From Mycobacterium sp. 1465703.0 (GTDB lineage Bacteria; Actinomycetota; Actinomycetes; Mycobacteriales; Mycobacteriaceae): a DNA stretch of 64,000 nucleotides. Shown here one piece after another: positions 1-64,000 of the stretch. The first letter of the stretch is position 1; each line of letters begins with the position of its first letter. The notes beneath the pieces are model-generated. The model searched no databases and had not been told where the DNA came from. It saw only the letters and a program-made list of their open reading frames with translations. The translations under genes were made by a program, and so were the position numbers. Location: assembly GCF_001672975.1 (NCBI RefSeq), contig NZ_LZKU01000017.1, forward strand, positions 61,291-125,290. The letters are read 5' to 3'.

Positions 1-120
1 CCACTTCAGCCGAGCCCTTTCAACTTTTCTTGCCTACCAACAGGTCTCGTGTGCGCGTGGATTACTTTTCGGATGGGGTGTTCGCTTTGCGACCCGAAGA
101 TCGGGGGCTAGTGCGTGCAG
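1..120. other. Window edge, no gene seen
   Basis: No convincing coding sequence or site was seen here. The minus-strand operon ending at 121 may continue beyond the window. Confidence 0.4.
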
Positions 121-435
121 TTAGAGGATTTCGCCGCGCATCTCATCGACGCCTTTGTTGCCGGCGGCGAAAAGGCTGTTGAGCTTTTTCTCCAGCTGCA
201 GATTGGTCATGACGTTGCCGATCGCGTCGGCGATCCGCACCTCGAGCAGGCGCCCATCGAAACCCAGCGTCAGCGACACCAGCCCTTCGGGGTCATCGAC
301 GCCGGCCCGCAGGCTGTCGAGCTCGTTGAGCAGGTTATCGAGCTGCGCTAAGGTCGCCGCGGTTTCGGCTTGGTTGTACTTGACCTTCTCGGCATCGCCG
401 AGGTTGTTGAACTCGTCGTCGGCGCTGAGGGTCAC
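121..435 (-). CDS. EspL-like YbaB/EbfC-family protein
   Basis: A 104-residue protein resembling YbaB/EbfC nucleoid-associated proteins and the ESX-1 protein EspL: an N-terminal helical stretch rich in Asn, Gln and Leu (about 25-45), then a VSLTLGFDGRLLEVRI beta segment and a C-terminal helix. The GTG start at 435 overlaps the stop of the EspB-like gene (GTGA) and has AAGGAG six bases upstream, so translation is probably coupled. In M. tuberculosis espL also lies directly downstream of espB, which supports the assignment. A direct role in substrate stability or export is inferred from that synteny. Confidence 0.75.
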   Translation of the reverse strand: MTLSADDEFNNLGDAEKVKYNQAETAATLAQLDNLLNELDSLRAGVDDPEGLVSLTLGFDGRLLEVRIADAIGNVMTNLQLEKKLNSLFAAGNKGVDEMRGEIL

Positions 436-2111
436 GACGGCTCCTTGGGCGGGCGGGTCACCAGGCGGCGCACGACCGGGCCGGACACATCGGGTGGGTC
501 ATCGTCGGGCGGTTCAGGGTTCCGATCCCGCTGGGTCGCGGCGGAAGCCACCGACAGCCGGCTGGTGTCAACGCGACCAGTGACGTCCTCGGTGTGCGGG
601 ATGTCGCGAACGACGACTTTACGTTCCTTGTCCTTATCACCTTTGCCGCCAGCACCGGCACCTCCAGGTGCCCCGCCGAGACCACCCATGCCGCCCATCG
701 GCATGCCCATCGGGCCACCGCCCCCCGACGGGCCGCCGCCAGGGCCAGAGCCCTCTGTGGCGCCCACCGGTGTGACCGCCGGGGTTGGCGGGGCGCCGAT
801 TGACGGGGCAACACTGAGCTCTCCCGCACCGCTGGCCGGCGTGGTCGGTGCGGGATCGCCGCCCCCACCGCCGGCCGGGTCCCCACCGCCCGGGGCCGAC
901 TCACTTCCCATTCCCGGGGGATCCATTTTCGGCTCCCCCAGACTTGACAAGCCTTGGGTCGCCGCCTGGATCGCCTGTTCGCCGGCTTGTAGGACAGCCT
1001 GCGGTCCCTTCGTCACTGCGCCCAGGGCACCGCCGATCAGTCCGCCAGCGCCGCCGAGCAGTGCTGGCAGCAGCTGCGGTATCAGGCCCGCCGCACCGCC
1101 GCTTTCCTCCGGCAGCGGATCCGCGGACGGGTCTGGGCCCAGACCCGTCCCGTCGTCGGGGCCGCTCGTCGTTGGATCGGTCGGGGACTTAGGCGTGGTC
1201 GGCTCTTGATCCGTTGGGTCGGCCGTTGGCTGATCCGTGGGCGGGGTGCCCGGGTCCTGGCCGCTGGTGTTCGCTGCGGTGCGCACGTGATAGGGCGGAT
1301 AGTTGGTCACCGCTTGGGTGTCGAGTTTGTTCTTGTCAGCGACCGCCTGAGCCAGCTGCGTCGCGTGTTTACCCCCGGAAGCCGCATTGGCGACAGCGAT
1401 CGTGTGCACCCGTTGTTGAGCGGTGGTGAATTGCTGCGGAGTAGGGACAGCCTGACGGACTTGAAATTGGTTGTCCGCGTGGTCATTTGCCTGCTTGACC
1501 AGAGTTTGAGCGCGCTTACTGTAGGTCTCAAGGCCCTTGGCGAACTTCAGCAGGTGGTGGCTGACCGCCGGCGTGGACACCGGTCCGTCCAAGGTGTCCG
1601 GCAACTGGTGCACGGAGTCCCGGATCAACTGAGAGGCGTCATGCGTCGCGGTGGCGACCCTCGACCAGGCGTTGATAAACGGTTCCCCGCCGCTGACATC
1701 ACCCGAATGCACCGCCGCCGAGATGGCCTCTGGGGGCATCGGCGGGGGCGGCCCGATCGGTACTCGCACATCGGGAGGCACAGGTGGCGCGGCAGGGGCC
1801 GAACCGGGAACACCGGCCGCGGTAGCCCCACCCTTGTTCAAGGTCGCAAGGGCGGTCGCGTTGTTGGCGTCGGTTTCGACGAACGTGATCGCCGTCCCGG
1901 TCAGATGCTCAATGGTGCCTACCAGGGCGGTGATATGGGCGACGAGCGCTGCCGTCAGTTCGGTGCCGGCAGTGGTGAGCCTGGTCGCCGCGCCGAGGGA
2001 TGCCGGGTCGGCGGCCAGCGGCGCGTGCGGTACTCCGCTTCCGCTCAGGCCTTCCACCGCGGCGAGCAGCCGCTGCGCAGCGGCAATCAGCCCGGGTGCG
2101 TCGACCTTCAT
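432..2111 (-). CDS. EspB-like / PPE-type putative ESX-secreted protein
   Basis: A 559-residue protein. The N-terminal third is helical and Ala-rich like a PE/PPE-fold ESX substrate. A middle helical segment (about 145-275) is followed by a Pro/Thr/Asp-rich linker and a Gly-rich tail. The tail contains GGPMGMPMGGMGGLGG and then a basic KGDKDKERK stretch, as in the C-terminus of EspB (GGGMGMPMG, then KSKGSQ). The gene lies between an EspH-like gene and an EspL-like gene, matching the ESX-1 order. It is probably exported by a type VII system and may bind lipid or form a channel by analogy with EspB. No canonical YxxxD/E signal was identified by eye. Confidence 0.65.
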   Translation of the reverse strand: MKVDAPGLIAAAQRLLAAVEGLSGSGVPHAPLAADPASLGAATRLTTAGTELTAALVAHITALVGTIEHLTGTAITFVETDANNATALATLNKGGATAAGVPGSAPAAPPVPPDVRVPIGPPPPMPPEAISAAVHSGDVSGGEPFINAWSRVATATHDASQLIRDSVHQLPDTLDGPVSTPAVSHHLLKFAKGLETYSKRAQTLVKQANDHADNQFQVRQAVPTPQQFTTAQQRVHTIAVANAASGGKHATQLAQAVADKNKLDTQAVTNYPPYHVRTAANTSGQDPGTPPTDQPTADPTDQEPTTPKSPTDPTTSGPDDGTGLGPDPSADPLPEESGGAAGLIPQLLPALLGGAGGLIGGALGAVTKGPQAVLQAGEQAIQAATQGLSSLGEPKMDPPGMGSESAPGGGDPAGGGGGDPAPTTPASGAGELSVAPSIGAPPTPAVTPVGATEGSGPGGGPSGGGGPMGMPMGGMGGLGGAPGGAGAGGKGDKDKERKVVVRDIPHTEDVTGRVDTSRLSVASAATQRDRNPEPPDDDPPDVSGPVVRRLVTRPPKEPS

Positions 2112-2120
2112 GGCATGTTC

Positions 2121-2417
2121 CTAGAGATTTCTGAGCCGGGTGCGGGCCTGCTCGAGGTCCTCGTGCGTGGCCATCCAGGCGATCGCGTCAGCGGGGGTGC
2201 CGCGCTGTTCGAACTCGCCGCGCAACGCCACCTGCCCCTCGAGGTAGGCGACGTCGGCGCAGGCCTGGATGCGTTCGGCGATTTCGTGGCCGCGCAGATC
2301 CATCACCGGCGGCTCCAGCTGGACCCCCAACACCTGACCCGATCCCGCCACCCGCACCCACACCGTTTCGTCGCGGGTGTTGGCGGTGTATTCCCGGTCG
2401 GCGGCATCGGTGGTCAT
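2121..2417 (-). CDS. EspH/EspD-like protein (DUF2694, YbaB-like fold)
   Basis: A 98-residue protein; the ATG at 2417 lies a few bases after the preceding stop. The strand pattern (VWVRVAGSGQVLGVQLEPPVMDL) followed by a long helix (EIAERIQACADVAYLEGQ) resembles EspD and EspH of M. tuberculosis, which share a YbaB-like fold. The family supports expression or stability of ESX-1 substrates. A longer frame reaches 2498, but it overlaps the upstream gene and lacks a plausible ribosome site. Confidence 0.6.
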   Translation of the reverse strand: MTTDAADREYTANTRDETVWVRVAGSGQVLGVQLEPPVMDLRGHEIAERIQACADVAYLEGQVALRGEFEQRGTPADAIAWMATHEDLEQARTRLRNL

Positions 2418-2424
2418 AGTTGCT

Positions 2425-2727
2425 TTACAGCTGTCGGAGGTGCTGGGAATTCTGCTCGTCGACGACAGTGTAAGTGGAGGCCGCCCGCCGGAGCTCATCG
2501 CTGGCGTTGCGATGGCGACTCGCGTGCTCCGTCAGCGCATTATCGCGATCGATCAACACGTCACTGACTGCCGCTTTAACTTCGTGCATGATCGGGCCGA
2601 GGGTATCCACAGCGGCATGGATGTCGCCGCCGCGTTCGCGCGCGGCTTCGACGATGCGAACGACCTCGTCATGGTTGCTGGCGACCTCGTGCAGCACCTC
2701 GGGATCGGTGCGGATCGGCTCGGTCAT
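2425..2727 (-). CDS. EspC/EspF-like ESX-1 secretion-associated protein (DUF2580)
   Basis: A 100-residue WXG100-sized helical protein. It starts MTEPIRTDPEVLHEVASNHDE, like EspC ([20 protein letters not shown]), and ends with YTVVDEQNSQ, which contains YxxxD, the general type VII export signal, at the expected C-terminal position. GGAAAGGAA lies upstream of the ATG. It is the first of four tightly packed genes leading to the EspB-like gene. It is probably co-secreted with a partner from the same operon. Confidence 0.8.
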   Translation of the reverse strand: MTEPIRTDPEVLHEVASNHDEVVRIVEAARERGGDIHAAVDTLGPIMHEVKAAVSDVLIDRDNALTEHASRHRNASDELRRAASTYTVVDEQNSQHLRQL

Positions 2728-2801
2728 GGCTGGTGTGTTCCTTTCCTAACTTGATGATTTCAGTGTCCCTGCTAGCGGCTAATCATGGATGGCCTTTGCA
2801 G

Positions 2802-4829
2802 CTATCCGCTGGCCGGTACCGGCGCCGATGCTGCCAGCGGAGGTGCCGAGCCCCCCGGCGGCGCCGAGGCGACCGGAGGGATAGCGGGTGCCGGTTGGGC
2901 CGCTGCCGGCGGTCCGCCATGGGGTACCGCATTGGCGGCCGCGGCGGTGGGGTCGATCCACCCCATAAAGTCTGGGCTCGAAGACACCGATTCCAGAGGA
3001 ACCACCTGCCCGTTGACGTAGGCCTTGACCGAGCTCAAGACCGGCACGTAGTGGTCCTTGAACATGGCCAAGTCCCCACACGTGAGCCGGCTCGGATCGA
3101 CCGGGTTGGTCACCGGTGTCCCAGGCGGCGGCAGTTGAATGTTGTTCTGGCGGTAGGCCGCATCGACGGTTTTGCCAGCGAGATAGTCACGGATGGCCTG
3201 CGCGGACTGCGAGCTGCGCGCCGTCGACGTCGATCCGTCGGGCAACTTGACCGTCGGCGACGCCGGAGCAGGCGGCGTCGCGGCGGTGGGTGGATCCGCC
3301 GGTGTGGAGTTGCCAGCATTTTGGCCCTGCTGCCCCGGTTGCCCCGGCTGCCCATAGGCGCCCTGCGCACCATCTGGCGGTGTCGTGGTGTCAGTCTTGC
3401 CGTCCTTGGTGTCCTTGCCGTCTTTGACATGCTCGGCGCTATCGCCGGTCTTATCCGGGGTGTCTGAGGGCCGCTCGTGATTGCCCTGATCACCCAGGCC
3501 AGATGCCAAGCCCGCCAAGGGACTTGCCGCACCGGCCAGCCCACCCAACGAATCCAGCGGGCTGCCCCCGGCTCCCCCCAGGCTGCCCAGCGCGGGCAAC
3601 ATCGAGGCCAGCGACGATAACGGGTCGCTGCCCAGCGGGCCGCCACCAAGCATGTCCGACAACCCGGGATCGGACATATCCGGTGCACCAACTGGCCCGG
3701 GGTCAGCGGCAACCGGGCCCGGGTCGGGTTCAGCAGGCGCACTCGGCGCCGGGGACGGGGCGGATTGTCCCGGGCCAGGGTCAGCAGGGCTTTGTGGATC
3801 ATCGGTGCTGCCGGCACCACTGTCGGCTGCATACAACGCGGCCAGCGCCTGGGCGGCCTTGCTTTGATCCTCAGCGCTCAGTCCCCCGGCGGCGAGCAAA
3901 TCATTCGTCGCACCAACCTGATTGCGCAGCAACGTCAGAAACGCCCGCTCACCGGCCGGCGTATCGATGGCCATGGTCGGGTTGTTGACCGCCTCGACGA
4001 TCTTCTTCTGAATGTCGTTGAGTTTCTGCTGACCCGCGGTTGTGGTGGCGTGCGCATTGAGCAGCACCTCCGACAGTTTCTCCTCGGCGTCACTGATCTT
4101 GGTGTAGTGATTCTTCAGTTCCTGCTGCAGCTTCTTCACCGTGTCAGCGGCTTTCCCTGACTGCTGCTCATCGGTGCCCAGCCCGCCGTCGCCGGGATGC
4201 GGTGCCGGATCGCGCGGTTTGTTGGCGTTGTTGAATTGCTCCTCGCTGATCGGTGCACCGTTCTTGTCGAAGAACGCCTTCTTGCCGTTCGGGTCCAGCG
4301 TGTAGTAGTCGCCGTTGGCGTTCTTTGGCGTCAACAACCCGGTCTTGGGGTCGTTATAGAAACCATTGTCGCTACTGGGAACACCGCCCAGCTGTGGTCC
4401 GATCTGCTGGCCATTGGCGTTCACCGGTGCGTAGTGATCACCCAACTTACGGTAACCCGCGGGCGGGATCGGCGGTCCCTGCTTTCCGTCCGGGCCTACC
4501 AAAGAAACTGTGCCGTCATCATTTTGGGCCCAGTTCTGTTTGGTTCCCGCGTCGTGATAGACGACCGTCCCGTTGGCGGGCAGCCTCGTGCCGTCGCCGA
4601 ATACCAGATGGCGTTCATCACCCACATTGTCAGTGCTGTAGTGAATGTTGGGGTCGCCATACGTTTGTCGCGCATGATCCAACACCCGGGCCCAATACAG
4701 GTCATGCTTGCTGATGTAGTGGGTGTGATCGGACGGCATCGCCCAACCCGGCTCTGACCACCCCTCGCCGCCGCCCTTGTGGTCCCAGACGCCCCACGAG
4801 GTGTCGTCGCCGAAGTGCTTGGTGCCCAT
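2802..4829 (-). CDS. Large DUF4226-type protein related to Rv3899c
   Basis: A 675-residue protein. Residues 1-200 are hydrophilic with short Gly/Asp/Tyr repeats (DKNGAP, DPNGKK, DPKTGLL). About 220-350 is a coiled-coil DUF4226-like helical pair (VKKLQQELKNHYTKISDAEEKL, GERAFLTLLRNQVGATNDLL). A Pro/Ala/Gly-rich linker follows, with a C-terminal domain at about 535-640 (DLAMFKDHYVPVLSSVKAYVNGQVVPLESV) resembling the C-terminal half of Rv3899c, and then an Ala/Pro tail. No signal peptide or transmembrane segment is visible. It is a probable secreted or surface ESX-associated protein of unknown activity, between the head-only ORF at 4852 and the Esp genes. Confidence 0.65.
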   Translation of the reverse strand: MGTKHFGDDTSWGVWDHKGGGEGWSEPGWAMPSDHTHYISKHDLYWARVLDHARQTYGDPNIHYSTDNVGDERHLVFGDGTRLPANGTVVYHDAGTKQNWAQNDDGTVSLVGPDGKQGPPIPPAGYRKLGDHYAPVNANGQQIGPQLGGVPSSDNGFYNDPKTGLLTPKNANGDYYTLDPNGKKAFFDKNGAPISEEQFNNANKPRDPAPHPGDGGLGTDEQQSGKAADTVKKLQQELKNHYTKISDAEEKLSEVLLNAHATTTAGQQKLNDIQKKIVEAVNNPTMAIDTPAGERAFLTLLRNQVGATNDLLAAGGLSAEDQSKAAQALAALYAADSGAGSTDDPQSPADPGPGQSAPSPAPSAPAEPDPGPVAADPGPVGAPDMSDPGLSDMLGGGPLGSDPLSSLASMLPALGSLGGAGGSPLDSLGGLAGAASPLAGLASGLGDQGNHERPSDTPDKTGDSAEHVKDGKDTKDGKTDTTTPPDGAQGAYGQPGQPGQQGQNAGNSTPADPPTAATPPAPASPTVKLPDGSTSTARSSQSAQAIRDYLAGKTVDAAYRQNNIQLPPPGTPVTNPVDPSRLTCGDLAMFKDHYVPVLSSVKAYVNGQVVPLESVSSSPDFMGWIDPTAAAANAVPHGGPPAAAQPAPAIPPVASAPPGGSAPPLAASAPVPASG

Positions 4830-4851
4830 GAATTATCGCCCGTCCCCGTCG

Positions 4852-5004
4852 TCAGAAGTGGCCAAGGCCAAGGTCGTCTTCAAGATCGCGGCGCGGCGCG
4901 AACACCGGCGGCTCCGTAGGGGGCACGTCGCCGCCAAAGACATGCCGCGCGTGAGAAACAACTCCCAACACCTGCTGGGCCTCTTGCTCCAAACGTGAAT
5001 TCAC
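4852..5004 (-). CDS. 50-residue head-only DUF4226-like peptide
   Basis: A short ORF not longer than 50 residues. The GTG start is preceded by GAAAGGA six bases upstream, a strong ribosome site. Its beginning (NSRLEQEAQQVLGVVSHARHVFG) aligns with the first 22 residues of the other head proteins here (for example MSIEQVAAQAVGVVQRAHALFG). It then runs through an acidic, Pro-rich stretch and stops 22 bases before the ATG of the 675-residue protein. It could be a remnant of an N-terminal head detached from that protein, or a genuine small partner. Confidence 0.55.
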   Translation of the reverse strand: MNSRLEQEAQQVLGVVSHARHVFGGDVPPTEPPVFAPRRDLEDDLGLGHF

Positions 5005-5076
5005 CGCCGGTCCTTTCGTGGAGGTGATTTGAGCCTAACCCCGTCAGATGACCCGCTCCTGCACAATTTCCGGCGC

Positions 5077-6141
5077 TCAAGCCGTCATCGGTCGCACTGG
5101 CCGACGAGCGATGTAACGCCCAGGCAGCGGAGCGACTCGGACCACATCACCAGAGGTCGGTGCATGCACCACCTGGTGATCTGAAATCGCCAACTGCACA
5201 TGCCCAGGCCCGCCGCGGCCACCCTCACCGAAGGCGCCAAGGGGGAAAACCAGATCCCCGGCCCGCACCTGCCCCGGCGGCACCGCGACACCCTCCTTAA
5301 TCTGGGAATACGTGTCGCCACCGAGCTGCACACCAGCCTGGCGCCATGCCCACTGCGTCAGCCCGGAACAGTCAAAGCTGTTGGGGCCCTTCGCGCCCCA
5401 CACGTAGGGTCGACCCAGTTTACTTAGCGCCGCCTGGGCCGCCCCCGTTCCCGGCTCGCCGGGCACATTACTAGCCCCGCTCCATGAGTCGACAAGCCTC
5501 GAATGCGGATTGCGTGATCCGTGGCCGCCGAAACCACCCAACCCCGATAGACCAGACAGCATGGGTGTCCCGCCGCCGCCGCCAAAACCCCCGCCGCCAA
5601 AGGGCATCCCGCTCATCGGCATGCCGCCCATACCGCCTCTGCGGCGCGCATAGAGCATCGACCGGATCCTTGCCGCGAGCTGCGTGCCCCGAACCTTGTG
5701 CGCCTCGACGATCTGTTGTTGTTGGGCGACGCGGGCGCGCAGGGTGGCGATGAGGGCGCGTTGGCCGGCCGGGGTGGACGAGACCGGGGCCAACGTGGTG
5801 GTGTCGCTGGCGGCGCCGTTGACGACATTGCCTGAGTTGGTTCGGCCCGTCCAATCCACCTGCACCGCATCATGTATCTGGGTGCCCAGCCGGTTATCGG
5901 CAGTTGAGACAGTCCCCAAGCCGGGGCCGGCGTCGGCGGCGAAGGTGTGATAGGTCGCCGGCAGCGCACCGGATAACCCCGACATGCGGTGGTGGCTGTG
6001 GCGCACCAACTCCGCAGCACCGGCCAGCGCTGAACCACTGTGCCCGGCGGCCACCCCGCCACCAAAGCCCGGCTGGCCGAACAACGCATGCCCACGGTGC
6101 AGCACCTGGCCCACGTGCCTAACCAGCGCCTCAATCGACAC
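5077..6141 (-). CDS. DUF4226-type head fused to NlpC/P60 peptidoglycan endopeptidase
   Basis: A 354-residue protein from a GTG start. Residues 1-165 are a helical head (MSIEALVRHVGQVLHRGHALF, and GQRALIATLRARVAQQQ). About 166-210 is a Gly/Met linker. About 235-350 is an NlpC/P60 domain with catalytic Cys258 in FDCSG, His314 in PGHVQL and a further polar His326. RipA-like enzymes of this class cut the D-Glu to diaminopimelate bond of peptidoglycan stems. No signal peptide is present, so export would depend on the head, perhaps through type VII secretion. The first 142 codons and the upstream region are almost identical to those of the gene at 8143. Confidence 0.85.
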   Translation of the reverse strand: MSIEALVRHVGQVLHRGHALFGQPGFGGGVAAGHSGSALAGAAELVRHSHHRMSGLSGALPATYHTFAADAGPGLGTVSTADNRLGTQIHDAVQVDWTGRTNSGNVVNGAASDTTTLAPVSSTPAGQRALIATLRARVAQQQQIVEAHKVRGTQLAARIRSMLYARRRGGMGGMPMSGMPFGGGGFGGGGGTPMLSGLSGLGGFGGHGSRNPHSRLVDSWSGASNVPGEPGTGAAQAALSKLGRPYVWGAKGPNSFDCSGLTQWAWRQAGVQLGGDTYSQIKEGVAVPPGQVRAGDLVFPLGAFGEGGRGGPGHVQLAISDHQVVHAPTSGDVVRVAPLPGRYIARRPVRPMTA

Positions 6142-6180
6142 ACATCAAGTATCAACGCCCCCACACCCCACCAGATGCAC
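5714..6180. repeat. 467-bp head repeat, copy 1
   Basis: Matches 8852-9318 in the same orientation at a constant offset of 3138. By eye only one base differs (Ser versus Asn codon in AA[S/N]DTTTLA). It covers the first 142 codons plus about 39 bases upstream of the start. The sequence diverges abruptly on both sides. Confidence 0.95.
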
Positions 6181-6192
6181 GTTTTTTCGGGC

Positions 6193-6942
6193 TCAGCATG
6201 CAGAGTTCGGTAACTCTACGTCGAGCAACTCCCGGAGGAATTGTTCAGGCGCATCGAGGAAGTCCCGGGTGATCCGATAGTGTTCGGTCTCCTTATACGC
6301 GACTGGGCTGATGCCGCTGTCTGTGCACGCGTAGATGGTCGCGCCCGGGTAGGCCATGAGGATCGGCGAATGCGTCGCTATCAGAAACTGTGAACCATCG
6401 CGAACGAGATCGTGGATGCGTGCTAGCGCGGCCAGCTGGCTCGTCGGCGATAACGCTGCTTCCGGTTCATCAAGCAGGTACAGGCCATTAGCGGTGAACC
6501 TCTCGACCATCAGCGTCAAAAAGGATTCACCATGGGACTGTTCATGCAAAGAACGGCCACCGTAGGCGCCGGTGATGATGTCGGAGCCAAGCTGATCGAC
6601 TTGTGTCGCAACATTAAAGAAGCTTTCCGCGCGCAAAAAGTAGCCTGTGCGGGGTTTGCGCGTACCCCGTGCAATGTCGAGATAGGCGTGCAGGTTCGAG
6701 TGGGATGCTCGAGTCGTGAAGTTGAAGTGACGGCTTCCACCTTCGGCGTTGAAGCCCAGCGCCACGGCAATAGCCTCTAGGAGAGTTGATTTGCCGGCGC
6801 CGTTGGCGCCGACGAGGAAGGTCACCTGAGAATCGAACTCCACCGTGCTCAAAGACCTGACCAGCGGCAGCGAGAATGGATAGACGTTGAAGTCGTCGAC
6901 TGCGCTGCGCGCTAATCGAATGCGCTTCAAATAGATCGACAC
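6193..6942 (-). CDS. AAA-type ATPase, SMC/ABC-like (COG3910-type)
   Basis: A 249-residue protein with Walker A GANGAGKST (about 45-53), an SHGESF signature-like segment (about 138) and Walker B LYLLDEPEAAL followed by a switch-region His in ATHSP. This is the compact predicted ATPase family found alone in many bacteria, in some cases beside nucleases or defence genes. The GTG start is preceded by AAAGGTGG. It follows the small 6968 gene in the same direction. It may be a passenger gene or may process something linked to the neighbouring effectors; nothing in the sequence decides this. Confidence 0.8.
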   Translation of the reverse strand: MSIYLKRIRLARSAVDDFNVYPFSLPLVRSLSTVEFDSQVTFLVGANGAGKSTLLEAIAVALGFNAEGGSRHFNFTTRASHSNLHAYLDIARGTRKPRTGYFLRAESFFNVATQVDQLGSDIITGAYGGRSLHEQSHGESFLTLMVERFTANGLYLLDEPEAALSPTSQLAALARIHDLVRDGSQFLIATHSPILMAYPGATIYACTDSGISPVAYKETEHYRITRDFLDAPEQFLRELLDVELPNSAC

Positions 6943-6967
6943 CGCACCACCTTTTCAAAGTTCACTG

Positions 6968-7303
6968 TTACTCACGCGCCCCCGGCGTTAGAGGTATGTG
7001 GGCGGGTCGCTTGACCCGGTGCACGTAACTGTCGGGGTCTTCCACCTCGCACATGGTGTGTGTCTTCGCATCCCATTGATAGGCGCCCGCATCGTGAAAC
7101 GCCTGAAAGAGATCCACGACGTGATCTGGGTTGTAGAGCTCAAGTTGGTCGGCCGCTCTATAGACGGTGCTGGTCACTGTCCCACCGTTGTACGACCGAA
7201 TGTGAAACGGCGCTCGAAAGAGCCGGTCACGGACTTCGTCGCGGGCGTCGGCGTCAGCTGCGCTGATGATCGCTCGGTAATTCCAAACGGGTTCATCGAC
7301 CAT
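6968..7303 (-). CDS. Unrecognised 111-residue protein downstream of a head/tail protein
   Basis: A small acidic soluble protein (MVDEPVWNYRAIISAADADARDEV) with no recognised domain. GGAAGGAT precedes the ATG. It follows the 7340 head/tail gene by 36 bases and precedes the ATPase. Its size and position are those of an immunity or chaperone partner for the tail domain, but this is inference from context only. Confidence 0.6.
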   Translation of the reverse strand: MVDEPVWNYRAIISAADADARDEVRDRLFRAPFHIRSYNGGTVTSTVYRAADQLELYNPDHVVDLFQAFHDAGAYQWDAKTHTMCEVEDPDSYVHRVKRPAHIPLTPGARE

Positions 7304-7339
7304 GGCTATCCTTCCTCAGTCTGCGACGATGCGGCGCTT

Positions 7340-8029
7340 TTAAGCTTTGTCGACGATGAACGAGCCCGCTACTCCCCCGGGCCCCGCCAGGTGGCACTCC
7401 CATTGCTGCCAGGGATACAGGACTCTGCGGAACGTAATCCAGGCCTCACATTCGTTCATCGAGTTGAATAACCTGTACGCCGTCGACGGGTCCCATATGT
7501 CGCCCGGGCCTTCGCCGGGCATCGGAACCTCGGGCGCGTCCTTCGGGTACCTCAGCGCGCGGATCTGAGCGGCTACCGCACCACCCTGCTGCTGGGTGGT
7601 TTGGACAACCTGGGAGGCCTGCTGAAGCTGGCCGCGTAATGCGCTCAGGACGGCACGCTGCTCGGCGGGTGTACGCGCGGCGACGGCGGCCTGGGTGGTG
7701 GCACGGGTCTGGCCGGCGATCGCATCGAGGCGCTCGCCGCCTGCTTTGGTCACCGCGGCGGCGTCCACCACTCGGGTGGTCAAGCCCGCGTCGCTCGTCG
7801 ACGCGGTCATTAGCGGTGGGATCGACCGGTCCACCATGTCGCGGTAGGACGGCAGCCCTGATCCGCCGGCCATCTCGAGCGTACGGTCACGCCCCTCCCG
7901 GGCGAGTTGCACCGCGTCGGCGATGAGGGTCGAAGTCTGGGCATCGCCCACGCCGATCGCCGGACCAAACAACGCGCGGGCGCGCGCGATCGCGGCCTGC
8001 ACACCAACACAGGTCTGCACAAGCGACAT
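7340..8029 (-). CDS. DUF4226-type head protein with a short unknown tail
   Basis: A 229-residue protein from the ATG at 8029. The head (MSLVQTCVGVQAAIARARALFG, and PAEQRAVLSALRGQLQQASQVV, with TTQQQGGAVAAQIRALRY) is clearly homologous to the heads at 29122 and 30192. The tail, from about residue 170, is a short Trp-rich domain (NECEAWITFRRVLYPWQQWE) that I do not recognise. There is no Shine-Dalgarno sequence. GATAAT lies exactly six bases before the ATG, so the mRNA is probably leaderless. An upstream in-frame ATG at 8074 would lie beyond this promoter. Confidence 0.75.
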   Translation of the reverse strand: MSLVQTCVGVQAAIARARALFGPAIGVGDAQTSTLIADAVQLAREGRDRTLEMAGGSGLPSYRDMVDRSIPPLMTASTSDAGLTTRVVDAAAVTKAGGERLDAIAGQTRATTQAAVAARTPAEQRAVLSALRGQLQQASQVVQTTQQQGGAVAAQIRALRYPKDAPEVPMPGEGPGDIWDPSTAYRLFNSMNECEAWITFRRVLYPWQQWECHLAGPGGVAGSFIVDKA

Positions 8030-8035
8030 ACAACG

Positions 8036-8041
8036 ATTATC
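8036..8041 (-). promoter_or_regulatory. -10 element of a leaderless promoter
   Basis: GATAAT on the minus strand, six bases upstream of the ATG at 8029. The same spacing occurs before the head genes at 30081 and 31373. Confidence 0.5.
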
Positions 8042-8142
8042 CGGCCTACCGACTGCGGTGGTGTCAAAATTCACCTCAATTACTCATCAAATCCGTTGCT
8101 GTCGGCACGTGCGGCTATCGGTATCTGCGGCCCCGTCGCCGC

Positions 8143-9279
8143 TCAGACCATGACGCCGCCGCCGCCACCACCGACGATGTCGTGGTACATGGCGGTGGCT
8201 CTTTGGTGCTGTCGCATAATCTCGGTTAAATACCCTTGTCGGCCATGGGAATACGCCGCTTGAGCGGATGGCTCTCCGGGCCGTTGTTGGAGCCAGAAGA
8301 TCGATTTCCAAATGTCGGGTGATCGCGGTCCGCCGTGATGGTCGAGCCGATTAAAAAACTCCGAGATCGCCAAGTTCGGATTACGCCGACCCGGATATGA
8401 TGCGTCTTGCTGAAAAATGTCTTCCCACAAACCGTTCGGACTCTTCGCCCGCGGATTCAAATTACTTTCCTGCATGGCGTCAGCCAAAATCGCCGTCGTC
8501 TGGTATGGGGAGTAGCCGCGACGCTGGGCCTCATGAATGATGGCCGATGCCACCTCGCGTGGACTCGAATTAAGCGTTAGCGCACCCAGTGGGGTCCCGA
8601 CCGGCCCCGTCGGCGCCCGCAACCCCGCGGTTGTCCCAGGCCGTGCACCCGATCGGCGGCCGAGTGCGGCGATCGGGCTGACTAACCCGCCTAGGCCACT
8701 CAATCCGCCACCGCCGCCTGCGCCGCCGCCGCGGGCGCCTCCCCCTGCGCCGAAAGGCATTCCGCCCATGGGCATCCGGCCGCGGCCGTATGAAAGCGAG
8801 CGCAGCACCGCTGCCAGTCGCGCATCACGTGCGGTGTATTCCTCAACGAGGTGTTGTTGTTGGGCGACGCGGGCGCGCAGGGTGGCGATGAGGGCGCGTT
8901 GGCCGGCCGGGGTGGACGAGACCGGGGCCAACGTGGTGGTGTCGTTGGCGGCGCCGTTGACGACATTGCCTGAGTTGGTTCGGCCCGTCCAATCCACCTG
9001 CACCGCATCATGTATCTGGGTGCCCAGCCGGTTATCGGCAGTTGAGACAGTCCCCAAGCCGGGGCCGGCGTCGGCGGCGAAGGTGTGATAGGTCGCCGGC
9101 AGCGCACCGGATAACCCCGACATGCGGTGGTGGCTGTGGCGCACCAACTCCGCAGCACCGGCCAGCGCTGAACCACTGTGCCCGGCGGCCACCCCGCCAC
9201 CAAAGCCCGGCTGGCCGAACAACGCATGCCCACGGTGCAGCACCTGGCCCACGTGCCTAACCAGCGCCTCAATCGACAC
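8143..9279 (-). CDS. DUF4226-type head fused to a lysozyme/transglycosylase-like domain
   Basis: A 378-residue protein. Residues 1-142 match the NlpC/P60 protein at 5077 except for one residue. A Gly-rich linker follows. The domain at about 238-365 (REVASAIIHEAQRRGYSP, then AMQESNLNPRA with likely catalytic Glu271, FQQDASYPGR, EFFNRLDHHGG, IWKSIFWLQQRPG) resembles the lysozyme-like C-terminal domain of mycobacteriophage tape-measure proteins. It is expected to cut the glycan strand, complementing the peptide-cutting enzyme encoded at 5077. There is no signal peptide. The protein ends in a Gly-rich run. Confidence 0.85.
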   Translation of the reverse strand: MSIEALVRHVGQVLHRGHALFGQPGFGGGVAAGHSGSALAGAAELVRHSHHRMSGLSGALPATYHTFAADAGPGLGTVSTADNRLGTQIHDAVQVDWTGRTNSGNVVNGAANDTTTLAPVSSTPAGQRALIATLRARVAQQQHLVEEYTARDARLAAVLRSLSYGRGRMPMGGMPFGAGGGARGGGAGGGGGLSGLGGLVSPIAALGRRSGARPGTTAGLRAPTGPVGTPLGALTLNSSPREVASAIIHEAQRRGYSPYQTTAILADAMQESNLNPRAKSPNGLWEDIFQQDASYPGRRNPNLAISEFFNRLDHHGGPRSPDIWKSIFWLQQRPGEPSAQAAYSHGRQGYLTEIMRQHQRATAMYHDIVGGGGGGVMV

Positions 9280-9318
9280 ACATCAAGTATCAACGCCCCC
9301 ACACCCCACCAGATGCAC
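8852..9318. repeat. 467-bp head repeat, copy 2
   Basis: Second copy of 5714-6180, including the putative promoter and start codon. Beyond 9318 the upstream sequences differ. Confidence 0.95.
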
Positions 9319-9435
9319 CATTTCGGCCGTCTTCACCACCGATCCGCGAAGCCCCCGCATTATATGGTCTGGCGTACGCGGCGGCTGCACAATTTAGCGC
9401 ACGGCAATACCTATGCACCCCAATACGATCCAGAC

Positions 9436-10479
9436 ATGAGATTGCACCGGGCTGGCGTTGCAGCGGCCGCTGCGGTGTTGTCGCTGTGTGTCGGCTGCAG
9501 CGTCAACTCCGCCGCCACACCCGCACCTGGCCACGTCGTAGGTAACACCACCGGACCCTATCGGCTGATTCAAGAACCGGACGCCGGCTACGCACCGATC
9601 ACCGACATGATCGGTGCGGCAACCCATTCAGTGCGGTTGGTCTACGAACTCAACGACGACGCCGTTGTGCAAGCGCTCATCGCCGCGCAGCGCCAACGCC
9701 ACGTCAAGGTGCAAGTGCTCCTCGATGCGGCCTTCCACGGCCGCCAGACCAACCAGACCGCCTACACCAACCTGCACGACGCTGGTATCGACGTGACATG
9801 GGCGCCATCGGACACCATCTACCACGAGAAAGTCCTCGTGATCGACGACACCTCAGCAGTGGTCGGCACCGGCAATCTCGTTCGGAAATATTACCGATCG
9901 AGCCGCGATGCCTTTGTCGTCACCACGTCCCCCGCCGACGTCGACCCGATCAGAGCGACGTTCGACGACGACTACGGCGCCTTGCGCAGCCCCACCCATT
10001 CGGCCACCCCCGCCACGCCAGGTCAACGCCTCGTGTGGTCTCCCGCCGGGCGAGGACCCTTCGTAGACCAGATCGCCGCGGCCACCACCAGTTTGGACAT
10101 CACCACAGAAGAACTCAAAGACGCCGCGATACTGACCGCGATCACCCACACCGCCCGCCGCGGCGTGGCCTGCCGAATCGTGCTGACCGAAGACCCGGCA
10201 TGGAACCAGGCCATCAACCAAGTCTCAGCCGCCGGCTGCTCAGTGCACCTGCTACCCCGCTCTGGCGCACCGCTGTACATGCACGAAAAGCTACTGCTCA
10301 CCGACCACAACTCGCTGATCATCGGCAGTCACAACCTGTCCACTGCGAGCCTGCGCGACAACCGCGAACTGTCCCTCCACCTCGACCAGAGCTGCGCCCC
10401 TGACGTCCTGGCGGCCATCGCCACCACCTTCGAACACGACTACCAACAGGCGGCTCCCGCCCCCAGCTCAGAACGTTAG
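9436..10479 (+). CDS. Phospholipase D-like (HKD) lipoprotein
   Basis: A 347-residue protein. The start at 9436 is chosen because it gives a lipoprotein signal: hydrophobic stretch 8-20 and Cys21 in SLCVGCS. Two complete HKD motifs are present: YHEKVLVIDD (His130) followed by GTGN, and MHEKLLLTD (His283) followed by GSHN. Both halves needed for a PLD active site are therefore intact. It is probably exported, lipidated and active on phospholipids or another phosphodiester outside the membrane. Nuclease members of the family exist, so the substrate is open. It is transcribed away from the wall-hydrolase cluster. Confidence 0.85.
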   Translation: MRLHRAGVAAAAAVLSLCVGCSVNSAATPAPGHVVGNTTGPYRLIQEPDAGYAPITDMIGAATHSVRLVYELNDDAVVQALIAAQRQRHVKVQVLLDAAFHGRQTNQTAYTNLHDAGIDVTWAPSDTIYHEKVLVIDDTSAVVGTGNLVRKYYRSSRDAFVVTTSPADVDPIRATFDDDYGALRSPTHSATPATPGQRLVWSPAGRGPFVDQIAAATTSLDITTEELKDAAILTAITHTARRGVACRIVLTEDPAWNQAINQVSAAGCSVHLLPRSGAPLYMHEKLLLTDHNSLIIGSHNLSTASLRDNRELSLHLDQSCAPDVLAAIATTFEHDYQQAAPAPSSER

Positions 10480-10504
10480 GCTCCCTGATCGAAAGGACTT
10501 CACC

Positions 10505-11038
10505 ATGATGACGACGAACATCACTGTCGAGCACGCGGAGGACCTCAAACGAGGGCATGTCACCACAGTGTCGTCGGGCGGTTGGTGCGTCACAATCTCC
10601 GGCCCCAACGTCACCGTCCCCGGGCAAGACAGCGCCGGAAAATCCATCGAGGACCTCGCAGCCTTACTCCAGGCCGCCTACCGCATGGCCGCCACTCCGA
10701 TCAACAGCGGCATCGGATTACTGGCCCGTGTTCGCACATCGCTGTCCGAGCCGCTGATGGCCGACCTCGTCGCCGTTCTGCGCGCCGCGCAGCGCCTTGC
10801 CGCCCAGCAATGGAACCGGGCATCACGCGACGTCTATCGATGCCTCGCACTGGCGTGGCGCAACACCGGCATGGCTGTGCCGTACACCCTTCTGGTCGCG
10901 GCCTTGCGAGCAGGCCTGCCGCCGTCGACCACGCTGTGCGATTTCAACAGTGACGCCAACCTGCATAGTGTCCACGCGCTCTTTGAGATCGCGATCGCCC
11001 GCCTGACAAACGGCGCCGCAGCAGTACACGTTGCTTGA
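10505..11038 (+). CDS. Unrecognised 177-residue protein
   Basis: A soluble, Ala/Leu-rich protein starting at an ATG preceded by GAAAGGA. A short beta-rich N-terminus (VTTVSSGGWCVTISGPNVTVPG) is followed by helices. It lies 25 bases after the phospholipase D gene in the same direction and may be cotranscribed. No domain was recognised. Confidence 0.6.
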   Translation: MMTTNITVEHAEDLKRGHVTTVSSGGWCVTISGPNVTVPGQDSAGKSIEDLAALLQAAYRMAATPINSGIGLLARVRTSLSEPLMADLVAVLRAAQRLAAQQWNRASRDVYRCLALAWRNTGMAVPYTLLVAALRAGLPPSTTLCDFNSDANLHSVHALFEIAIARLTNGAAAVHVA

Positions 11039-11282
11039 GGACACCGCCCGGGCGGTGAAGCACGCTCACAATGCCGATGCTCCCGGGCTGCGTGATTTGC
11101 TTAAGCGAAGCGCAGCAGCTGCCAGATCTGGTGAGTCCGAACAGGAATCAGGCCCGTAGTCTCACAGTTCCAGACCTGGTCCCTCTTCGCGTTGAGTCTT
11201 ACGCTGATGTCTGGACAGCAAGACGCGCGCTGCTCGGCGCCCCGCACAACTAAACAGTCCCGGCGCCGGGGTCGAGTGTTAT

Positions 11283-12002
11283 CTAGGTTTCGTCGGTGAG
11301 CTCGGCGATCAGCGCCTCGATGCGGCGCTCGTCCCCCGCGGTGACGGGTTGTTCGTATTCAGCGGCCACAACCACATCCGGTGCGACGTCCATCGCGCCT
11401 GCGGCCTCGGCGACGCTGAAAGCAGCGCCCGTCCGCGCGGTGTAGAGCCGCTGGCCCAGCGTGGCGCCTGGGGCCGCCGCCGCCCGCACCATCAGATCGC
11501 CGTATCGCTGTCGGACCAGCCGCAACGCCTTAATCACCTCTGGTGAGCCTTGGCTGCTGCGCACCGCGCGTGCCGTGATCGCCTCTACGGTGCGTAGGTC
11601 GGCAAGCACCCGGCGCACGCGCTCTGGAAAGGCCTCCTCGTGGTCGTCGGGAAGCGCATCGGCCGAGGCCAGTACTTGTTCGACCGCCACAGTAACTGCG
11701 TCCGTAATCACCGTGCCGGCCTCGGACTCGTTGCGGACTGGTTCGATAGCGCCGCTTACGACGGCTGTTCTGCCGTCATATAGTTTGGCGAGCGTGCCGG
11801 GCGGCCACTGAACAACCTGCTCGAGCTTGGCTCGGGTGCGTTCACGGGGCCACGACCGCCCCTTTTCAAAGGCGATCAAATTGGGCGCGCCGATGATTCC
11901 TTGCTTTGCCAATTGGCGCTGTGAAATGCCCAGTTCTTCCCGGCGGGCGGCGAACGCCGCACCGGCGCGGGCCACGCCGACCGTGTCCGCGTCGTCGTGC
12001 AT
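11283..12002 (-). CDS. XRE-type helix-turn-helix regulator
   Basis: A 239-residue protein with an N-terminal HTH (about 15-65: RREELGISQRQLAKQGIIGAPNLIAFEKGRSWPRERTR). About 175-235 is a second, degenerate HTH-like repeat (LGQRLYTARTGAAFSVAEAAGAMDV). It is transcribed divergently from the WhiB gene at 12199. The 195-bp gap contains an 18-bp palindrome and related partial copies, so it probably controls its own promoter, the whiB promoter, or both. Plasmid copy or transfer control is plausible but unproven. Confidence 0.7.
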   Translation of the reverse strand: MHDDADTVGVARAGAAFAARREELGISQRQLAKQGIIGAPNLIAFEKGRSWPRERTRAKLEQVVQWPPGTLAKLYDGRTAVVSGAIEPVRNESEAGTVITDAVTVAVEQVLASADALPDDHEEAFPERVRRVLADLRTVEAITARAVRSSQGSPEVIKALRLVRQRYGDLMVRAAAAPGATLGQRLYTARTGAAFSVAEAAGAMDVAPDVVVAAEYEQPVTAGDERRIEALIAELTDET

Positions 12003-12080
12003 CGCGTCAGTGTATCGGTTGCCTGGCGTAGCCCCATAGAGCTGGTCAGCGACACGTCTGTATTGCTGATTACGTTTGCT

Positions 12081-12164
12081 GCTTACGTTAGCGCTTACAC
12101 GTAGTCGGCTGCACGCTTATGTTTATGCTTGCAGTGCTTACGTTATGGCGCTAACGTTAGCGCC
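12081..12164. promoter_or_regulatory. Operator-like repeats in a divergent promoter region
   Basis: GGCGCTAACGTTAGCGCC at 12147-12164 is a perfect 18-bp palindrome. A close partial copy, GCTTACGTTAGCGC, lies at 12081-12094, and GCTTACGTTATGGCGC overlaps the palindrome on its left. The surroundings are AT-richer than the genes. These are likely binding sites for the XRE-type or WhiB-linked regulators on either side. Confidence 0.5.
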
Positions 12165-12198
12165 CATCTAGTGATAACGCTCAGTGGGAGGAGCGACC

Positions 12199-12483
12199 GT
12201 GACCGTCATTTTGGAACTACCACCCGTACTCACCGCCAGCCCCTGCGTGGCCGACCCAGACCGCTGGGCCGACGGCGGCAACGACCCCACCCTCAAGGCC
12301 CTGTGCCGAGGGTGCCCCCGCCGATGGCTGTGCGCGAAGGAAGCCCTGCACACCCCAGGTATCGAAGGCTTAGTCGCCGGGGTGCACGTCCCGAAAGAGG
12401 GTCGCACGCGCATGTTCGCGTTGCGCCAACTGCAATCGCTGGCCGCTTACGCCGGCTATGCCGATCAGCCCACCATCCCCTAA
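12199..12483 (+). CDS. WhiB-family iron-sulfur regulator
   Basis: A 94-residue protein. The Cys pattern C-x19-C-x2-C-x5-C (PCVADPDRW..., CRGCPRRWLC) and the GLVAGV turn match the WhiB 4Fe-4S domain, with GVWGG changed to GLVAG. The GTG at 12199 is chosen because GGGAGGAG lies five bases upstream; an earlier in-frame GTG at 12184 would overlap that ribosome site. WhiB proteins bind the sigma factor and respond to redox or nitric oxide. Plasmid- and phage-borne copies often modulate host or plasmid promoters. Confidence 0.85.
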   Translation: MTVILELPPVLTASPCVADPDRWADGGNDPTLKALCRGCPRRWLCAKEALHTPGIEGLVAGVHVPKEGRTRMFALRQLQSLAAYAGYADQPTIP

Positions 12484-12613
12484 CCGGCGCCACCCAGCGA
12501 CCAGTGTCGCTGCCCGCGCATCGATTCCGCCGTGGCACAACCGTCACACCATTCGCAATCGGCTGGGTTCCCCGACACCATCCGCCGGGGCCTTCCTTAC
12601 CCAGGAGGTCCAC

Positions 12614-13156
12614 ATGACCACCATCCTCACCCCCGCCCCACCAGCCCTGGAATCGGCGCTGCGCGCCGGGCTGCGCTGGCTTTATGCCACCAAACAACCC
12701 TCGGACGCCCTGGTGGAACGCCGTGGCGCCAAGCTCATCACCACCGAACGGACCTTGCGCTTCGTCCCGGTCAGCGCCGACGGCAACCCGCTCATCGTCG
12801 TCGACCTGCCCACCGTGCACTGGGGCGTCGGCAACTTCAGCCCACCTCTTAACGCGCTGCCCCCGAACGAATTACCAACTCTGGCAGGTGAATTAGCGGA
12901 ATTGGACATCCCCACCAGTGCGCTGCACTATCACGGCATCACCGGCACCATCGCACTGGACGTCCCCGCCCACCCCAGCCTTCAAGAGGCCGTACGCCGT
13001 TACGACCGCGGCTGCCCGTGGCATCACACGCAGGTCTGCGAAGCCCCAATACGCGACGGCGGCCAGGCCTGCCCCTGGCATGCCGATGGCCACAACAGGG
13101 CCATTTGGCCGGCGATAACCGAAACGGAATCCCCTGCGCGACCACGCAAACCATGA
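12614..13156 (+). CDS. Unrecognised 180-residue protein
   Basis: The ATG at 12614 has AGGAGG six bases upstream. The protein has a central beta-rich region (RTLRFVPVSADGNPLIVVDLPTVHWGV). Its Cys/His-rich C-terminus (RGCPWHHTQVCEAPIRDGGQACPWHADGHN) could bind a metal, with two CPWH motifs. It follows the WhiB gene in the same direction. I recognise no family. Confidence 0.65.
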   Translation: MTTILTPAPPALESALRAGLRWLYATKQPSDALVERRGAKLITTERTLRFVPVSADGNPLIVVDLPTVHWGVGNFSPPLNALPPNELPTLAGELAELDIPTSALHYHGITGTIALDVPAHPSLQEAVRRYDRGCPWHHTQVCEAPIRDGGQACPWHADGHNRAIWPAITETESPARPRKP

Positions 13157-13882
13157 TGTCACCGTCACTGCTGTCGCACGTTCTTGCTAGTGACCGCCCC
13201 GGCACTGCCAGCAGAGATCGCAACGCACGCACAGGAATTGTGATGCAGGCCAATGCCTCCCAACACACCACCAGACCGCGGCGCCGCACAGACGACCAAG
13301 GGGACAAAAGTGCCGTGGATTGTTGCTGTTGCACCAAGGCCAGCTCGGCCAACTATCGTGGGCCGGTCCGGGACGCAAGCGTCACGACACTCCAGCAGGC
13401 TGCGCCGCGTCGCGAGCAGAAGAACATGGGCTGCCGACGCGATCAATCGCTCACAGTGAAAAGTGTTGCGCTCCATACCCGCGAAGGTCGCGCTGGCTGC
13501 CGATGCCCTAACAGCGTGGGTAAGGGCCCGTTATGGGAGGTCAACCGCGCCGCACCGCAAAGTGACGGCTGTGACGGATGGTGCGGCGTGTCACCGAGGG
13601 AATCGAGGTCGAATGAGGCATGCTAGCGCCGAGCGGATATCCGCCATCGAATACCCGGCGGATATCCGCCGGTATGGGAAAACTTCGACCCTAGTGAGAG
13701 GACACACCTGGCCGCGACGCTAGTGGCCGCCCGAAATCACCGCAATACCACGTAAATAAAGCGCAGATAAGAGCCCCTAAACGGCAAAACCCCCGGCCGT
13801 CAGGCCGAGGGCAGCCGGTTCGAGCTGCAACTCGAACCAATTGGGTGCTCTCGCGAAAATCCCCACCTCGAAGGGAATCGTC
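13157..13882. other. Long noncoding region upstream of rep, possible origin
   Basis: No convincing gene was seen. It holds two GGATATCC-centred palindromes, AT-richer stretches near 13740-13780, and two hairpins before the rep start: CGGCC-GTCA-GGCCG near 13794-13808 and GGTTCGAG-CTGCAA-CTCGAACC at 13817-13838. The position directly before the Rep gene fits a replication origin or rep control region. Confidence 0.4.
13633..13672. repeat. Pair of GCGGATATCCGC palindromes
   Basis: GCGGATATCCGC at 13633-13644 and CCGGCGGATATCCGCCGG at 13655-13672 have centres 25 bp apart. They look like binding sites for Rep or a regulator. Confidence 0.55.
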
Positions 13883-15097
13883 ATGAAAGACGCATTCCAC
13901 GGTAGCGCACGCCCTGAAAACGGTCTAGTTACCGCGTCCCGTGGATCCACCAGAACTGTCACCCATCCCTATCGCGGCAGCACCCCCGGCGCCCGCCGTC
14001 GCGGCACCGCCCGAACCGCGCCGTTATGGATTCAACGCGCAGGCAGCCACTGCTTCGATCGCGTCCCAAATATCGTTCTCGAACTCGACGTGATTTGGGC
14101 GGCCATTCCGTGCTGGAGTGGGCGGGCCCAACGGTGGGCGCAGACCACGGTGCCGATGGCGTACAAGCTGCGCTACGACACCCACGTACGTCCTGTCATG
14201 CCCAACAACCCCGTCAGCTTGAAAACCCTTGTCGCCGTGGCTGAGGCACGCGCGTCTTTCGCCGACCACCGCACCGGCCGCAACTGTCGACCCACCAACG
14301 CACGGCTGGCGCAAATGACCCACCTTTCCGTTCGGACAGTGCAGCGTGCCTCAACCGCACTGCGGCTCTTGGGAGTTGCGACCGAAGTCATGCGTGGTCG
14401 GCAGCGCACCAGGGCCGAACGATTCGCAAGCTGGCGGGTTGGGGACAAAGGCCGCGGATGGGCTTCGGTGTGGGCCTTACATGACTGCCGAATTCAAGCG
14501 CTGTCACCCCATCCCGGAGGGTCTCTTTTAACCCAAAAACCCTCCCGTAAATCATTACTTACGACCCGACACCGGCGCTCCGCCGCCGGTCGCAGCGCCG
14601 CTCCGCGGCGCACCAGCCTCGATCCCAAAGGGCTGGCTCTGGCAAACAATTGGGTACGTAGCGAGCAAAGCCCGCCGTGGGCACGTCGGTATCGGACCGG
14701 CACTCCCTGGGCGAAAGTCGTGACTAAGGCCGCCCAGCACGGTTGGACACCGCGGGATCTCAACACCCTCATCCAAGACTGGGTGGGCACCGGACATTGG
14801 ATACCCGACAGCCCGCATAAACCCATCGGATTACTCGGGGCCATACTCGCTGCACACGGTGACCTGACCAACCGCCCCTCGGCCTATGACGTCGCTCGAG
14901 AGCAAGAAGAGGTCGAGCAGGCACGGGCACGCATCACCGCGCAACTCGCCGCTCGCGAAGCTAACCGGAAGGCGCGCGAGGCCGGCCGAGAAGCGTTGTC
15001 GGGCCCGGGGCGCGCAGCGGCCCGAAAAGCCTTGGAGAAGATACGGGAACGAAGGCTGCGTCGTCGCTACGAGGAACCCTTTCGGGACAACCCATGA
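13883..15097 (+). CDS. Plasmid replication initiator-like protein
   Basis: A 404-residue basic protein. The ATG at 13883 follows GAAGGGA by six bases. About residues 120-190 form a winged helix-turn-helix (NARLAQMTHLSVRTVQRASTALRLLGVATEV) of the type seen in actinobacterial plasmid Rep proteins. The C-terminus is a charged helix rich in Arg and Glu (EQEEVEQARARITAQLAAREANRKAREAG). The paired palindromes upstream and the adjacent partition operons support a replication role. It ends in an ATGA overlap with the double-WhiB gene. The assignment rests on architecture and context rather than a family-defining motif. Confidence 0.6.
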   Translation: MKDAFHGSARPENGLVTASRGSTRTVTHPYRGSTPGARRRGTARTAPLWIQRAGSHCFDRVPNIVLELDVIWAAIPCWSGRAQRWAQTTVPMAYKLRYDTHVRPVMPNNPVSLKTLVAVAEARASFADHRTGRNCRPTNARLAQMTHLSVRTVQRASTALRLLGVATEVMRGRQRTRAERFASWRVGDKGRGWASVWALHDCRIQALSPHPGGSLLTQKPSRKSLLTTRHRRSAAGRSAAPRRTSLDPKGLALANNWVRSEQSPPWARRYRTGTPWAKVVTKAAQHGWTPRDLNTLIQDWVGTGHWIPDSPHKPIGLLGAILAAHGDLTNRPSAYDVAREQEEVEQARARITAQLAAREANRKAREAGREALSGPGRAAARKALEKIRERRLRRRYEEPFRDNP

Positions 15098-15786
15098 TGA
15101 GCCATTCCCCTGTTCGCCCCAAAGTGGCCTGCCGACGCGATCCCGAGCGGTGGTTTGACCGGCGGCGCCGTGGCGATGCACTGGCTGAATGCGTTCAGTG
15201 CCCGGTACGGTCGTGGTGTGCTCGAGAGGCGTTGAAATGTAAGGCTTCGTGGGGCGTTTGGGCAGGCGTCTGGATCGACGGACACCACCACGACGCGGCG
15301 CCCTACCTCGAGGCCATCGCCGAGAATCTCAGACTCGCCGACGGCGGCGATCCTGAGCCGGCAGAACCTCGCCCGCCGCTGCATGACGAAACCAACAGTC
15401 ACCACCCCCCGGCCTATACGCCACTAGTGAGGCCGGCGGCACCTATCGCCTCACGCTCGACGGCGGCGCGAGTGCTAGCGCGGAGCTCGGGTAGCTGTGA
15501 GGTTTTCACCGAGGGCTGCCACTACACCTTCGATCGTCTCGTGAGCCGCTGCCCCACCCGGGATCTGACTGAAAACCTCTCCCCCACAGAAGTGTTCGCC
15601 GCCTGCGTGGCATGCGCAGACACCATAACGTGCATGGAACCACGCCTGGCGCAATGGTCCGGTTATGTCATCGACGCCCACCGGGATCCAACGTCGATAC
15701 CGTTTCACTGGCGCGCATCGCGATGGGTGCTGTTTGAGCGCGACGGGTGGCTGACCGAGATCCGCACAGACGTGCAGACCGCCTGA
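15094..15786 (+). CDS. Double WhiB-like protein
   Basis: A 230-residue protein. The N-terminal domain has C-x19-C-x2-C-x5-C (ACRRDPERWF, CVQCPVRSWC) and a GVWAGV turn, a good WhiB domain. The C-terminal half has a second Cys cluster (CEVFTEGCHYTF, then CVACADTITC, again C-x2-C-x5-C) that looks like a diverged second WhiB domain. WhiB proteins normally have one domain and about 80-130 residues. The ATG overlaps the Rep stop codon (ATGA), so the two are translationally coupled and it may regulate replication or copy number. Confidence 0.7.
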   Translation: MMSHSPVRPKVACRRDPERWFDRRRRGDALAECVQCPVRSWCAREALKCKASWGVWAGVWIDGHHHDAAPYLEAIAENLRLADGGDPEPAEPRPPLHDETNSHHPPAYTPLVRPAAPIASRSTAARVLARSSGSCEVFTEGCHYTFDRLVSRCPTRDLTENLSPTEVFAACVACADTITCMEPRLAQWSGYVIDAHRDPTSIPFHWRASRWVLFERDGWLTEIRTDVQTA

Positions 15787-15791
15787 GAGCC

Positions 15792-15805
15792 TTAACCGCG
15801 GTTAA
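15792..15805. promoter_or_regulatory. Candidate parS palindrome 1
   Basis: TTAACCGCGGTTAA, a perfect palindrome overlapping the stop codon of the ribbon-helix-helix gene. Two more copies lie at 17840 and 18929. Confidence 0.55.
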
Positions 15806-16167
15806 TCTGCGGCACGCGCGGTCATCCGCCGTCGCCGCGCCAGTGCATCCTCCACGAGATCCGAAGCGAAATCCTGTGCGGTGAGCAGCACGTCGTCGCG
15901 TTTAGCATGCAACCACGCTTGACGAAGCCGCTCCGCGGTGGTCGATCGCAGCCTCAGAGTGCGAGGAGCCTTGACCTCGGCTGCGGCGGAAGGCCGACGA
16001 GCTGGTGGCAGCGCGCTTGCGGACACAGGGCTACTTTCCGTCACTGTGACGGCGAGTGGCGGTACATTCTGCTCAGGGGCCTCGGCGCTCTCAGCCGTCT
16101 TGCGGGTCTGGGCCCCAGCGGTCGACAACATGCCGAGTACGGCGGCGGCGGTGTCCTTTTTAGGCAT
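15802..16167 (-). CDS. Ribbon-helix-helix partition protein (ParB-equivalent)
   Basis: A 121-residue protein from the ATG at 16167, which overlaps the end of parA by eight bases and follows GAGGAAAG. A disordered N-terminus (MPKKDTAAAVLGMLSTAG) is followed by a C-terminal RHH-like segment (about 75-115: APRTLRLRSTTAERLRQAWLHAKRDDVL). This layout, a short flexible N-terminus and an RHH domain encoded just after parA, is that of small centromere-binding proteins such as pSM19035 omega. Its probable target is the octamer array at 16997-17500. An earlier in-frame start at 16200 is possible. Confidence 0.7.
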   Translation of the reverse strand: MPKKDTAAAVLGMLSTAGAQTRKTAESAEAPEQNVPPLAVTVTESSPVSASALPPARRPSAAAEVKAPRTLRLRSTTAERLRQAWLHAKRDDVLLTAQDFASDLVEDALARRRRMTARAAD

Positions 16168-16954
16168 GATGCTTTCCTCGATTCCGTCGGCCCTCATCAA
16201 CGAGGGTCATCACTTCAACGGTGAAACTCGCGTACGCATGCGCCAGATCCGGATCGGCTTCAAGGTCTCCAAGGACCACCTGGTCGGAGACCATCCGTTC
16301 GGCCGCAGTACGTTTCGGGATCATCGTTGCAAAAATGGGAAGCCCATCATTGCGCAGCGCATGCAGAGTTTCCCGACTGATCAGCGTTGACGGTTCGTAC
16401 TTCGTCAGCAGGACACCCAGGAAGGCTGCCGAAAGAACTCGATGCTGTCGCAGCGTAGAAGACCACTCCAAGAACATGTTGACCCCTCGCCTACCCCACT
16501 TGCTGGCATCGGTCGGCACGACGAACCAGTCAGCAGCGTTGAGCGCGGTGATCACCAGTTGGCCCAGGTTCGGCGAAAGGTCGAGCACGATCGCGTCGTA
16601 GTCCTGATACACCGGCGCAAGCGCCATCGCCAACTGCTCCTCGCGCCGGTGCATCGTCACGAGCTCCTGGTCCAATTTGGCGACAGCAAGGGTGGAGGGA
16701 ACGAGATCGAGATTCTCCAAGCGCGTCTTACGCCGGACCTTATCGATCGGTGCGCCCTCGCCGATCAAGTCATAGATGTCGAACTCGACGTCGTCGTCGG
16801 GGTCGAACATCGACGTCGAATTGCCTTGAGGGTCACAGTCGGTGAGCAAGGTGCGCCACCCGGCTTGTGCCAGGCCGGCGGCAAGGTTCACTGCGGTGAA
16901 GGACTTCCCTACCCCGCCCTTGTGATTAGCGATCGCAATCACTTCCGCTTTCAC
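16160..16954 (-). CDS. parA: ParA-type partition ATPase, system 1
   Basis: A 264-residue protein. Deviant Walker A NHKGGVGKS at about 11-19, then DCDPQGN and LDLSPNLG, are standard ParA/Soj motifs. The GTG at 16954 has AAAGGAG eight bases upstream. The longer frame to 17137 only reads through the octamer array. It lacks the N-terminal HTH of type Ia ParA, so it is a small type Ib-like enzyme, consistent with its RHH partner. It should drive segregation by cycling on the nucleoid. The array directly upstream probably serves as both centromere and operator. Confidence 0.9.
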   Translation of the reverse strand: MKAEVIAIANHKGGVGKSFTAVNLAAGLAQAGWRTLLTDCDPQGNSTSMFDPDDDVEFDIYDLIGEGAPIDKVRRKTRLENLDLVPSTLAVAKLDQELVTMHRREEQLAMALAPVYQDYDAIVLDLSPNLGQLVITALNAADWFVVPTDASKWGRRGVNMFLEWSSTLRQHRVLSAAFLGVLLTKYEPSTLISRETLHALRNDGLPIFATMIPKRTAAERMVSDQVVLGDLEADPDLAHAYASFTVEVMTLVDEGRRNRGKHHA

Positions 16955-16996
16955 GATAATCACTCCTTTAACATTCGCCTCATCTATTACACCAAA

Positions 16997-17500
16997 GTGA
17001 CCATGTGTCTGGGTGATCTGGCGATGGCGTGTCGGCGTGATGTGATCGCTGGGTGATGACGTGACGGGATGACCCCGTGGCGAGGTGACGGCGTCATCGA
17101 GTGACGTCGCGACCAGGTGATCGTGTTTTCCGGTCATTCGGTCATCTGGTCATCCGGTGATGCGGTGATGCGGTGATGCGGTGAGGAAATCATCGAATCA
17201 CCGAGTCACCGAGTTGCGTGGTGCTTCGGAGATGCGGTGACTGTGTCACTGGATGATCAAGCGATCCAGTGATCGGGGTGCAGGGTGATCGAGTCGCGTA
17301 GTGATGAGGCGATCGGGCGATTCAGTGCCTGTGTGATTCCATCACCCGATCGCTGCATCACCAAGTGCGGTCGTGATTCACTCACATAGTGATCGACTGA
17401 CACGGTGATTCGATGATGGTGCGGCGCTGCGATTTGATCTTCTGGTGATATTGCGATGTGGTGATCGAGTGACCCGATCATCCGGTGATGGAGTATCGCC
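16997..17500. repeat. Array of about 62 contiguous octamers, putative partition centromere
   Basis: Read from 16997 in steps of eight, nearly every unit fits R-T-S-A-Y plus three variable bases, for example GTGATGCG three times from 17157, ATCACCGA at 17197 and GTGATCGA at 17285, 17389 and 17461. By my count 37 of 62 units fit the core fully and most of the rest differ at one position; the chance frequency is about 1 in 128. The core consensus is self-complementary, so a unit may be read in either direction. The array begins 43 bp upstream of the parA start. The pSM19035 omega protein binds contiguous heptads (WATCACW); this is an analogous but longer, 8-bp-periodic array. Confidence 0.9.
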
Positions 17501-17864
17501 TAGAGCGCGCGGAACAGATAAGCCGCACCCCGAGACCACCCGCTGAAGATCGGCGTCACCGTGACGAAAGCCGTCCAATCGGGGCTGCCCACAGACTCTG
17601 CGGCTTGGGGCCGTGACGGCGCACGCCGGGTCGACAATGGGGGAGTGGTGCTCGATCGGCCTTGGCCTGCTGGCTCTGAGCCGCTGCACGAGTGGGCCGC
17701 CCGCTGGGCTCATTGGGACGGGGAGTGATACGGCGTAACGCCGATCGACCGCCGGTTCGCTACTCATGGGCTGGGCACCTAACCGCCTGGCCGGCGTAGG
17801 AATCCGGCTGACATCCGGGAGGTATGAGACTGCTGCGTCTTAACCGCGGTTAAGACGGCCGCCA
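17501..17864. other. Intergenic region with one candidate parS
   Basis: No gene was seen between the octamer array and the 17865 gene. It contains the 20-bp palindrome at 17837. Confidence 0.5.
17837..17856. promoter_or_regulatory. Candidate parS palindrome 2
   Basis: GTCTTAACCGCGGTTAAGAC, a perfect 20-bp palindrome containing the same TTAACCGCGGTTAA core as the sites at 15792 and 18929. Confidence 0.6.
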
Positions 17865-18725
17865 CTAATTCCCGACAGCGCCTCGATCGAGCGCCCGCTC
17901 ACACTCAGCGCGCGCCGGCGCGTTCGGCCCCCGATCGTGGCTCTCGTGAGCATGCTCGACCTGCCGAGGGGACCGTCCATCAACCGCATCGGAGCCCAAC
18001 TGGGCGAACCGGCTGCGCAGCTGATCGGCGCGAGCAAGCAGGGTATGTACCGCGTACGGGCGGGTGCTGTCCAAACTCAGCACGGCGGGCGCTGTCCGCA
18101 GCTCGGATGCGGCCAGGCCGAGAATCACCATGGTCGCTGGCGTGAAGCCGCTTCGTTCATCAACGGCCAGCTCGTCGATCCAGTCTCGGTCCTCGACGTT
18201 GAAGCGCGCGGCTTGCTCGATGAGACCGGCGATGACCGCCCGCAATTCGTCGCGGTGGTTGGCCAGCCAGGCCGCCTCGACGGGTAACCGCTCGCAGCGC
18301 TCGCGTTCTGCGCGGCGCGAGTCTCGGGCGATCTTCTCGTCGGGACGGTCATAGCGCAGCAGACACTCGAGCCGGTCGATGCGATCGAGAACGCCTTGCT
18401 TGCCCACTCCCACCTGCGATCCGAGCTGTGAGAGGAAAATGCCACGATCGCGTCCGGCCTTCAAGAAGTGGAGCTCGCGCCGGCGATCCTCCCACCACAG
18501 CCAGTTGTTGAGCGTCAGGGCGTCACAGACGTCTGCCTGCAACACCCATCGGGGGATCTCCCGGTGGCTGTATTTCTGCAGGTAGTCGAGGACTTCGCGG
18601 GGGTCGGATTCCGGTGAGTCAGGCAGCTTTTCGCGGTACCGGTCCTCGACTTTCGCCCGCCTCCTTGCGATCCTCACAATGGCCGCACCGACCTCATGTC
18701 TGTGCACCTTGGGTCGGGCGGCCAC
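17865..18725 (-). CDS. Putative DNA-binding protein
   Basis: A 286-residue, Arg/Glu-rich protein. It has a helix-turn-helix-like segment near 98-125 (LSQLGSQVGVGKQGVLDRIDRLECLL) and long charged helices. No enzyme motif is visible. It lies between two candidate parS sites and between the two partition operons, pointing to a plasmid maintenance or regulatory role. I do not recognise a named family. Confidence 0.55.
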   Translation of the reverse strand: MAARPKVHRHEVGAAIVRIARRRAKVEDRYREKLPDSPESDPREVLDYLQKYSHREIPRWVLQADVCDALTLNNWLWWEDRRRELHFLKAGRDRGIFLSQLGSQVGVGKQGVLDRIDRLECLLRYDRPDEKIARDSRRAERERCERLPVEAAWLANHRDELRAVIAGLIEQAARFNVEDRDWIDELAVDERSGFTPATMVILGLAASELRTAPAVLSLDSTRPYAVHTLLARADQLRSRFAQLGSDAVDGRSPRQVEHAHESHDRGPNAPARAECERALDRGAVGN

Positions 18726-19147
18726 CCTGTCAGTATTTCACTGACGCATAGGGCGGCCGGGTAACGACATCCGTGTGTTGTTTACCGCATGAGAGCCGAG
18801 CAGATCCTGAGTTGCAGCAGCGCATCCCGACTTCCTGGAAAGCTGAATCCGTTGTGCCCATGGCAGCTTCGGCGTGAAAGATCAAGCGAACGTCACCGCC
18901 GTGTGGGGCTCGGACCGAACCTGCGTACTTAACCGCGGTTAAGTCCGCAGTCCCGGAAGGTGATCGTTGCGGTCGGCGCCTTAGCGGTCCGATCTCGATG
19001 GGCTGATGAAAAGGGGCCGTTGGCTCTCTGAGGCAATGAGATTGGTTCCGGCGTGTCCACCCGACACGATGGGATGCGGCCCCGTAGACTGCCGCTGTCT
19101 CATCCGAAGTACCCCGAATCGCGGGGGAAGCATACGGAAGGCCAGTT
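18726..19147. other. Intergenic region upstream of parA2
   Basis: No gene was seen. It holds the third TTAACCGCGGTTAA palindrome about 200 bp before the second parA, a position usual for a parS or operator. Confidence 0.5.
18927..18944. promoter_or_regulatory. Candidate parS palindrome 3
   Basis: ACTTAACCGCGGTTAAGT, a perfect 18-bp palindrome with the shared 14-bp core at 18929-18942, upstream of parA2-parB2. Confidence 0.6.
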
Positions 19148-19861
19148 ATGGCTGTTCACGTCGTTCTCAACCAGAAGGGCGGCGTCGGCAAGAGCACGAT
19201 CGCCGTCAATTTAGCCGCGGTCACCGCCGACGTCCTCAATCACGATGACGACCCGAACTCAAGCTCACCCGTCGCGGCGGTCTCCGTCGACCCGCAAGGC
19301 TCGGCAGTGTGGTGGGCCGCTCGTATCGACGATCTTCCTTTTCATATCGTTCAGGCCCACGAAGATATTGACGGCCTTAAGCGCCTAGGTGAGCTTCCCG
19401 GTATCCAGCATGTCTACGTTGACACTCCCGGCTGGATCGACTTGGACTCGGGCAACGGCACTGCCGATCCGCTAGGGCGCGGTCCCGCCGCCGATGCCCT
19501 GCGAGTGGTCCTCGACGTCGCTGACTCGGTCATTGTTCCGATCGAAACCGAGCCGCTGAGTTTCGACCCGACCGCCCGCACCATCAACAAGGTGATTGCG
19601 CCCCGGGGGATTCCCTACCTCGTGGTGATCAATAACTGGGACCCGCGCGACGGCATGCACGATCTCAACGAGACAAAAGAATTCATCAGAGCTAACGGTT
19701 GGCCGTTGGCCCACACCGTGATTCGTCACTACAAACTGCACGCGCGGGCCAGCGCCGACGGGCAGGTGGTGACCGAATATCCACTGAATCGTGTTGCGCT
19801 GCAGGCACGGGAAGACTTCTACAAGTTTGCGCTGGAGCTCAACGTCGGAGGTGGGCACTGA
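19148..19861 (+). CDS. parA: ParA-type partition ATPase, system 2
   Basis: A 237-residue protein with QKGGVGKST at about 9-17, VSVDPQGS (about 47-54) and VDTPGW (about 96). GGAAGG precedes the ATG. It is a small ParA without an N-terminal DNA-binding domain. A short insertion (NHDDDPNSSS, about 31-40) follows the first helix. Its stop overlaps the start of parB2 (TGATG). Its sequence and its partner differ from those of the parA at 16160, so the replicon carries two distinct partition systems. Confidence 0.9.
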   Translation: MAVHVVLNQKGGVGKSTIAVNLAAVTADVLNHDDDPNSSSPVAAVSVDPQGSAVWWAARIDDLPFHIVQAHEDIDGLKRLGELPGIQHVYVDTPGWIDLDSGNGTADPLGRGPAADALRVVLDVADSVIVPIETEPLSFDPTARTINKVIAPRGIPYLVVINNWDPRDGMHDLNETKEFIRANGWPLAHTVIRHYKLHARASADGQVVTEYPLNRVALQAREDFYKFALELNVGGGH

Positions 19862-20700
19862 TGGCACGCGGGCAGCGCACCAACCTCGCCTCGCTCGCCA
19901 ACCGGGTGGGCGACAACTCACCGGTCGAGCAGATGACCCCGATGCACGGTCGCACCGCATTGCTGACAGATCTCACACCCAATCCGCGTAACCCGCGCGA
20001 TGACGTCGGCGATCTTTCCGATCTCGAATCCATCACCGACATGCAGCTTCAACCCGCCGTCGTGGTCACCTCGAGTGCCTATCTGAGGTTGTATCCCGAA
20101 GACACGATTACGACACGCTTTGTGGTGGTCAACGGATGCCGGCGTCTGGCTGCCGCACACAAGTACGGCCGCACTGATCTGGCCATTGTCGTCAACGACG
20201 AGATCGCCCGCGACCGCGTCACGCTGATCTCAGCATCGATTGCCGAGAACGTTGATCGGCAGGACTTCGATGTCATCGAGGAAGCCAAAGCCGTGGAATC
20301 CCTCGTGCAGGAGTGCGGCAGCGGGGTAGAGGCAGCTAACCGGCTCCGCAAGACCCAAGCCTGGGTATCACAGCGGCGCGCGTTACTGGAACTCGCACCA
20401 CAACTGCAAACCGCGTTGCGCCGAGGCGAATTGGCGATCCGGGAAGCTCGCACCTTGGCGCGCGTGCCCCTCGAGCAGCAAGTCGCACGCTGGCAGGCTG
20501 CACAAGAGAAAAAGAACAATGACGGCAAGCAGCACGGCGCACCCGACAAGCGCTTCACCTCGTCTCGGGTTATCGCCAACGCGCTCAATGAATTCGAATC
20601 GAAACCTCAACTGCTCGCGGACGCCCTTCGCACTCACTTGGGCGAAGATGGGGTGAAGACACTCGTGGCCGTGCTCTCCGATGCGGCCGCGGCGGTGTAG
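19861..20700 (+). CDS. parB: ParB/Spo0J-type partition protein, system 2
   Basis: A 279-residue protein. The ParB/Srx N-terminal fold is visible: LTPNPRNPRDDV (about 37-48), FVVVNGCRRLAAAHKYG (about 83-99, in place of GERRxxA), and ASIAENVDRQDFDVIEEAKAVESLV, the ENxQR-like box. The HTH segment follows (ANRLRKTQAWVSQRRALLEL). As a CTP-dependent clamp of the ParB family it should load at a palindromic parS. The TTAACCGCGGTTAA copies nearby are the best candidates. The start at 19861 overlaps the parA2 stop by one base. Confidence 0.85.
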   Translation: MARGQRTNLASLANRVGDNSPVEQMTPMHGRTALLTDLTPNPRNPRDDVGDLSDLESITDMQLQPAVVVTSSAYLRLYPEDTITTRFVVVNGCRRLAAAHKYGRTDLAIVVNDEIARDRVTLISASIAENVDRQDFDVIEEAKAVESLVQECGSGVEAANRLRKTQAWVSQRRALLELAPQLQTALRRGELAIREARTLARVPLEQQVARWQAAQEKKNNDGKQHGAPDKRFTSSRVIANALNEFESKPQLLADALRTHLGEDGVKTLVAVLSDAAAAV

Positions 20701-20829
20701 CCCAAACCGCCGCACCGTCACGTGACAAAATGACGCCGAGCTGGGGGGCAGCGCGGACGAAACGACGTGCAGCGACACCGCTATCGCTAATCGCGACACC
20801 GCGGAGCAGCTTTTCGTCGAAAGTAGGGC

Positions 20830-21267
20830 TTAGAGCCGGCTGGCCAGCTCGCCCAGATTGCCCGGTGTCATAAACTGCGCCAGGGCGTCAAGGTAATTGC
20901 GTGCCACCGCACGATACTTGTCAGCGGCCTCGTTGGTCGAGCGATCGGCATCGAGCAGATCCTGCTGCGCAGCGATCAGCAGCCGATTGGCCTCCGTTAG
21001 CGAAACAACCTGAGCCCGAAGCGTATCGGCCTCGTCACCCGCCGACGGAACAGCCAAGCTAGGTACCGGGGCGAGCTCGTCCGCGTAGACATACCATCGC
21101 AGGCGCTCCGGCCTGGGCATGGCTCCTCCGCGAATCGAGCCCGTCTTAATGGCGCGGATGATGGTGCGCGGATCCTTGTTGAGCCGCTTAGCGGCCTCCG
21201 ATAGCGACACGACAGGACCGCCGGGTGTGGTCTCCACCCCCGGCGGTGGCTGCTTCGGCTCAGTCAT
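20830..21267 (-). CDS. Excisionase/MerR-type DNA-binding protein with coiled coil
   Basis: A 145-residue protein. About 20-60 is a winged HTH of the excisionase/MerR kind (VSLSEAAKRLNKDPRTIIRAIKTGSIRGG, then RWYVYADEL). About 80-130 is a predicted coiled coil. Such proteins are frequent in actinobacterial plasmid backbones. CGGCATCATGCCG, a 13-bp palindrome at 21311-21323 just upstream of its start, may be its operator. Confidence 0.7.
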   Translation of the reverse strand: MTEPKQPPPGVETTPGGPVVSLSEAAKRLNKDPRTIIRAIKTGSIRGGAMPRPERLRWYVYADELAPVPSLAVPSAGDEADTLRAQVVSLTEANRLLIAAQQDLLDADRSTNEAADKYRAVARNYLDALAQFMTPGNLGELASRL

Positions 21268-21310
21268 CGCTGGATTACTCCGGCCGCACGGTTCGCTCCG
21301 TCGTCTGCAA

Positions 21311-21323
21311 CGGCATCATGCCG
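21311..21323. promoter_or_regulatory. 13-bp palindrome, possible operator
   Basis: CGGCATCATGCCG, 44 bp upstream of the 21267 start codon. Confidence 0.3.
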
Positions 21324-21378
21324 CTAATTAAAGCCATAATAGCGACATGGTCGGCTGTTAGAAGACCTAATGCGCCAA

Positions 21379-21402
21379 TTTTAGGGCAGCTATGCTCTAA
21401 AA
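21379..21402. promoter_or_regulatory. Inverted repeat upstream of a small RHH gene
   Basis: TTTTAGGGCA and TGCTCTAAAA flank GCTA, giving ten-base arms with one mismatch. It lies in an AT-rich stretch 55 bp upstream of the GTG at 21457 and may be an autoregulatory operator. Confidence 0.45.
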
Positions 21403-21456
21403 TAACGACATCACGACGAGGTGATTTGACGCCCGCCGAGGTACCCGGAGGACAAG

Positions 21457-21618
21457 GTGAGTAGCAGCGAACAGCGCAAGCTAACCGGCAAGGTATTGGT
21501 GCGCTTCGCCGAAGAGGACCTCAAAGCGCTGCAGCAAGAAGCCGACCGCCAGGGCGTGAGTCTGCCGCACCTGATGCGCGAGTTGAGCCTGCGCACCCTG
21601 GTCGCGCAAGCCTCTTAA
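21457..21618 (+). CDS. Small ribbon-helix-helix protein
   Basis: A 53-residue protein. The GTG start has GGAGG five bases upstream. The sequence KVLVRFAEEDLKALQQEADR, then GVSLPHLMREL, is a typical RHH DNA-binding domain (beta strand, helix, turn, helix). No toxin gene follows, so it is more likely a plasmid regulator or accessory partition or mobilization protein than an antitoxin. Confidence 0.65.
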   Translation: MSSSEQRKLTGKVLVRFAEEDLKALQQEADRQGVSLPHLMRELSLRTLVAQAS

Positions 21619-21782
21619 GGCTCGCCGACCCCGGAACTGGCGGGCTCTCCTGGGCCGGGTTTCGGGCTTGTGTAACCACCTGAGGCCGGCCCCCGGGGGT
21701 GGGGCGCCTATCGTCTAGTTGCCTATTTTGCGTCTCTGCAATCTGCTGCGGGCGCAGACTTCGGGTCGTTAGCCTTTCAGTC

Positions 21783-22256
21783 ATGATGCGGATCGCGCGT
21801 GGAAACGCTGTCCTCGCGTTCTATTTCGCTGTGTGTATGGCCATCATGGTTCCGTACGCCACCGCCGCCCCGGCCGCACAATACGTCAGAACCGAATCTG
21901 GTCGGCTGCGGTGCATCGTGCATCCCGACAGAATTGTTTGCGAGGCAAGCGGACCCGACAGCACGGGCTTCCCTCAAGCCCCCATTTCGATGCCCGAATC
22001 TCAGTGCCGAAATTCGCCGTGCCCGGGCGGCATTCACTTTGACCTCGCCGAAGTCACAACTTCAGGCGCTTTCCAGTGGCAAGACGGCAACATCGGCGGT
22101 GGCGGCACACCGCAGAATGACCTCGTGCTCAACTACGGCCAGACCTATCACCTCTCCGGCTGGACGGTGATACCCAACAGCGACGGCACCCGCTTCACCA
22201 ACGATGCCACCGGGCATGGCATGTTTGTCAGCGTCGAGAACGTCTCGTCGTTCTAG
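21783..22256 (+). CDS. Secreted protein with signal peptide
   Basis: A 157-residue protein. The start at 21783 is chosen for the Sec signal peptide (MMRIARGNAVLAFYFAVCMA..., cleavage probably after ATAAPA). The mature part has four Cys and a beta-rich sequence ending NDATGHGMFVSVENVSSF. It resembles small secreted mycobacterial proteins of unknown function, and in style the extracytoplasmic part of the kinase encoded next. It may be a ligand or partner of that kinase, but this is inferred only from adjacency. Confidence 0.65.
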   Translation: MMRIARGNAVLAFYFAVCMAIMVPYATAAPAAQYVRTESGRLRCIVHPDRIVCEASGPDSTGFPQAPISMPESQCRNSPCPGGIHFDLAEVTTSGAFQWQDGNIGGGGTPQNDLVLNYGQTYHLSGWTVIPNSDGTRFTNDATGHGMFVSVENVSSF

Positions 22257-22403
22257 CCGACAAACTCTTTCGGATGGTGCCTAAAACAATGCCGACATGC
22301 CGCCACCCGCGCGAGCGAACCCGCCGCGCCGGTCGTGGCTCGAAGTTGTGGTCGTTCAGGGTTGAAGCTCAGATTGCTATGCGATGCGCGGGGACGCTTA
22401 ACC

Positions 22404-23894
22404 ATGGATGAGGTGGTGTTCGGACGTTATCTGCTGATGGAGGTGATCGGCGAGGGCGGTATGGGCACGGTATATAAAGCGCACGACACAATCATTGACC
22501 GCAACGTCGCGGTAAAAGTATTGTCCACCGAGTTAGGCGCTGAGCCAGGCTTCCGAGAACGCTTCCGCCGCGAAGCCCATACCGCCGCACGGCTAACCGA
22601 ACCCCACATCATCCCCATCCACGACACCGGCGAAGTCGACGGCCGGTTGTATTTGGTTATGCCAATCATCAACGGCATTGACGTCGCAACCCTACTTAAG
22701 CGCGAGACCTTGATGACGCCGCAGCGGACCGTTGTCGTTATTGAGCAGCTCGCAGCCGCACTAGACGCCGCACATGACGCTGGCCTCGTACACCGAGATA
22801 TCAAGCCTTCCAACGCATTAATAACCAACCGAGACTTCACCTACCTGATTGACTTCGGCATCGCCCACGACGTCGCTGCGTCACGAGTGACCAAAACCGG
22901 GGCCATCATTGGGACTTTGGCCTACATGGCCCCCGAGCGTTTCACCGACGGCGTCGCCGATGCGCGGGCCGACGTCTATTCGTTGACATGCATGCTGCAC
23001 GAATGCCTGACGGGTGCCCAGCCGTATCCCGGTGACAGCGCCGAGCAGCAGATCACCGCCCATCTCACCCTGAGCCCGCCCAAACCCGCGGCCCTCAACC
23101 CTGCCATCCCGGCCGCCTTCGACGAGGTCATCGCCCGCGGGATGGCAAAGCGGCCGACGGACCGCTTCGCCTCAGCAGGCGAACTCGCCAGCGCCGCACG
23201 CGCTGCGGCAGAGTTTTCCCAAGCACCCACCGTGTTGGCCCCCGGCACCCACCGGCGAACCAACACCCGCGAGTTCTCTGCCCGATGGCCCAATCCGGAC
23301 CGGAGTGGAGACACCCCGTACGCCGACCGCCTCCACGTCCCTCCACCACCGGAGCGCAAAATCGGATATGGGCGACTGGTGCTCATTGCCGGAACAGTAA
23401 CTGCGTTCGTCGCCGCAGCGCTGGTAGCAGCATTGCTCATCGTGCAAAACAACGACCACGGCCTACCGAACGTTTCCGACGCCACGGGGACAACACCAAG
23501 TTTTAGCCGTACGACAACGGAATTGCCCACCCCTCGAACGGCTTCGGCGACATCAAAGCCTCAACGCAGCTTGCCAGATGCCGATGACCAGGGCTTCGTG
23601 GGCTATCCCGCCGCTCGTTGCGACCTGGGGAGTACGCCGGCGGCAATGGGCCGCACCACGCAATCCCTGGTGGTAATTTGCGAGGCCGGGTCGGCCAATT
23701 ATTATTACCGCGGTCTGCGCCTACGCGATGGTGCCAGCATTGAACTGGCCAACGCAGTGCGGTCCTCGGGCGGATTCGATGTCACCAATCCAGTCGATGG
23801 CACCCGCTACCAAGTGCGACCGACTGGCATCTCCATCACCTCGCCAGGCGGTCAGCTTTATTCCGAACCCATGATCGAGTACGCGGGACAGTGA
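22404..23894 (+). CDS. Transmembrane Ser/Thr protein kinase, PknE/F/H type
   Basis: A 496-residue protein. The kinase domain at about 7-265 is complete: glycine loop GEGGMGTVYKAHD, Lys38 in VAVKVL, HRDIKPSN at 130-137, DFGIAHD at 150, and APERF. A Thr/Pro-rich juxtamembrane segment follows, then one transmembrane helix (about 328-350, LVLIAGTVTAFVAAALVAALLIV). The extracytoplasmic domain of about 140 residues contains Cys and Tyr-rich strands. Plasmid-borne kinases of this type are uncommon; its targets cannot be read from the sequence. Confidence 0.9.
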   Translation: MDEVVFGRYLLMEVIGEGGMGTVYKAHDTIIDRNVAVKVLSTELGAEPGFRERFRREAHTAARLTEPHIIPIHDTGEVDGRLYLVMPIINGIDVATLLKRETLMTPQRTVVVIEQLAAALDAAHDAGLVHRDIKPSNALITNRDFTYLIDFGIAHDVAASRVTKTGAIIGTLAYMAPERFTDGVADARADVYSLTCMLHECLTGAQPYPGDSAEQQITAHLTLSPPKPAALNPAIPAAFDEVIARGMAKRPTDRFASAGELASAARAAAEFSQAPTVLAPGTHRRTNTREFSARWPNPDRSGDTPYADRLHVPPPPERKIGYGRLVLIAGTVTAFVAAALVAALLIVQNNDHGLPNVSDATGTTPSFSRTTTELPTPRTASATSKPQRSLPDADDQGFVGYPAARCDLGSTPAAMGRTTQSLVVICEAGSANYYYRGLRLRDGASIELANAVRSSGGFDVTNPVDGTRYQVRPTGISITSPGGQLYSEPMIEYAGQ

Positions 23895-24141
23895 TCCCAG
23901 ACGAACCCAGGTCTTGACACTAACGGTCAGATCTTCGCCAACTCACCAGCATTCGCTTACTCAACTCCGGCGGAACATCGATTTCGTTGGCAGAAAACCC
24001 TTCTCGATACAGAAGACCAAGAACGTCGGCTACCGGCCAGCGCCGTTCGTGATCGACAGCGGTGCCCGCGGGGGTAGCGAGGACTCATCGTTGCCAGCTC
24101 CGACTCCTGTTCGTTCAACTGTCCCCGAAAACCGGTGGAAA

Positions 24142-25050
24142 TCAGCCGGTTAAACGTTCGGCGCCGGCCGCTGACTCAACGCGGCGGGCATTTTCCTCCA
24201 GAATCCGTCCGACCGTGCTGTGATGCAGGTTGTGGCGGCGTCCGATCGTAGTTGGCGCGGTTCCGGCAGCATCGTCTGCCAACACAGCAGCCACAATCGC
24301 AGGATCCTTTGACGTCACCCCGTCACGAACCAGTTCGTCAGCGGCCACTCGCCAACGCCTGAGGTCCATGGCGTCTTTCGGTGCCGTTGCCGCGACGGCG
24401 GCAAGAGGGCGTTCGCCGTGTCCCGTATGAGGCGCATCGGCGTGTGGCACCGGTGCCGGGGGAGGGGTGACCGAGTGATCGACACCCGCACGCCGCCCCT
24501 TCTGACGAGCACGCGAAGGGCGCGGCGCAACACTATCTTCGCCCACGCGTCCACTTGCTGGGGAACTGCCCGCAGGTGAGGCAAAGGAGCGCGACGACGC
24601 ATCATCGCTGACCCCGGTCACCGGGAGTGAACGCGGCGGGGACAGCGACAATAGTGACAGCGTGGAATTGGCGATCGACACGTCGATCGCCACCGGCCAC
24701 AACCACGCCCGAGAAGCTGGCATGCCCAGCGCCACCGCCAGATCACGCAACGCGTCGAATGACAGAATGAATGCACACGCTGCCAGTGCAACAGTCATCA
24801 CCAGCGCGCACCGGGAGATGAAACCCGCGCGGCGGGTTTTCACCAACAGGGCCACCGAGTGGGTGGCCCCCAACAGCACTGCCGGCGGCACAACAGCCGC
24901 CGCGGCCGCTAGTCCAACGGTTCCAGGCGGCGCCGTCAACACAGCGTGGGTGACGTTGCCTGCCACTGAAACACCTGTCGCCAACAACAGCCATGCCCAG
25001 AAGAATCGCACCGCTGCGCGCGTCTCATTGGTGGTTTCTTCGGCAACCAT
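24142..25050 (-). CDS. DUF2637-type membrane protein with C-terminal HTH
   Basis: A 302-residue protein. The N-terminal half has four hydrophobic segments (AAVRFFWAWLLLATGVSVAG, GTVGLAAAAAVVPPAVLLGA, ISRCALVMTVALAACAFIL, RAWLWPVAIDVSIANSTL), the pattern of DUF2637 proteins found on actinobacterial plasmids. A Ser/Pro-rich linker leads to a C-terminal HTH-like region (PTTIGRRHNLHHSTVGRILEENARRV). The membrane part suggests a role at the cell envelope, perhaps in plasmid spread. Confidence 0.7.
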   Translation of the reverse strand: MVAEETTNETRAAVRFFWAWLLLATGVSVAGNVTHAVLTAPPGTVGLAAAAAVVPPAVLLGATHSVALLVKTRRAGFISRCALVMTVALAACAFILSFDALRDLAVALGMPASRAWLWPVAIDVSIANSTLSLLSLSPPRSLPVTGVSDDASSRSFASPAGSSPASGRVGEDSVAPRPSRARQKGRRAGVDHSVTPPPAPVPHADAPHTGHGERPLAAVAATAPKDAMDLRRWRVAADELVRDGVTSKDPAIVAAVLADDAAGTAPTTIGRRHNLHHSTVGRILEENARRVESAAGAERLTG

Positions 25051-25601
25051 CGATCACCTTCCGCCGCCGCTTACATCGATCCAAATGACCCTTTTCAGCG
25101 TATGGCCGCTGCGGCGCCCCGCATGCACAACTTTTCGGCGCCTGGGCCGCGCATACGCTTGGAAGACCGCGGGAAGCGGCTAGCGGTAGACCTGCACTCG
25201 TTGGCCTGTGGTGGTTTAGTGCTCCCGCTACGGGTGCTCATCCAGCATTGCAGTGACGATTTCGGCGAGTTCGTCACCGGCACCGCACAACTGTTCCCTC
25301 GATTCCGATACCAGAGGGCACAGTATGCCGCGCTGCCGGTAAGGCCGGCGTCCCTTAAGGCAAGGAACCTGTTCTGCTGGCTCAGGCAGGCAGGACCCTA
25401 TTATCGAAAGCTCCTTTGGGTAGCGAATCCTCACCGCGCGTCGCCAACAATGCAGACCGAATTGCGTTCTGGCGCAGTGCGGTTGGTGCTCAGGGGCTAG
25501 CTGATGGCGGGGTAGGGAACCCAGCAACGTTGGAATCGGAACACACGGTGGCGCAGGGGCATTGAAGTCTTCTGGCTAGCTGTCGCTGGCCGGACTGGGG
25601 A
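25051..25601. other. Region with only a gene remnant
   Basis: No intact gene was recognised. On the minus strand at 25228-25290 the sequence encodes DELAEIVTAMLDEHP and a stop, matching the C-terminus of the coiled-coil protein at 26906 (GLAELVDIVTTMLDEHP). This suggests the 3' end of a lost paralogue. Confidence 0.4.
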
Positions 25602-26069
25602 TCATCGGCTCGCATCCAGTGTGGTCGCGCTCGGCTGGGGTCGGGTAGTGCGCCGCTCGAGGCGGTTTCGTTCGGTCTTGACCATCCACATGGTGGCGAA
25701 CTCTTCGTGGCGCTGCAGGCCTAGCCGGTTGCACAGCAGATGGCTCGCGCTTTGCAGCACCACAGGCGTTAGTACCGCGTTGTTCTGGGCCGGATCGGCC
25801 CAGAACTCGCGCAGGGTAGCGGCCAGGTCGTTGTCCGCGTCGATGCGCGGATGCTGTTCGCGCAGTTCGGTTTTGATCTTGTGCACGGCCGTACCTAGCT
25901 CCCGGCTGTAGTCACCGATGGCAGCGTCGATCACCTCGCCGACGTTCACCCGGCTGGGGTCGAGACCCTCGAGCCATTGGGTCAAGACACCAGCGGCGGC
26001 CTCGACTCCTGGCCTGAGCAGCGAAGCGGAGGCGGCCGAAGTCGGCGGGTCGGGGTCGATGATCGGCAA
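25602..26069 (-). CDS. Unrecognised 155-residue protein
   Basis: A soluble, mainly helical protein (VNVGEVIDAAIGDYSRELGTAVHKIKTEL). The codon pattern fits its neighbours. No domain was recognised. Confidence 0.5.
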   Translation of the reverse strand: MPIIDPDPPTSAASASLLRPGVEAAAGVLTQWLEGLDPSRVNVGEVIDAAIGDYSRELGTAVHKIKTELREQHPRIDADNDLAATLREFWADPAQNNAVLTPVVLQSASHLLCNRLGLQRHEEFATMWMVKTERNRLERRTTRPQPSATTLDASR

Positions 26070-26905
26070 CAGGGTGACGATATGCGCGGAAACTGCCCGT
26101 TCCGCCGTATGTTGAACCCGACCTAGCCCACTACCCGCTGCATGACCCCCAACGTTTCGTCTCGGCGTCTTGCGCCGTGCCCCTCGGCTCCGCGCTGACG
26201 AACATGCTCTGAATCTCCAGCGAGGCGGCGCACAATACAGGGAAGTCGGTGTCGAGCGAGGCGGATGTTGGCCCTATCGACCCCACATGGGCATGGCGCC
26301 AGTCTTAACGCAGGTCACCTTGCACCGCGTGGTCGATCACGATGACATCGCGACGGCGCCGATCCTGTGGCACCCCGACCCCGACTCTCGGGTGAGGTTG
26401 CGAATGTTGATCGTCATGGCGCGCAGCCGGTACAGGGCATCGACGACGTTGGCCACGGCGTACAGGCCACACGTGCAGTCGGGTGCCGGGGCGTCGTGGT
26501 CGTGAAACCAGCACGCGGCGCGCAGGGTCCGCTCACGGGTGTGATTCGTCGTCCGCCGGCCTGACCGATCGGCGCTCACGGGTGTTTGACCGCACACCGG
26601 TGATTACAGCTTTAGTTGGTCCTCGGCTGGCAGGGTGTACCAAGACTCGCCAGCCAATTTCGTTGTCGCGCAAGGTGATCGAACCTGTCTATCGTGAGCA
26701 GCGCGCGTTACGACACAGCACGCAGCCCAGCACGGATGTTGGCCAGCTCCAAGCTGCCCGGCCCGCCGTCGTCGGCCAGCCGACCACTTCGCTCGATTGG
26801 CAAGCCCTCGTCGCCTCTGGCGGTTCTCTACGAAGGCGAATGCCGGCCATCGGGGGTGAAACCGTGCGCGCAAACCGGCCGATCGGCCGCCTGGTCAGTG
26901 GTGAA
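26070..26905. other. Degenerate region, possible gene fragment
   Basis: No intact gene is convincing. On the minus strand near 26400-26560 the frame reads RAACWFHDHDAPAPDCTCGLYA, a Cys-containing motif common in actinobacterial plasmid proteins. The frame loses any recognisable family after it, so this is probably a fragment. Confidence 0.35.
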
Positions 26906-28396
26906 TCACGGTTGGCGCCAGGGATGCTCGTCGAGCATCGTGGTGACGATGTCCACGAGTTCGGCTAATCCGTTCTGACGCAGCTGATCGACGGTCTCCT
27001 CAATGCGTTGCAGTAGAGAACCATAGGCATTGGCGGCGGTCGAAACATATACCCTGGCAGCCTGCACATCCCAGTCCGAGCCGAAACGCGAAGGGAGAGT
27101 GCGTAACTCTTCGGACAAGCCCCAGGCCTGCTCTTGCACCGTGCCCACGAGGTTGCGCACCAGCTCCACATCACCGCCCCCTCGTAACCCCCCGCCCTCA
27201 GCCGCAGCGGCCTCGAGCACATAATCGACGTGGCGCACCGTAGCGAGGGCGTCCTCGATCGCGCCGGTATGTGCGCGTATCGACGCCGCAGGCACCGGAA
27301 TGCTTAAGGTCGTTTCCCCGGCGACGGCGTCTCTGGCCGCGGCCGCCCGGCGGATCTCCTCGCGTTCGGCGTGGACCCGGGCAATCTCGGTGTGCACGGC
27401 CTGGTGTGCCGCCGTAATCGCTGCATCGGCTTGCCGGCGTGCCTCGGCGACGTGCGCGGCGGCCTCCGCGCGCACCTCCTCAACCTCCCTCTGGGCGCGC
27501 GCCATCGCCTCCTGCGCCGCGGTGCGGGCCTTGGCGATCTGCACTTGAGCGGTCTCCTGGGCGGCCGCGATTTCTCCGCTGGCCTGTCCGCGCGCCGCCG
27601 CAACGGCATCGGCCGCGTCGGCACGCACCTGGTCAAGTTCACCGCGCACCTGCTGAACGCGATGTTCGGCGTCCTGGCGCTCGCTGGCGCGTTCGGCCAT
27701 CCGTTGTTCGGCGCGTTCTTCTGCCGCCCGAACTTCCTCCCTGGCGGCCGCCACCTCCGTCTCAGCGTCGGCGCGGACCCTGGCCAGCTCGTCTCGCAGT
27801 TCCTGGATCGTTCTTTCCGCGGCTGCCCGCTCGGCGCTTCGCTCAGCTGAGCGCTCTTCGGCGCGCGCTTCAGCAGCGGTGAGCGCTTCGCGCGCCGCCG
27901 CGGCGTCGGCCGCAGCACTGGCCCGAACCTGCTGGAGTTCGCCGCGCAGCAGATCCAATCGTTGTTGGGCCGCTGCCCGTTCTTCGGCGCGCTCGGCGTC
28001 TTTGCGCGCGCTTTCAGCTTCGACCGCCCTGACCCGCTCGCGCGCGGCGGTAGCCACGTCCGCCGACTGCTGCGCTTCAGCGCGGGCAGTGGTGGTGGCC
28101 GCTTCGGCGTCTCGCCGATCTTGATCAGCCTTCTCGGCCTGGCGCTCGGCGACGACGCGGCGATGATCGGCTTGCACCAACTGCTGCACCGCCGAAAGAC
28201 GCTTGGGCGCAGGACCGAAACGCCGCCGCTGGTCAATGAGGTCTTGTTCGCTCATCTTTGCCACCGCTGCCACCTCAGGTGGAGTGGGCACACCGAGTCG
28301 GGTGTTCGCCGCAACCGCGGCTAACGCTGCCTGCTTGGTCAGCGATGCCCATTCCTCGACGTCGAGCTCCTCGATCTGTTGCATCAGAGAGGTCAT
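26906..28396 (-). CDS. Long coiled-coil protein
   Basis: A 496-residue protein. About 60-350 is an uninterrupted Ala/Glu/Arg-rich coiled coil with recurring segments such as RAEERSAERSAER, AREEVRAAEERAE and QVRGELDQVRADAAD. The C-terminal 100 residues form a separate helical domain ending in TMLDEHPWRQP. Its ATG overlaps the stop of the upstream membrane protein (ATGA), so the two are coupled. The layout recalls KfrA-like plasmid proteins or envelope scaffolds such as DivIVA, but no diagnostic motif was found. Confidence 0.6.
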   Translation of the reverse strand: MTSLMQQIEELDVEEWASLTKQAALAAVAANTRLGVPTPPEVAAVAKMSEQDLIDQRRRFGPAPKRLSAVQQLVQADHRRVVAERQAEKADQDRRDAEAATTTARAEAQQSADVATAARERVRAVEAESARKDAERAEERAAAQQRLDLLRGELQQVRASAAADAAAAREALTAAEARAEERSAERSAERAAAERTIQELRDELARVRADAETEVAAAREEVRAAEERAEQRMAERASERQDAEHRVQQVRGELDQVRADAADAVAAARGQASGEIAAAQETAQVQIAKARTAAQEAMARAQREVEEVRAEAAAHVAEARRQADAAITAAHQAVHTEIARVHAEREEIRRAAAARDAVAGETTLSIPVPAASIRAHTGAIEDALATVRHVDYVLEAAAAEGGGLRGGGDVELVRNLVGTVQEQAWGLSEELRTLPSRFGSDWDVQAARVYVSTAANAYGSLLQRIEETVDQLRQNGLAELVDIVTTMLDEHPWRQP

Positions 28397-29022
28397 TGGC
28401 GGCGGCGCCTTCCAGTTGCAGGGACCTTACGCGCGGGCGCGCTCGACTCTTCGCCCGCAGCCGCGCCTGGGTCGCCGTTGGACTCCGGTGGGGCAGCTGA
28501 GGGTGGCTGCGCGGGGGCCGCTGACTCCGCGGCCACGAATTGTGCAGCGCCACCGCTTTGTCTGGCCAGCACGCGGGAGAGCTGACTGAGTTGAACCGCC
28601 GCTGCCTTGGCCAAGTTGGCGTCGTCGAGTTTCTCGGCGTCGGCCTGGATGCCCTGCAGAACGGCCATGGCCAATTCGGGTCCAAACCCCACCGTGGCGC
28701 CCTCGCTAGCGGCAGGTTCAATCCCGCCCTTGTCTACGACCCAGGCAAGCCTTTCGCGGCATTCCTGCAGCCTTGCAGCGCGTTGCGTATCTTCGCGCAG
28801 CTCCCCGTGGTGGCGTTCTTGTTGCTCCGCCAGCAACCCGTGCCGTTTGGTCGCGCCGCGCACGGCAAAGATCACGACAGCAGCCACGATGATGGCGGCC
28901 AGAAGTGCTCCCGCGCCGCCAAATCCCGCCGACAGCAGGAAATCACGGGCCGGCGGTAGCGCCGGCATTCCTTGAGGCAGCGGAACCTGGTCCGCCAGTA
29001 GCTGCGGGAATGAGCCAGTCAT
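28393..29022 (-). CDS. Single-pass membrane protein coupled to the coiled-coil protein
   Basis: A 209-residue protein. The ATG at 29022 has GGAGGA seven bases upstream. A hydrophobic segment (about 33-54, GFGGAGALLAAIIVAAVVIFAV) leads into a basic and helical cytoplasmic part (HGLLAEQQERHHGELREDTQRAARLQECRERL). The tail is Ala/Pro/Ser-rich and ends in a basic RKVPATGRRRRQ. Overlap with the next gene suggests the two proteins act together at the membrane. Confidence 0.65.
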   Translation of the reverse strand: MTGSFPQLLADQVPLPQGMPALPPARDFLLSAGFGGAGALLAAIIVAAVVIFAVRGATKRHGLLAEQQERHHGELREDTQRAARLQECRERLAWVVDKGGIEPAASEGATVGFGPELAMAVLQGIQADAEKLDDANLAKAAAVQLSQLSRVLARQSGGAAQFVAAESAAPAQPPSAAPPESNGDPGAAAGEESSAPARKVPATGRRRRQ

Positions 29023-29121
29023 CACAAGGTCCTCCGATGTGTGCGAGTAGGCGAGGGGTATTCGAATGCCGAACCATGAAAAGCTCTGTGGCCCCACAGG
29101 ATTGATTCCACGAGCGGCTTC

Positions 29122-30081
29122 TCAGTGTGGACCGGGTACGAGGGGGGCAAACCAGCCGGGCAGGTACTCGAAATACCCGTACGGGGCTTTGGCGCCCTCG
29201 GGGACGTGGATGACGTCGCGCACGTCGATCGGCTGCTTGGGCGCCGGCCACGGCGTTTGTGGCCCGTATGACTGGCGGGGGTCCGGGGCGAAGATCCCCG
29301 GCGCCAATTCCTGTGTCCCGTAGGGTCCGAGCTCGTGCGGGCCCAGGCGGGTAATCGTGGTGTTATCCAGTGGATATTTCGCCGGCGGCGGACCGGACAG
29401 CGAGTTGTCCTCGGGATACCACAGGCCGGGGCCGATCTGCTTGGACCCGTAGGGAGCCATTTCCCCTGGGCCCACGTGGATGATTTTGGTGACGTCAATC
29501 CAGTAGCGCGGGTCTTTACCGTGGGGCAGCTCGTCTTTGGGCGCTGGGGATTCCGGCGGGGGATCCTGGCCGAATCCAGCCCCTTGGACCCTGCTGCCGC
29601 CTTGGTAGTCGAGGGCGCGGATTTGGCCGGCGAGGGTGGTTGATTGCTGTTGGGTGGTGTTGACCACGGCGTTGGCGGCTGACACCTGGGTTCGAAGGCC
29701 TTGCAGCAGGGAGCGTTGCGCGGCGGGGGAGCGGGCCGCGGGTGCGGTTTGGGCCAGGGCGCGGGTTTGGTCGGTGATGGTGTCGAGCTGGCGGGCGCCG
29801 GTCTGATTGATCAAGGCTGCGCTGCTGAGGCCGTGGTCCAGGCTAATGTCGGTGTGGCTGTTGCTGGTCAGGCGGGTGGTGGCGTCGCTGACAAAGCCGC
29901 GGTGGGCTTGGGCGAGGTTCCCGGAGAGCACGGTCGCGCGGGCGCCGGCGGCGTGCACTGTGTCGGCACCTGACTGCAGGAGGGGCCCTTCGGCGTCCGG
30001 GGGATGGGTGGAGGACCCGAACAACGCGTGGGCCCGCTGCACCACCCCCACCGCCTGCGCGGCTACCTGCTCAATTGACAC
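29122..30081 (-). CDS. DUF4226-type head protein with triple-repeat tail
   Basis: A 319-residue protein from a leaderless-type GTG start. Residues 1-162 are the helical head (MSIEQVAAQAVGVVQRAHALFG). The tail has three imperfect repeats of about 45 residues, each with a PYG followed by an aromatic hydrophobic patch: MAPYGSKQIGPGLWYP, LGPYGTQELAPGIFAP and KAPYGYFEYLPGWFAP. The head is nearly identical to that of the gene at 30192. No signal peptide was seen. It is probably a binding rather than catalytic tail, but this is inference. Confidence 0.75.
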   Translation of the reverse strand: MSIEQVAAQAVGVVQRAHALFGSSTHPPDAEGPLLQSGADTVHAAGARATVLSGNLAQAHRGFVSDATTRLTSNSHTDISLDHGLSSAALINQTGARQLDTITDQTRALAQTAPAARSPAAQRSLLQGLRTQVSAANAVVNTTQQQSTTLAGQIRALDYQGGSRVQGAGFGQDPPPESPAPKDELPHGKDPRYWIDVTKIIHVGPGEMAPYGSKQIGPGLWYPEDNSLSGPPPAKYPLDNTTITRLGPHELGPYGTQELAPGIFAPDPRQSYGPQTPWPAPKQPIDVRDVIHVPEGAKAPYGYFEYLPGWFAPLVPGPH

Positions 30082-30100
30082 ATCCGCATTATCACCCGCC
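29596..30100. repeat. 505-bp head repeat, second family, copy 1
   Basis: Matches 30888-31392 in the same orientation at a constant offset of 1292, with about nine mismatches by eye, most of them near the start codon. It spans the head and about 19 bases upstream. Confidence 0.9.
30088..30093 (-). promoter_or_regulatory. -10 element of a leaderless promoter
   Basis: GATAAT on the minus strand, six bases upstream of the GTG at 30081; there is no Shine-Dalgarno sequence. Confidence 0.5.
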
Positions 30101-30191
30101 TATTACGGGGCGAAAGACACTTTCTGATCACTCGCGGCCTGCCGGCGATCACCGCCGCGACGGGCAACAACCACGGCAGTGCACACCCGTC

Positions 30192-31373
30192 TTACCGTTG
30201 GGCGATGATGCTCGGCGTGACCGGCGGAGGCGCTGGGCCGCCTACCGGTGAACCATTGATAAAACTGAATTGGCCCCCGCAGTCGTTCGGCATATAGAAC
30301 TGCACCGACGGATTGGCTGCCGACAGCGTCGCGATCTGCGGAAGAGACATCGGTTTCCACGGGCCAATACTCGGCGGCGGGTTAATACCGGCCAGCCCAC
30401 CAGTACTGACACCCCCCAGCTCCCCGGTGATTTCATTGGGTGCCTTGGGCGCCCAGATCGATCCGCCGAGGTTGAGCCGACCAAACCGTTGCCCCTCGTA
30501 GGTGTATTGCACCCACTGCTGGCGGTGACCGTCGACCGGGTCGGTGCGGGTGTAGCCGGTGTAGTCGACGCCGGAAATGCGGAAGTGATATTGCTCCTCG
30601 AGGTCGGCTATCGGCGGAGCGCTGTCGTCGGCCCATGTCTTGCCGCCGGGCACATAAAAGCCTGTCGGCCCACCCACAGGACCGTCGGTGATGGGGCGGT
30701 GACCAGTCCACGGCGGCGGCGGCTCCTTGCCGACATACGGCGGCGGGACGACGTCTTGCCAATAGCCGAACCGGTAATCGCCGACGAACGGGTTGCGCGG
30801 ATCAATCGCGGTCGGCGGAACCGCTGGGTTTGGCGCACCATGCTTGTCGTCGACGAGTTGGATGTGATTGTCCGGATCGGACGCGCCGCCGCCTTGGTAG
30901 TCGAGGGCGCGGATTTGGCCGGCGAGGGTGGTTGATTGCTGTTGGGTGGTGTTGACCACGGCGTTGGCGGCTGACACCTGGGTTCGAAGGCCTTGCAGCA
31001 GGGAGCGTTGCGCGGCGGGGGAGCGGGCCGCGGGTGCGGTTTGGGCCAGGGCGCGGGTTTGGTCGGTGATGGTGTCGAGCTGGCGGGCGCCGGTCTGATT
31101 GATCAAGGCTGCGCTGCTGAGGCCGTGGTCCAGGCTGGTGTCGGTGTGGCTGTTGCTGGTCAGGCGGGTGGTGGCGTCGCTGACAAAGCCGCGGTGGGCT
31201 TGGGCGAGGTTCCCGGAGAGCACGGTCGCGCGGGCGCCGGCGGCGTGCACTGTGTCGGCACCTGACTGCAGGAGGGGCCCTTCGGCGTCCGGGGGATGGG
31301 TGGAGGACCCGAACAACGCGCGGGCCCGCTGCACCACCCCCACCGCCTGCGCGGCTATTTGCTGAATCGACAC
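30192..31373 (-). CDS. DUF4226-type head protein with a large unknown tail
   Basis: A 393-residue protein. The head (1-160) is almost identical to that at 29122. The tail begins HIQLVDDKHGAPNP and DPRNPFVGDYRFG, a motif I associate with a recurrent mycobacterial protein family of unknown function. It continues with PPPPWTGHRPI, a Tyr/Gly-rich domain (VDYTGYTRTDPVDG, VQYTYEGQRFGR) and a C-terminal part with one Cys (PNDCGGQFSFINGSP). It may be exported with the same machinery as the other head proteins. Confidence 0.7.
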   Translation of the reverse strand: MSIQQIAAQAVGVVQRARALFGSSTHPPDAEGPLLQSGADTVHAAGARATVLSGNLAQAHRGFVSDATTRLTSNSHTDTSLDHGLSSAALINQTGARQLDTITDQTRALAQTAPAARSPAAQRSLLQGLRTQVSAANAVVNTTQQQSTTLAGQIRALDYQGGGASDPDNHIQLVDDKHGAPNPAVPPTAIDPRNPFVGDYRFGYWQDVVPPPYVGKEPPPPWTGHRPITDGPVGGPTGFYVPGGKTWADDSAPPIADLEEQYHFRISGVDYTGYTRTDPVDGHRQQWVQYTYEGQRFGRLNLGGSIWAPKAPNEITGELGGVSTGGLAGINPPPSIGPWKPMSLPQIATLSAANPSVQFYMPNDCGGQFSFINGSPVGGPAPPPVTPSIIAQR

Positions 31374-31392
31374 CTCCGCATTATTACCCGCC
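30888..31392. repeat. 505-bp head repeat, second family, copy 2
   Basis: Second copy of 29596-30100, with unrelated tail sequence following the repeat in the gene direction. Confidence 0.9.
31380..31385 (-). promoter_or_regulatory. -10 element of a leaderless promoter
   Basis: AATAAT on the minus strand, six bases upstream of the GTG at 31373. Confidence 0.45.
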
Positions 31393-31498
31393 CAGCACCA
31401 GCCCGCGTGCGGGATTTTCCCCGGCTGCTTTCAGCATGATCGCCGACGGCAGTGCGATAACTGAGAATCTGTCTCCCACCCGCGGGACTCAGCAGAAA

Positions 31499-31729
31499 TT
31501 ACTGACGTGGATCCGTGCGCCACACGACCTTTAGGTCATGTCCGGCCAGCGTGACCAAAGCTTGGGTGAGGCCGTCGGCGTCTGAGAATTCCACTTCATA
31601 GGCAGCCGGCAAGCTTTTGTTTGAATCCTTCGTGTAATCCACGACAACGGTTCCTCGTGCACCGGCAGGAAGGTTCTGCTCTGGCAGGGGCCGGAGCAAC
31701 TCGACGACGTCATACTCCTCAGGCTTCAT
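31499..31729 (-). CDS. DUF4926-type small protein, possible immunity protein
   Basis: A 76-residue protein from the ATG at 31729. The pattern EYDVVELLRPLPEQNLPAGARG, then AYEVEFSDADG, then TLAGHDLKVV fits DUF4926, small SH3-like proteins often found in toxin-antitoxin or immunity contexts. It lies upstream of the head/tail genes and on the same strand. An in-frame ATG at 31795 would add 22 residues without the family pattern. Confidence 0.65.
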   Translation of the reverse strand: MKPEEYDVVELLRPLPEQNLPAGARGTVVVDYTKDSNKSLPAAYEVEFSDADGLTQALVTLAGHDLKVVWRTDPRQ

Positions 31730-31867
31730 GCATAGGTCTCTCATCTTTGTCGGGATTGTGGTCACCAAACGCGACGACGCCGGCATCTCGCCCATCCAAG
31801 CAAAAGTGACGTCGATGGTCTTCCGGTTTGCCCCAACCAGCTGAGTGTTCGCGCTTTACGATGTGAC

Positions 31868-32281
31868 ATGGCTGCGCGCAGACCAGCTTCATCCGAACTC
31901 GGCATCTTGATCACTGCCGACGAACAGATGCAGGCCGTACCGGTCAGCGACCACATCGCAGCCACCGACATCGGCGCTAACCCGATCGACACCATCACTG
32001 CGCAGTCCAATGTGGTGTTCTGGTTCAATACCGCCAGCCAGTCGCCGGTCAACCGGATGGCAACACTGAACCTCTACGCGGCGAGCGGGCTCCCAGCTCG
32101 GGCGGTACCACTGCTGCACGGCACCGTTCTGATCACCGCAGTCAACGCCGACGGAGATCCAATTGGCCTGTCACAACACCAATTAGGGCTCCTGCAAGCC
32201 CGCCCAGCGCCCAACTGGTGGGCACAAATCATCCTTCAGACCCGAACGCAGCGTTGGCAACGTCGCCGCCCCGCCGGGTAA
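31868..32281 (+). CDS. Unrecognised 137-residue protein
   Basis: A soluble protein transcribed divergently from the DUF4926 gene. Segments such as GILITADEQMQAVPV and HGTVLITAVNADGDPIGLSQHQLGLL suggest a mixed alpha/beta plasmid-type protein. No family was recognised. Confidence 0.55.
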   Translation: MAARRPASSELGILITADEQMQAVPVSDHIAATDIGANPIDTITAQSNVVFWFNTASQSPVNRMATLNLYAASGLPARAVPLLHGTVLITAVNADGDPIGLSQHQLGLLQARPAPNWWAQIILQTRTQRWQRRRPAG

Positions 32282-32428
32282 CGAAAATCGATCGTTGCTC
32301 GCCCGTGCGACAGGGAATTCCTGAAGTCCCGCCACGCTGCAGCGTGTACGTCGGCTCATGACGCGAGTCGCGTGACCACGAAAGATCACTCACTCGCACG
32401 GCCCGGAGAGTGACCAACCGGAGAAGGA

Positions 32429-32515
32429 GTCGATCCCTTGGGCCCGGATCGCTGGGCGAATCTAGGGTAGCCGTTGGAATGACCCGTCGACCCTTTTGGC
32501 CCGGATCGCTGGGCG
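32429..32515 (+). CRISPR. Two-repeat CRISPR-like remnant
   Basis: A 30-nt repeat at 32429-32458 and 32486-32515, with three mismatches in the 5' part, flanks 27 nt of unrelated sequence. The 3' 18 nt are identical and contain GCCCGG-ATCG-CTGGGC, a six-base stem with one G-U pair and a four-base loop, as in type V repeats. No further copy was seen 57 bp to either side. The neighbouring gene fragment resembles Cas12m. With only two repeats the call is tentative. Confidence 0.45.
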
Positions 32516-32567
32516 CGCTGCCCACTTTAGACCTTGCACCATCGTCACTATCGGCCGCCGGCAACTC

Positions 32568-33560
32568 TTACGAGCGGTCCAGTCCTCGTGCCAGCATCAG
32601 CATGGTCGCCGAAAGATCCGGGTCGTAGGTGCGGCCGCATCCGCCGCACACAATCAGGCGCTGACGGGGCCGGCGGTCAAGAGCGTTCTCATATCCGCAA
32701 CCTGCATGAATGCGGCTCAGTCCCGCCGCCGATACCACCGTGACCGGGACGGCGTCGCGTTCTGCGGCGGCAACGATGCTCGACCGTAGAGCTCCTGGAG
32801 CTGCGTAATCGCGCCGGCGGTCGATCCGCTGCTGTAGGTCGTTGGGTAGATCGCTGCGGTCCAACGTATTTTGGATCACCTCGGAGATATTGGTGTCGTC
32901 GATGACGATCCGGCCGCACTGGTTGACCAGCGCGCGCGACCTGGCGCCACAGGTCATCACGATAGCCAAGGGCCCGGGCGCGCCCGTGTCCTTGTTGTTG
33001 CCACAGTAGTTTGTCGGCACGCCGCCACGCCTCCAACGATTGAGCGATCTCGAGGTCGGTCTCTCGCCAAGCCAGCGCGAGGGCCGCGAACTTCGCCGGT
33101 GAGCGCCACTGTGCGACGTCGGCGGCGGTGACCTCCTCACCGCGGTAGGTGGGACGCAGCCGCGCATCGTGTTCGCTCAGCCACGCGATGACCTTGCGTT
33201 TAATGGCGTCCAGGGCCACGTCACGCACCGAGGCGATCTCCGCGTGCCGCTCTAGCCGGGTCGCAATGGAATCAGGGGCCACGATGCGGCCCGATACGTC
33301 CTCGGTGATCGGCACGATCACGTTGGCGAGCTCGGGTGCGATCGCCAAGGGGCGATCAGAACGCCAGTGCGCCACCACGATGCCGTCGTCGATCGAGTGC
33401 CAGCCCAAATGTATTGCCACGGTGGGCAGATCAGGGGCCCGAGGGGCCGTCGTGCCTGGGAGCCGCGCAGTAACGGACAACCGTGCTCGCAGATCGGCGC
33501 CGACCCGGGTGAGGGAGAGTTTGGCGCCGATGACATCCTTGCCGCTTGGCTTTGGCCTCA
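32568..33560 (-). pseudogene. Truncated, frameshifted Cas12m-like (type V) effector
   Basis: Two minus-strand frames together read as the C-terminal half of a Cas12m/TnpB-like protein. First frame: IGAKLSLTRVGADLRARLSV, AIHLGWHSIDDG (RuvC-I with His replacing Asp), RALGYRDDLWRQVARA. Second frame: GRIVIDDTNISEV (RuvC-II region), QQRIDRRRDYAAPGALRSS, then a zinc ribbon GCGYEN...CGGCGRTYDPDLSA. The frames join at a GC run near 32931-32938, where one base appears lost. From memory, mycobacterial Cas12m2 has HLGWRS, DDTSVAEL and QQKIDRRRDHAAPGGLRAS at matching places. Cas12m is naturally cleavage-deficient. The N-terminal half is missing, so the gene is almost certainly dead. Confidence 0.75.
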
Positions 33561-33795
33561 GCCTCCAGCCGCAGGTGGCTGCGGTCGGTAGGCATCCATC
33601 AGGTATCGCACCTGTCCGCCAACCTGTGGTGGCCGGACGACCACGCTTGGTGTGTGGCCGCCGAAATCGACCTGGACAGTACTTGTCTCGGCGCCTCGCA
33701 AGCCTGCATTGAAGAGCTAGCGGCGAACTCTGAACTGGAAGTGATGCCGCTCAGCGTCACCGCCGGGGTTACCGCATGAGTATTCATCAGCCGCG

Positions 33796-35337
33796 TCAGG
33801 CGGCCGGCCGTTTCCCGGGCGCAGGAGGGCCGAACCAACGTTGCAACGCATCCCGCAACCGCTGTTCGTCCTCCCGCTCGTATGTGTCGGCCGCCCAGGC
33901 CACGTAGCCGTCCGGACGAACCAATAAGGAGGCGGGATGCCCACCAATGCCGGCCACTGCCACGTCGACTCGGTCTCGCCAGTCATGGGCGGTCAACGCC
34001 GAGTACCCGCCGGTCCGGTCGACCAGCAGCGGGCGGGCGCTGTGAAGTAGGTTGGCGACACGCCGCCCGCCTTCCAGCGCAAGTTCGGGCATGAATTGCC
34101 CGGCGAGTCGGTGATCGTCGCCGACGTCATAGCGGACATCGGAACCCGCCAGTACATGTGCGAGGTGCTCGGCGGCGTCCGGGATTTGCAGCAGTTCCGC
34201 GATCAGACTGCGTAGCGCGGTGGTGGGCCTTCCGGGCATGGTTAGCGCCAATTGCGAAAGTGAGTGCATCATCACGCGCTGGCCGACGGGGTGCCGCTCG
34301 CGGTGATACGTGTCAAGCAAACCCTCAGGGGCCCAACCATTCACCTCGGCGGCCAGCTTCCAACCCAAGTTCATGGCGTCCTGCAAACCGAGATTCAGAC
34401 CGGGGCCGCCGATCGGCGGATGCACATGTGCGGAATCACCCAACAGGAGCACGTTCCCTGCTCGATACCGGTCGGCTTGGCGGGTGTTCTGACCGTTGAG
34501 CCGGCGCAACACGTGCGGCCCGGGACCGCGAGGCAGGCCAAGTTGCACGTCGACGCCGATGATGCGGCGGACACTGTCGCGCACTTCCTGAATGGTCAAC
34601 GGCTCCGTTTCATTCACCGGCGTGTCGTCGAACTCCATGGTCGCAACGGTGCTCTGTCCGGGCGATCGTTCGACGTAGAAGATGACGCCGCCATCAAATC
34701 GGTTAATGCCAAACGGTATTCGTCCAAACCCGGGGACCTCCCAGCCCCAGTCTCGACGCAGGTCATCGGGTACATGGATGCTGGCGTGCCTGGCGTGCAT
34801 TGGCGTCGTCACACCCGGGAAGCCGATGCCCGCGCGTTTCCGGATCATGCTGCGCCCGCCGTCGGCGCCCACGAGATATCGGGCGACCAGACGATAGCTC
34901 CGTTCGGGGGTGGCTACGGTGAGCGCCACGCCTTCAACGTTGGGGTCCATGTCGGTGAGTTCGTGGCCCCAACGTATTTCGACACCGAGGTCGCGTGCAC
35001 GCTCGCAGAGCACCCGCACCAACTGCGGCTGGGCAATTGGCACCGCGTACATCGGATTGTCGGGGACGTCCACCAAGGAGAGCGCCATGCCGGCGAAGAC
35101 GTGGCTGGGCACCGGCCGCGGCGGGCCGGGATCGCCGGTGAGCGCCCGGTACAGCCCACGAATGTCGAGGGCGCGGATGACCTGCCCCACAAGTCCACTG
35201 GCCTTCTGCTCGTCAGTGGGTCCGGGAGCGCGCTCAAGGACGAGAGGACGAACCCCGGCCAGTGCCAGCTCGCAGGCCAGCATCAATCCGTTGGGTCCCG
35301 CGCCCACTAGGACGACGTCCACGCGGCTGTTACTCAA
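33796..35337 (-). CDS. FAD-dependent aromatic-type monooxygenase
   Basis: A 513-residue class A flavoprotein. Dinucleotide fold GAGPNGLMLACELALAG near the N-terminus, DG motif region YLVGADGGRSMIRK, and GD motif LLLGDSAHVHPPIGGPGLNLGLQDAMN are all intact. The TTG at 35337 is chosen because GAAAGG lies seven bases upstream; an open frame continues further but without support. Enzymes of this group hydroxylate aromatic or polyketide substrates using NAD(P)H. The lipid-modifying genes around it make an envelope-lipid or polyketide substrate possible. Confidence 0.8.
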   Translation of the reverse strand: MSNSRVDVVLVGAGPNGLMLACELALAGVRPLVLERAPGPTDEQKASGLVGQVIRALDIRGLYRALTGDPGPPRPVPSHVFAGMALSLVDVPDNPMYAVPIAQPQLVRVLCERARDLGVEIRWGHELTDMDPNVEGVALTVATPERSYRLVARYLVGADGGRSMIRKRAGIGFPGVTTPMHARHASIHVPDDLRRDWGWEVPGFGRIPFGINRFDGGVIFYVERSPGQSTVATMEFDDTPVNETEPLTIQEVRDSVRRIIGVDVQLGLPRGPGPHVLRRLNGQNTRQADRYRAGNVLLLGDSAHVHPPIGGPGLNLGLQDAMNLGWKLAAEVNGWAPEGLLDTYHRERHPVGQRVMMHSLSQLALTMPGRPTTALRSLIAELLQIPDAAEHLAHVLAGSDVRYDVGDDHRLAGQFMPELALEGGRRVANLLHSARPLLVDRTGGYSALTAHDWRDRVDVAVAGIGGHPASLLVRPDGYVAWAADTYEREDEQRLRDALQRWFGPPAPGKRPAA

Positions 35338-35525
35338 CGTTGGACCTTTCGGATCGCGCTGTGTCACCGTCCGTCGGCAGCTCGGCGGCGGTGATGGACC
35401 CGCGGACGTAGGCGAGCTGGTCGGCGCCGGTGGCGTTGGTGCTACAAGAACCTTCCGAGCCGACCGCACTGAGTGAAGGGCTCGGGCTGACGATGCTATG
35501 CCACATTTTGGGGTGATCCTCTCGG

Positions 35526-36398
35526 TCAGGCCTTAACGAAGGTGAATTGGGCGACCTCGGCGATGCCGCGGCGGAAGAAATCGGCACAGCCAGTCAGGTA
35601 GCGCTGATAGCGGTTGTAGACCTCTTCGGAGGTAAACGTGATCGCTTGGCTGCGGTGGTCGGCCAGATTGGCAGCCCAGGCGTCCAGCGTTCGCACATAA
35701 TGTGGGTTCATCAATTCGATGCCATCGAGCCAAAAGCCCGCCCTCCGGGAGAATTCGGCCATATCCTCTTGTGAGGGCAGTTCACCGCCGGGAAAGATCT
35801 CTTTCCGGATGAACTGCATGAACCGCAGGTCGGTGATGGTGATCGGGATACCGTTTTTGTGCCAGTAGCTGGGCGGGTGGGTGAAGATGGTCTCCAAGGC
35901 CATCCGACCACCCGACGGCAGGCTGCGGTAGGCCATGTCGAAGAACGCCGCATACCGGTGCTTACCGAACGCCTCGAAAGCTTCGATGCTGACGATGCGG
36001 TCGACGGGTTCGTCGAATTGTTCCCAGCCGCACAGCAATACACGGTGTGAGCGGTCGGTGACCAGTTCGTCCAGCAACTGCTTGGTGTAGGCGTGTTGGT
36101 TGCGGCTTAACGTCAATCCGATGACGTCGACGTCGTATCGTTGGATCGCTCGTTCCATCGTCGAGCCCCAGCCGCAGCCGATGTCGAGCAGGGTCATGCC
36201 CGGTTGCAGATCCAGACTTGCTAAGGCGAGGTCGATCTTGGCGATCTGCGCCTGCTCCAAGCTCATGTCGTCGCGCTCGAAGAACGCGCAACTGTAGGTC
36301 CGCGACGGATCGAGAAACGTGGCGAAGAAATCATTGGACAGGTCGTAGTGGGCTTGAACATCTTTGAAGTTGGGCTGTAGCCGCTTCGGTTTTGACAT
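35526..36398 (-). CDS. Mycolic-acid methyltransferase family (UmaA/CmaA-like)
   Basis: A 290-residue protein with the whole family pattern: FKDVQAHYDLSNDFFATFLDP, SCAFFERDDMSLEQAQIAKIDLAL, SAM motif LLDIGCGWGSTMERA, GLTLSRNQH, the active-site Glu in EAFEAFGKHRY, and EIFPGGELPSQEDM. The EAFEAF and RYAAFF segments are closest to UmaA as I recall it. It should methylate or cyclopropanate a double bond on a mycolate or related acyl chain. It lies downstream of the cutinase gene and upstream of the monooxygenase, all on the minus strand. Confidence 0.85.
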   Translation of the reverse strand: MSKPKRLQPNFKDVQAHYDLSNDFFATFLDPSRTYSCAFFERDDMSLEQAQIAKIDLALASLDLQPGMTLLDIGCGWGSTMERAIQRYDVDVIGLTLSRNQHAYTKQLLDELVTDRSHRVLLCGWEQFDEPVDRIVSIEAFEAFGKHRYAAFFDMAYRSLPSGGRMALETIFTHPPSYWHKNGIPITITDLRFMQFIRKEIFPGGELPSQEDMAEFSRRAGFWLDGIELMNPHYVRTLDAWAANLADHRSQAITFTSEEVYNRYQRYLTGCADFFRRGIAEVAQFTFVKA

Positions 36399-36504
36399 GT
36401 GTTCCCTCCAGAATCAGTCGTGATTAATCTGCAGGCACCGACCGCCGATCGCTCAGCGCCGCAATATGATTGAGCCGATGGGCGGTGCATCGACGTCGAT
36501 ATAT

Positions 36505-37221
36505 TTAGGTTCCGAAGCCTCCATCCGAACGCCCGACCGCCGCAGTATTCGACGGAGTTGTGTCAAGGTGGCTGGCCGCGAAAACTGCCCCCTGATGGAT
36601 CATCGGCGCGTCTGCGGCGTTGCTGTTGTGCGTGGCGAAATTCAGCCCGTCCGAACACACCGGGTCATCGGCGGCGCACACCGTGAGGGTCTTGGACTGA
36701 TACAGGGGGCCGATCACGACGGGCGGCTCGCCGAGGACATTCATCGCGCGCACATTGGGCATGCCAAACAGCACAACCGACGAGACGTGGTTGGCGATTG
36801 CGGGGTCCAGCGGTTTAGGCACGGTGGACGGATCGACGCCATCAGGAACGGTGGCCGACGTGATGAATCCGATGATCGCTGCGCCCTGACAATATCCTGC
36901 GAGCACCATCGCGGTCTTCGGGCAGGCGTGCGCCATGGACACCACATGGGCACCGGCGTCGCGTACCCCGTCAATGCCGGTGTTCCATTGGTCGCTGGCG
37001 GGATAGTTCACTGGATACACATCCAAGGACCGTTGCCCGACACCTGAGTGAAGGTTGTCGATGAATGCCTGTCCGGTCGGGCCAACTCCGGCCGGCTCAC
37101 CGGTACCGCGGGCGAAGATTACGTGGATGTATGGACAGGGGTCGGCCGACGCGGATTCGACGAACACGCGAGAAAGCGCGCACGCGACGAGTACAGCCGC
37201 AGCACTAACAAACGTGACCAT
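36505..37221 (-). CDS. Secreted cutinase-like protein with Cys in the nucleophile position
   Basis: A 238-residue protein with a signal peptide from the ATG at 37221 (MVTFVSAAAVLVACALSR, cleavage near SASA-DPCP). The cutinase fold is clear: HVIFARGTGEPAGVG, VYPVNYPAS, VLFGMP, and DDPVCSDG with the catalytic Asp. The nucleophile motif GYSQGA reads GYCQGA (Cys111, codon TGT). The likely triad is therefore Cys-Asp186-His198. It may be a weak thiol esterase or inactive. An upstream in-frame start at 37311 would add 30 residues before the signal sequence. Confidence 0.8.
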   Translation of the reverse strand: MVTFVSAAAVLVACALSRVFVESASADPCPYIHVIFARGTGEPAGVGPTGQAFIDNLHSGVGQRSLDVYPVNYPASDQWNTGIDGVRDAGAHVVSMAHACPKTAMVLAGYCQGAAIIGFITSATVPDGVDPSTVPKPLDPAIANHVSSVVLFGMPNVRAMNVLGEPPVVIGPLYQSKTLTVCAADDPVCSDGLNFATHNSNAADAPMIHQGAVFAASHLDTTPSNTAAVGRSDGGFGT

Positions 37222-37363
37222 GGCATCCCTCACGTGGGCTTCGGCACCGTTGTTGACGGCGGCTGAACCAGCAGGCTTGCGGAGAGCTTTGTGCGTGATA
37301 GGGGCTGTCACTTGTGCTCCTAGTCCGAAATAAGTTGTTTAGCAACGCCTGTGATCGGCGCCC

Positions 37364-38776
37364 TCACCCCCGCAGCCGCATAGCGCCGGAAGAACCGGTA
37401 CGCCAGCACAACGGTCCACAAGCTAGCGGTGAGGCCCCTAAAATCCGGGCAGGTGGTAGGTCGGAGGGGTAGCTGTCGAAGCGGCCGTCCGGGTCGTATT
37501 TGGCCCGCAAGTGCTCCAGGCGCGCCGCGCTGTCGGGGTCCAGGACGGCCACCGGGTGCTCAATTAGGTTGGAGTCCCCCACGTATCCGCCGCCGATGGA
37601 GTAGCGGTCGATTCGCGCCATGGCGTCGTTGTGCCATGCGAGCATGTCCTGGTCCTGGGCGCTGTCTTTGTAGCCGGCGTAGACCTGCAGACAGGTTTTC
37701 CCTTGCAAGCTGAAGGAGGCGTTCGGGTGTTGCACCTGGGTGAAGGTCGGCATCAGCCACAGGGTGGAGTGTGCGGTGGGGAGGGTATCGACCACGGTGT
37801 TCGCCACGTCCCACAGGCCGGGCGCCTCGGTGTCGTTGATCCAGACGTTGTCGGACAGGTAACGCAGGCCCTCCGGGTACATCTGGCCGACGAGGTCGGG
37901 AAGCTGTTCGAGCGAAATGGGTTGGGCGGTCTGGTGAACGAGTGCACCGTCCAAGTTCGGCGCTGTCTCTAGCGGGGCCAATTTCTCTGCTGCGCCGTCG
38001 AGGGTGTCGGCCAAGGCGTTGCCCATAACCATCACCACGGTCTCATGATGACCGAAGGAGGGGGCGGCACCGGCGATGATCATCCCCGGACGTGGCGCTT
38101 GCAGATACCAGTGCACCAGATCGTCGAAAGCCTCCCGCGGATGGAGCTGAAGGGATACCGCCGCGACGCCGGGGAAGGGCCGTAAATCGAGGTATAAGCG
38201 GGTGACCACCCCGAAGAAGCCGGGTCCGCTGCCGCGTGCGGCCCACATGATGTCGCGGTGGCGCTCGTCGGTGACGTGCAACACCTCGCCGTCGGCGTTG
38301 ACCATGTCAAAAGCGCGCATGCTGTACGCAGCCATCCCCACCTCGGGGGAGTTCACCCCGGATCCACCGCCGAGGATGTATCCGGTGAGCCCGACGGTCG
38401 GGCAACTTCCGACGGGAAAGTACAGCCCGTGCGGGGTGAGCGCCTGCACCAAGTCACACACGCGTACGCCTGGCTCGATGGTGGCCGTGCGCCCCTGCGG
38501 ATTGACGCCGATGGCCTTGAGTTGGGACAGATCCAGCAGCAGCCCGCCATCGCGCACGGCATTGCCCACCCAGTTGTGTCCACCGGAGCGCACTCCGATC
38601 GACATCCCTTCCTCGCGGGCCAACCCGACGGCCCGAGGGATGTCGCGGTGGCTGCCGGCTGTCACGATAATGGCCGGGAAGCGGTGGGGCTTGATCGCGT
38701 TCCAGACAGCACCGCAACGGGCCGCCTCGTAGCCGTCATCGCCGGGCCGGTACACCGACCCATCAAAGACAGTCAT
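37364..38776 (-). CDS. Berberine-bridge-type FAD oxidase
   Basis: A 470-residue protein with an FAD_binding_4 domain and BBE C-terminus. His67 in RSGGHNWVG and Cys125 in VGSCPTVGLTGYILGGG are the two residues that attach FAD bicovalently in this family. The C-terminal YDPDGRFDSYP is the BBE signature in modified form. Such enzymes oxidize sugars, alcohols or alkaloid- and polyketide-like substrates with oxygen. No signal peptide is visible. The start overlaps a 43-residue ORF (ATGA), at the end of the mmpS-mmpL-tetR string. Confidence 0.85.
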   Translation of the reverse strand: MTVFDGSVYRPGDDGYEAARCGAVWNAIKPHRFPAIIVTAGSHRDIPRAVGLAREEGMSIGVRSGGHNWVGNAVRDGGLLLDLSQLKAIGVNPQGRTATIEPGVRVCDLVQALTPHGLYFPVGSCPTVGLTGYILGGGSGVNSPEVGMAAYSMRAFDMVNADGEVLHVTDERHRDIMWAARGSGPGFFGVVTRLYLDLRPFPGVAAVSLQLHPREAFDDLVHWYLQAPRPGMIIAGAAPSFGHHETVVMVMGNALADTLDGAAEKLAPLETAPNLDGALVHQTAQPISLEQLPDLVGQMYPEGLRYLSDNVWINDTEAPGLWDVANTVVDTLPTAHSTLWLMPTFTQVQHPNASFSLQGKTCLQVYAGYKDSAQDQDMLAWHNDAMARIDRYSIGGGYVGDSNLIEHPVAVLDPDSAARLEHLRAKYDPDGRFDSYPSDLPPARILGASPLACGPLCWRTGSSGAMRLRG

Positions 38777-38904
38777 CGGGCTACTCGCTTCACTGTCGTC
38801 TTCCAGTCTTCAAATCCAGCTCCGGGCGCATCTGTCACCGCGCCGGTATGTTTCAGCGCCGCAATGCCTTTGACCCTCGTTGTTCGCAGTGCTCTGGTGG
38901 TCAT
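38773..38904 (-). CDS. 43-residue peptide between tetR and the BBE oxidase
   Basis: The ORF begins in an ATGA overlap with the tetR stop and ends in an ATGA overlap with the BBE oxidase start. That double coupling argues that it is translated. The sequence is basic at the start (MTTRALRTTRVKGIAALKHTG) and contains DAPGAGFEDWKTT. It is not a recognised family. It could be a structural small protein, a translation-coupling leader or a substrate peptide for the oxidase; none is shown. Confidence 0.55.
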   Translation of the reverse strand: MTTRALRTTRVKGIAALKHTGAVTDAPGAGFEDWKTTVKRVAR

Positions 38905-39590
38905 GGACGCCCTTCCTGTTGTGTGGTGAATCCGGTGTCCTGGCGTTGATGCCCGGGCGGTGCGGTCTGGGGGGCTTGGGTACCCGCCTCGTTGGTCGTG
39001 TCGATGTCGCCGGGGCTTCCGATCATGGCGTCGATGAATTGCTCGATGTCGGCAGGGGTGGGCGCGGTCTGGGTGAGCAGGACGTGCTGGACGATCAACG
39101 CCGTCCCGGTCCGTGGGGCCAAAGGCCTCACCGCGGCGGGGTCGATCTCTTGGGCACAGATGCCCGCGAGGATGATGCTCTCGAAGGCGATTATGCTGCG
39201 CTCCAAGATCACGTCGGCATAGATCGCCCGGATCTTGGTGTCGCGGAAAAGCCCTGACATGACGACCAACTCGGGGTACGCGGTGTGGCCGGTGAGGATT
39301 CCGGCCAGCGCGCTCAGGGCCGAGAACAGGTCCTGGCGTGCTGTGCCGTGGCGCTGAGCGGTCGGCACCGGCGGGCACTGGGCCCGCAAAGCGGCCACAA
39401 TCAGTTCCCGCTTGCGTGACCAGCGGCGATATATCGATCCCTTGCTGCAGCGCGCCCGGGCCGCGACGTTTTCGATCGTGAATCTGTCGTAGCCGGTGGT
39501 TTTCAGTTCGGTAAGAACCGCGTCGAATAGAACTCTTTCGAGTTCGTCGCCTCGACGACGAGTCGTCAGCGTTGATCGTTGGTGAACCAT
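38901..39590 (-). CDS. TetR-family regulator of the mmpS-mmpL region
   Basis: A 229-residue protein. The HTH is clear at about 20-60 (YDRFTIENVAARARCSKGSIYRRW). The long effector domain is unrelated to those of the other TetR proteins here and has a hydrophilic C-terminal tail (TQAPQTAPPGHQRQD). It lies directly downstream of mmpL on the same strand and may control the transporter operon, as TetR-type genes do at other mmpL loci. Confidence 0.8.
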   Translation of the reverse strand: MVHQRSTLTTRRRGDELERVLFDAVLTELKTTGYDRFTIENVAARARCSKGSIYRRWSRKRELIVAALRAQCPPVPTAQRHGTARQDLFSALSALAGILTGHTAYPELVVMSGLFRDTKIRAIYADVILERSIIAFESIILAGICAQEIDPAAVRPLAPRTGTALIVQHVLLTQTAPTPADIEQFIDAMIGSPGDIDTTNEAGTQAPQTAPPGHQRQDTGFTTQQEGRP

Positions 39591-39654
39591 TTACTGGCGG
39601 GTCCTTGCTGAGGTGTATGGCCGGTGGGGGAGCACCGGCGCGGCGGGCAAACGC

Positions 39655-42555
39655 TCATACCGGTTGCATCTCCGTGGATTGCTGGTGTTTGGGTTGTGGC
39701 CATGGTTGGGGAAGGGGGCGGGGCCGCACTCGGCGCGGCCACCAGAACCACTTGCCCAGCAGGGCTGCCAGGGAGGGCGTCATCAGCGAGCGCACGATCA
39801 GGGTGTCGAAGAGCAGGCCGAGGCCGATGGTGGTCCCGACTTGTCCGATCACGATGAGTTTGCTTATGGCCATGGACATCATGGTGAAGGCGAAGACCAG
39901 GCCGGCGGAGGTGACCACGGAACCGGTGCCGACCATGGCGCGGATGATGCCGGTGTTGAGTCCGGCGTGGATTTCCTCTTTCATCCGCGAGACCAGTAGC
40001 AAGTTGTAGTCCGATCCCACGGCCAACAGGATGATGACCGTCATCGGCAGCACCATCCAGTGCAGGGGAATGTCGATGATGTGTTGCCACAGCAGCACTG
40101 AGAGCCCGAAGGAGGCGGACAGGCTCAACACCACGGTTCCCACGATGACCGCCGCGGCAGCCACGGCCCGGGTCAGGGTCACCATGATGATGAAGATCAA
40201 GATCAGTGCGGCGACCGCGACGATGAGCAGGTCGTAGTTGGCGCCCTTCTGCATGTCGGTGTACATGGCCGCACTTCCACCGAGGTAGATCCTCGATCCC
40301 TCCAATGGTGTTCCTTTGATCGCGTCTGCTGCCGCGACTTTGAGCGGCGCGGTGCGCGACGTGCCTTCCTCTGTTAGCGGGTCACCTTGGTGAATGATGG
40401 TGAACCGCACGGCATGGCCATCGGGGGACAAGAACAGCTTCACGCCGCGTTTGAAATCGGCGTTGTCGAACGCTTCGGGCGGCAGGTAGAAGGAGTCGTC
40501 GTTTTTGGCCTCGTCGAACGCCTGGCCCATGGCTGTGGCGTTGTCCTGCAACGCCATGGTTTGGTCTTGCTGGGCTTTTTGGGCTTGATACTGGTTGAGC
40601 ATCATCTGTTTCTGGCTTTTCATCGAGTCGATCATGGGTCTCATCAGGGCCACCATCTGCGGCATTAACGCGTCCATGCGGTCTAAGTCGGGAACCAGGT
40701 CGGAGAGGTCGTCGGACATGGTGCTGATGCCGTCTAGGGCGTCGAACACCGAACGCAGCGACCAGCACACCGGGATATCGAAGCAATGTTTTTCCCAGTA
40801 GAAGTAGCTGCGCATCGGGCGCCAGACATCTTCGAAATCGGCCATGTGATCGCGTAAGTCCTGCACGTCCCCGCTGGTCTTCTTCATCTTGGTCGCCATG
40901 TTGTGGGTGACGCCGGCCAGTTGCTGGGTGATGGCCTGCATCTTCTCCATCGAGTCGATGTTGACCTGCATGTCGTCGGCCTGTTTGAGGGTGTTCTTCA
41001 GGACGGTCTGTTGATAGTCGTTGTTCATCACCTGGCCGGTGCTGTTCATGCTGATGTTGTAGGGGATCGAGGTGTGTTGGATCGGGCGTCCCTCGGGCCG
41101 CGTAATGGTTTGCACCTGGGCGATACCGTGCACCCGCACAAGGGCTTTGGCGATCTTGTCGATCACCAGGAAACTGGCGGGGTTGCGCAGATCGTGATCG
41201 GCTTCGACCATCAACAGATCGGGATTCATCTTCGCTTGGGAGAAGTGGCGATCCGCGGCCGCATAGCCGACGTTCGCCGCGACGTTAGCGGGTAGATAGA
41301 TGCGGTCGTTGTAGCTGGTGTGGTAGCCGGGCAGCGTCAGCAAGCCGACCAGCGCGACCAGAATGGCGCAGATCAAGATGGCGCCGGGCCAGCGCACCGT
41401 CGCCGCACCGATACGTCGCCATCCCCGTGGCTGGGCCATGTGTTTGGGATCGAGGACCCCGCCAAAGCGACTGGCCACCGCGATCAGTGCCGGCCCGAGT
41501 GTCAAAGCCGCAGCGACCACGATCGTCATGCCGATCGCCAAAGGTATTCCCATGGTCTGGAAGTACGGCAGACGGGTGAAGCGCAAGCAGAAGGCCGCCC
41601 CCGCAATAGTCATTCCCGAAGCCAGCACGACATGCGCTGTGCCGTGAAACATGCTGTAATAAGCGGCTTCTCGGTCCTCTCCCAGCCGACGCGCTTCTTG
41701 GTAGCGGCCGATCAGGAAGATGGCGTAGTCGGTGGCCGCGGCGATCGCCAGCGTCACTACCAGATTGGTCGCAAACGTCGTCAGGCCGAAAACCTTGAAA
41801 TAGCCAAGGAAGGCCACCAATCCCCGCGCGCCAGCCAATTCCAGTACCACCATCACCAGCACGATGCCCACCGTGAGCACCGATCGGTAGACCAGCAGCA
41901 GCATCGTGATGATGACGGCAAAGGTGAGCAGCGTGATCACCTGCATGCTCTTGTCGCCGGTCTCATTTTGATCGGCGCTCGTGGCCGCAGGACCGGTCAC
42001 GTAGGCCTTGACGCCCGCCGGTGCGGGCACGCTGGCGATGACATGGCGCACCGTCTCCACCGACTCGTTGGCCAGTGCTTCTCCCTGATCTCCGGCGATG
42101 TAGACCTGGACGTAGGCGGCTTTGCCGTCGACGCTTTGTGCCGCAGCAGCGGTGAACGAATCTCCCCAGAAATCCTGCACATGCTGGATATGCTTCGGGT
42201 CGGCCCGCAACTCGCGCACCACCCGGTCATAGAACTGGTGGGCGTCGGCACCAAGCGGTTTGTCGCCTTCGAGCACGATCATCACCGAGCTGCTCGTGTC
42301 GTACTCGTGAAACACCTTGCCCACCCGCTTGGTGGCAATCATCGACGGCGCATCATTGGGACTCATCGACACCGCGCGGGTCTTGCCGACAACTTCCAGT
42401 TGGGGCACAACGGTATTGAGAACCACGACCACGGCGACCCAGGCAAGGATGATCGGCACCGCCAGCACCCGAATCGTGCGCGGTATCCCAGGGCGCGACG
42501 CGTGGCGGGTTACCGGGATGGGCTCGGTCTGGGTGTGGTCCATCGGTGCGCTCAT
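39655..42555 (-). CDS. mmpL: MmpL-family RND lipid transporter
   Basis: A 966-residue protein, normal for MmpL4/5-type members. An N-terminal helix and large periplasmic loop are followed by transmembrane groups. Proton-relay Asp-Tyr pairs occur in both halves: [12 protein letters not shown] and [12 protein letters not shown]. The second periplasmic loop contains a long helical region ([20 protein letters not shown] to [18 protein letters not shown]) like the extended coiled coil of MmpL4/5. It should export a lipid or siderophore with the MmpS partner encoded upstream. The ATG overlaps mmpS by four bases. The specific substrate cannot be read off. Confidence 0.92.
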
Positions 42556-42986
42556 GCTGACTTCACCAAGCAGAAGGTCATGGCATTCGCGCCGGTAACC
42601 GATCGTTCGTCCTTGATCGCGCGATCAACGGTGATCCGGCAAGTAATGGAGTCACCGTCGCCCTGGGCAAGCAGATTCGGTGTTGCCGCCGGTGCGGTGG
42701 TCTGCAGCGTCAATGACCACGGCAATGCCACATCCGGGGCGCGCTGCGGCTTCCCGTCGAGGTCGAGGTAATTGACGACCGCCGTGGCGGCAGGGCCGAA
42801 CACCTCGTAGGTGACGACCTTGGGATTGAAGTCCGCTGCGCTGTCAGAACTGTTGGGCGCCACTAAAATAGCGTTAGACCCGAAAACTCCACGCAACTTG
42901 ATCACAGCAACGCCACCGACGGCGACAGCCGCCACGATCAGCAGCGGAAGCCACACCCGCCGCGCCAGTCTGACCACCCCGGTCAC
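42552..42986 (-). CDS. mmpS: MmpS-family accessory protein
   Basis: A 144-residue protein with one N-terminal transmembrane helix (about 11-31, [19 protein letters not shown]) and the MmpS beta domain ([43 protein letters not shown]) ending in two-Cys spacing CRI...CLV. MmpS proteins support MmpL export in the periplasm. Overlap with mmpL fixes them as one operon. Confidence 0.92.
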
Positions 42987-43569
42987 CCCCGGCGCCTTTC
43001 ACCGGCAGCGGATACAGCGTGCGAGCATCCCCTTGAGCCAAGCTGTGGGAGTTTCGTTGTCGCGAAAGGGTGTAATCGGCTCGCGTGCGCGCCGACATTG
43101 GAAAAGGCAGTCAACAGTGGACCTTTCAGCGGCAGTCGGCCGCCCCGGGCGGGTGGTCGACGACGGTGTGGGGAAGCAATGAGTAACCTAGCGGTATAAG
43201 TGGATGGTGTCAATCCGGTTTCGTTTTCGGTGAGGTACGCCATCCGCCAGAGCTGCGAGGTCGACGAATTTGCGTGTCGTCGCCTAGGTCGATCGGGATG
43301 CGAGACACTTTGGCCGCCCGGGCCCTCGCGTGCGGGATAGCAAACGAAGGTGATGCACCCGCAGGTATGCGGCAGGAAATTGCTCTTTGGCGGCTTGCCT
43401 ACTGGTCGGGAACGGAAAACATTAGTGCCCTCAAAATGGTCACCAAGCGGTGCTAACCGCCGCCCGCTGAGTTCTCAGTAAAAGGCAGCCGGGCAACCAA
43501 TTCTGTTGAACAGCAACGTCTGTGCTTCGGGCACTGAGGCATCGCCGTGCTGTGGCACTCGTTTGCGGG
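42987..43569. other. Intergenic region upstream of mmpS
   Basis: No convincing gene was seen. The region lies between mmpS and the convergent end of a tetR gene and should contain the mmpS promoter; no clear operator was identified. Confidence 0.4.
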
Positions 43570-44235
43570 TCAGCCAGATGTTGCGGGATACCAGGTGCGC
43601 ATCGCGGCGTCGAGCTGTTCGTCGTCAAGCGCAGCGATCGCGAAGGGTCGTTGTCCTCTGCGGGGGCGCATTCCGTCGAGGAAAATCGCTACATAGCGAC
43701 GCCACAGCTGTGGTTCGACATGGCCCGCGTACTCGCTGACCGTACCCGCCAATAAGGCCAGGAAAGGCATGTCGGTCGGCGAGATGTCCGGGCGCAGATA
43801 GCCGTCGTCTTTGGCCCGCTCCACGAGTTTGGAGATTACCGGGGTCAACCTCAAGCGCGAAGCCTCAACCCGATCTCCACCATAAGCCTTGCTAAACACA
43901 GCTTCCCGTAATCCCCGGTCGGTCGCGGTCAGCTCGCAGAACTGTTCAACAAAATCGACAAAGCTGCGCCAGGAATTTTTCGCTTGCAGCGCTGACTCGG
44001 CTAGTGCGGTGGCCTCATCGATGCCATCTTCGAAGATCGCCTCGACCAGTGCTTCCTTCGTGGGGAATCGTCGATAAACGGTGCCCACACCCACACCGGC
44101 GTGGTGGGCGACGTCATTGAGAGTAGCCTCGAGTCCTTTCGAGGCAAACAGATCTCGGGCAGCCTCAACCACCCGCTGCCGATTGCGCTCAGCGTCCTTA
44201 CGTAGCGGGCGACGCGGCCCACACCCCGACGACAC
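43570..44235 (-). CDS. TetR-family regulator
   Basis: A 221-residue protein. The GTG at 44235 is chosen: TACACT lies seven bases upstream, giving a leaderless-type start, and the family sequence begins soon after (PLRKDAERNRQRVVEAARDLFASKG). The HTH is ATLNDVAHHAGVGVGTVYRRF. The C-terminal domain resembles that of the divergent regulator at 44482. An open frame extends to 44325 without ribosome-site support. Confidence 0.8.
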   Translation of the reverse strand: MSSGCGPRRPLRKDAERNRQRVVEAARDLFASKGLEATLNDVAHHAGVGVGTVYRRFPTKEALVEAIFEDGIDEATALAESALQAKNSWRSFVDFVEQFCELTATDRGLREAVFSKAYGGDRVEASRLRLTPVISKLVERAKDDGYLRPDISPTDMPFLALLAGTVSEYAGHVEPQLWRRYVAIFLDGMRPRRGQRPFAIAALDDEQLDAAMRTWYPATSG

Positions 44236-44481
44236 GCCGTTCAGTGTAGTCCGCGGCGCACTCCATCGAAACGGATACGAAAGATCCGGCGGCGGAGAGA
44301 CGTCCTCCTGCCCAGCCCCAGCCACTCGATGAGCCGAAATCTCTCGCGCCGCGTCGGTGTCCGATTGAACTCCCCAGCGCGAATATGGCGGTGTCGGCGA
44401 ATTGGAATAGCGCCGTCCGCTTCAGTGGCGTATGGTCATGGACGAAACGGATTAGAACTATCCATTTAGGAGTTTCCGCTT

Positions 44482-45198
44482 GTGACGACGATCCAGGTCG
44501 AGGCGGCCTCGCGTCCGCTGCGCCGAGACGCGGCCCGCAACATGCAAAAGATCTCGGCTGCCGCAATGGAGGTGTTCGCCGAGCGGGGCTTGGCAGTGTC
44601 GATGTCCGACGTCGCCGAGCGTGCCGGCGTCGGCGTGGGCACCGTCTATCGTCGCTTCGGCGACAAACAGGTTCTCATCGATGCGTTATTCACCGTGAAA
44701 ATTCAGGAGGTCACCGGACTGGCGTGGATCGCGGCACGCCAGGAAGACGCCGCAGCAGCATTGGTGGAGTTCGTGAGCACGGTGGCCGAACAGCTCGCAA
44801 GCAACAAAGGTTTACGTCAGATCATCCTCGCTGAAGACTTTCGCCCCAGCAAGACTCACGCCGCAGCGCTCGACCAGCTCACCTCACAAACGGCCGTACT
44901 GGTCAACAAAGCCAAACGGACGGGGTGGCTACGGGAAGACTTCTCGGCCACCGACTTTCCGCTCATCTTGATGGCTATTGGAGCAGTCCGTGACTTCGGC
45001 GGCAGCCAACACCCTGAGCTCTGGCGGCGCTTATTGCGGCTGACCATCGATGGCATGCTGCACGAGGAGTCACAACTGCCCGTCGGCATCGAGGCACCGC
45101 CGGCCCTGACGAGGCAACAACTGCACACCGTGGTCCAGCACCGACGAACCCCGCCGACAGTGGGCGACGACCGCATCTCACGATTCCACCAACCGTAA
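44482..45198 (+). CDS. TetR-family regulator
   Basis: A 238-residue protein from a GTG start. The HTH SMSDVAERAGVGVGTVYRRFGDKQVLIDAL is very like that of the divergent 43570 regulator, so the pair may be paralogues sharing a promoter region. It is followed after 13 bases by a methyltransferase and then a CmaA1-like gene, which it probably regulates. Confidence 0.8.
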   Translation: MTTIQVEAASRPLRRDAARNMQKISAAAMEVFAERGLAVSMSDVAERAGVGVGTVYRRFGDKQVLIDALFTVKIQEVTGLAWIAARQEDAAAALVEFVSTVAEQLASNKGLRQIILAEDFRPSKTHAAALDQLTSQTAVLVNKAKRTGWLREDFSATDFPLILMAIGAVRDFGGSQHPELWRRLLRLTIDGMLHEESQLPVGIEAPPALTRQQLHTVVQHRRTPPTVGDDRISRFHQP

Positions 45199-45211
45199 CG
45201 AAAGGCCTGCG

Positions 45212-46024
45212 ATGACCACGTCTGCAACCCACACCCCGCCCGTTAAGGACATGCCGCGCGGTGGGCCCGATGCGTCATGGCTAAATCGCCACCTGCAAAC
45301 CGAGGTGCTCGAATACACCGACCGCTACGACATTCCCGACCAGATCAAGCAATACGTGGTCACCGCACTCGACGACATGGGCACCCGCCAGGGAACGCAC
45401 GCCTCCACCGCCCAACTCGCCGTCGACCTTGTCGCTGGTATCGATAATCCGCGCATCCCGAAATTAGGCGCTGGCCACGGCCGCCTCTGCGACCACATCC
45501 TGCACCTGCACCCCACCGCCGAACTCACCATCTCCGACCTGGACCCCCACTCAGTCAGTAGTGTCGCCAACGGCCCACTGGGCCACCACTCCCGAGTGAG
45601 GACCAAGGTCGTCGACGCCACCAACATCGACGATCCCGACGACAGCTACGACTTGGTGGTGTTCGCCAACGCGTTCTATCACCTGCCGCCACCCGTGGCA
45701 GCCAAGGCTATCGCCAACGCCACCCGAGTCGGCAAAACCTTCCTCGTCATAGACTTCAAGCGCATGCCTTCGCTGGCCCTGGCGCTGCTGCCGCTGACAC
45801 TCCCCGCCATCGCGTTCCGCGTGCGCCCGCTCGCCGCGGCCCGCGCTGTTATGCACGATGCCTACATCAGCGCCCTACTTGCCTACAGCCCCTCAGCCTT
45901 CATCGCGTTGGGAAAAGCCGTCGACCCTGACATGCAAATCGAATTCCTGCCGACGCCCACGAGGCGAATGCGCTCGATTGCCCTCACCTTCCGCCGGCCC
46001 GGAACGCCTCGGGTGGTGGCATGA
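45212..46024 (+). CDS. Class I SAM-dependent methyltransferase
   Basis: A 270-residue protein. The SAM motif reads IPKLGAGHGRLCDHI, with ISDLDPHS following and VVDATNIDDPDDSYDLVVFANAFYHLPP as the acidic loop and post-I motif. It is not of the cyclopropane-synthase family. GAAAGG precedes the ATG. The stop overlaps the first in-frame start of the CmaA1-like gene (ATGA). The substrate is unknown; lipid or polyketide O-methylation would fit the neighbourhood. Confidence 0.75.
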   Translation: MTTSATHTPPVKDMPRGGPDASWLNRHLQTEVLEYTDRYDIPDQIKQYVVTALDDMGTRQGTHASTAQLAVDLVAGIDNPRIPKLGAGHGRLCDHILHLHPTAELTISDLDPHSVSSVANGPLGHHSRVRTKVVDATNIDDPDDSYDLVVFANAFYHLPPPVAAKAIANATRVGKTFLVIDFKRMPSLALALLPLTLPAIAFRVRPLAAARAVMHDAYISALLAYSPSAFIALGKAVDPDMQIEFLPTPTRRMRSIALTFRRPGTPRVVA

Positions 46025-46974
46025 CCACACGAGACCAACCGCGTTGTCCCACAGGGCAGCCCGCCGCCGGCCGGGCGCCCACCGCTCCCCGTGACATAGG
46101 CAGCAGTGACATGTCTGTGCAGCTCACGCCGCATTTTGGAAACGTCCAAGCCCATTACGACTTGTCTGACGACTTCTTTCGGCTGTTCCTGGATCCCACA
46201 CAGACCTACAGCTGTGCCTACTTCGAGCGCGATGACATGACGCTCGAGGAGGCGCAGATCGCCAAGATCGATTTGGCTCTGGGCAAACTCAAGCTCGAGC
46301 CCGGAATGACGCTGCTGGACATCGGTTGCGGCTGGGGGGCCACCCTGCGGCGGGCCATCGAGAAATACGACGTCAACGTCATCGGGCTCACGCTGTCGGA
46401 AAACCAGGCCGAGCACGTACAGAGGTCCTTCGACGAGTTGGACACCCCCCGCACCCGGCGGGTGCTGCTGGAGGGCTGGGAGAAGTTCCACGAGCCGGTG
46501 GACCGCATCGTGTCGATCGGCGCGTTCGAGCACTTCGGCCGGCAACGCTACGGCCGTTTCTTCAAGATGGCCTACCAAGCGCTACCGCCAGGCGGAGTGA
46601 TGTTGCTGCACACCATCGTTCGGCCGTCGTTCAAAGATGCCCGGGCCAAGGGCTTGAACCTGACCCACGAGATTGTGCAGTTCTCCCAATTCATCCTGGC
46701 CGAGATCTTCCCCGGCGGCTGGCTGCCGACGCCTCAGACCGTCGGCGAGTACGGGGTGACCGCGGGCTTCGACTTGACCCGGGTCCAGTCGCTGCAGCTG
46801 CACTACGCCAGGACCCTGGACCTGTGGGCCGAGGCACTCGAGGCCAATCGCGAGCAGGCCATCGCCATCCAGTCCCAGCAGGTCTACGACCGGTACATGA
46901 AGTACCTGACCGGCTGCGCGAAGCTGTTCCGCCAGGGCTACACCGACGTCAATCAGTTCACCCTGGAAAAGTAA
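46021..46974 (+). CDS. Mycolic-acid cyclopropane synthase family (CmaA1-like)
   Basis: A 317-residue protein. From residue 31 it follows CmaA1 closely: LTPHFGNVQAHYDLSDDFFRLFLDP, SCAYFERDDMTLEEAQIAKIDLALGKL, SAM motif LLDIGCGWGATLRRA, and SIGAFEHFG with the catalytic and bicarbonate-site Glu. EIFPGGWLPTPQ and YMKYLTGCAKLFR follow. The ATG at 46021 overlaps the preceding stop and supports coupling. A start at 46111 would give the usual 287-residue length. It is probably active on mycolic-acid double bonds. Confidence 0.88.
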   Translation: MTTRDQPRCPTGQPAAGRAPTAPRDIGSSDMSVQLTPHFGNVQAHYDLSDDFFRLFLDPTQTYSCAYFERDDMTLEEAQIAKIDLALGKLKLEPGMTLLDIGCGWGATLRRAIEKYDVNVIGLTLSENQAEHVQRSFDELDTPRTRRVLLEGWEKFHEPVDRIVSIGAFEHFGRQRYGRFFKMAYQALPPGGVMLLHTIVRPSFKDARAKGLNLTHEIVQFSQFILAEIFPGGWLPTPQTVGEYGVTAGFDLTRVQSLQLHYARTLDLWAEALEANREQAIAIQSQQVYDRYMKYLTGCAKLFRQGYTDVNQFTLEK

Positions 46975-48169
46975 CCGACGGTTACCAGAGCTCATTCTCC
47001 ATCGAGCAAAGAACGTTTAACGCCTTGCTCACCGATCCGCCGTTGAGTCAAGCACTGAGAAAAAATCACTCCTGCCAGCGCGTTTGAACACCAGTCAGCC
47101 TGGCGCCACCTTGTGGGCGCGGGCCGCCTGGACAGATGAACGTCAGGGACTCGAACGCTCACGTGCTGGTCGGTGATAAACCCGCTGTCGGTAGTTGGAG
47201 GCAAAATGTGGCGCTATGCTTTGGTTCACTGAGTTCCGGGACGACGACGCCGGCTATCTGGCGTGGCTCGCCGCTCACCGTGATGGCTACGTGATCAATA
47301 TCGCGCGCAACCACAATGCGACCCAAGCGCGTGTGCACCGCGCCAGTTGCCGAACGATCAGAGGTCAGAACCCTCACGGGCGACCGTGGACCGGACCCTA
47401 GGTGAAAGTCTGCGCGGAATATGTGGCCGAGCTGGAGCATTGGGCGAAAGAGACAGTGGGACAGCCAATCTCACCTTGCGGGATCTGCCGCCCGGCTAGC
47501 GGTGGCGCCCGACCCACGTCAATCAACCAGATCGAACGGACGGCAGACGGTCGAACGGATGTCTCGGGTGATGGTGAACATGCTGACGGAGGCCTTCCGG
47601 GCGAACCCTGCGTCTGGGCACCAACTTCCACCGAGCCGACTGCTCGGGGAGTGGCAGCCTCGAAGTCTGAGCGGCCCTTCAACATTCGTGGACCAGCCGC
47701 GGCCAGTCCTGTAGTCGAGGCTTGGGCCGATGATTACATTCGCTTCGAGCGCCGCCCTGTCTGGCAAGAGGAGCTGCGCAACGAGATTCGGAGTCGCTGC
47801 AGTCGGCTCGCGCCGTCAGCTGGGCAGGTATTGCACGCCACGTTACGCCGCCCGTTACCACCGACGGCTCCTGCGCACCTGCTGCATGGCCGCCCAAAGC
47901 GTCGCCCGCACCACCCCGCCATCACGCGCCTACTACGACCGCAAACGCGCTGAGGGCAAACCACCGCCGTGCAATCCTGGGGCTGGCAAGTCGATGCCTC
48001 AACGTCCTCTGGGCCATGCTGCCTAACCACTACGCGTACCAAATCCCAACTGCCCCAACGGCTTGACAAATTCATTGAGAACGGATTTATGCATATTCGC
48101 TACGAGCCCTGGAGTTGGGAGAGCACTCGCGGTTCGCCACACTGGGGGGCGAGCCCAGTGCGGTAGGGG
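46975..48169. other. Mostly decayed region
   Basis: Only the pseudogene at 47216 was recognised. Other open frames lack family features, ribosome sites and the local codon pattern. Confidence 0.45.
47216..47512 (+). pseudogene. Small actinobacterial protein broken by an in-frame stop
   Basis: The frame reads WFTEFRDDDAGYLAWLAAHRD, NIARNHNATQARVHRASCRTI, WTGP, then TAG at 47399-47401, then VKVCAEYVAELEHWAKE and PCGICRP in the same frame. In the intact family as I know it, a Tyr stands where the TAG is (WTGPY[V/I]KVCA), so one base change would explain the loss. Confidence 0.55.
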
Positions 48170-48415
48170 TCAGCGGGGAGGCGGGGGCGGCGGTGAGTTG
48201 GCTGGTCCGGGCGAAGCCGCAATTCCATGCAGACACTGCTGGTATTCTGGAGTACCTGGGACGTTGTCGGCACCGCAGTTGCAATCATGAATTTGCGCGG
48301 GGTTGCCAAGTGAATCGCAAAAGTCGCTAGCCGAGGCCGATGGCGCGGTCCAGATGACACCAGCGGTCAAGGCTGCCGCCACACCACCGGTGGTGGCCAA
48401 TACTCTCGCCTTCAC
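48170..48415 (-). CDS. Small secreted Cys-rich protein
   Basis: An 81-residue protein. The GTG at 48415 follows AAAGGAG and gives a signal peptide (VKARVLATTGGVAAALTAG, cleavage after PSASA). The mature part contains five Cys (DFCDSLG, HDCNCGAD, YQQC) and ends in a poly-Pro tail (NSPPPPPPR). It is of unknown function; small secreted proteins of this style are common in mycobacteria. Confidence 0.65.
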   Translation of the reverse strand: MKARVLATTGGVAAALTAGVIWTAPSASASDFCDSLGNPAQIHDCNCGADNVPGTPEYQQCLHGIAASPGPANSPPPPPPR

Positions 48416-49798
48416 ATTGGACTCCTTTTCTCCCGACGACGACGGCATTCTGCGGCCGCCGGTTGCGCTAGCCAAATAGTAGAGCCTTAAGGAGAAAGTC
48501 GCAGGCGTCATCTGATGACCGCCTTGCATCGAACCTGCCGGCGCCGGTCGAAAAGCGAGCAGGTAGCCGTCGCGCCTGCGTCAGTTTTCACTGCCGCCGA
48601 CATCTGGCCAAGCGGCCCGAATGACAACGGGACGTGGTCCTCTGGGTGCTGGGGAAAGTGTCACGTTCGCTGAGGCAGAGGTGGCGCCAATGGAGTTGTC
48701 ATCGCCGTGATTTCGAGAGCCACCATCAAGGCAAACTTCGGGGCCGACGGGATCCGGTAGCCCCGAAGTAACCAACGCTCGTTGAGCCGTCGGTGGTGAC
48801 TCGCTTCAATCCCCCCGGACGGTTGATCGCGGGGTAGGTTTCGAGTTTGATGCTCACTTTGCACCCAGGTCGGCGCCGAGCGCTGCGCAGCGCAGCGATA
48901 ATAGGGGAGTGTCGAGGAAAACCGGCACGATCGGCTGGCGCGCTGACTGGATCCGACAATGTCGAGGCGCGTCGGACTCAGGGATACGCAGCCTATCCTC
49001 GGCACGGCTTCACCATGGTGTTATTAACCGGCGCCACTCCGCCTGCAGAGCGGCCATTGTCCGACCCAGAGGACCTGACGTGAACGTTCACCACTTCCGG
49101 TATGACGCCACGGGCCTGCGCGGCAAGCGGATGAGGCTCGTTGACGAACTGCCCACCAGTGATGGGTTGTCAGTAGAGGCCGCAACGAGAGCTTTTGTCA
49201 GCGTCTGCGGGCCATCGGCCTTGGCAGCTTTGTTGACCGCCGCCGATGCAACTACGTTGCCGCGGGCGCGGTCCCAGTGCCAGCGGCGCAAGACCCGCCG
49301 CTCGCACTAACCTGACATAAGATAAAATATCGGCGAATGTTGTTGCGGGCCAAAATGATTGGTCTCGGCACGAAATGCTACTAACTACTCAATAGCCGTT
49401 CGCTATGATCCGTGATGTCGTCGGCCAGGCGTTCGGATACCGATGCCGGTGGTTTAGATGAGTAACTACATCTCATGACCATTGACTGAGCCCACCAGCC
49501 GCGATCGAGTCGGCGCGACACGGCGGCGATACTGCTGGGCGTCGCGAACCGGATGCACCTGTCCCGTCTCTGGTCAGATCGAGACCCGCTCCCTCGAGTC
49601 GCAGTATCGAACGTCGCTCCGCCGGGAACTGCATCTGCGGGCAATACGTCACAGTGACGAATTGTGTCTTAGTAACGCTGATTCTTCTCGGCCAGATCCG
49701 GGCGCAACGCGCCAGACTGTCCACGCTGCGAGGGACGTCCCTGAAAATCAGGAACCCAATATGGATATACAGACCTTACCGACCTAGAGATAGCACAT
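48416..49798. other. Region without a confident gene
   Basis: A plus-strand frame at 49080-49310 (GTG start, NVHHFRYDATGLRGKRMRLVDEL) may be a 76-residue gene but has no recognised family. An AT-rich stretch lies at 49310-49400. The rest looks noncoding or decayed. Confidence 0.35.
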
Positions 49799-51283
49799 CT
49801 ACGTGATGGTGTAGTCGTCGAGGGGGAACGTCGATGCTTCGCGAACGGCGTTGCGCGTCGAGGTCGGCCGCAGCAGCGCCGCCTCACCGCTGCGGTTGAA
49901 GTAGTATGACCGCGACCGGGCGCAGTCGCCGGCATAGAACACCGACTTGCCCAGCAGCCGGGTCATCCGGTCCAGGAAGCGCGCATTGGCCTCTTCGGTC
50001 ACCTCGAAGGTCGTTGCGCCCCTGCGCTTCACCTCCCCGAGTAGCCGGTCCATGTGCCGCATCTGGTACTCGATGGTGTTGAAGAACGACAGCCCGGAAA
50101 ACGCATACGGGCTGGCCAAACTCAGGTAGTTGGGGAAAGACGGAATGGACACGCCCTGATACGCCTGAAACCCCGCGTCGCGCCACCACTTTCCAAGGTC
50201 GCGCCCCTGGCAGCCCACCAGCTCGATGGCCGGGAAGTTCGCATCCCACAGGTCGAACCCGGTGGCCAGCACCAGGGTGTCGATGACGGTTTTGCGCCCG
50301 TCCGCGGTGACGACGCCGTCGGGTTCGATGCGCTCGATCGGATTGGTCTGCAGGTGCACGTGCGGTTTGGCGAAGGCGCGATAGTAGCGGTTGGACAAGG
50401 TGGGCCGCTTGCAGCCGAAGTCGTAGTCCGGCGTCAGCTTTCGACGCAGCTGCTTGTCACGGACTGACAGGAACCGGTTGATCTTAGCTAGGTCGGCGGC
50501 GGCGATGTTTAGCCGCCGCGATCCTCGATAGTGCAGCACGCCGACTACTGTGATCAGTTCGAATAGGGCGTCGGTCAGCCAGCGCAGGGCGCGCTGCGCC
50601 AGGGGCACGCGCGCGAACAGCCGCTGCACCGCCGGCGCGAAGGCGAAATCGACTTTGGGTACGACGTGGATCGGCGTGCGTTGGTAGACCGTGAGATCGG
50701 AGGCCTTATCGGCCAGCTCGGGGATGAGTTGCGCCGCGCTGGCCCCCGTGCCGATGACCGCGACCTGACGCCCCGCTAAGTGGTAGCTGTCGTCCCACGC
50801 GGCGGTGTGGAGGACCTTGCCGTCAAAGGACGCGACCCCGGGAATCTCCGGCATGCACGGTTGTGAAAGGAACCCGGTCGCCGTGATGAGAAAGAGGGTG
50901 GTCAGGCACTCGCCGCCGGCCAGCCTGACCCGCCACAGCCGGGCTTCCTCGTCCCACCGCGCGCCGTCGACCGCGGTGTTGAATCGCATGTGGCGGCGGA
51001 TGTCGTACTTATCGGCGACGTGTTCGGCATAGCGCTTGATCTCCTCACCTGGCGCGAATAGCCGCGACCAGTTCGGGTTGGGCTCAAACCAATACGAGTA
51101 GGTGGTGGCCGGGATGTCGACGGCCACGCCCGGGTAGCGGTTGACGTGCCAGGTGCCGCCCAAGTCGTCCTCCCGCTCGAAGATGACAATGTTGTCATAC
51201 CCTAGCCGCTTGAGCTGGATCGCAGCGCCGATTCCACCAAAGCCCGCTCCCACGACGACCGCGTCGAATTGCTCCATGTCCAT
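49799..51283 (-). CDS. Baeyer-Villiger-type flavin monooxygenase
   Basis: A 494-residue protein. The FAD fold VVVGAGFGGIGAAIQLKRLG is at about 9-28. The Baeyer-Villiger fingerprint F-x-G-x3-H-x3-W is intact in FDGKVLHTAAW. A second nucleotide fold VIGTGASAAQLIPELA binds NADPH, and VLATGFDLWDANFP is the C-terminal ATG motif. It resembles EthA/MymA-like mycobacterial enzymes. It could oxidize ketone-bearing lipids, such as keto-mycolate-type chains made by neighbouring methyltransferases; that link is inferred. Confidence 0.88.
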   Translation of the reverse strand: MDMEQFDAVVVGAGFGGIGAAIQLKRLGYDNIVIFEREDDLGGTWHVNRYPGVAVDIPATTYSYWFEPNPNWSRLFAPGEEIKRYAEHVADKYDIRRHMRFNTAVDGARWDEEARLWRVRLAGGECLTTLFLITATGFLSQPCMPEIPGVASFDGKVLHTAAWDDSYHLAGRQVAVIGTGASAAQLIPELADKASDLTVYQRTPIHVVPKVDFAFAPAVQRLFARVPLAQRALRWLTDALFELITVVGVLHYRGSRRLNIAAADLAKINRFLSVRDKQLRRKLTPDYDFGCKRPTLSNRYYRAFAKPHVHLQTNPIERIEPDGVVTADGRKTVIDTLVLATGFDLWDANFPAIELVGCQGRDLGKWWRDAGFQAYQGVSIPSFPNYLSLASPYAFSGLSFFNTIEYQMRHMDRLLGEVKRRGATTFEVTEEANARFLDRMTRLLGKSVFYAGDCARSRSYYFNRSGEAALLRPTSTRNAVREASTFPLDDYTIT

Positions 51284-51762
51284 ACCGCTTTCGTGTCCAC
51301 ATAAACCGCATTCCGCTCAGATGGGCTAATAGCGGCCCTCATACAGGTGTGCGGCAATGCCATTGTTAATCAAGCTCGCCACCTCACGCTGCAGCGAGTT
51401 CGGCTGGCCTGTGCCGTCTTTGGCGACAACGGCGCCCGGCCGCCTACTGCCATGACTGCGGCGATCATCAACGGCAGCAATTGTTTCGGATAACCTTCAC
51501 GAGCGACGCGCGGGAAGAGTTTGTGTGGGATCACGGCGGCGATGAACTGACGCATAGGGGTTGGACGGCGTGGTCAGCGGCGGGCTCGCTGTCGCCGCGC
51601 TGACGGGCGGTTGGGCTGGTGCACATCGTCAACCGCAGGCCGCCGGGCCGCCGACCTGAGACCCCCGTGAAATGGGGGTGGACGCCGCTGGCATCAATCC
51701 GTTTCTCTCCCTCCGTGTTTTGATTGAAGTCGAAGCTGGACGTCGCGAGCCCGATGTAGCGG
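51284..51762. other. Intergenic region
   Basis: No convincing gene or site was seen between the monooxygenase start and the end of the methyltransferase gene at 51763. Confidence 0.4.
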
Positions 51763-52647
51763 TTATGTCCTCCTGAGGGTGAATTGGCCGACGTCGGCGA
51801 CGCCGCGGCGGAACACGTTGGCACCCTGGGTGAGGTAGCGCAGGTAGCGGTCATAGACATCTTCAGAGGTGCAGGCGATCGCTTGATCACGCCGGGCCGC
51901 CAAGTTGTATCCCCAGGTCTTCAATGTCCGTGTATAGTGCGGCCGCAGCAATTGAACCTGCTCGACCTCGAAACCGCCGGCCTGCGCGAAGTTGATCACG
52001 TCACGCTGCAGCGGCAGTTGTGCGCGTGCAAAGATCTCTTTATGGACAAACCGCAAGAATTCCAGGTCGGGTGCGGTGATCCGAGAACCACCCGGTACCG
52101 AATTATCCAACGGCTGGGTAAAAACCGTTTGCAGCACCATGCGGCCATCGCGGGGAAGGACCCGGTGCGCTCTTTCGAAAAAAGAAGGGTATTGAGCCCT
52201 TCTGAATGTCTGGAACGCGCCCAGGCACACGATACGATCGACCGGCTCGTCGAAGTGTTCCCAACCCTGCAGCCGTAGGTCCACGGATCCCTTTGTGGCA
52301 CGCGGGTCCAGCCTTGCCCTGCTGTAGTTGTACTGATGGCGGTGGGTGGTAAGGCCGATCACCTTGACGTCGTAGTTGTGGGCCGCAATGCGCAGCGTAG
52401 CGCCCCAGCCGCATCCGATGTCGAGCAGGGTCATCCCTGGTTGCAGATCAAGTTTGCGAAGGACGAGTGCAGCTTTGGCGACTTGAGCTTCGTCGAGGCT
52501 CATGGAGATTCGCCTGAAATAGGCGCACGTATCTGCCATGGTGGGGCCGAAAATCAACGCGGCGAAGTCAGCGGGCAGATCACTCATCGACCCCAGGTGT
52601 GTCGAGTGACGCGACGACCGGTTATCTGGCATCGTCGGGCTACCCAC
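51763..52647 (-). CDS. Diverged mycolic-acid methyltransferase paralogue
   Basis: A 294-residue protein. SAM motif LLDIGCGWGATLRIA and GLTTHRHQYNYS are kept. Several family positions are altered: the N-terminal AHYDLSxxFF segment is replaced by SDLPADFAALIFGP, GAFEHFG reads GAFQTFRR so the Glu equivalent to CmaA1 Glu140 is Gln, and EIFPGG reads EIFARAQ. It probably still binds SAM but may have changed chemistry or be inactive. The first eight bases overlap the end of the 52640 gene; a start at 52632 is also possible. Confidence 0.8.
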   Translation of the reverse strand: MGSPTMPDNRSSRHSTHLGSMSDLPADFAALIFGPTMADTCAYFRRISMSLDEAQVAKAALVLRKLDLQPGMTLLDIGCGWGATLRIAAHNYDVKVIGLTTHRHQYNYSRARLDPRATKGSVDLRLQGWEHFDEPVDRIVCLGAFQTFRRAQYPSFFERAHRVLPRDGRMVLQTVFTQPLDNSVPGGSRITAPDLEFLRFVHKEIFARAQLPLQRDVINFAQAGGFEVEQVQLLRPHYTRTLKTWGYNLAARRDQAIACTSEDVYDRYLRYLTQGANVFRRGVADVGQFTLRRT

Positions 52648-53572
52648 CGGTGATCACGTGGTCGGTCTTGCGCAACGTGAACTGATAGACGTCGGTGTAG
52701 CCGTCACGGAACAGCTGAGTGCATCCGTTGAGGTATTTGATGTAGCGCAAATACACTTCATCGGATTGCACAGCAATAGCCTCGGTCCGATGCCTGCATA
52801 GCCGAGTCGCCCAAGCATCGAGGGTCTTGACGTAATGCGGTCGCAGGCTCTGGACTCGGTCAATAGTGAAACCGTTGGCAACAGCGTGAGATTCGACCAT
52901 CTCCTGAGAGGGCAGCCGTCCGCCGGGGAAGATCTCAGTCAGGATGAACTTGATGAAACGGGCTAATTCAAACGTCAGTCGCAAGCCGCGCGCAGAAACC
53001 TGGCGAGGGTGCAACGCGGTGATGGTGTGCAGCAGCATTACCCCGTTGTCCGGCAGAGCTCGGTGGGCGAATTGGAAGAAATTGTCGTAGCGTTCGAAGC
53101 CGAAGTGCTCGAAAGCGCCGATCGAGACGATCCGGTCGACGGGCTCGGTGAAACGCTCCCACCCTTGTAACAGCACCCGGCGCGACCGTGTGCTCGGCGT
53201 GTCGGCGAACAGCCGCTCGATGTGAGTGTGCTGGTTTTTGCTCAGTGTGAGACCGATCACGTTGACGTCGTATTTCTCTTCCGCGCGCATCAGTGTCGAA
53301 CCCCAGCCGCAGCCCACGTCGAGCAACGTCATCCCCGGCGTAAGACCCAGCTTGTCCAGCGCCAGATCAATTTTCGCGATCTGTGCTTCCTCCAGCGTCA
53401 TGGTCGGCTCGGCGAAATAAGCGCAGCTGTAGGTCAAGGAGGAATCAAGAAACAAGCGATAAAACTCATCGGAGAGGTCGTAATGCGCTTGGACCTGCCT
53501 GAAATTGGGGGGAAGGCCAGAGGGCGGCGGCGCGGGTGGACTCGTCAATGATGTTCCTTCCATTGTGGACAC
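52640..53572 (-). CDS. Mycolic-acid cyclopropane synthase family (CmaA-like)
   Basis: A 310-residue protein with every conserved element: FRQVQAHYDLSDEFYRLFLD, SCAYFAEPTMTLEEAQIAKIDLALDKLGL, LLDVGCGWGSTLMRA, SIGAFEHFGFERYDNFF, EIFPGGRLPSQEMV and YIKYLNGCTQLFRDGYTDV. It is closest in feel to CmaA1. A Pro-rich N-terminal extension (about 1-22) is unusual. It precedes the diverged paralogue and is divergent from the acyl-AMP ligase gene. Confidence 0.88.
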   Translation of the reverse strand: MSTMEGTSLTSPPAPPPSGLPPNFRQVQAHYDLSDEFYRLFLDSSLTYSCAYFAEPTMTLEEAQIAKIDLALDKLGLTPGMTLLDVGCGWGSTLMRAEEKYDVNVIGLTLSKNQHTHIERLFADTPSTRSRRVLLQGWERFTEPVDRIVSIGAFEHFGFERYDNFFQFAHRALPDNGVMLLHTITALHPRQVSARGLRLTFELARFIKFILTEIFPGGRLPSQEMVESHAVANGFTIDRVQSLRPHYVKTLDAWATRLCRHRTEAIAVQSDEVYLRYIKYLNGCTQLFRDGYTDVYQFTLRKTDHVITGG

Positions 53573-53911
53573 GCGGGTGCCGAGAACACCTCCACCGCGT
53601 GCCAGGGCGGCGGGTGACAGTCGACGCTTCCCTGGTTGGCAATCGTCTGATCAAGCACTTTGCCGGCCGCAGCGACAAAGCGTCCTCGAGTATTGCACCC
53701 ACTGCATACACTGCACAACACGAACTTTTAGTAGTGTCATTACTAACATCTGTGGATAAATCTTGTGCATATACCGCAGTACCTGCACACAGTGCTTAGT
53801 CTGCATAACGTGAAGCGGCGCGGCGTCGAGACTGGGTGCGCTCGGCGGCGGCATACACGGGACTGTTCGGCAGGGGCTGAACGCGCACTAATTTCATGCG
53901 GAGGTATGGCC
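53573..53911. other. Divergent promoter region
   Basis: An AT-richer region between cmaA-like and the acyl-AMP ligase, holding a TetR-type palindrome at 53728. No gene of its own was seen. Confidence 0.5.
53728..53746. promoter_or_regulatory. TetR-type operator-like palindrome
   Basis: TTAGTAGTGTCATTACTAA, nine-base arms around a central T with one mismatch pair. It lies in the divergent promoter and is a likely site for the TetR regulator encoded at 55945. Confidence 0.5.
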
Positions 53912-55720
53912 ATGGGGCTGTCAAAAGCGCAGCGTCTGCGGGCACGTGACGCGATACCACTCGATGCTTGCGGCAATATCGTGTTGCCGCAGGGTGTCAC
54001 CGTGACGTCCTATCTCGATGACAACGCCGCCGAGTTCGCTCATGCGGTGGCCTACCGCTACCTCGATTTCGACCGCGAGGGGCAGGCTGTGGATTTGACG
54101 TGGGAACAACTTGGAACCCGGGTGCGCGCTGTCGGCGCACGGCTGCAGCAGGTGTGCGCACCTGGTGATCGGGTGGCGATCCTGGCGCCCCACGGAATTG
54201 CCTATGTGGTTGGGTTTTTCGCCGCGATTGCGGCTGGCGCGATCGCCGTGCCGCTGTTTGCCCCAGAACTGCCTGGCCATACCCAGCGCCTCAAGGCGGT
54301 ACTCGCCGACGCACAGCCGGCGGTCGCTCTCACCACGATGGGCGCCGCCGAAAAGGTAACCGGTGTCCTTGCCGCGCTACCGCGGCCACAGCGTCCGCGC
54401 GTCATCGCCGTCGACGCGGTCCCGGACACGGTGGGAACCACCTTCACCACCAGCGATGTTGGCACTGATGACATCGCCTACCTGCAATACACCTCGGGTT
54501 CGACCCGCACCCCTTCCGGTGTGCAGATCAGTCACCGCGCCGTGTGCACCAACGTGCTACAGATGATTCATTCGATGGGGCTGGACTGGGACATCCGTAG
54601 CGTGAGCTGGCTGCCGCTGTATCACGATATGGGTCTGCTGATGATCATGTACCCGGCGCTGTTCGGCGGACGTATCACGCTGATGTCACCGGTGGCGTTC
54701 GTCCGCCGGCCCTACCGCTGGATCAAACACCTCGCCCTAGAGTCGCGCGAAGGCCGAACCTTCGCTGCCGCACCGAATTTCGCTTACGAGTTGACGGCCC
54801 AGCGAGGCCTGCCCCCCGCAGGCGAGTCGTTGGACTTGAGTAACGTCGCCGGGCTGATCAACGGCTCCGAACCAGTTAGCATGGCCTCGATCACAAAGTT
54901 CACCACCGCTTTTAGACCATTTGGATTGGCACCGACGACGATCAAGCCGTCGTACGGCTTAGCCGAAGCCACCTTGTTTGTGTCGACCATTGCACCCGAG
55001 GAGTGCGCACGCGCAACCTACCTTGACCGACAGCTACTTGCGGCCGGCTACGCGGCCCCAGTTAGCGCCGATGCCCCGACTGCGGTTCCCTACGTGTCGT
55101 GCGGGCGGGTTGCGCTCAGTCAATGGGCGGTCATCGTCGATCCACAAACCTGTGCCGAGTTGGCTGCTGGCCGAGTCGGCGAAATCTGGTTGCACGGCGA
55201 CAACATCGGCCGCGGGTACTGGAGCAATAGTAAAGAAACCGAGTACACCTTCAACAACAGACTGCAATCACGACTAACGCGCGACAGCCACACCGAAGGT
55301 GCCAGCGAGGCCGCATTATGGTTGCGCACAGGTGATCTCGGCGTCTATCTCGATGGTGAGCTCTACATCACCGGCCGTATCAAAGATCTGGTGATCATCG
55401 ACGGACGCAACCACTACCCGCAAGATTTGGAAGCTACCGCCGCGCAGGCCTCTTCGGCGGTGCGAGCCGGTTTCGTCGCCGCGTTCTCGGTGCCCGGACC
55501 CCGCGGCGAACGCCTCGTGATTGTCGCCGAACGCGCACCCGGCGCCGGGCGCTTAGACCCCGCGCCAATCCAACAAGCCATCCGCGGCGCCATCTCAGCC
55601 CGCCACGGCGTCGCCATCGCTGATGTGCTTCTCGTTGTGGCCGGAGCTATCCCCCGCACCACGAGCGGCAAGCTCGCGCGGCGCGCCTGCCGGGCCGCCT
55701 ACCTCGAAGGGCGATGGTGA
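53912..55720 (+). CDS. fadD: Fatty-acyl-AMP ligase (FadD/FAAL-like)
   Basis: A 602-residue protein. The ATG at 53912 has GGAGG seven bases upstream. Adenylation motifs: YLQYTSGSTRTPSGVQISH (A3), SWLPLYHDMGL (A4), SYGLAEATLFVS (A5), WLRTGDLGVYLDGELYITGRIKDLVI (A7-A8), and a C-terminal Lys in RTTSGKLARR (A10). The length and the ExxLFVS-type A5 fit FAAL enzymes that hand acyl-AMP to polyketide synthases, rather than CoA ligases. No polyketide synthase is in the window. It is probably coregulated with the divergent methyltransferases. Confidence 0.85.
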   Translation: MGLSKAQRLRARDAIPLDACGNIVLPQGVTVTSYLDDNAAEFAHAVAYRYLDFDREGQAVDLTWEQLGTRVRAVGARLQQVCAPGDRVAILAPHGIAYVVGFFAAIAAGAIAVPLFAPELPGHTQRLKAVLADAQPAVALTTMGAAEKVTGVLAALPRPQRPRVIAVDAVPDTVGTTFTTSDVGTDDIAYLQYTSGSTRTPSGVQISHRAVCTNVLQMIHSMGLDWDIRSVSWLPLYHDMGLLMIMYPALFGGRITLMSPVAFVRRPYRWIKHLALESREGRTFAAAPNFAYELTAQRGLPPAGESLDLSNVAGLINGSEPVSMASITKFTTAFRPFGLAPTTIKPSYGLAEATLFVSTIAPEECARATYLDRQLLAAGYAAPVSADAPTAVPYVSCGRVALSQWAVIVDPQTCAELAAGRVGEIWLHGDNIGRGYWSNSKETEYTFNNRLQSRLTRDSHTEGASEAALWLRTGDLGVYLDGELYITGRIKDLVIIDGRNHYPQDLEATAAQASSAVRAGFVAAFSVPGPRGERLVIVAERAPGAGRLDPAPIQQAIRGAISARHGVAIADVLLVVAGAIPRTTSGKLARRACRAAYLEGRW

Positions 55721-55944
55721 CCTGCATGGTGGGCTGGTTGTCGGCTAATGCTCGCGAACCGGCCCGACGCCGATACCACCGATGGTGTCGGGGCGAAGCC
55801 TCTCGACAGCAGGACGGGGTGGCGGCCGTCTGCCGTTGGGGGCCGACATGTCCGCCACATTGCCCGCCGATAATGTGCTTTCGGCGCGTAAGCGCACAGT
55901 GCGATCGGCGCCGCAATACCGTGCCGCGGGACAGGTGGCGGCGA

Positions 55945-56580
55945 TCAGTCGGCGGGCTTGGCGAAAAACGTCTGCACCATCTTCGCCGCGCGCTGCAGAT
56001 ACGGGACCGGTGTGTCCTCGCCATCGGTCGGAGACTCTGCGACCCAACGAGTCATCCCGGTGCGCCCCACCGCCAGCACCAGCGCGGCGATCAGGGTGGG
56101 GACCTCGTCAGTGGGCTTCATGCCCGCCCGCTGGGCGACCAGCACCGACAATTGTTCTTGAAATTCGTCGAACTGCGTCAGCACCGCCGAGGCGACCGCG
56201 GCGCTGCTGTGGGCCATCGCGAACACGATGCCCATCTCCTCGCGGCTGGGCGGGTTCTCGGCCAGATTGCGGATCGTCAAGTCGAGCACGTCGGCGAGCA
56301 GGACAGGAGCAGGAGCCCGGCCCATGGCGATAAAGTTCGCCGCCATTTCCGGAGGAATCTCTAGCGGCGCATATGCGATCGCGTATTCCTTGGCGGAGAA
56401 ATAATTGAAGAATGTGCGTGAGGACAATCCGGCCGCGGAGCTGATTTCTTCCACCGTGACTTTGTCCACACCGCCGCGCTCAAGCACCAGGCGCAGCGCG
56501 ACATTGTGGATATCGATACTGGTCTGGCGACGCCGGCGCTCGCGCAGACTCTGCGGACTAGGACTCACCACACCCGACAT
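55945..56580 (-). CDS. TetR-family regulator
   Basis: A 211-residue protein from the ATG at 56580. The HTH is VDKVTVEEISSAAGLSSRTFFNYFSAKE with the preceding basic helix SLRERRRRQTSIDIHNVAL. It converges with the acyl-AMP ligase gene and is the nearest candidate to bind the palindrome at 53728. Confidence 0.8.
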   Translation of the reverse strand: MSGVVSPSPQSLRERRRRQTSIDIHNVALRLVLERGGVDKVTVEEISSAAGLSSRTFFNYFSAKEYAIAYAPLEIPPEMAANFIAMGRAPAPVLLADVLDLTIRNLAENPPSREEMGIVFAMAHSSAAVASAVLTQFDEFQEQLSVLVAQRAGMKPTDEVPTLIAALVLAVGRTGMTRWVAESPTDGEDTPVPYLQRAAKMVQTFFAKPAD

Positions 56581-56639
56581 GGTGACACACCCGCCCCACA
56601 CCGCACGCGACCTGCGCTAATCGCGCGTGGCGAGTGTAC

Positions 56640-56956
56640 TCATGTGAACAGCTCCTGTCGATGGGCCTGCAGCCAGGCCCGCACCGTCGTGGGCTTGCGG
56701 CCTAGCATGCATTCGGCGAAATCGTTACGCGCCCACACAACTTCGTTGTCCCTTTCGTACTCGAACAGATCCCACACCGCTTGGTGCGTGTCGCCGAGGT
56801 GGGCATAGGCAGTGAAAAACGCTTCTTTGCTGCCGTCGTGACTGATCGTCTCGCCGAACACCTCACTAATCAGCTTCGCGACATCGCTGAAGCGCATCAG
56901 GTCCTGACCGTTGTTGACCGTATGGAATTGCCCAAACGTGGCGATGATTATCGGCT
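56640..56956 (-). pseudogene. C-terminal fragment of an NmrA/SDR-type NAD(P)-binding protein
   Basis: The frame reads HTVNNGQDLMRFSDVAKLISEVFGE and ends NDFAECMLGRKPTTVRAWLQAHRQELF, the usual C-terminal segment of NmrA-like reductases. A TAG stops the frame about 19 codons before the first Met, and no Rossmann fold remains. It is a 5'-truncated remnant. Confidence 0.6.
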
Positions 56957-57002
56957 AATCATCAGGCTAGTGGGGGGCTAGTAATTAGGCTATAGTTTCG
57001 CC

Positions 57003-57272
57003 ATGAAGAACGTACCGCTCTCGGAGGCCAAGGACAAGCTCTCCGCGCTCGTCGACGAGGCCGACACCACCCACGAGATCATTCAGATCACCCGGCACGG
57101 GCGCGCCGCGGCGGTCCTGATGTCTGCCGACGATCTGGATTCGCTCAACGAGACGCTGCACGCACTGCGAACGCCGGGTTTCGCCGAGGACCTTGCGCAG
57201 GCCGATGCCGACTACGCTGCCGGCAACACCGTCACCGGCGAGGAGATCCGCCGGCGATACGGACTCAGGTGA
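57003..57272 (+). CDS. Phd/YefM-type antitoxin (RelB/RelF-like)
   Basis: An 89-residue protein with the Phd fold: VPLSEAKDKLSALVDEADTTHEIIQITRHGRAAAVLMSADDL. The C-terminal acidic tail (AEDLAQADADYAAGNTVTGEEI) is the toxin-neutralizing part. Its stop overlaps the toxin start by four bases, the standard pair layout. It resembles RelF of M. tuberculosis. Confidence 0.88.
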   Translation: MKNVPLSEAKDKLSALVDEADTTHEIIQITRHGRAAAVLMSADDLDSLNETLHALRTPGFAEDLAQADADYAAGNTVTGEEIRRRYGLR

Positions 57273-57550
57273 GCTGCAAAGAAGCGCCCTGGTCCGTTCA
57301 CTTCTCGCCTACCGCGATCCGGGCACTCGACCGTCTACCGCTGAAAGTCGCCACAGCGATCGCCGAATTCATCACAGGCACACTGCCCACCGACCCGTAC
57401 CGGCTATCCAAACCGTTGCGCTTCGAATTCGCTGGCTGGCGCGTCGCCCGACGCGGCGATTACCGCGTCACATTCCGGATTCTCGAAGACGACCGGGTCC
57501 TGTTGATCGGTCGCATCGAGCACCGCGCACACATCTACCGCCAACCATGA
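57269..57550 (+). CDS. RelE/ParE-type toxin (RelG-like)
   Basis: A 93-residue protein: WSVHFSPTAIRALDRLPLKVATAIAEF, LSKPLRFEFAGWRVARRGDYRVTFRI, IGRIEHRAHIYR. The basic strand residues of RelE mRNA-interferases are present (RRGDYR, EHRAHIYR). It is a likely ribosome-dependent mRNase serving plasmid maintenance. Confidence 0.88.
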   Translation: MSCKEAPWSVHFSPTAIRALDRLPLKVATAIAEFITGTLPTDPYRLSKPLRFEFAGWRVARRGDYRVTFRILEDDRVLLIGRIEHRAHIYRQP

Positions 57551-57618
57551 GCGGCGCGCCAGTGAGCGGTGCGCTTCCGCGGCGCTGGTCCTCTCGGCGA
57601 ACCAGGCCGGACGACAGC

Positions 57619-57651
57619 AGAACTATTCGTCACTGTGACGAATAGTTCTGG
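57619..57651. terminator. 33-bp perfect palindrome downstream of the toxin gene
   Basis: Sixteen-base arms (left arm CAGAACTATTCGTCAC) around a central T, 68 bp after the toxin stop. It has no U-tract. A bidirectional transcription end is most likely; a protein site is possible. Confidence 0.45.
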
Positions 57652-57745
57652 CGCATCGACGGTTTCGTGTGACGACGGAGCAACATCGCGCCGACCCATT
57701 CGGTGATGACGATGATGTCAGGTGCGGATGCCAGGATAGGCGAGC

Positions 57746-58144
57746 ATGGACACCATCGTCATTGCCACAGGAATGCCGTTCTTCCTTGCGTTCCTAGACC
57801 AGCACATCGACCAGGTCGTCAAGCAGTGGGAGTTGTGGGTCGAATCCGGTGAATTGGTGCGGGCCCGCTACGACCAAGCCGAGCGAGATGCAGTTATACG
57901 GTTGCGGCCTGCAGTGCTGGGCACTGTTGAATTCGTCCCGAATGAGCAGGACGGTCGGCTGTTCAAAGACCGCCTGTTGTGGACACTGCCCACCTTGAAT
58001 ACGTTCGGCGATTCCGCGGACTTGCCACCGCAGCACTCCCACTACTGGTCGCTGCAAATGCGCGGATTCTCCGCCAGACCCGAAGCTCTCGCGGGCGGTC
58101 GCACAGGGTTAGTGCTCGGTCACTGGGACCTTGGCCGACTGTGA
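57746..58144 (+). CDS. Unrecognised 132-residue protein
   Basis: A soluble protein with Trp-rich segments (VVKQWELWVESGELVRARYDQ, HSHYWSLQMRGF). GGATAGG precedes the ATG. No family was recognised. Confidence 0.5.
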   Translation: MDTIVIATGMPFFLAFLDQHIDQVVKQWELWVESGELVRARYDQAERDAVIRLRPAVLGTVEFVPNEQDGRLFKDRLLWTLPTLNTFGDSADLPPQHSHYWSLQMRGFSARPEALAGGRTGLVLGHWDLGRL

Positions 58145-58849
58145 CTGGGCAAAGCCTGGTGGCCACCTCCCCCGCTCCGATGAGCGCGATATGAATTCGC
58201 CTTCTGGATCTGGCTATTCAGGTCTCGTCGCTGCAGTGCTGGGCTGCCGCCGTCGTGGACTGTGGAGCGCTTGCCCTAACCACGCCCACAAGGTGCGTGG
58301 CTACCTGGCCGTGGCGTAACACGCTGTAGGACAGGGTGTTTGATGGAATTAACGCACACCGGCAAACGTTGTGTAGTCTCCGAGTTGCAGTTCGAGCGGA
58401 GGGCGTGATGTACCGATGAAGAGCGACACACTGTATGTGCAGGAACTCATGGAGCAAACCCACGCGGCAGGCAAATCCGTACTCTTCTAAGACCCTTTTA
58501 CCTGCGGGCAAGTTCAGGGAGCGCCTCAAACAGTCGAACTCGCCGCACAGATCGCCGGTCCCATCAAGGATGTGCAAGAGGAGTTCACGTTCGATACCGG
58601 GGACGTGCGCGCCCGCGGATGGAGCGCGCAGCACAACGATGACCGCGTGCCCGGTGTGACAGTGGCCGTCCACACCGAACAAGCCATTGAGATCACCATC
58701 ATGCTCAATTCCTTCCCCAGGACCGTTGCGTGGCGAAACGCAGTCAGGGAGAAGGCCCCAACCACCATCGGCACCAGCCTGTGGGAGTTGCCCCACGGCA
58801 CCGACGTCTCGTTGCATGGCGCGGCGACGGAAGCTGCCGCCGCACCCCG
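58145..58849. other. Region with possible broken small genes
   Basis: A 24-residue frame from 58416 (MKSDTLYVQELMEQTHAAGKS) stops early, and a longer frame from about 58535 (EFTFDTGDVRARGWSAQHNDDR) lacks a convincing start. Together they may be one frameshifted gene, but no family was recognised. Confidence 0.3.
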
Positions 58850-59200
58850 ATGCGCTTCGAGCTCGCTGAGGACGTCGTATTCAACAGTCCCATACTGCGC
58901 AAGCCAGTGCTGGGGGCCGACGATGTTCGAATCGCCCTGTCGAACGCAATGGCGGTACTGGGCGATCGCGAATTTCTGCCACCTGTCATCGACGGGAACC
59001 GGCTGCTCAGTTTGTGGTCGTGCACCGTCTCGGGTGTCTCAATCGACGCAGCGACCGTCATTCGTGCCGGTGAGAACCACCACGTCAAGGAGCTGACGGT
59101 CTTTGTCAGGCCGTGGCCCGCCTTCCAGCTCTTCCGCGACCGAATGATCGCACGGGTGGGTCATCTCATCGACGAGTCCTATTACGCCCTCAGTGAGTAG
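58850..59200 (+). CDS. NTF2-like (SnoaL-type) protein
   Basis: A 116-residue protein: FELAEDVVFNSPILRKPVLGADDVRIALSNAMAV, then a curved-sheet region ending KELTVFVRPWPAFQLFRDRM. This pattern is typical of the nuclear-transport-factor-2-like superfamily, small cones that bind hydrophobic substrates, including SnoaL-type cyclases and isomerases. Catalytic residues cannot be fixed from sequence alone. Confidence 0.6.
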   Translation: MRFELAEDVVFNSPILRKPVLGADDVRIALSNAMAVLGDREFLPPVIDGNRLLSLWSCTVSGVSIDAATVIRAGENHHVKELTVFVRPWPAFQLFRDRMIARVGHLIDESYYALSE

Positions 59201-59202
59201 CG

Positions 59203-59535
59203 TTGGCACACTTGGGTGATCTCGAGGCAACCCCGGGTGAGACGATAACCGTAGGGGTGGGCCAACTTCGATCAGACATCAAGAGGTTGATCCACCAAAT
59301 CTCGACTGGTGCAGTCATTCTCATCATGCGACGCGGCCGACTGGCGGTAAGCATGTCTGGCCCAACAACCGACGATTTCGAGCAGCCGCGTCGGACAAGC
59401 ACCGCCGTTTCTGTCACTGAGTTGCGCACTCGCACCAGTCGATATCTGGACCGTGCAGAGTGCGGCGAGGTCCTTGACATTGTGCAACGCTCAAAGATCA
59501 TAGCTCGACTGAGCGCTCTTCACCTGTCGCCATGA
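59203..59535 (+). CDS. Protein with two Phd-like antitoxin folds
   Basis: A 110-residue protein from a TTG start, or a later GTG. Two similar halves: ITVGVGQLRSDIKRLIHQISTGAVILIMRRGRLAVSM and TAVSVTELRTRTSRYLDRAECGEVLDIVQRSKIIARL. Each has the Phd/YefM pattern of an initial strand, a helix and a GxxI-xRxGxxxA-like hairpin. No toxin gene follows. It may be a fused antitoxin dimer or a repressor. Confidence 0.5.
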   Translation: MAHLGDLEATPGETITVGVGQLRSDIKRLIHQISTGAVILIMRRGRLAVSMSGPTTDDFEQPRRTSTAVSVTELRTRTSRYLDRAECGEVLDIVQRSKIIARLSALHLSP

Positions 59536-59569
59536 TGTCTTAGACACAACAGGGACTACTCCGATGAGC

Positions 59570-60313
59570 TCACTCCAGCAGGCTCGTCGATGGGGGTCTA
59601 ACCACTGCTGTGCAGAAGAGCGGTAACAACGCCCGCGCGTCGCCTTCCCACGACAAGCCAAGCAGTTGCTGCGCGCTGCGCCTTCCACCGAACGCACGTA
59701 ACACCTCGAATTCGGTTAAAGCGACTGAAAGGCAGCCCGAATTCTTCTCATGGTCCCCGAGCAGCACTGTCCCCATTTTTCGGACGGTTAGCCGCACGGA
59801 CGGCAACTGTTTCCGCCGAATACTGCGGTCGGTCATCGTCAACAGATAGCCGAGTGCGACCGTTGAGACCAGATCGGTATCCCGTCCGCCGGGCTCGGCG
59901 ATGGCGCCCCGAATGTCGTGCTCGTGGGTCCAGGTGTCGAAGACAACCTGTGCACCGTACAACTTTGGGCTGATGCTGAGGCGCTCGGCAACCAACCCGG
60001 CCGACTCAGCCCACTTGCCGAGCAACTCATCGACGCTGTGGCAACTCAGTCGGTCGATCTGTGCACCGGTCCAAGTCTCGGATCCGGCGTCGTGCAGGTT
60101 GCCGGCGAGCAGATCATCGGCTGTGCCGACGAGGTGACACACTGCGTGGTGAACCGTCCATCCCGGACACGCGGGCACAGCCCGATCCGAGAGGTCGATA
60201 CGTTTGGACAGGAGTGCGTCAACTCGCTGTTGCAACGTTCGGTAAGCCGTAGCTACCTCCCCACTGGAGCGCAGTTGCGGCCGGCGGTTGGGTGAATCGT
60301 CACCTTGAGCCAT
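59570..60313 (-). CDS. Mycothiol-dependent maleylpyruvate isomerase-family protein
   Basis: A 247-residue protein from the ATG at 60313. The N-terminal DinB-like helical bundle has VPACPGWTVHHAVCHLVGTADDLLAG, the family signature with metal-binding His positions, and VFDTWTHEHDIRGAI. It is probably a mycothiol S-transferase or isomerase. It is transcribed in the same direction as the HxlR regulator upstream of it. Confidence 0.75.
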   Translation of the reverse strand: MAQGDDSPNRRPQLRSSGEVATAYRTLQQRVDALLSKRIDLSDRAVPACPGWTVHHAVCHLVGTADDLLAGNLHDAGSETWTGAQIDRLSCHSVDELLGKWAESAGLVAERLSISPKLYGAQVVFDTWTHEHDIRGAIAEPGGRDTDLVSTVALGYLLTMTDRSIRRKQLPSVRLTVRKMGTVLLGDHEKNSGCLSVALTEFEVLRAFGGRRSAQQLLGLSWEGDARALLPLFCTAVVRPPSTSLLE

Positions 60314-60480
60314 TGAGGTTCCTGGTTCGCACCATGGCATAACGCGGAACTCCTGCAGCGTATTGCCGCTGTTGTTCGCTTGCATCTGCTTGTCCCAAGG
60401 TCCTCATCAAACTGCGACGCGCACCGTAACCCATTGAAAGATAACGAATTTCACTGTCCAATCGCAGGGGTCTAAGCTCT

Positions 60481-60960
60481 CTATGTGTGAGGTGCCAGGT
60501 GGGCGCCAGGTCCGGGCACCGGTTGAAGATCTCGAGCGGTCACCAGGGTGTTGTCGTGCGGGCAGCGCAGGATGGCTTCAACCGGGTGTCCGCAATCGCG
60601 GTGTAGGACCTGTACCGGCGGTCCGTCCGCGTCGGCTTGCCAGCGGTCTCCCCATTGCATGAGGGCGACAACGGCGGTGATGAGGTCCAATCCCTTGTCG
60701 GTGAGCCGGTATTCGTGCCGCTCTCGATGTCCTGGTTCGCGATAAGGAACTCGGGTCAGTAGCCCGCCATTGGTCAACGTCGCGAGGCGCTCGCTCAAGA
60801 TGTTGCGCGCGCATCCGATGCGGGCATGGAACTGATCGAACCGACGCGCGCCGTAGAAGGCTTCGCGCATCACCAGCAGGGTCCATTTTTCGCCGACCAC
60901 ATCCAGCGCTCGCTTCACTGAGCAGTTGTCGGCGATATAGCGATCGCGCAGGTCCGACAT
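60481..60960 (-). CDS. HxlR-family transcriptional regulator
   Basis: A 159-residue protein. The winged HTH pattern is clear: CSVKRALDVVGEKWTLLVMREAFYGARRFDQFHARIG, ILSERLATLTNGGLLTRVPY, EYRLTDKG. HxlR regulators respond to aldehydes, quinones or redox stress through Cys; Cys14 and others are present. It may control the neighbouring thiol-dependent enzyme gene. Confidence 0.85.
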   Translation of the reverse strand: MSDLRDRYIADNCSVKRALDVVGEKWTLLVMREAFYGARRFDQFHARIGCARNILSERLATLTNGGLLTRVPYREPGHRERHEYRLTDKGLDLITAVVALMQWGDRWQADADGPPVQVLHRDCGHPVEAILRCPHDNTLVTARDLQPVPGPGAHLAPHT

Positions 60961-61887
60961 AGCCCTAGCCTACCAGAGTTTGACATCACAACCCAGCTGG
61001 CATTAGTCTGCGTTGTGTTGAACAACCCAGGGTGCGTGCGCAAGGCGCCGCCAAGACTGGAAGGCATGCCGCGATGCCCGCACTCGACGTCTACTTCGAT
61101 ATCGGTTGTATACGTTCCGTCCCGCATTCCAAGTGAACTTCCCCTCCGTGATTCGGCGCGATCTCGAGGACAGCCGCGACTATGCCAACCAGTGCCTGGC
61201 CGGACAACAGCCCACTCGCGGGATCAACTCGTGACTGACATCGGGGCGCGGGGCAGCGAGGTCGCGGTCAATGAAGGACTCGTACCGGAGGGCATCAGCA
61301 CCGCGACATCGTCGCCGGCTGTTAGATTGCCGCGCAACGCCATTGGTCGACAATTCACCTATTGGGTTGCCCACGCGGTCGTTGCTGCCCGCGTCGTGGT
61401 CACAACGCCCCGGAGCAGGCACAGACCCACTCAGCGCTACTACCACCGGCGCGAAAGCTTCGTCGAGGACGCGGCGATGTCACGGGAGATGTTTAGACTA
61501 TGAGGCGGACCTTAGCGAAGCGACCCGCACCGGGGCCATCTGGCGGGTTTTAGAAGCCCGTGGACCATGGGCCACCGGCTACGACAACAAGCCCAGCCCC
61601 AAGTGCCTCGATGTCTCGGTTGATTTCGCCCAACGCCGCGGCCCACGATATCGAAGAAGATTTAACGACTGATCACACAACCTTCGCCGGCGCCGCCGCC
61701 ACCATAATCTCTCTATTATCTGCATACACCACTGTTGCGAGTTAGCTTGTTCAGCAATAAAATTCACACTAACTACTAGGTCAATGTCAGGATCTTTGGA
61801 TCGGGTGACCTACAGGCGCTGAGGCCCGAATGATTGCGATGAAGTTAAACGGCGCTGACACAGGATCTCACAACACACGGGTAAACC
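60961..61887. other. Region without a recognised gene
   Basis: Open plus-strand frames near 61015-61500 carry no recognisable motifs and no ribosome sites. It is probably decayed sequence. An AT-rich stretch lies at 61680-61800. Confidence 0.4.
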
Positions 61888-62487
61888 TCAGGAGGCCAAC
61901 GTCATACGAGCACGCCGATCCCGGTAGCGTTCAAAGGCCACCAAAGCCACGTGCAGCAGCCCCCACTCCAGCGGCAGGTAATCCCGCGCTCGCACCAGAC
62001 GCGCAGCCAGCTCAGGTGACTCGTCACGAAGGATCTGGCGTGCACGACGCGCGTGGAACGTATTCGACGCGATCTTGATCGCCGGGCTATCGGCGATCAA
62101 CGGCACTGAATTCACGATGTTCTCAACAGTCGTCCTCGACTGATCTTCAACGATAACGTTGTGCGGCGGCACGCCAAGCTCACGCACGGCGTAGTCGGCC
62201 ATCATCTGCGCCTCGGGAACCTCACTGCGCACAGGGCCACCGGAGAACACGAATCGAGCGCGATCGGGATCGGTGGAACGAACCGCGATGCGAACACGCC
62301 ACCGTTGCAAAACCCGGAGCGGACATCCCAAGACCAGGACGCTCTCGCCATGCACGGCGCGGCGGGAACCAGCAGCTCCAGGCGGAAGTGCGTCTTTCGA
62401 GGCTCTCCACGTAGTCCATTCGGCCCATCCGAAGACCATGCCCAGCACGGCCGCCAGACCCGCGACCCAGCTTCGACGAACAATCAC
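61888..62487 (-). CDS. DUF218 (YdcF/ElyC-SanA-like) membrane-anchored protein
   Basis: A 199-residue protein. An N-terminal membrane anchor (VAGLAAVLGMVFGWAEW) is followed by the DUF218 fold: VLVLGCPLR, FVFSGGPVRSEVPEAQMMADYAVRELGVPPHNVIVEDQSRTTVENI and ASNTFHARRARQIL. The family is involved in envelope precursor metabolism, although activity is poorly defined. Confidence 0.8.
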   Translation of the reverse strand: MIVRRSWVAGLAAVLGMVFGWAEWTTWRASKDALPPGAAGSRRAVHGESVLVLGCPLRVLQRWRVRIAVRSTDPDRARFVFSGGPVRSEVPEAQMMADYAVRELGVPPHNVIVEDQSRTTVENIVNSVPLIADSPAIKIASNTFHARRARQILRDESPELAARLVRARDYLPLEWGLLHVALVAFERYRDRRARMTLAS

Positions 62488-62681
62488 CGCCCCATTCGAC
62501 CACGACTACCAGCGGCCGCCCCGCGGGGGCATCCCGACGGACAAACCCCAATGCGCCTAGTTATTGCCTCACGCCGATGTGGCTGTCTTTGCTGCGCTGA
62601 TCGCGCTGACGTAGCAGGGTCTGGTTCTTGCTGCTCATTGACGTCTAATGTGAACCCGCAGCAAGCGACTCAAGGCGTCTA

Positions 62682-63803
62682 TCAGCGCCCGGCGATATTG
62701 TCACTGATCGCCCGGACCAGCATGACGCCAGAGGTTATGGTGTTTTGCCCGCACACGCGCACATCCACAACGACGTTGCGCCGCACGGCCATCGCACGTT
62801 CGCACTCGCTGTCTTTGTGTTCGGTCGCCCCGGCGGGCAGCAGCACCGTGCTGGCGATACCGTCTGTGTCGCTGACGATGGTGATCGTGGCATGGTCAGC
62901 CGGCTGGCCGCCGGGAAAGGACACCGTGACATCGGTAAGTCGGCACCCCTGCCACGCCGATAGCTGCTCGGCTTTAAACTGCTGCGCCGCAGTCTCATCC
63001 GGAAACGCAGCGACCGCCTGGATCACCTTATGACGTCCCGGACTGGGTTCCATCAACCCTTGGACCGCCACCCCGGTATACCCCGACCTCGTGTAGGTGC
63101 TTTCTAACGCCGGCGCCACCGCGCTCGAGCACTTGGCGGGGTCTATCGAGGCGTCGGAGGAAAGCGACGTCGACACGTCGCGCGGATTCATCTGCACATC
63201 GTGGAGGATGTCGCTGACCTGTGCGGCAGACACTAACAGGCTGGGCAACACCGCAGTGTCGAGTGCCGGCGCCGGCGGCGGGGCGCTCGGTGTCGATGAC
63301 GTCGGCGCGGGTCTGCTCGAGGCAGGGACTCGTGTGGACGACGGCGCCGCCGAGTTCGATGTCGTCTTTGAATCATTGCTGCCGAACGCGATCAGCGTGA
63401 TCACCAGTCCCGTCACTACCGCGGCGGCCGCACCCGCAACCCACCATGGCCATCGCCGACGCCGCGCTAATGGCGGGTATCCGCCAGGAGGCATCCCCAC
63501 TGGGCCGCCCGCGTAGGGATGCGCCGGTTGACCCGGCGGCACAGGCCATGGCGGTGCGGCGGGCGGAACCTGCCAGGGCGAGGGGCCAGGCGGCGGCCCT
63601 TGCCAGGTCGGGGAAGCGCCTTGCGCCTGCCCGACCGGTGCCCCATGCGGCGGCGGGCCCGTCGGAGGCGCGGGCGATCCGCCGGGCGGGAACGGCGGCG
63701 GCGGGTATTGCGGCGGGCGGGTCTGCGACAGGTCCATCGTCTCCTCGCCGCGAAACTCGTGTGCGCTCATCGTCTCGTCGTCAGGCCTCGGCTCTTTACT
63801 CAT
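62682..63803 (-). CDS. Membrane protein with PknH-type extracytoplasmic sensor domain
   Basis: A 373-residue protein. Residues 1-110 are Pro/Gly-rich (RPPQYPPPPFPPGGSPAPP), one transmembrane helix lies at about 117-140 (WWVAGAAAAVVTGLVITLIAFG), and a Ser/Thr/Pro linker precedes a sensor domain (about 180-370) with spaced Cys (DPAKCSSAVAPALESTYTRSGYTGVAVQG, WQGCRLTDVTV, DSECERAMAVRRNVVVDVRVCG). This is the extracellular domain of PknH without a kinase. It probably binds a ligand outside the membrane. Confidence 0.85.
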   Translation of the reverse strand: MSKEPRPDDETMSAHEFRGEETMDLSQTRPPQYPPPPFPPGGSPAPPTGPPPHGAPVGQAQGASPTWQGPPPGPSPWQVPPAAPPWPVPPGQPAHPYAGGPVGMPPGGYPPLARRRRWPWWVAGAAAAVVTGLVITLIAFGSNDSKTTSNSAAPSSTRVPASSRPAPTSSTPSAPPPAPALDTAVLPSLLVSAAQVSDILHDVQMNPRDVSTSLSSDASIDPAKCSSAVAPALESTYTRSGYTGVAVQGLMEPSPGRHKVIQAVAAFPDETAAQQFKAEQLSAWQGCRLTDVTVSFPGGQPADHATITIVSDTDGIASTVLLPAGATEHKDSECERAMAVRRNVVVDVRVCGQNTITSGVMLVRAISDNIAGR

Positions 63804-63917
63804 ACTGGTAAGCCTGCCTCAATTCGGTGAAATGCTCAGTGGGATTGCGCATTAAAAACCGTGAAGCGAAACATCGACGGCGGTTGAAGTCCGCAATGCG
63901 CACCCCACCCCCGCGGC

Positions 63918-64000
63918 TTATCGGGCGTCGGCGAAGCGTTGGTAACACAGGTCGTCGTTGCTGCTGACGACACCGGAGCGAAACGCGGTGATCCGGGTAA
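63918..64000 (-). CDS. C-terminal end of a gene running off the window
   Basis: The minus-strand frame ends ITAFRSGVVSSNDDLCYQRFADAR and TAA. It is in the same direction as the sensor-domain gene and looks like the end of another secreted or membrane protein. Only 26 residues are visible, so no function is given. Confidence 0.4.
   Translation of the reverse strand, partial: TRITAFRSGVVSSNDDLCYQRFADAR

What the first reader, a model, noticed from the sequence alone, without database searches (positions are those of the whole stretch)
16997..17500. About 62 contiguous 8-bp units upstream of a ParA/RHH operon: a giant partition centromere
Read directly: stepping by eight from 16997, almost every unit begins R-T-S-A-Y, with no loss of phase over about 500 bp. 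The core is self-complementary. Known: omega-type RHH proteins of pSM19035 bind contiguous 7-bp units as both centromere and operator, in arrays of roughly 7-10 units. Inference: the RHH protein at 15802 binds this array, which would be a longer, octameric version, perhaps wrapped as one large filament. I know of no described array of this size and period.
Basis: partly seen in the sequence, partly recalled or inferred. Interest (0 to 1): 0.93.

Follow-up and report, generated by a model that had tools for sequence, protein, structure and literature searches.

The report
Giant octamer centromere of mycobacterial plasmids
Next to a plasmid-segregation gene lies an unbroken run of 62 degenerate 8-base units, and the same kind of run (41 to 126 units) sits at the same place in all 22 other mycobacterial loci examined that keep the gene pair; it is likely the plasmid's centromere, predicted to be coated by dozens of copies of the small protein encoded beside it.

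Summary
Window 16997-17494 is an uninterrupted 8-bp array of 62 full units (58 distinct octamers); lag-8 identity is 0.51 against 0.27 in shuffles (z 11.6, 0 of 1000). The unit is the asymmetric GTGAY/RTCAC in both orientations at a fixed 8-bp step, not a self-complementary RTSAY. Of 26 loci examined (window included), 23 keep parA and the small downstream gene, and 23 of 23 carry the array 22-96 bp upstream of parA (41-126 units, median 64), including pMAH135; pRAW matches L004. Arrays share period and core but little sequence. The array stays where the neighbouring rep gene is replaced, and is absent from the one locus where the parA/small-gene pair is only a remnant. Each unit holds 4.8 bits; about five contiguous units stand out from the 125-kb contig, which predicts cooperative reading. 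Best explanation: centromere and operator of a type-I partition system, an octameric giant version of pSM19035 omega/parS. Untested: binding, stability, and the RHH fold (no credible profile or fold match). Phage RedRock is a small 8-bp precedent. New variant of a known kind.

The parts
16997..17494 (.). Contiguous array of 62 full octamers, unit GTGAY(N3) or RTCAC(N3), mixed orientation, constant 8-bp phase; likely centromere (parS-like) and operator
   Evidence: autocorrelation and HMM; same place in 23 of 23 parA1 loci, window included; binding not tested
16160..16954 (-). parA1: ParA-family Walker ATPase, 264 aa, GTG start after AAAGGAG; no N-terminal HTH extension
   Evidence: Pfam AAA_31 4.2e-43, phrog_164 ParA-like 1.7e-49; 74-91% identical copies in 22 other loci
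15802..16167 (-). Candidate centromere-binding protein, 121 aa, overlaps the 3' end of parA1; conserved N-terminal MPKKDTAAAVLGMLSTAGAQTR-like block and C-terminal R-T-x-R-L-R block followed by helix-forming sequence; RHH-like by pattern only
   Evidence: 24 of 297 genomes of the genus have a match; alignments A1, A3; no Pfam/NCBIfam match, no credible PHROG, PDB or Foldseek match
16955..16996 (-). parA1 leader between start codon and array: ribosome-binding site and a possible -10 (by eye); an upstream -35 would fall in the first array units
   Evidence: sequence reading; the consensus scan found no sigma-70-type promoter, so the promoter is inferred
19148..19861 (+). parA2 of a second, adjacent partition system (context)
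   Evidence: Pfam CbiA/AAA_31; found near the array in 21 of 23 loci
19864..20700 (+). HTH-type ParB of the second system (context)
   Evidence: Pfam HTH_ParB 1.3e-11; found in 20 of 23 loci
15792..15805 (.). Palindrome TTAACCGCGGTTAA, copy 1 of 3; candidate parS of the second (HTH-ParB) system, not of the array system
   Evidence: three copies in the window (none more with one mismatch), and the same three are the only exact copies in the 5.9-Mb assembly
17840..17853 (.). Palindrome TTAACCGCGGTTAA, copy 2 of 3
18929..18942 (.). Palindrome TTAACCGCGGTTAA, copy 3 of 3

Best explanation
The array is likely the centromere and, at its parA-proximal end, the operator of the parA1 partition operon: a run of 62 contiguous octamers that would be bound by the 15802 protein, predicted at one dimer per octamer in either orientation. 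Single units are too weak to be specific (4.8 bits), so binding would be cooperative over about five or more neighbours in strict 8-bp register. The result would be one long nucleoprotein filament of up to about 62 dimers, which presents the N-terminal tails to nucleoid-bound ParA1-ATP and stimulates its ATPase to drive plasmid segregation; the filament end nearest parA1 would shut the parA1 promoter. Shown: array, phase, mixed orientation, linkage, core-over-spacer constraint. Inferred: binding, stoichiometry, filament, repression, segregation.
For: Periodicity, phase and uniqueness on the contig. Of 26 loci examined (window included), 23 keep parA1 plus the small gene, and 23 of 23 have a period-8 array whose first base lies 22-96 bp upstream of the parA1 start codon: 41-126 units, lag-8 z 6-19 against mononucleotide shuffles, 23 phase slips in 1586 units. 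The HMM gave 0 segments in 250,662 bp of shuffled loci (11 loci, 3 shuffles each). Substitutions fall less often in the core than in the spacer: 19/358 vs 25/211 (L038/L040) and 28/253 vs 36/147 (L006/L051), pooled Fisher p 1.2e-5. The L038/L040 arrays differ at 44 of 569 positions with no indel. The rep gene of the window is not found in L004-L006 but the array is there. In L053 rep, parA2 and parB2 are kept, parA1 is gone, the small gene is a 34-residue remnant, and no array is found in the 7,001 bp fetched. With a matrix from the 22 other arrays, 58 of 59 five-unit windows of this array beat every site elsewhere on both strands of the 125-kb contig, against 0 of 63 single units. Precedent: omega/pSM19035 needs four or more contiguous units and binds both orientations (PMC9499535 abstract and passages). 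The small protein's block R-T-x-R-L-R is nearly invariant in 21 aligned copies.
Against: No binding, repression or stability data. The RHH fold was not confirmed: no Pfam or NCBIfam match for the window's protein; over 30 homologues only weak unrelated Pfam hits; the best PDB profile hit is a CopG/Arc/MetJ-family chimera at E 0.16 that aligns mainly to the linker; best PHROG E 0.14; profile comparison with RedRock ParB and four other partner proteins negative; AlphaFold models lack the strand. An HTH-ParB system with its own likely parS lies beside it, so the array system may not be the main segregation system. L002 shows 6 phase slips, so register is not absolute. In the L006/L051 alignment some gaps (53, 9, 1, 49 bp) are not multiples of 8, though 400 of 405 aligned positions are in phase. 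The HMM was trained on these same loci; the lag-8 statistics use its boundaries but not its emissions. The absence of the array in L053 is a single case. Octamer arrays are not a general trait of such systems: of 10 parA loci of other taxa, 1 had a period-8/16 array and 1 a period-9/18 array.
Confidence: 0.85

Rival explanations
1. Replication origin: the octamers are iterons bound by the neighbouring Rep protein, and the parA1 linkage is only backbone synteny.
For: The array lies about 1.9 kb from a rep gene in the window, L002 and L003; plasmid origins often carry repeats.
Against: The rep homologue is not found in L004, L005 and L006, which carry 3.7-4 kb on that side, yet the array is there. 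In L053 rep is kept (73%) and no array is found. Orientation is mixed with no pattern at lags 1-8, unlike direct-repeat iterons. The pMAH135 paper places a single pair of 14-bp iterons upstream of repA instead (PMC4324632, passages).
Confidence: 0.05
2. Mainly an operator: the array is an oversized regulatory site for parA1, and segregation is carried by the second system (parA2, HTH-ParB, TTAACCGCGGTTAA).
For: The array begins 22-96 bp from the parA1 start in 23 of 23 loci; parA2 is adjacent in 21 of 23; dual systems in which only one is needed in the laboratory are known (SCP1, PMC13245405, abstract and passages).
Against: 41-126 units far exceed what an operator would seem to need; parA1 and the small gene are kept together with the array; omega-type sites serve both roles.
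Confidence: 0.07
3. Neutral tandem-repeat expansion (microsatellite) with no bound protein.
For: RTSAYx7 matches elsewhere in bacterial and viral contigs are mostly short octamer microsatellites; some arrays here contain local block duplications (L006).
Against: 58 distinct octamers among 62, mixed orientation, core constrained over spacer, and recurrence at one site in 23 loci with little shared sequence; the rows that I could see are mostly one or a few octamers in one orientation, mostly 7-20 units.
Confidence: 0.02

Closest known systems
pSM19035 delta/omega/parS (type I, RHH-ParB; Streptococcus pyogenes)
   Same: Contiguous short asymmetric units, one dimer per unit (predicted here), both orientations, overlapping promoters of the partition genes; core ATCAC as in WATCACW (PMC9499535 passages); small ParA
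   Different: Period 8 not 7; 41-126 units in one block rather than 7-10 per site at six sites; core degenerate (GTGAY/RTCAC exact in 737 of 1586 units); one operon parA1-small gene; no detectable sequence relation between the small protein and an RHH protein
Mycobacteriophage RedRock parABS (parS-L, parS-R)
   Same: Contiguous 8-bp repeats beside a small parA and an 89-aa ParB that matches the Arc-like phrog_2639 (PMC7157519 passages); mycobacterial host
   Different: Two sites of eight direct repeats with another core; no sequence relation found to the 15802 protein
pCXC100 ParAB-parS (Leifsonia xyli subsp. cynodontis)
   Same: Actinobacterial type Ib plasmid system with a repeat centromere upstream
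   Different: A review seen in passages says only direct repeats (PMC5016525); the primary paper PMC3074162 is not held, so unit size and number were not checked
pMK12478 ParA (MKAN_RS28325) and MKAN_RS29045, Mycobacterium kansasii
   Same: Plasmid with a related rep (48% identical) whose 828-bp intergenic region upstream of parA, and the gene after parA, scored growth-defective in Tn-seq (PMC10470612 passages); the region shows a degenerate period of 12 (lag-12 z 5.4)
   Different: Different ParA and partner, period 12, no octamer array; that parA itself scored non-essential there; functional hint by analogy only

Membership tests
Type I RHH-ParB (type Ib) partition system | Small ParA-family Walker ATPase without N-terminal HTH domain | tested here: met
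   264 aa, AAA_31 from residue 5; phrog_164
Type I RHH-ParB (type Ib) partition system | Small CBP gene directly downstream in the same operon | tested here: met
   121-aa ORF overlapping the parA1 end; both genes present in 23 of 26 loci examined
Type I RHH-ParB (type Ib) partition system | CBP has a ribbon-helix-helix fold | tested here: inconclusive
   Pattern only (R-T-x-R-L-R, then helix-forming sequence); no Pfam or NCBIfam match, no credible PHROG or PDB match, AF2 single helix, Foldseek 0 hits
Type I RHH-ParB (type Ib) partition system | Repeat centromere upstream of the operon | tested here: met
   Repeat array upstream in 23 of 23 loci; that it acts as centromere is not tested
pSM19035 omega-type parS | Contiguous units of 7 bp, consensus WATCACW | tested here: not met
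   Period is 8 in all 23; core GTGAY/RTCAC shares ATCAC but the three spacer positions carry 0.04-0.10 bits
pSM19035 omega-type parS | 7-10 units per site | tested here: not met
   41-126 units
pSM19035 omega-type parS | Units in both orientations | tested here: met
   915 G-centred and 571 C-centred of 1586 units; no orientation pattern at lags 1-8
pSM19035 omega-type parS | One RHH dimer per unit, cooperative, represses own promoter | not testable with these tools
   needs purified protein
Rep-bound iteron origin | Array linked to its rep gene | tested here: not met
   array without this rep in L004-L006; rep without array in L053
HTH-ParB parS | Isolated palindromes bound by CTPase ParB | tested here: not met
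   array units are asymmetric and contiguous; the palindromes TTAACCGCGGTTAA go with the second system by position

The most novel reading that the evidence does not exclude
A filament-scale centromere in which phase, not sequence, is the conserved signal: 41-126 low-information octamers are read collectively by one continuous protein spiral of about four dimers per turn around the DNA (4 x 8 = 32 bp, about three DNA turns), 110-340 nm long, long enough to engage many ParA dimers at once. No unit is specific; only the register is. This would be the longest contiguous CBP array described and a family trait of mycobacterial pRAW/pMAH135-type plasmids.
Probability: 0.5. Interest if true: 0.85.

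Novelty: new variant of a known kind. Interest (0 to 1): 0.74.

Why it matters
If right, it gives plasmid biology a centromere with four to eighteen times as many units as an omega site, and a natural series from 41 to 126 units on which the question 'how many CBP dimers does segregation need, and why' can be tested directly. It also names the likely centromere of the conjugative plasmid pRAW (array identical to L004 over 368 of 368 bp) and of pMAH135, whose published account mentions parA and parB genes but, in the passages seen, no centromere. It suggests that DNA specificity can be carried by register over many 4.8-bit sites.

Tried and rejected
Structure route: AF2 on A1 (pTM 0.28) and on the C-terminal 60 residues (mean pLDDT 88, pTM 0.52, one continuous helix); Foldseek and VIA-align returned nothing. 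Profile search of the PDB and hhalign against RedRock ParB and four other partner proteins gave no link. The RHH call is therefore left as inference.

The rows that I could see in the cut output are mostly short same-orientation octamer microsatellites, a few mixed (L063, L107, L150, L161, L221; not followed). The pattern would catch only 5 of the 23 known arrays (run of 7 or more RTSAY), so it says little about distribution.

Wider search: the CBP alignment matched 3 of 401 genomes of the family draw, all in the window's genus, of 31 genera; parA1 matched 3 of 397 genomes of the order draw at 1e-40, one in another genus (50% identical) with no octamer array. Ten parA loci of other taxa (L236-L245) were checked, with RedRock as yardstick; 9 of these were picked by hand from 60 listed of 688 plasmid records.

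Rows dropped before the '23 of 23' count: L053 (parA1 absent, 34-residue CBP remnant), L054 (weak match with an in-frame stop; neither gene found) and L055 (contig ends at the CBP). L246 (pMMRN) was not counted because the stretch begins inside parA. L005 and L046 are near-identical (99.4%), so distinct arrays number 22; that pair was too similar for the substitution count. L257 (pRAW) equals L004 and was not counted again.

Published functional data: the Tn-seq growth-defect region of pMK12478 looked at first like this array; it is upstream of another parA with period 12, so it is analogy, not evidence.

Literature: searches (open-licence PMC only, lists capped at 10-30 rows) listed no paper whose title or opening abstract reports an octamer array in mycobacterial plasmids; the primary omega-DNA and pCXC100 structure papers are not held.

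Full report
What is there. The stretch 16997-17494 is a contiguous array of 62 full octamers. Lag-8 identity is 0.508 against 0.266 in 1000 dinucleotide-preserving shuffles (z 11.6), with harmonics at 16-40. A cyclic 8-state HMM finds it as one segment with no phase slip, and nothing else of 40 bp or more in the 64-kb window or in the 125,290-bp contig. Tandem Repeats Finder sees only fragments of it, as expected with 58 distinct octamers among 62.

The unit. In the 1524 units of the 22 other arrays the information content against the contig's composition is 0.85, 1.28, 0.41, 1.32 and 0.76 bits at positions 1-5 and at most 0.10 at positions 6-8, 4.8 bits in all. Over all 1586 units, position 1 is G in 816 of 915 G-centred units, and position 5 is C in 497 of 571 C-centred units. 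The unit is therefore asymmetric, GTGAY or its complement RTCAC; 737 of 1586 units are exact. Orientation shows no pattern at lags 1-8. ATCAC is also the core of the omega heptad WATCACW (PMC9499535).

Neighbours. parA1 (16160-16954, minus) is a small ParA. The gene that overlaps its end (15802-16167) encodes 121 aa with a conserved N-terminal block, a variable linker, and a C-terminal block R-T-x-R-L-R followed by helix-forming sequence. This resembles a ribbon-helix-helix protein with an ATPase-stimulating tail, but the window's protein matches no Pfam or NCBIfam family and has no credible PHROG or PDB match; the nearest PDB profile hit, a CopG/Arc/MetJ-family chimera at E 0.16, aligns mainly to the linker. 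The AlphaFold models are uninformative. On the other side of the array lies a second system, parA2 (19148-19861) and an HTH ParB (19864-20700), with three copies of TTAACCGCGGTTAA, the only three exact copies in the 5.9-Mb assembly.

Relatives. The small gene matched 24 of 297 genomes of the window's genus; three of these genomes hold contigs of the same length as named Mycobacterium plasmid records (L002 M. riyadhense, L005 M. paragordonae, L006 M. gordonae) and were read from those. With two more named plasmids (L003 pMAH135, L004 M. marinum) 26 loci were examined, window included. In 23 loci parA1 (74-91% identical in the 22 relatives) and the small gene are both present. All 23 carry the array, its first base 22-96 bp upstream of the parA1 start codon, 41-126 full units (median 64), lag-8 z 6-19, with 23 phase slips in total, 14 of them a single extra base. 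L002-L006 had shown lag 8 as the strongest or joint strongest short lag before any HMM was trained (in L004 lag 9 ties elsewhere in the locus). Between arrays, alignable sequence is short except in close pairs. In the two usable pairs the core changes less than the spacer (19/358 vs 25/211; 28/253 vs 36/147; pooled p 1.2e-5), and the 569-bp pair with 44 substitutions has no indel. In the other pair 400 of 405 aligned positions are in phase; gaps include 48 and 8 bp, but also 53, 9, 1 and 49 bp where the alignment is ambiguous. pRAW of M. marinum E11 has the same array as L004 over 368 of 368 bp.

What the array belongs to. The rep gene of the window is found at 77-78% identity in L002 and L003 and not in L004-L006, although the array is there. 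In L053 rep (73%), parA2 (84%) and parB2 (69%) are kept, parA1 is missing, the small gene is a 34-residue remnant, and no array is found in 7,001 bp. This is one natural deletion and fits co-loss of array and operon. parA2 was found beside the array in 21 of 23 loci and parB2 in 20; in the others the fetched stretch may end before them. A parA 50% identical in another genus has no octamer array.

How it would work. With a matrix from the other 22 arrays, 0 of 63 single units and 4 of 62 two-unit windows of this array exceed the best site elsewhere on either strand of the contig. This rises to 40 of 61 for three units, 48 of 60 for four, 58 of 59 for five and 58 of 58 for six. Specific recognition would therefore have to be collective, and that requires register, which is what the sequence conserves. 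For omega, four or more contiguous units are needed to activate ParA fully, and gaps prevent it (PMC9499535, abstract and passages). The inference is one dimer per octamer, cooperative, in either orientation. Four octamers span 32 bp, close to three DNA turns, so every fourth dimer would face about the same side (arithmetic, not a test). The array reaches to 22-96 bp from parA1, so the proximal units would also repress the operon; no promoter was found by the consensus scan and a -10 is only suggested by eye.

Comparison. It works like omega/parS in position, contiguity, mixed orientation and core. It is not a member of that site class by period or unit number, and RHH membership is unproven. 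RedRock provides 8-bp parS units, eight per site, with an Arc-like ParB (PMC7157519 passages). Large arrays of other period exist upstream of parA elsewhere: 34.7 copies of an 18-bp (2 x 9) unit in Haliscomenobacter pHALHY02 and 14.6 copies of a 16-bp (2 x 8) unit in a Methanosarcina plasmid. In M. kansasii pMK12478 an 828-bp region upstream of another parA, scored growth-defective in Tn-seq (PMC10470612 passages; the parA itself was scored non-essential), has a degenerate period of 12. So the claim of 'longest described' is limited to what I could read.

Verdict. Confirmed observation, partly supported interpretation, new variant of a known kind. What is new here, as far as the searches reach: the unit, the conservation over 23 loci, the size range, the collective-information argument, and the likely centromere of pRAW- and pMAH135-type plasmids.

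Noticed in passing
window 15792-15805, 17840-17853, 18929-18942: Three copies of the palindrome TTAACCGCGGTTAA around parA2/HTH-ParB, the only three exact copies in the assembly; TTTACCGCGGTAAA at the matching place in M. marinum, M. paragordonae and M. gordonae plasmids: likely parS of the second system.
   Followed up: partly
L241 1717-2341 (Haliscomenobacter hydrossis pHALHY02): 34.7 copies of an 18-bp unit (2 x 9) upstream of a parA with a 182-aa partner: a large array with another period in Bacteroidota.
   Followed up: partly
L239 1952-2184 (Methanosarcina sp. Kolksee plasmid): 14.6 copies of a 16-bp unit (2 x 8) upstream of parA and a 119-aa partner gene in an archaeal plasmid.
   Followed up: partly
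L260 10836-11663 (M. kansasii pMK12478): Intergenic region reported as growth-defective in Tn-seq (PMC10470612) has a degenerate 12-bp period (lag-12 z 5.4) upstream of another parA.
   Followed up: partly
   Followed up: no
L107 5782-6101 (Burkholderia stagnalis): About 40 RTSAY-like octamer units, mostly one orientation, 18 distinct; not a simple microsatellite; neighbours not examined.
   Followed up: no
L206 13009-13080 (IMG/VR contig): Nine RTSAY-like octamers about 40 bp from a parA-like reading frame (40% identical, E 1e-5) in a viral contig.
   Followed up: no
window 15094-15786: WhiB-like gene between rep and the partition operon, found in 16 of the 23 array loci (several stretches are short on that side); possible regulator of the backbone.
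   Followed up: no
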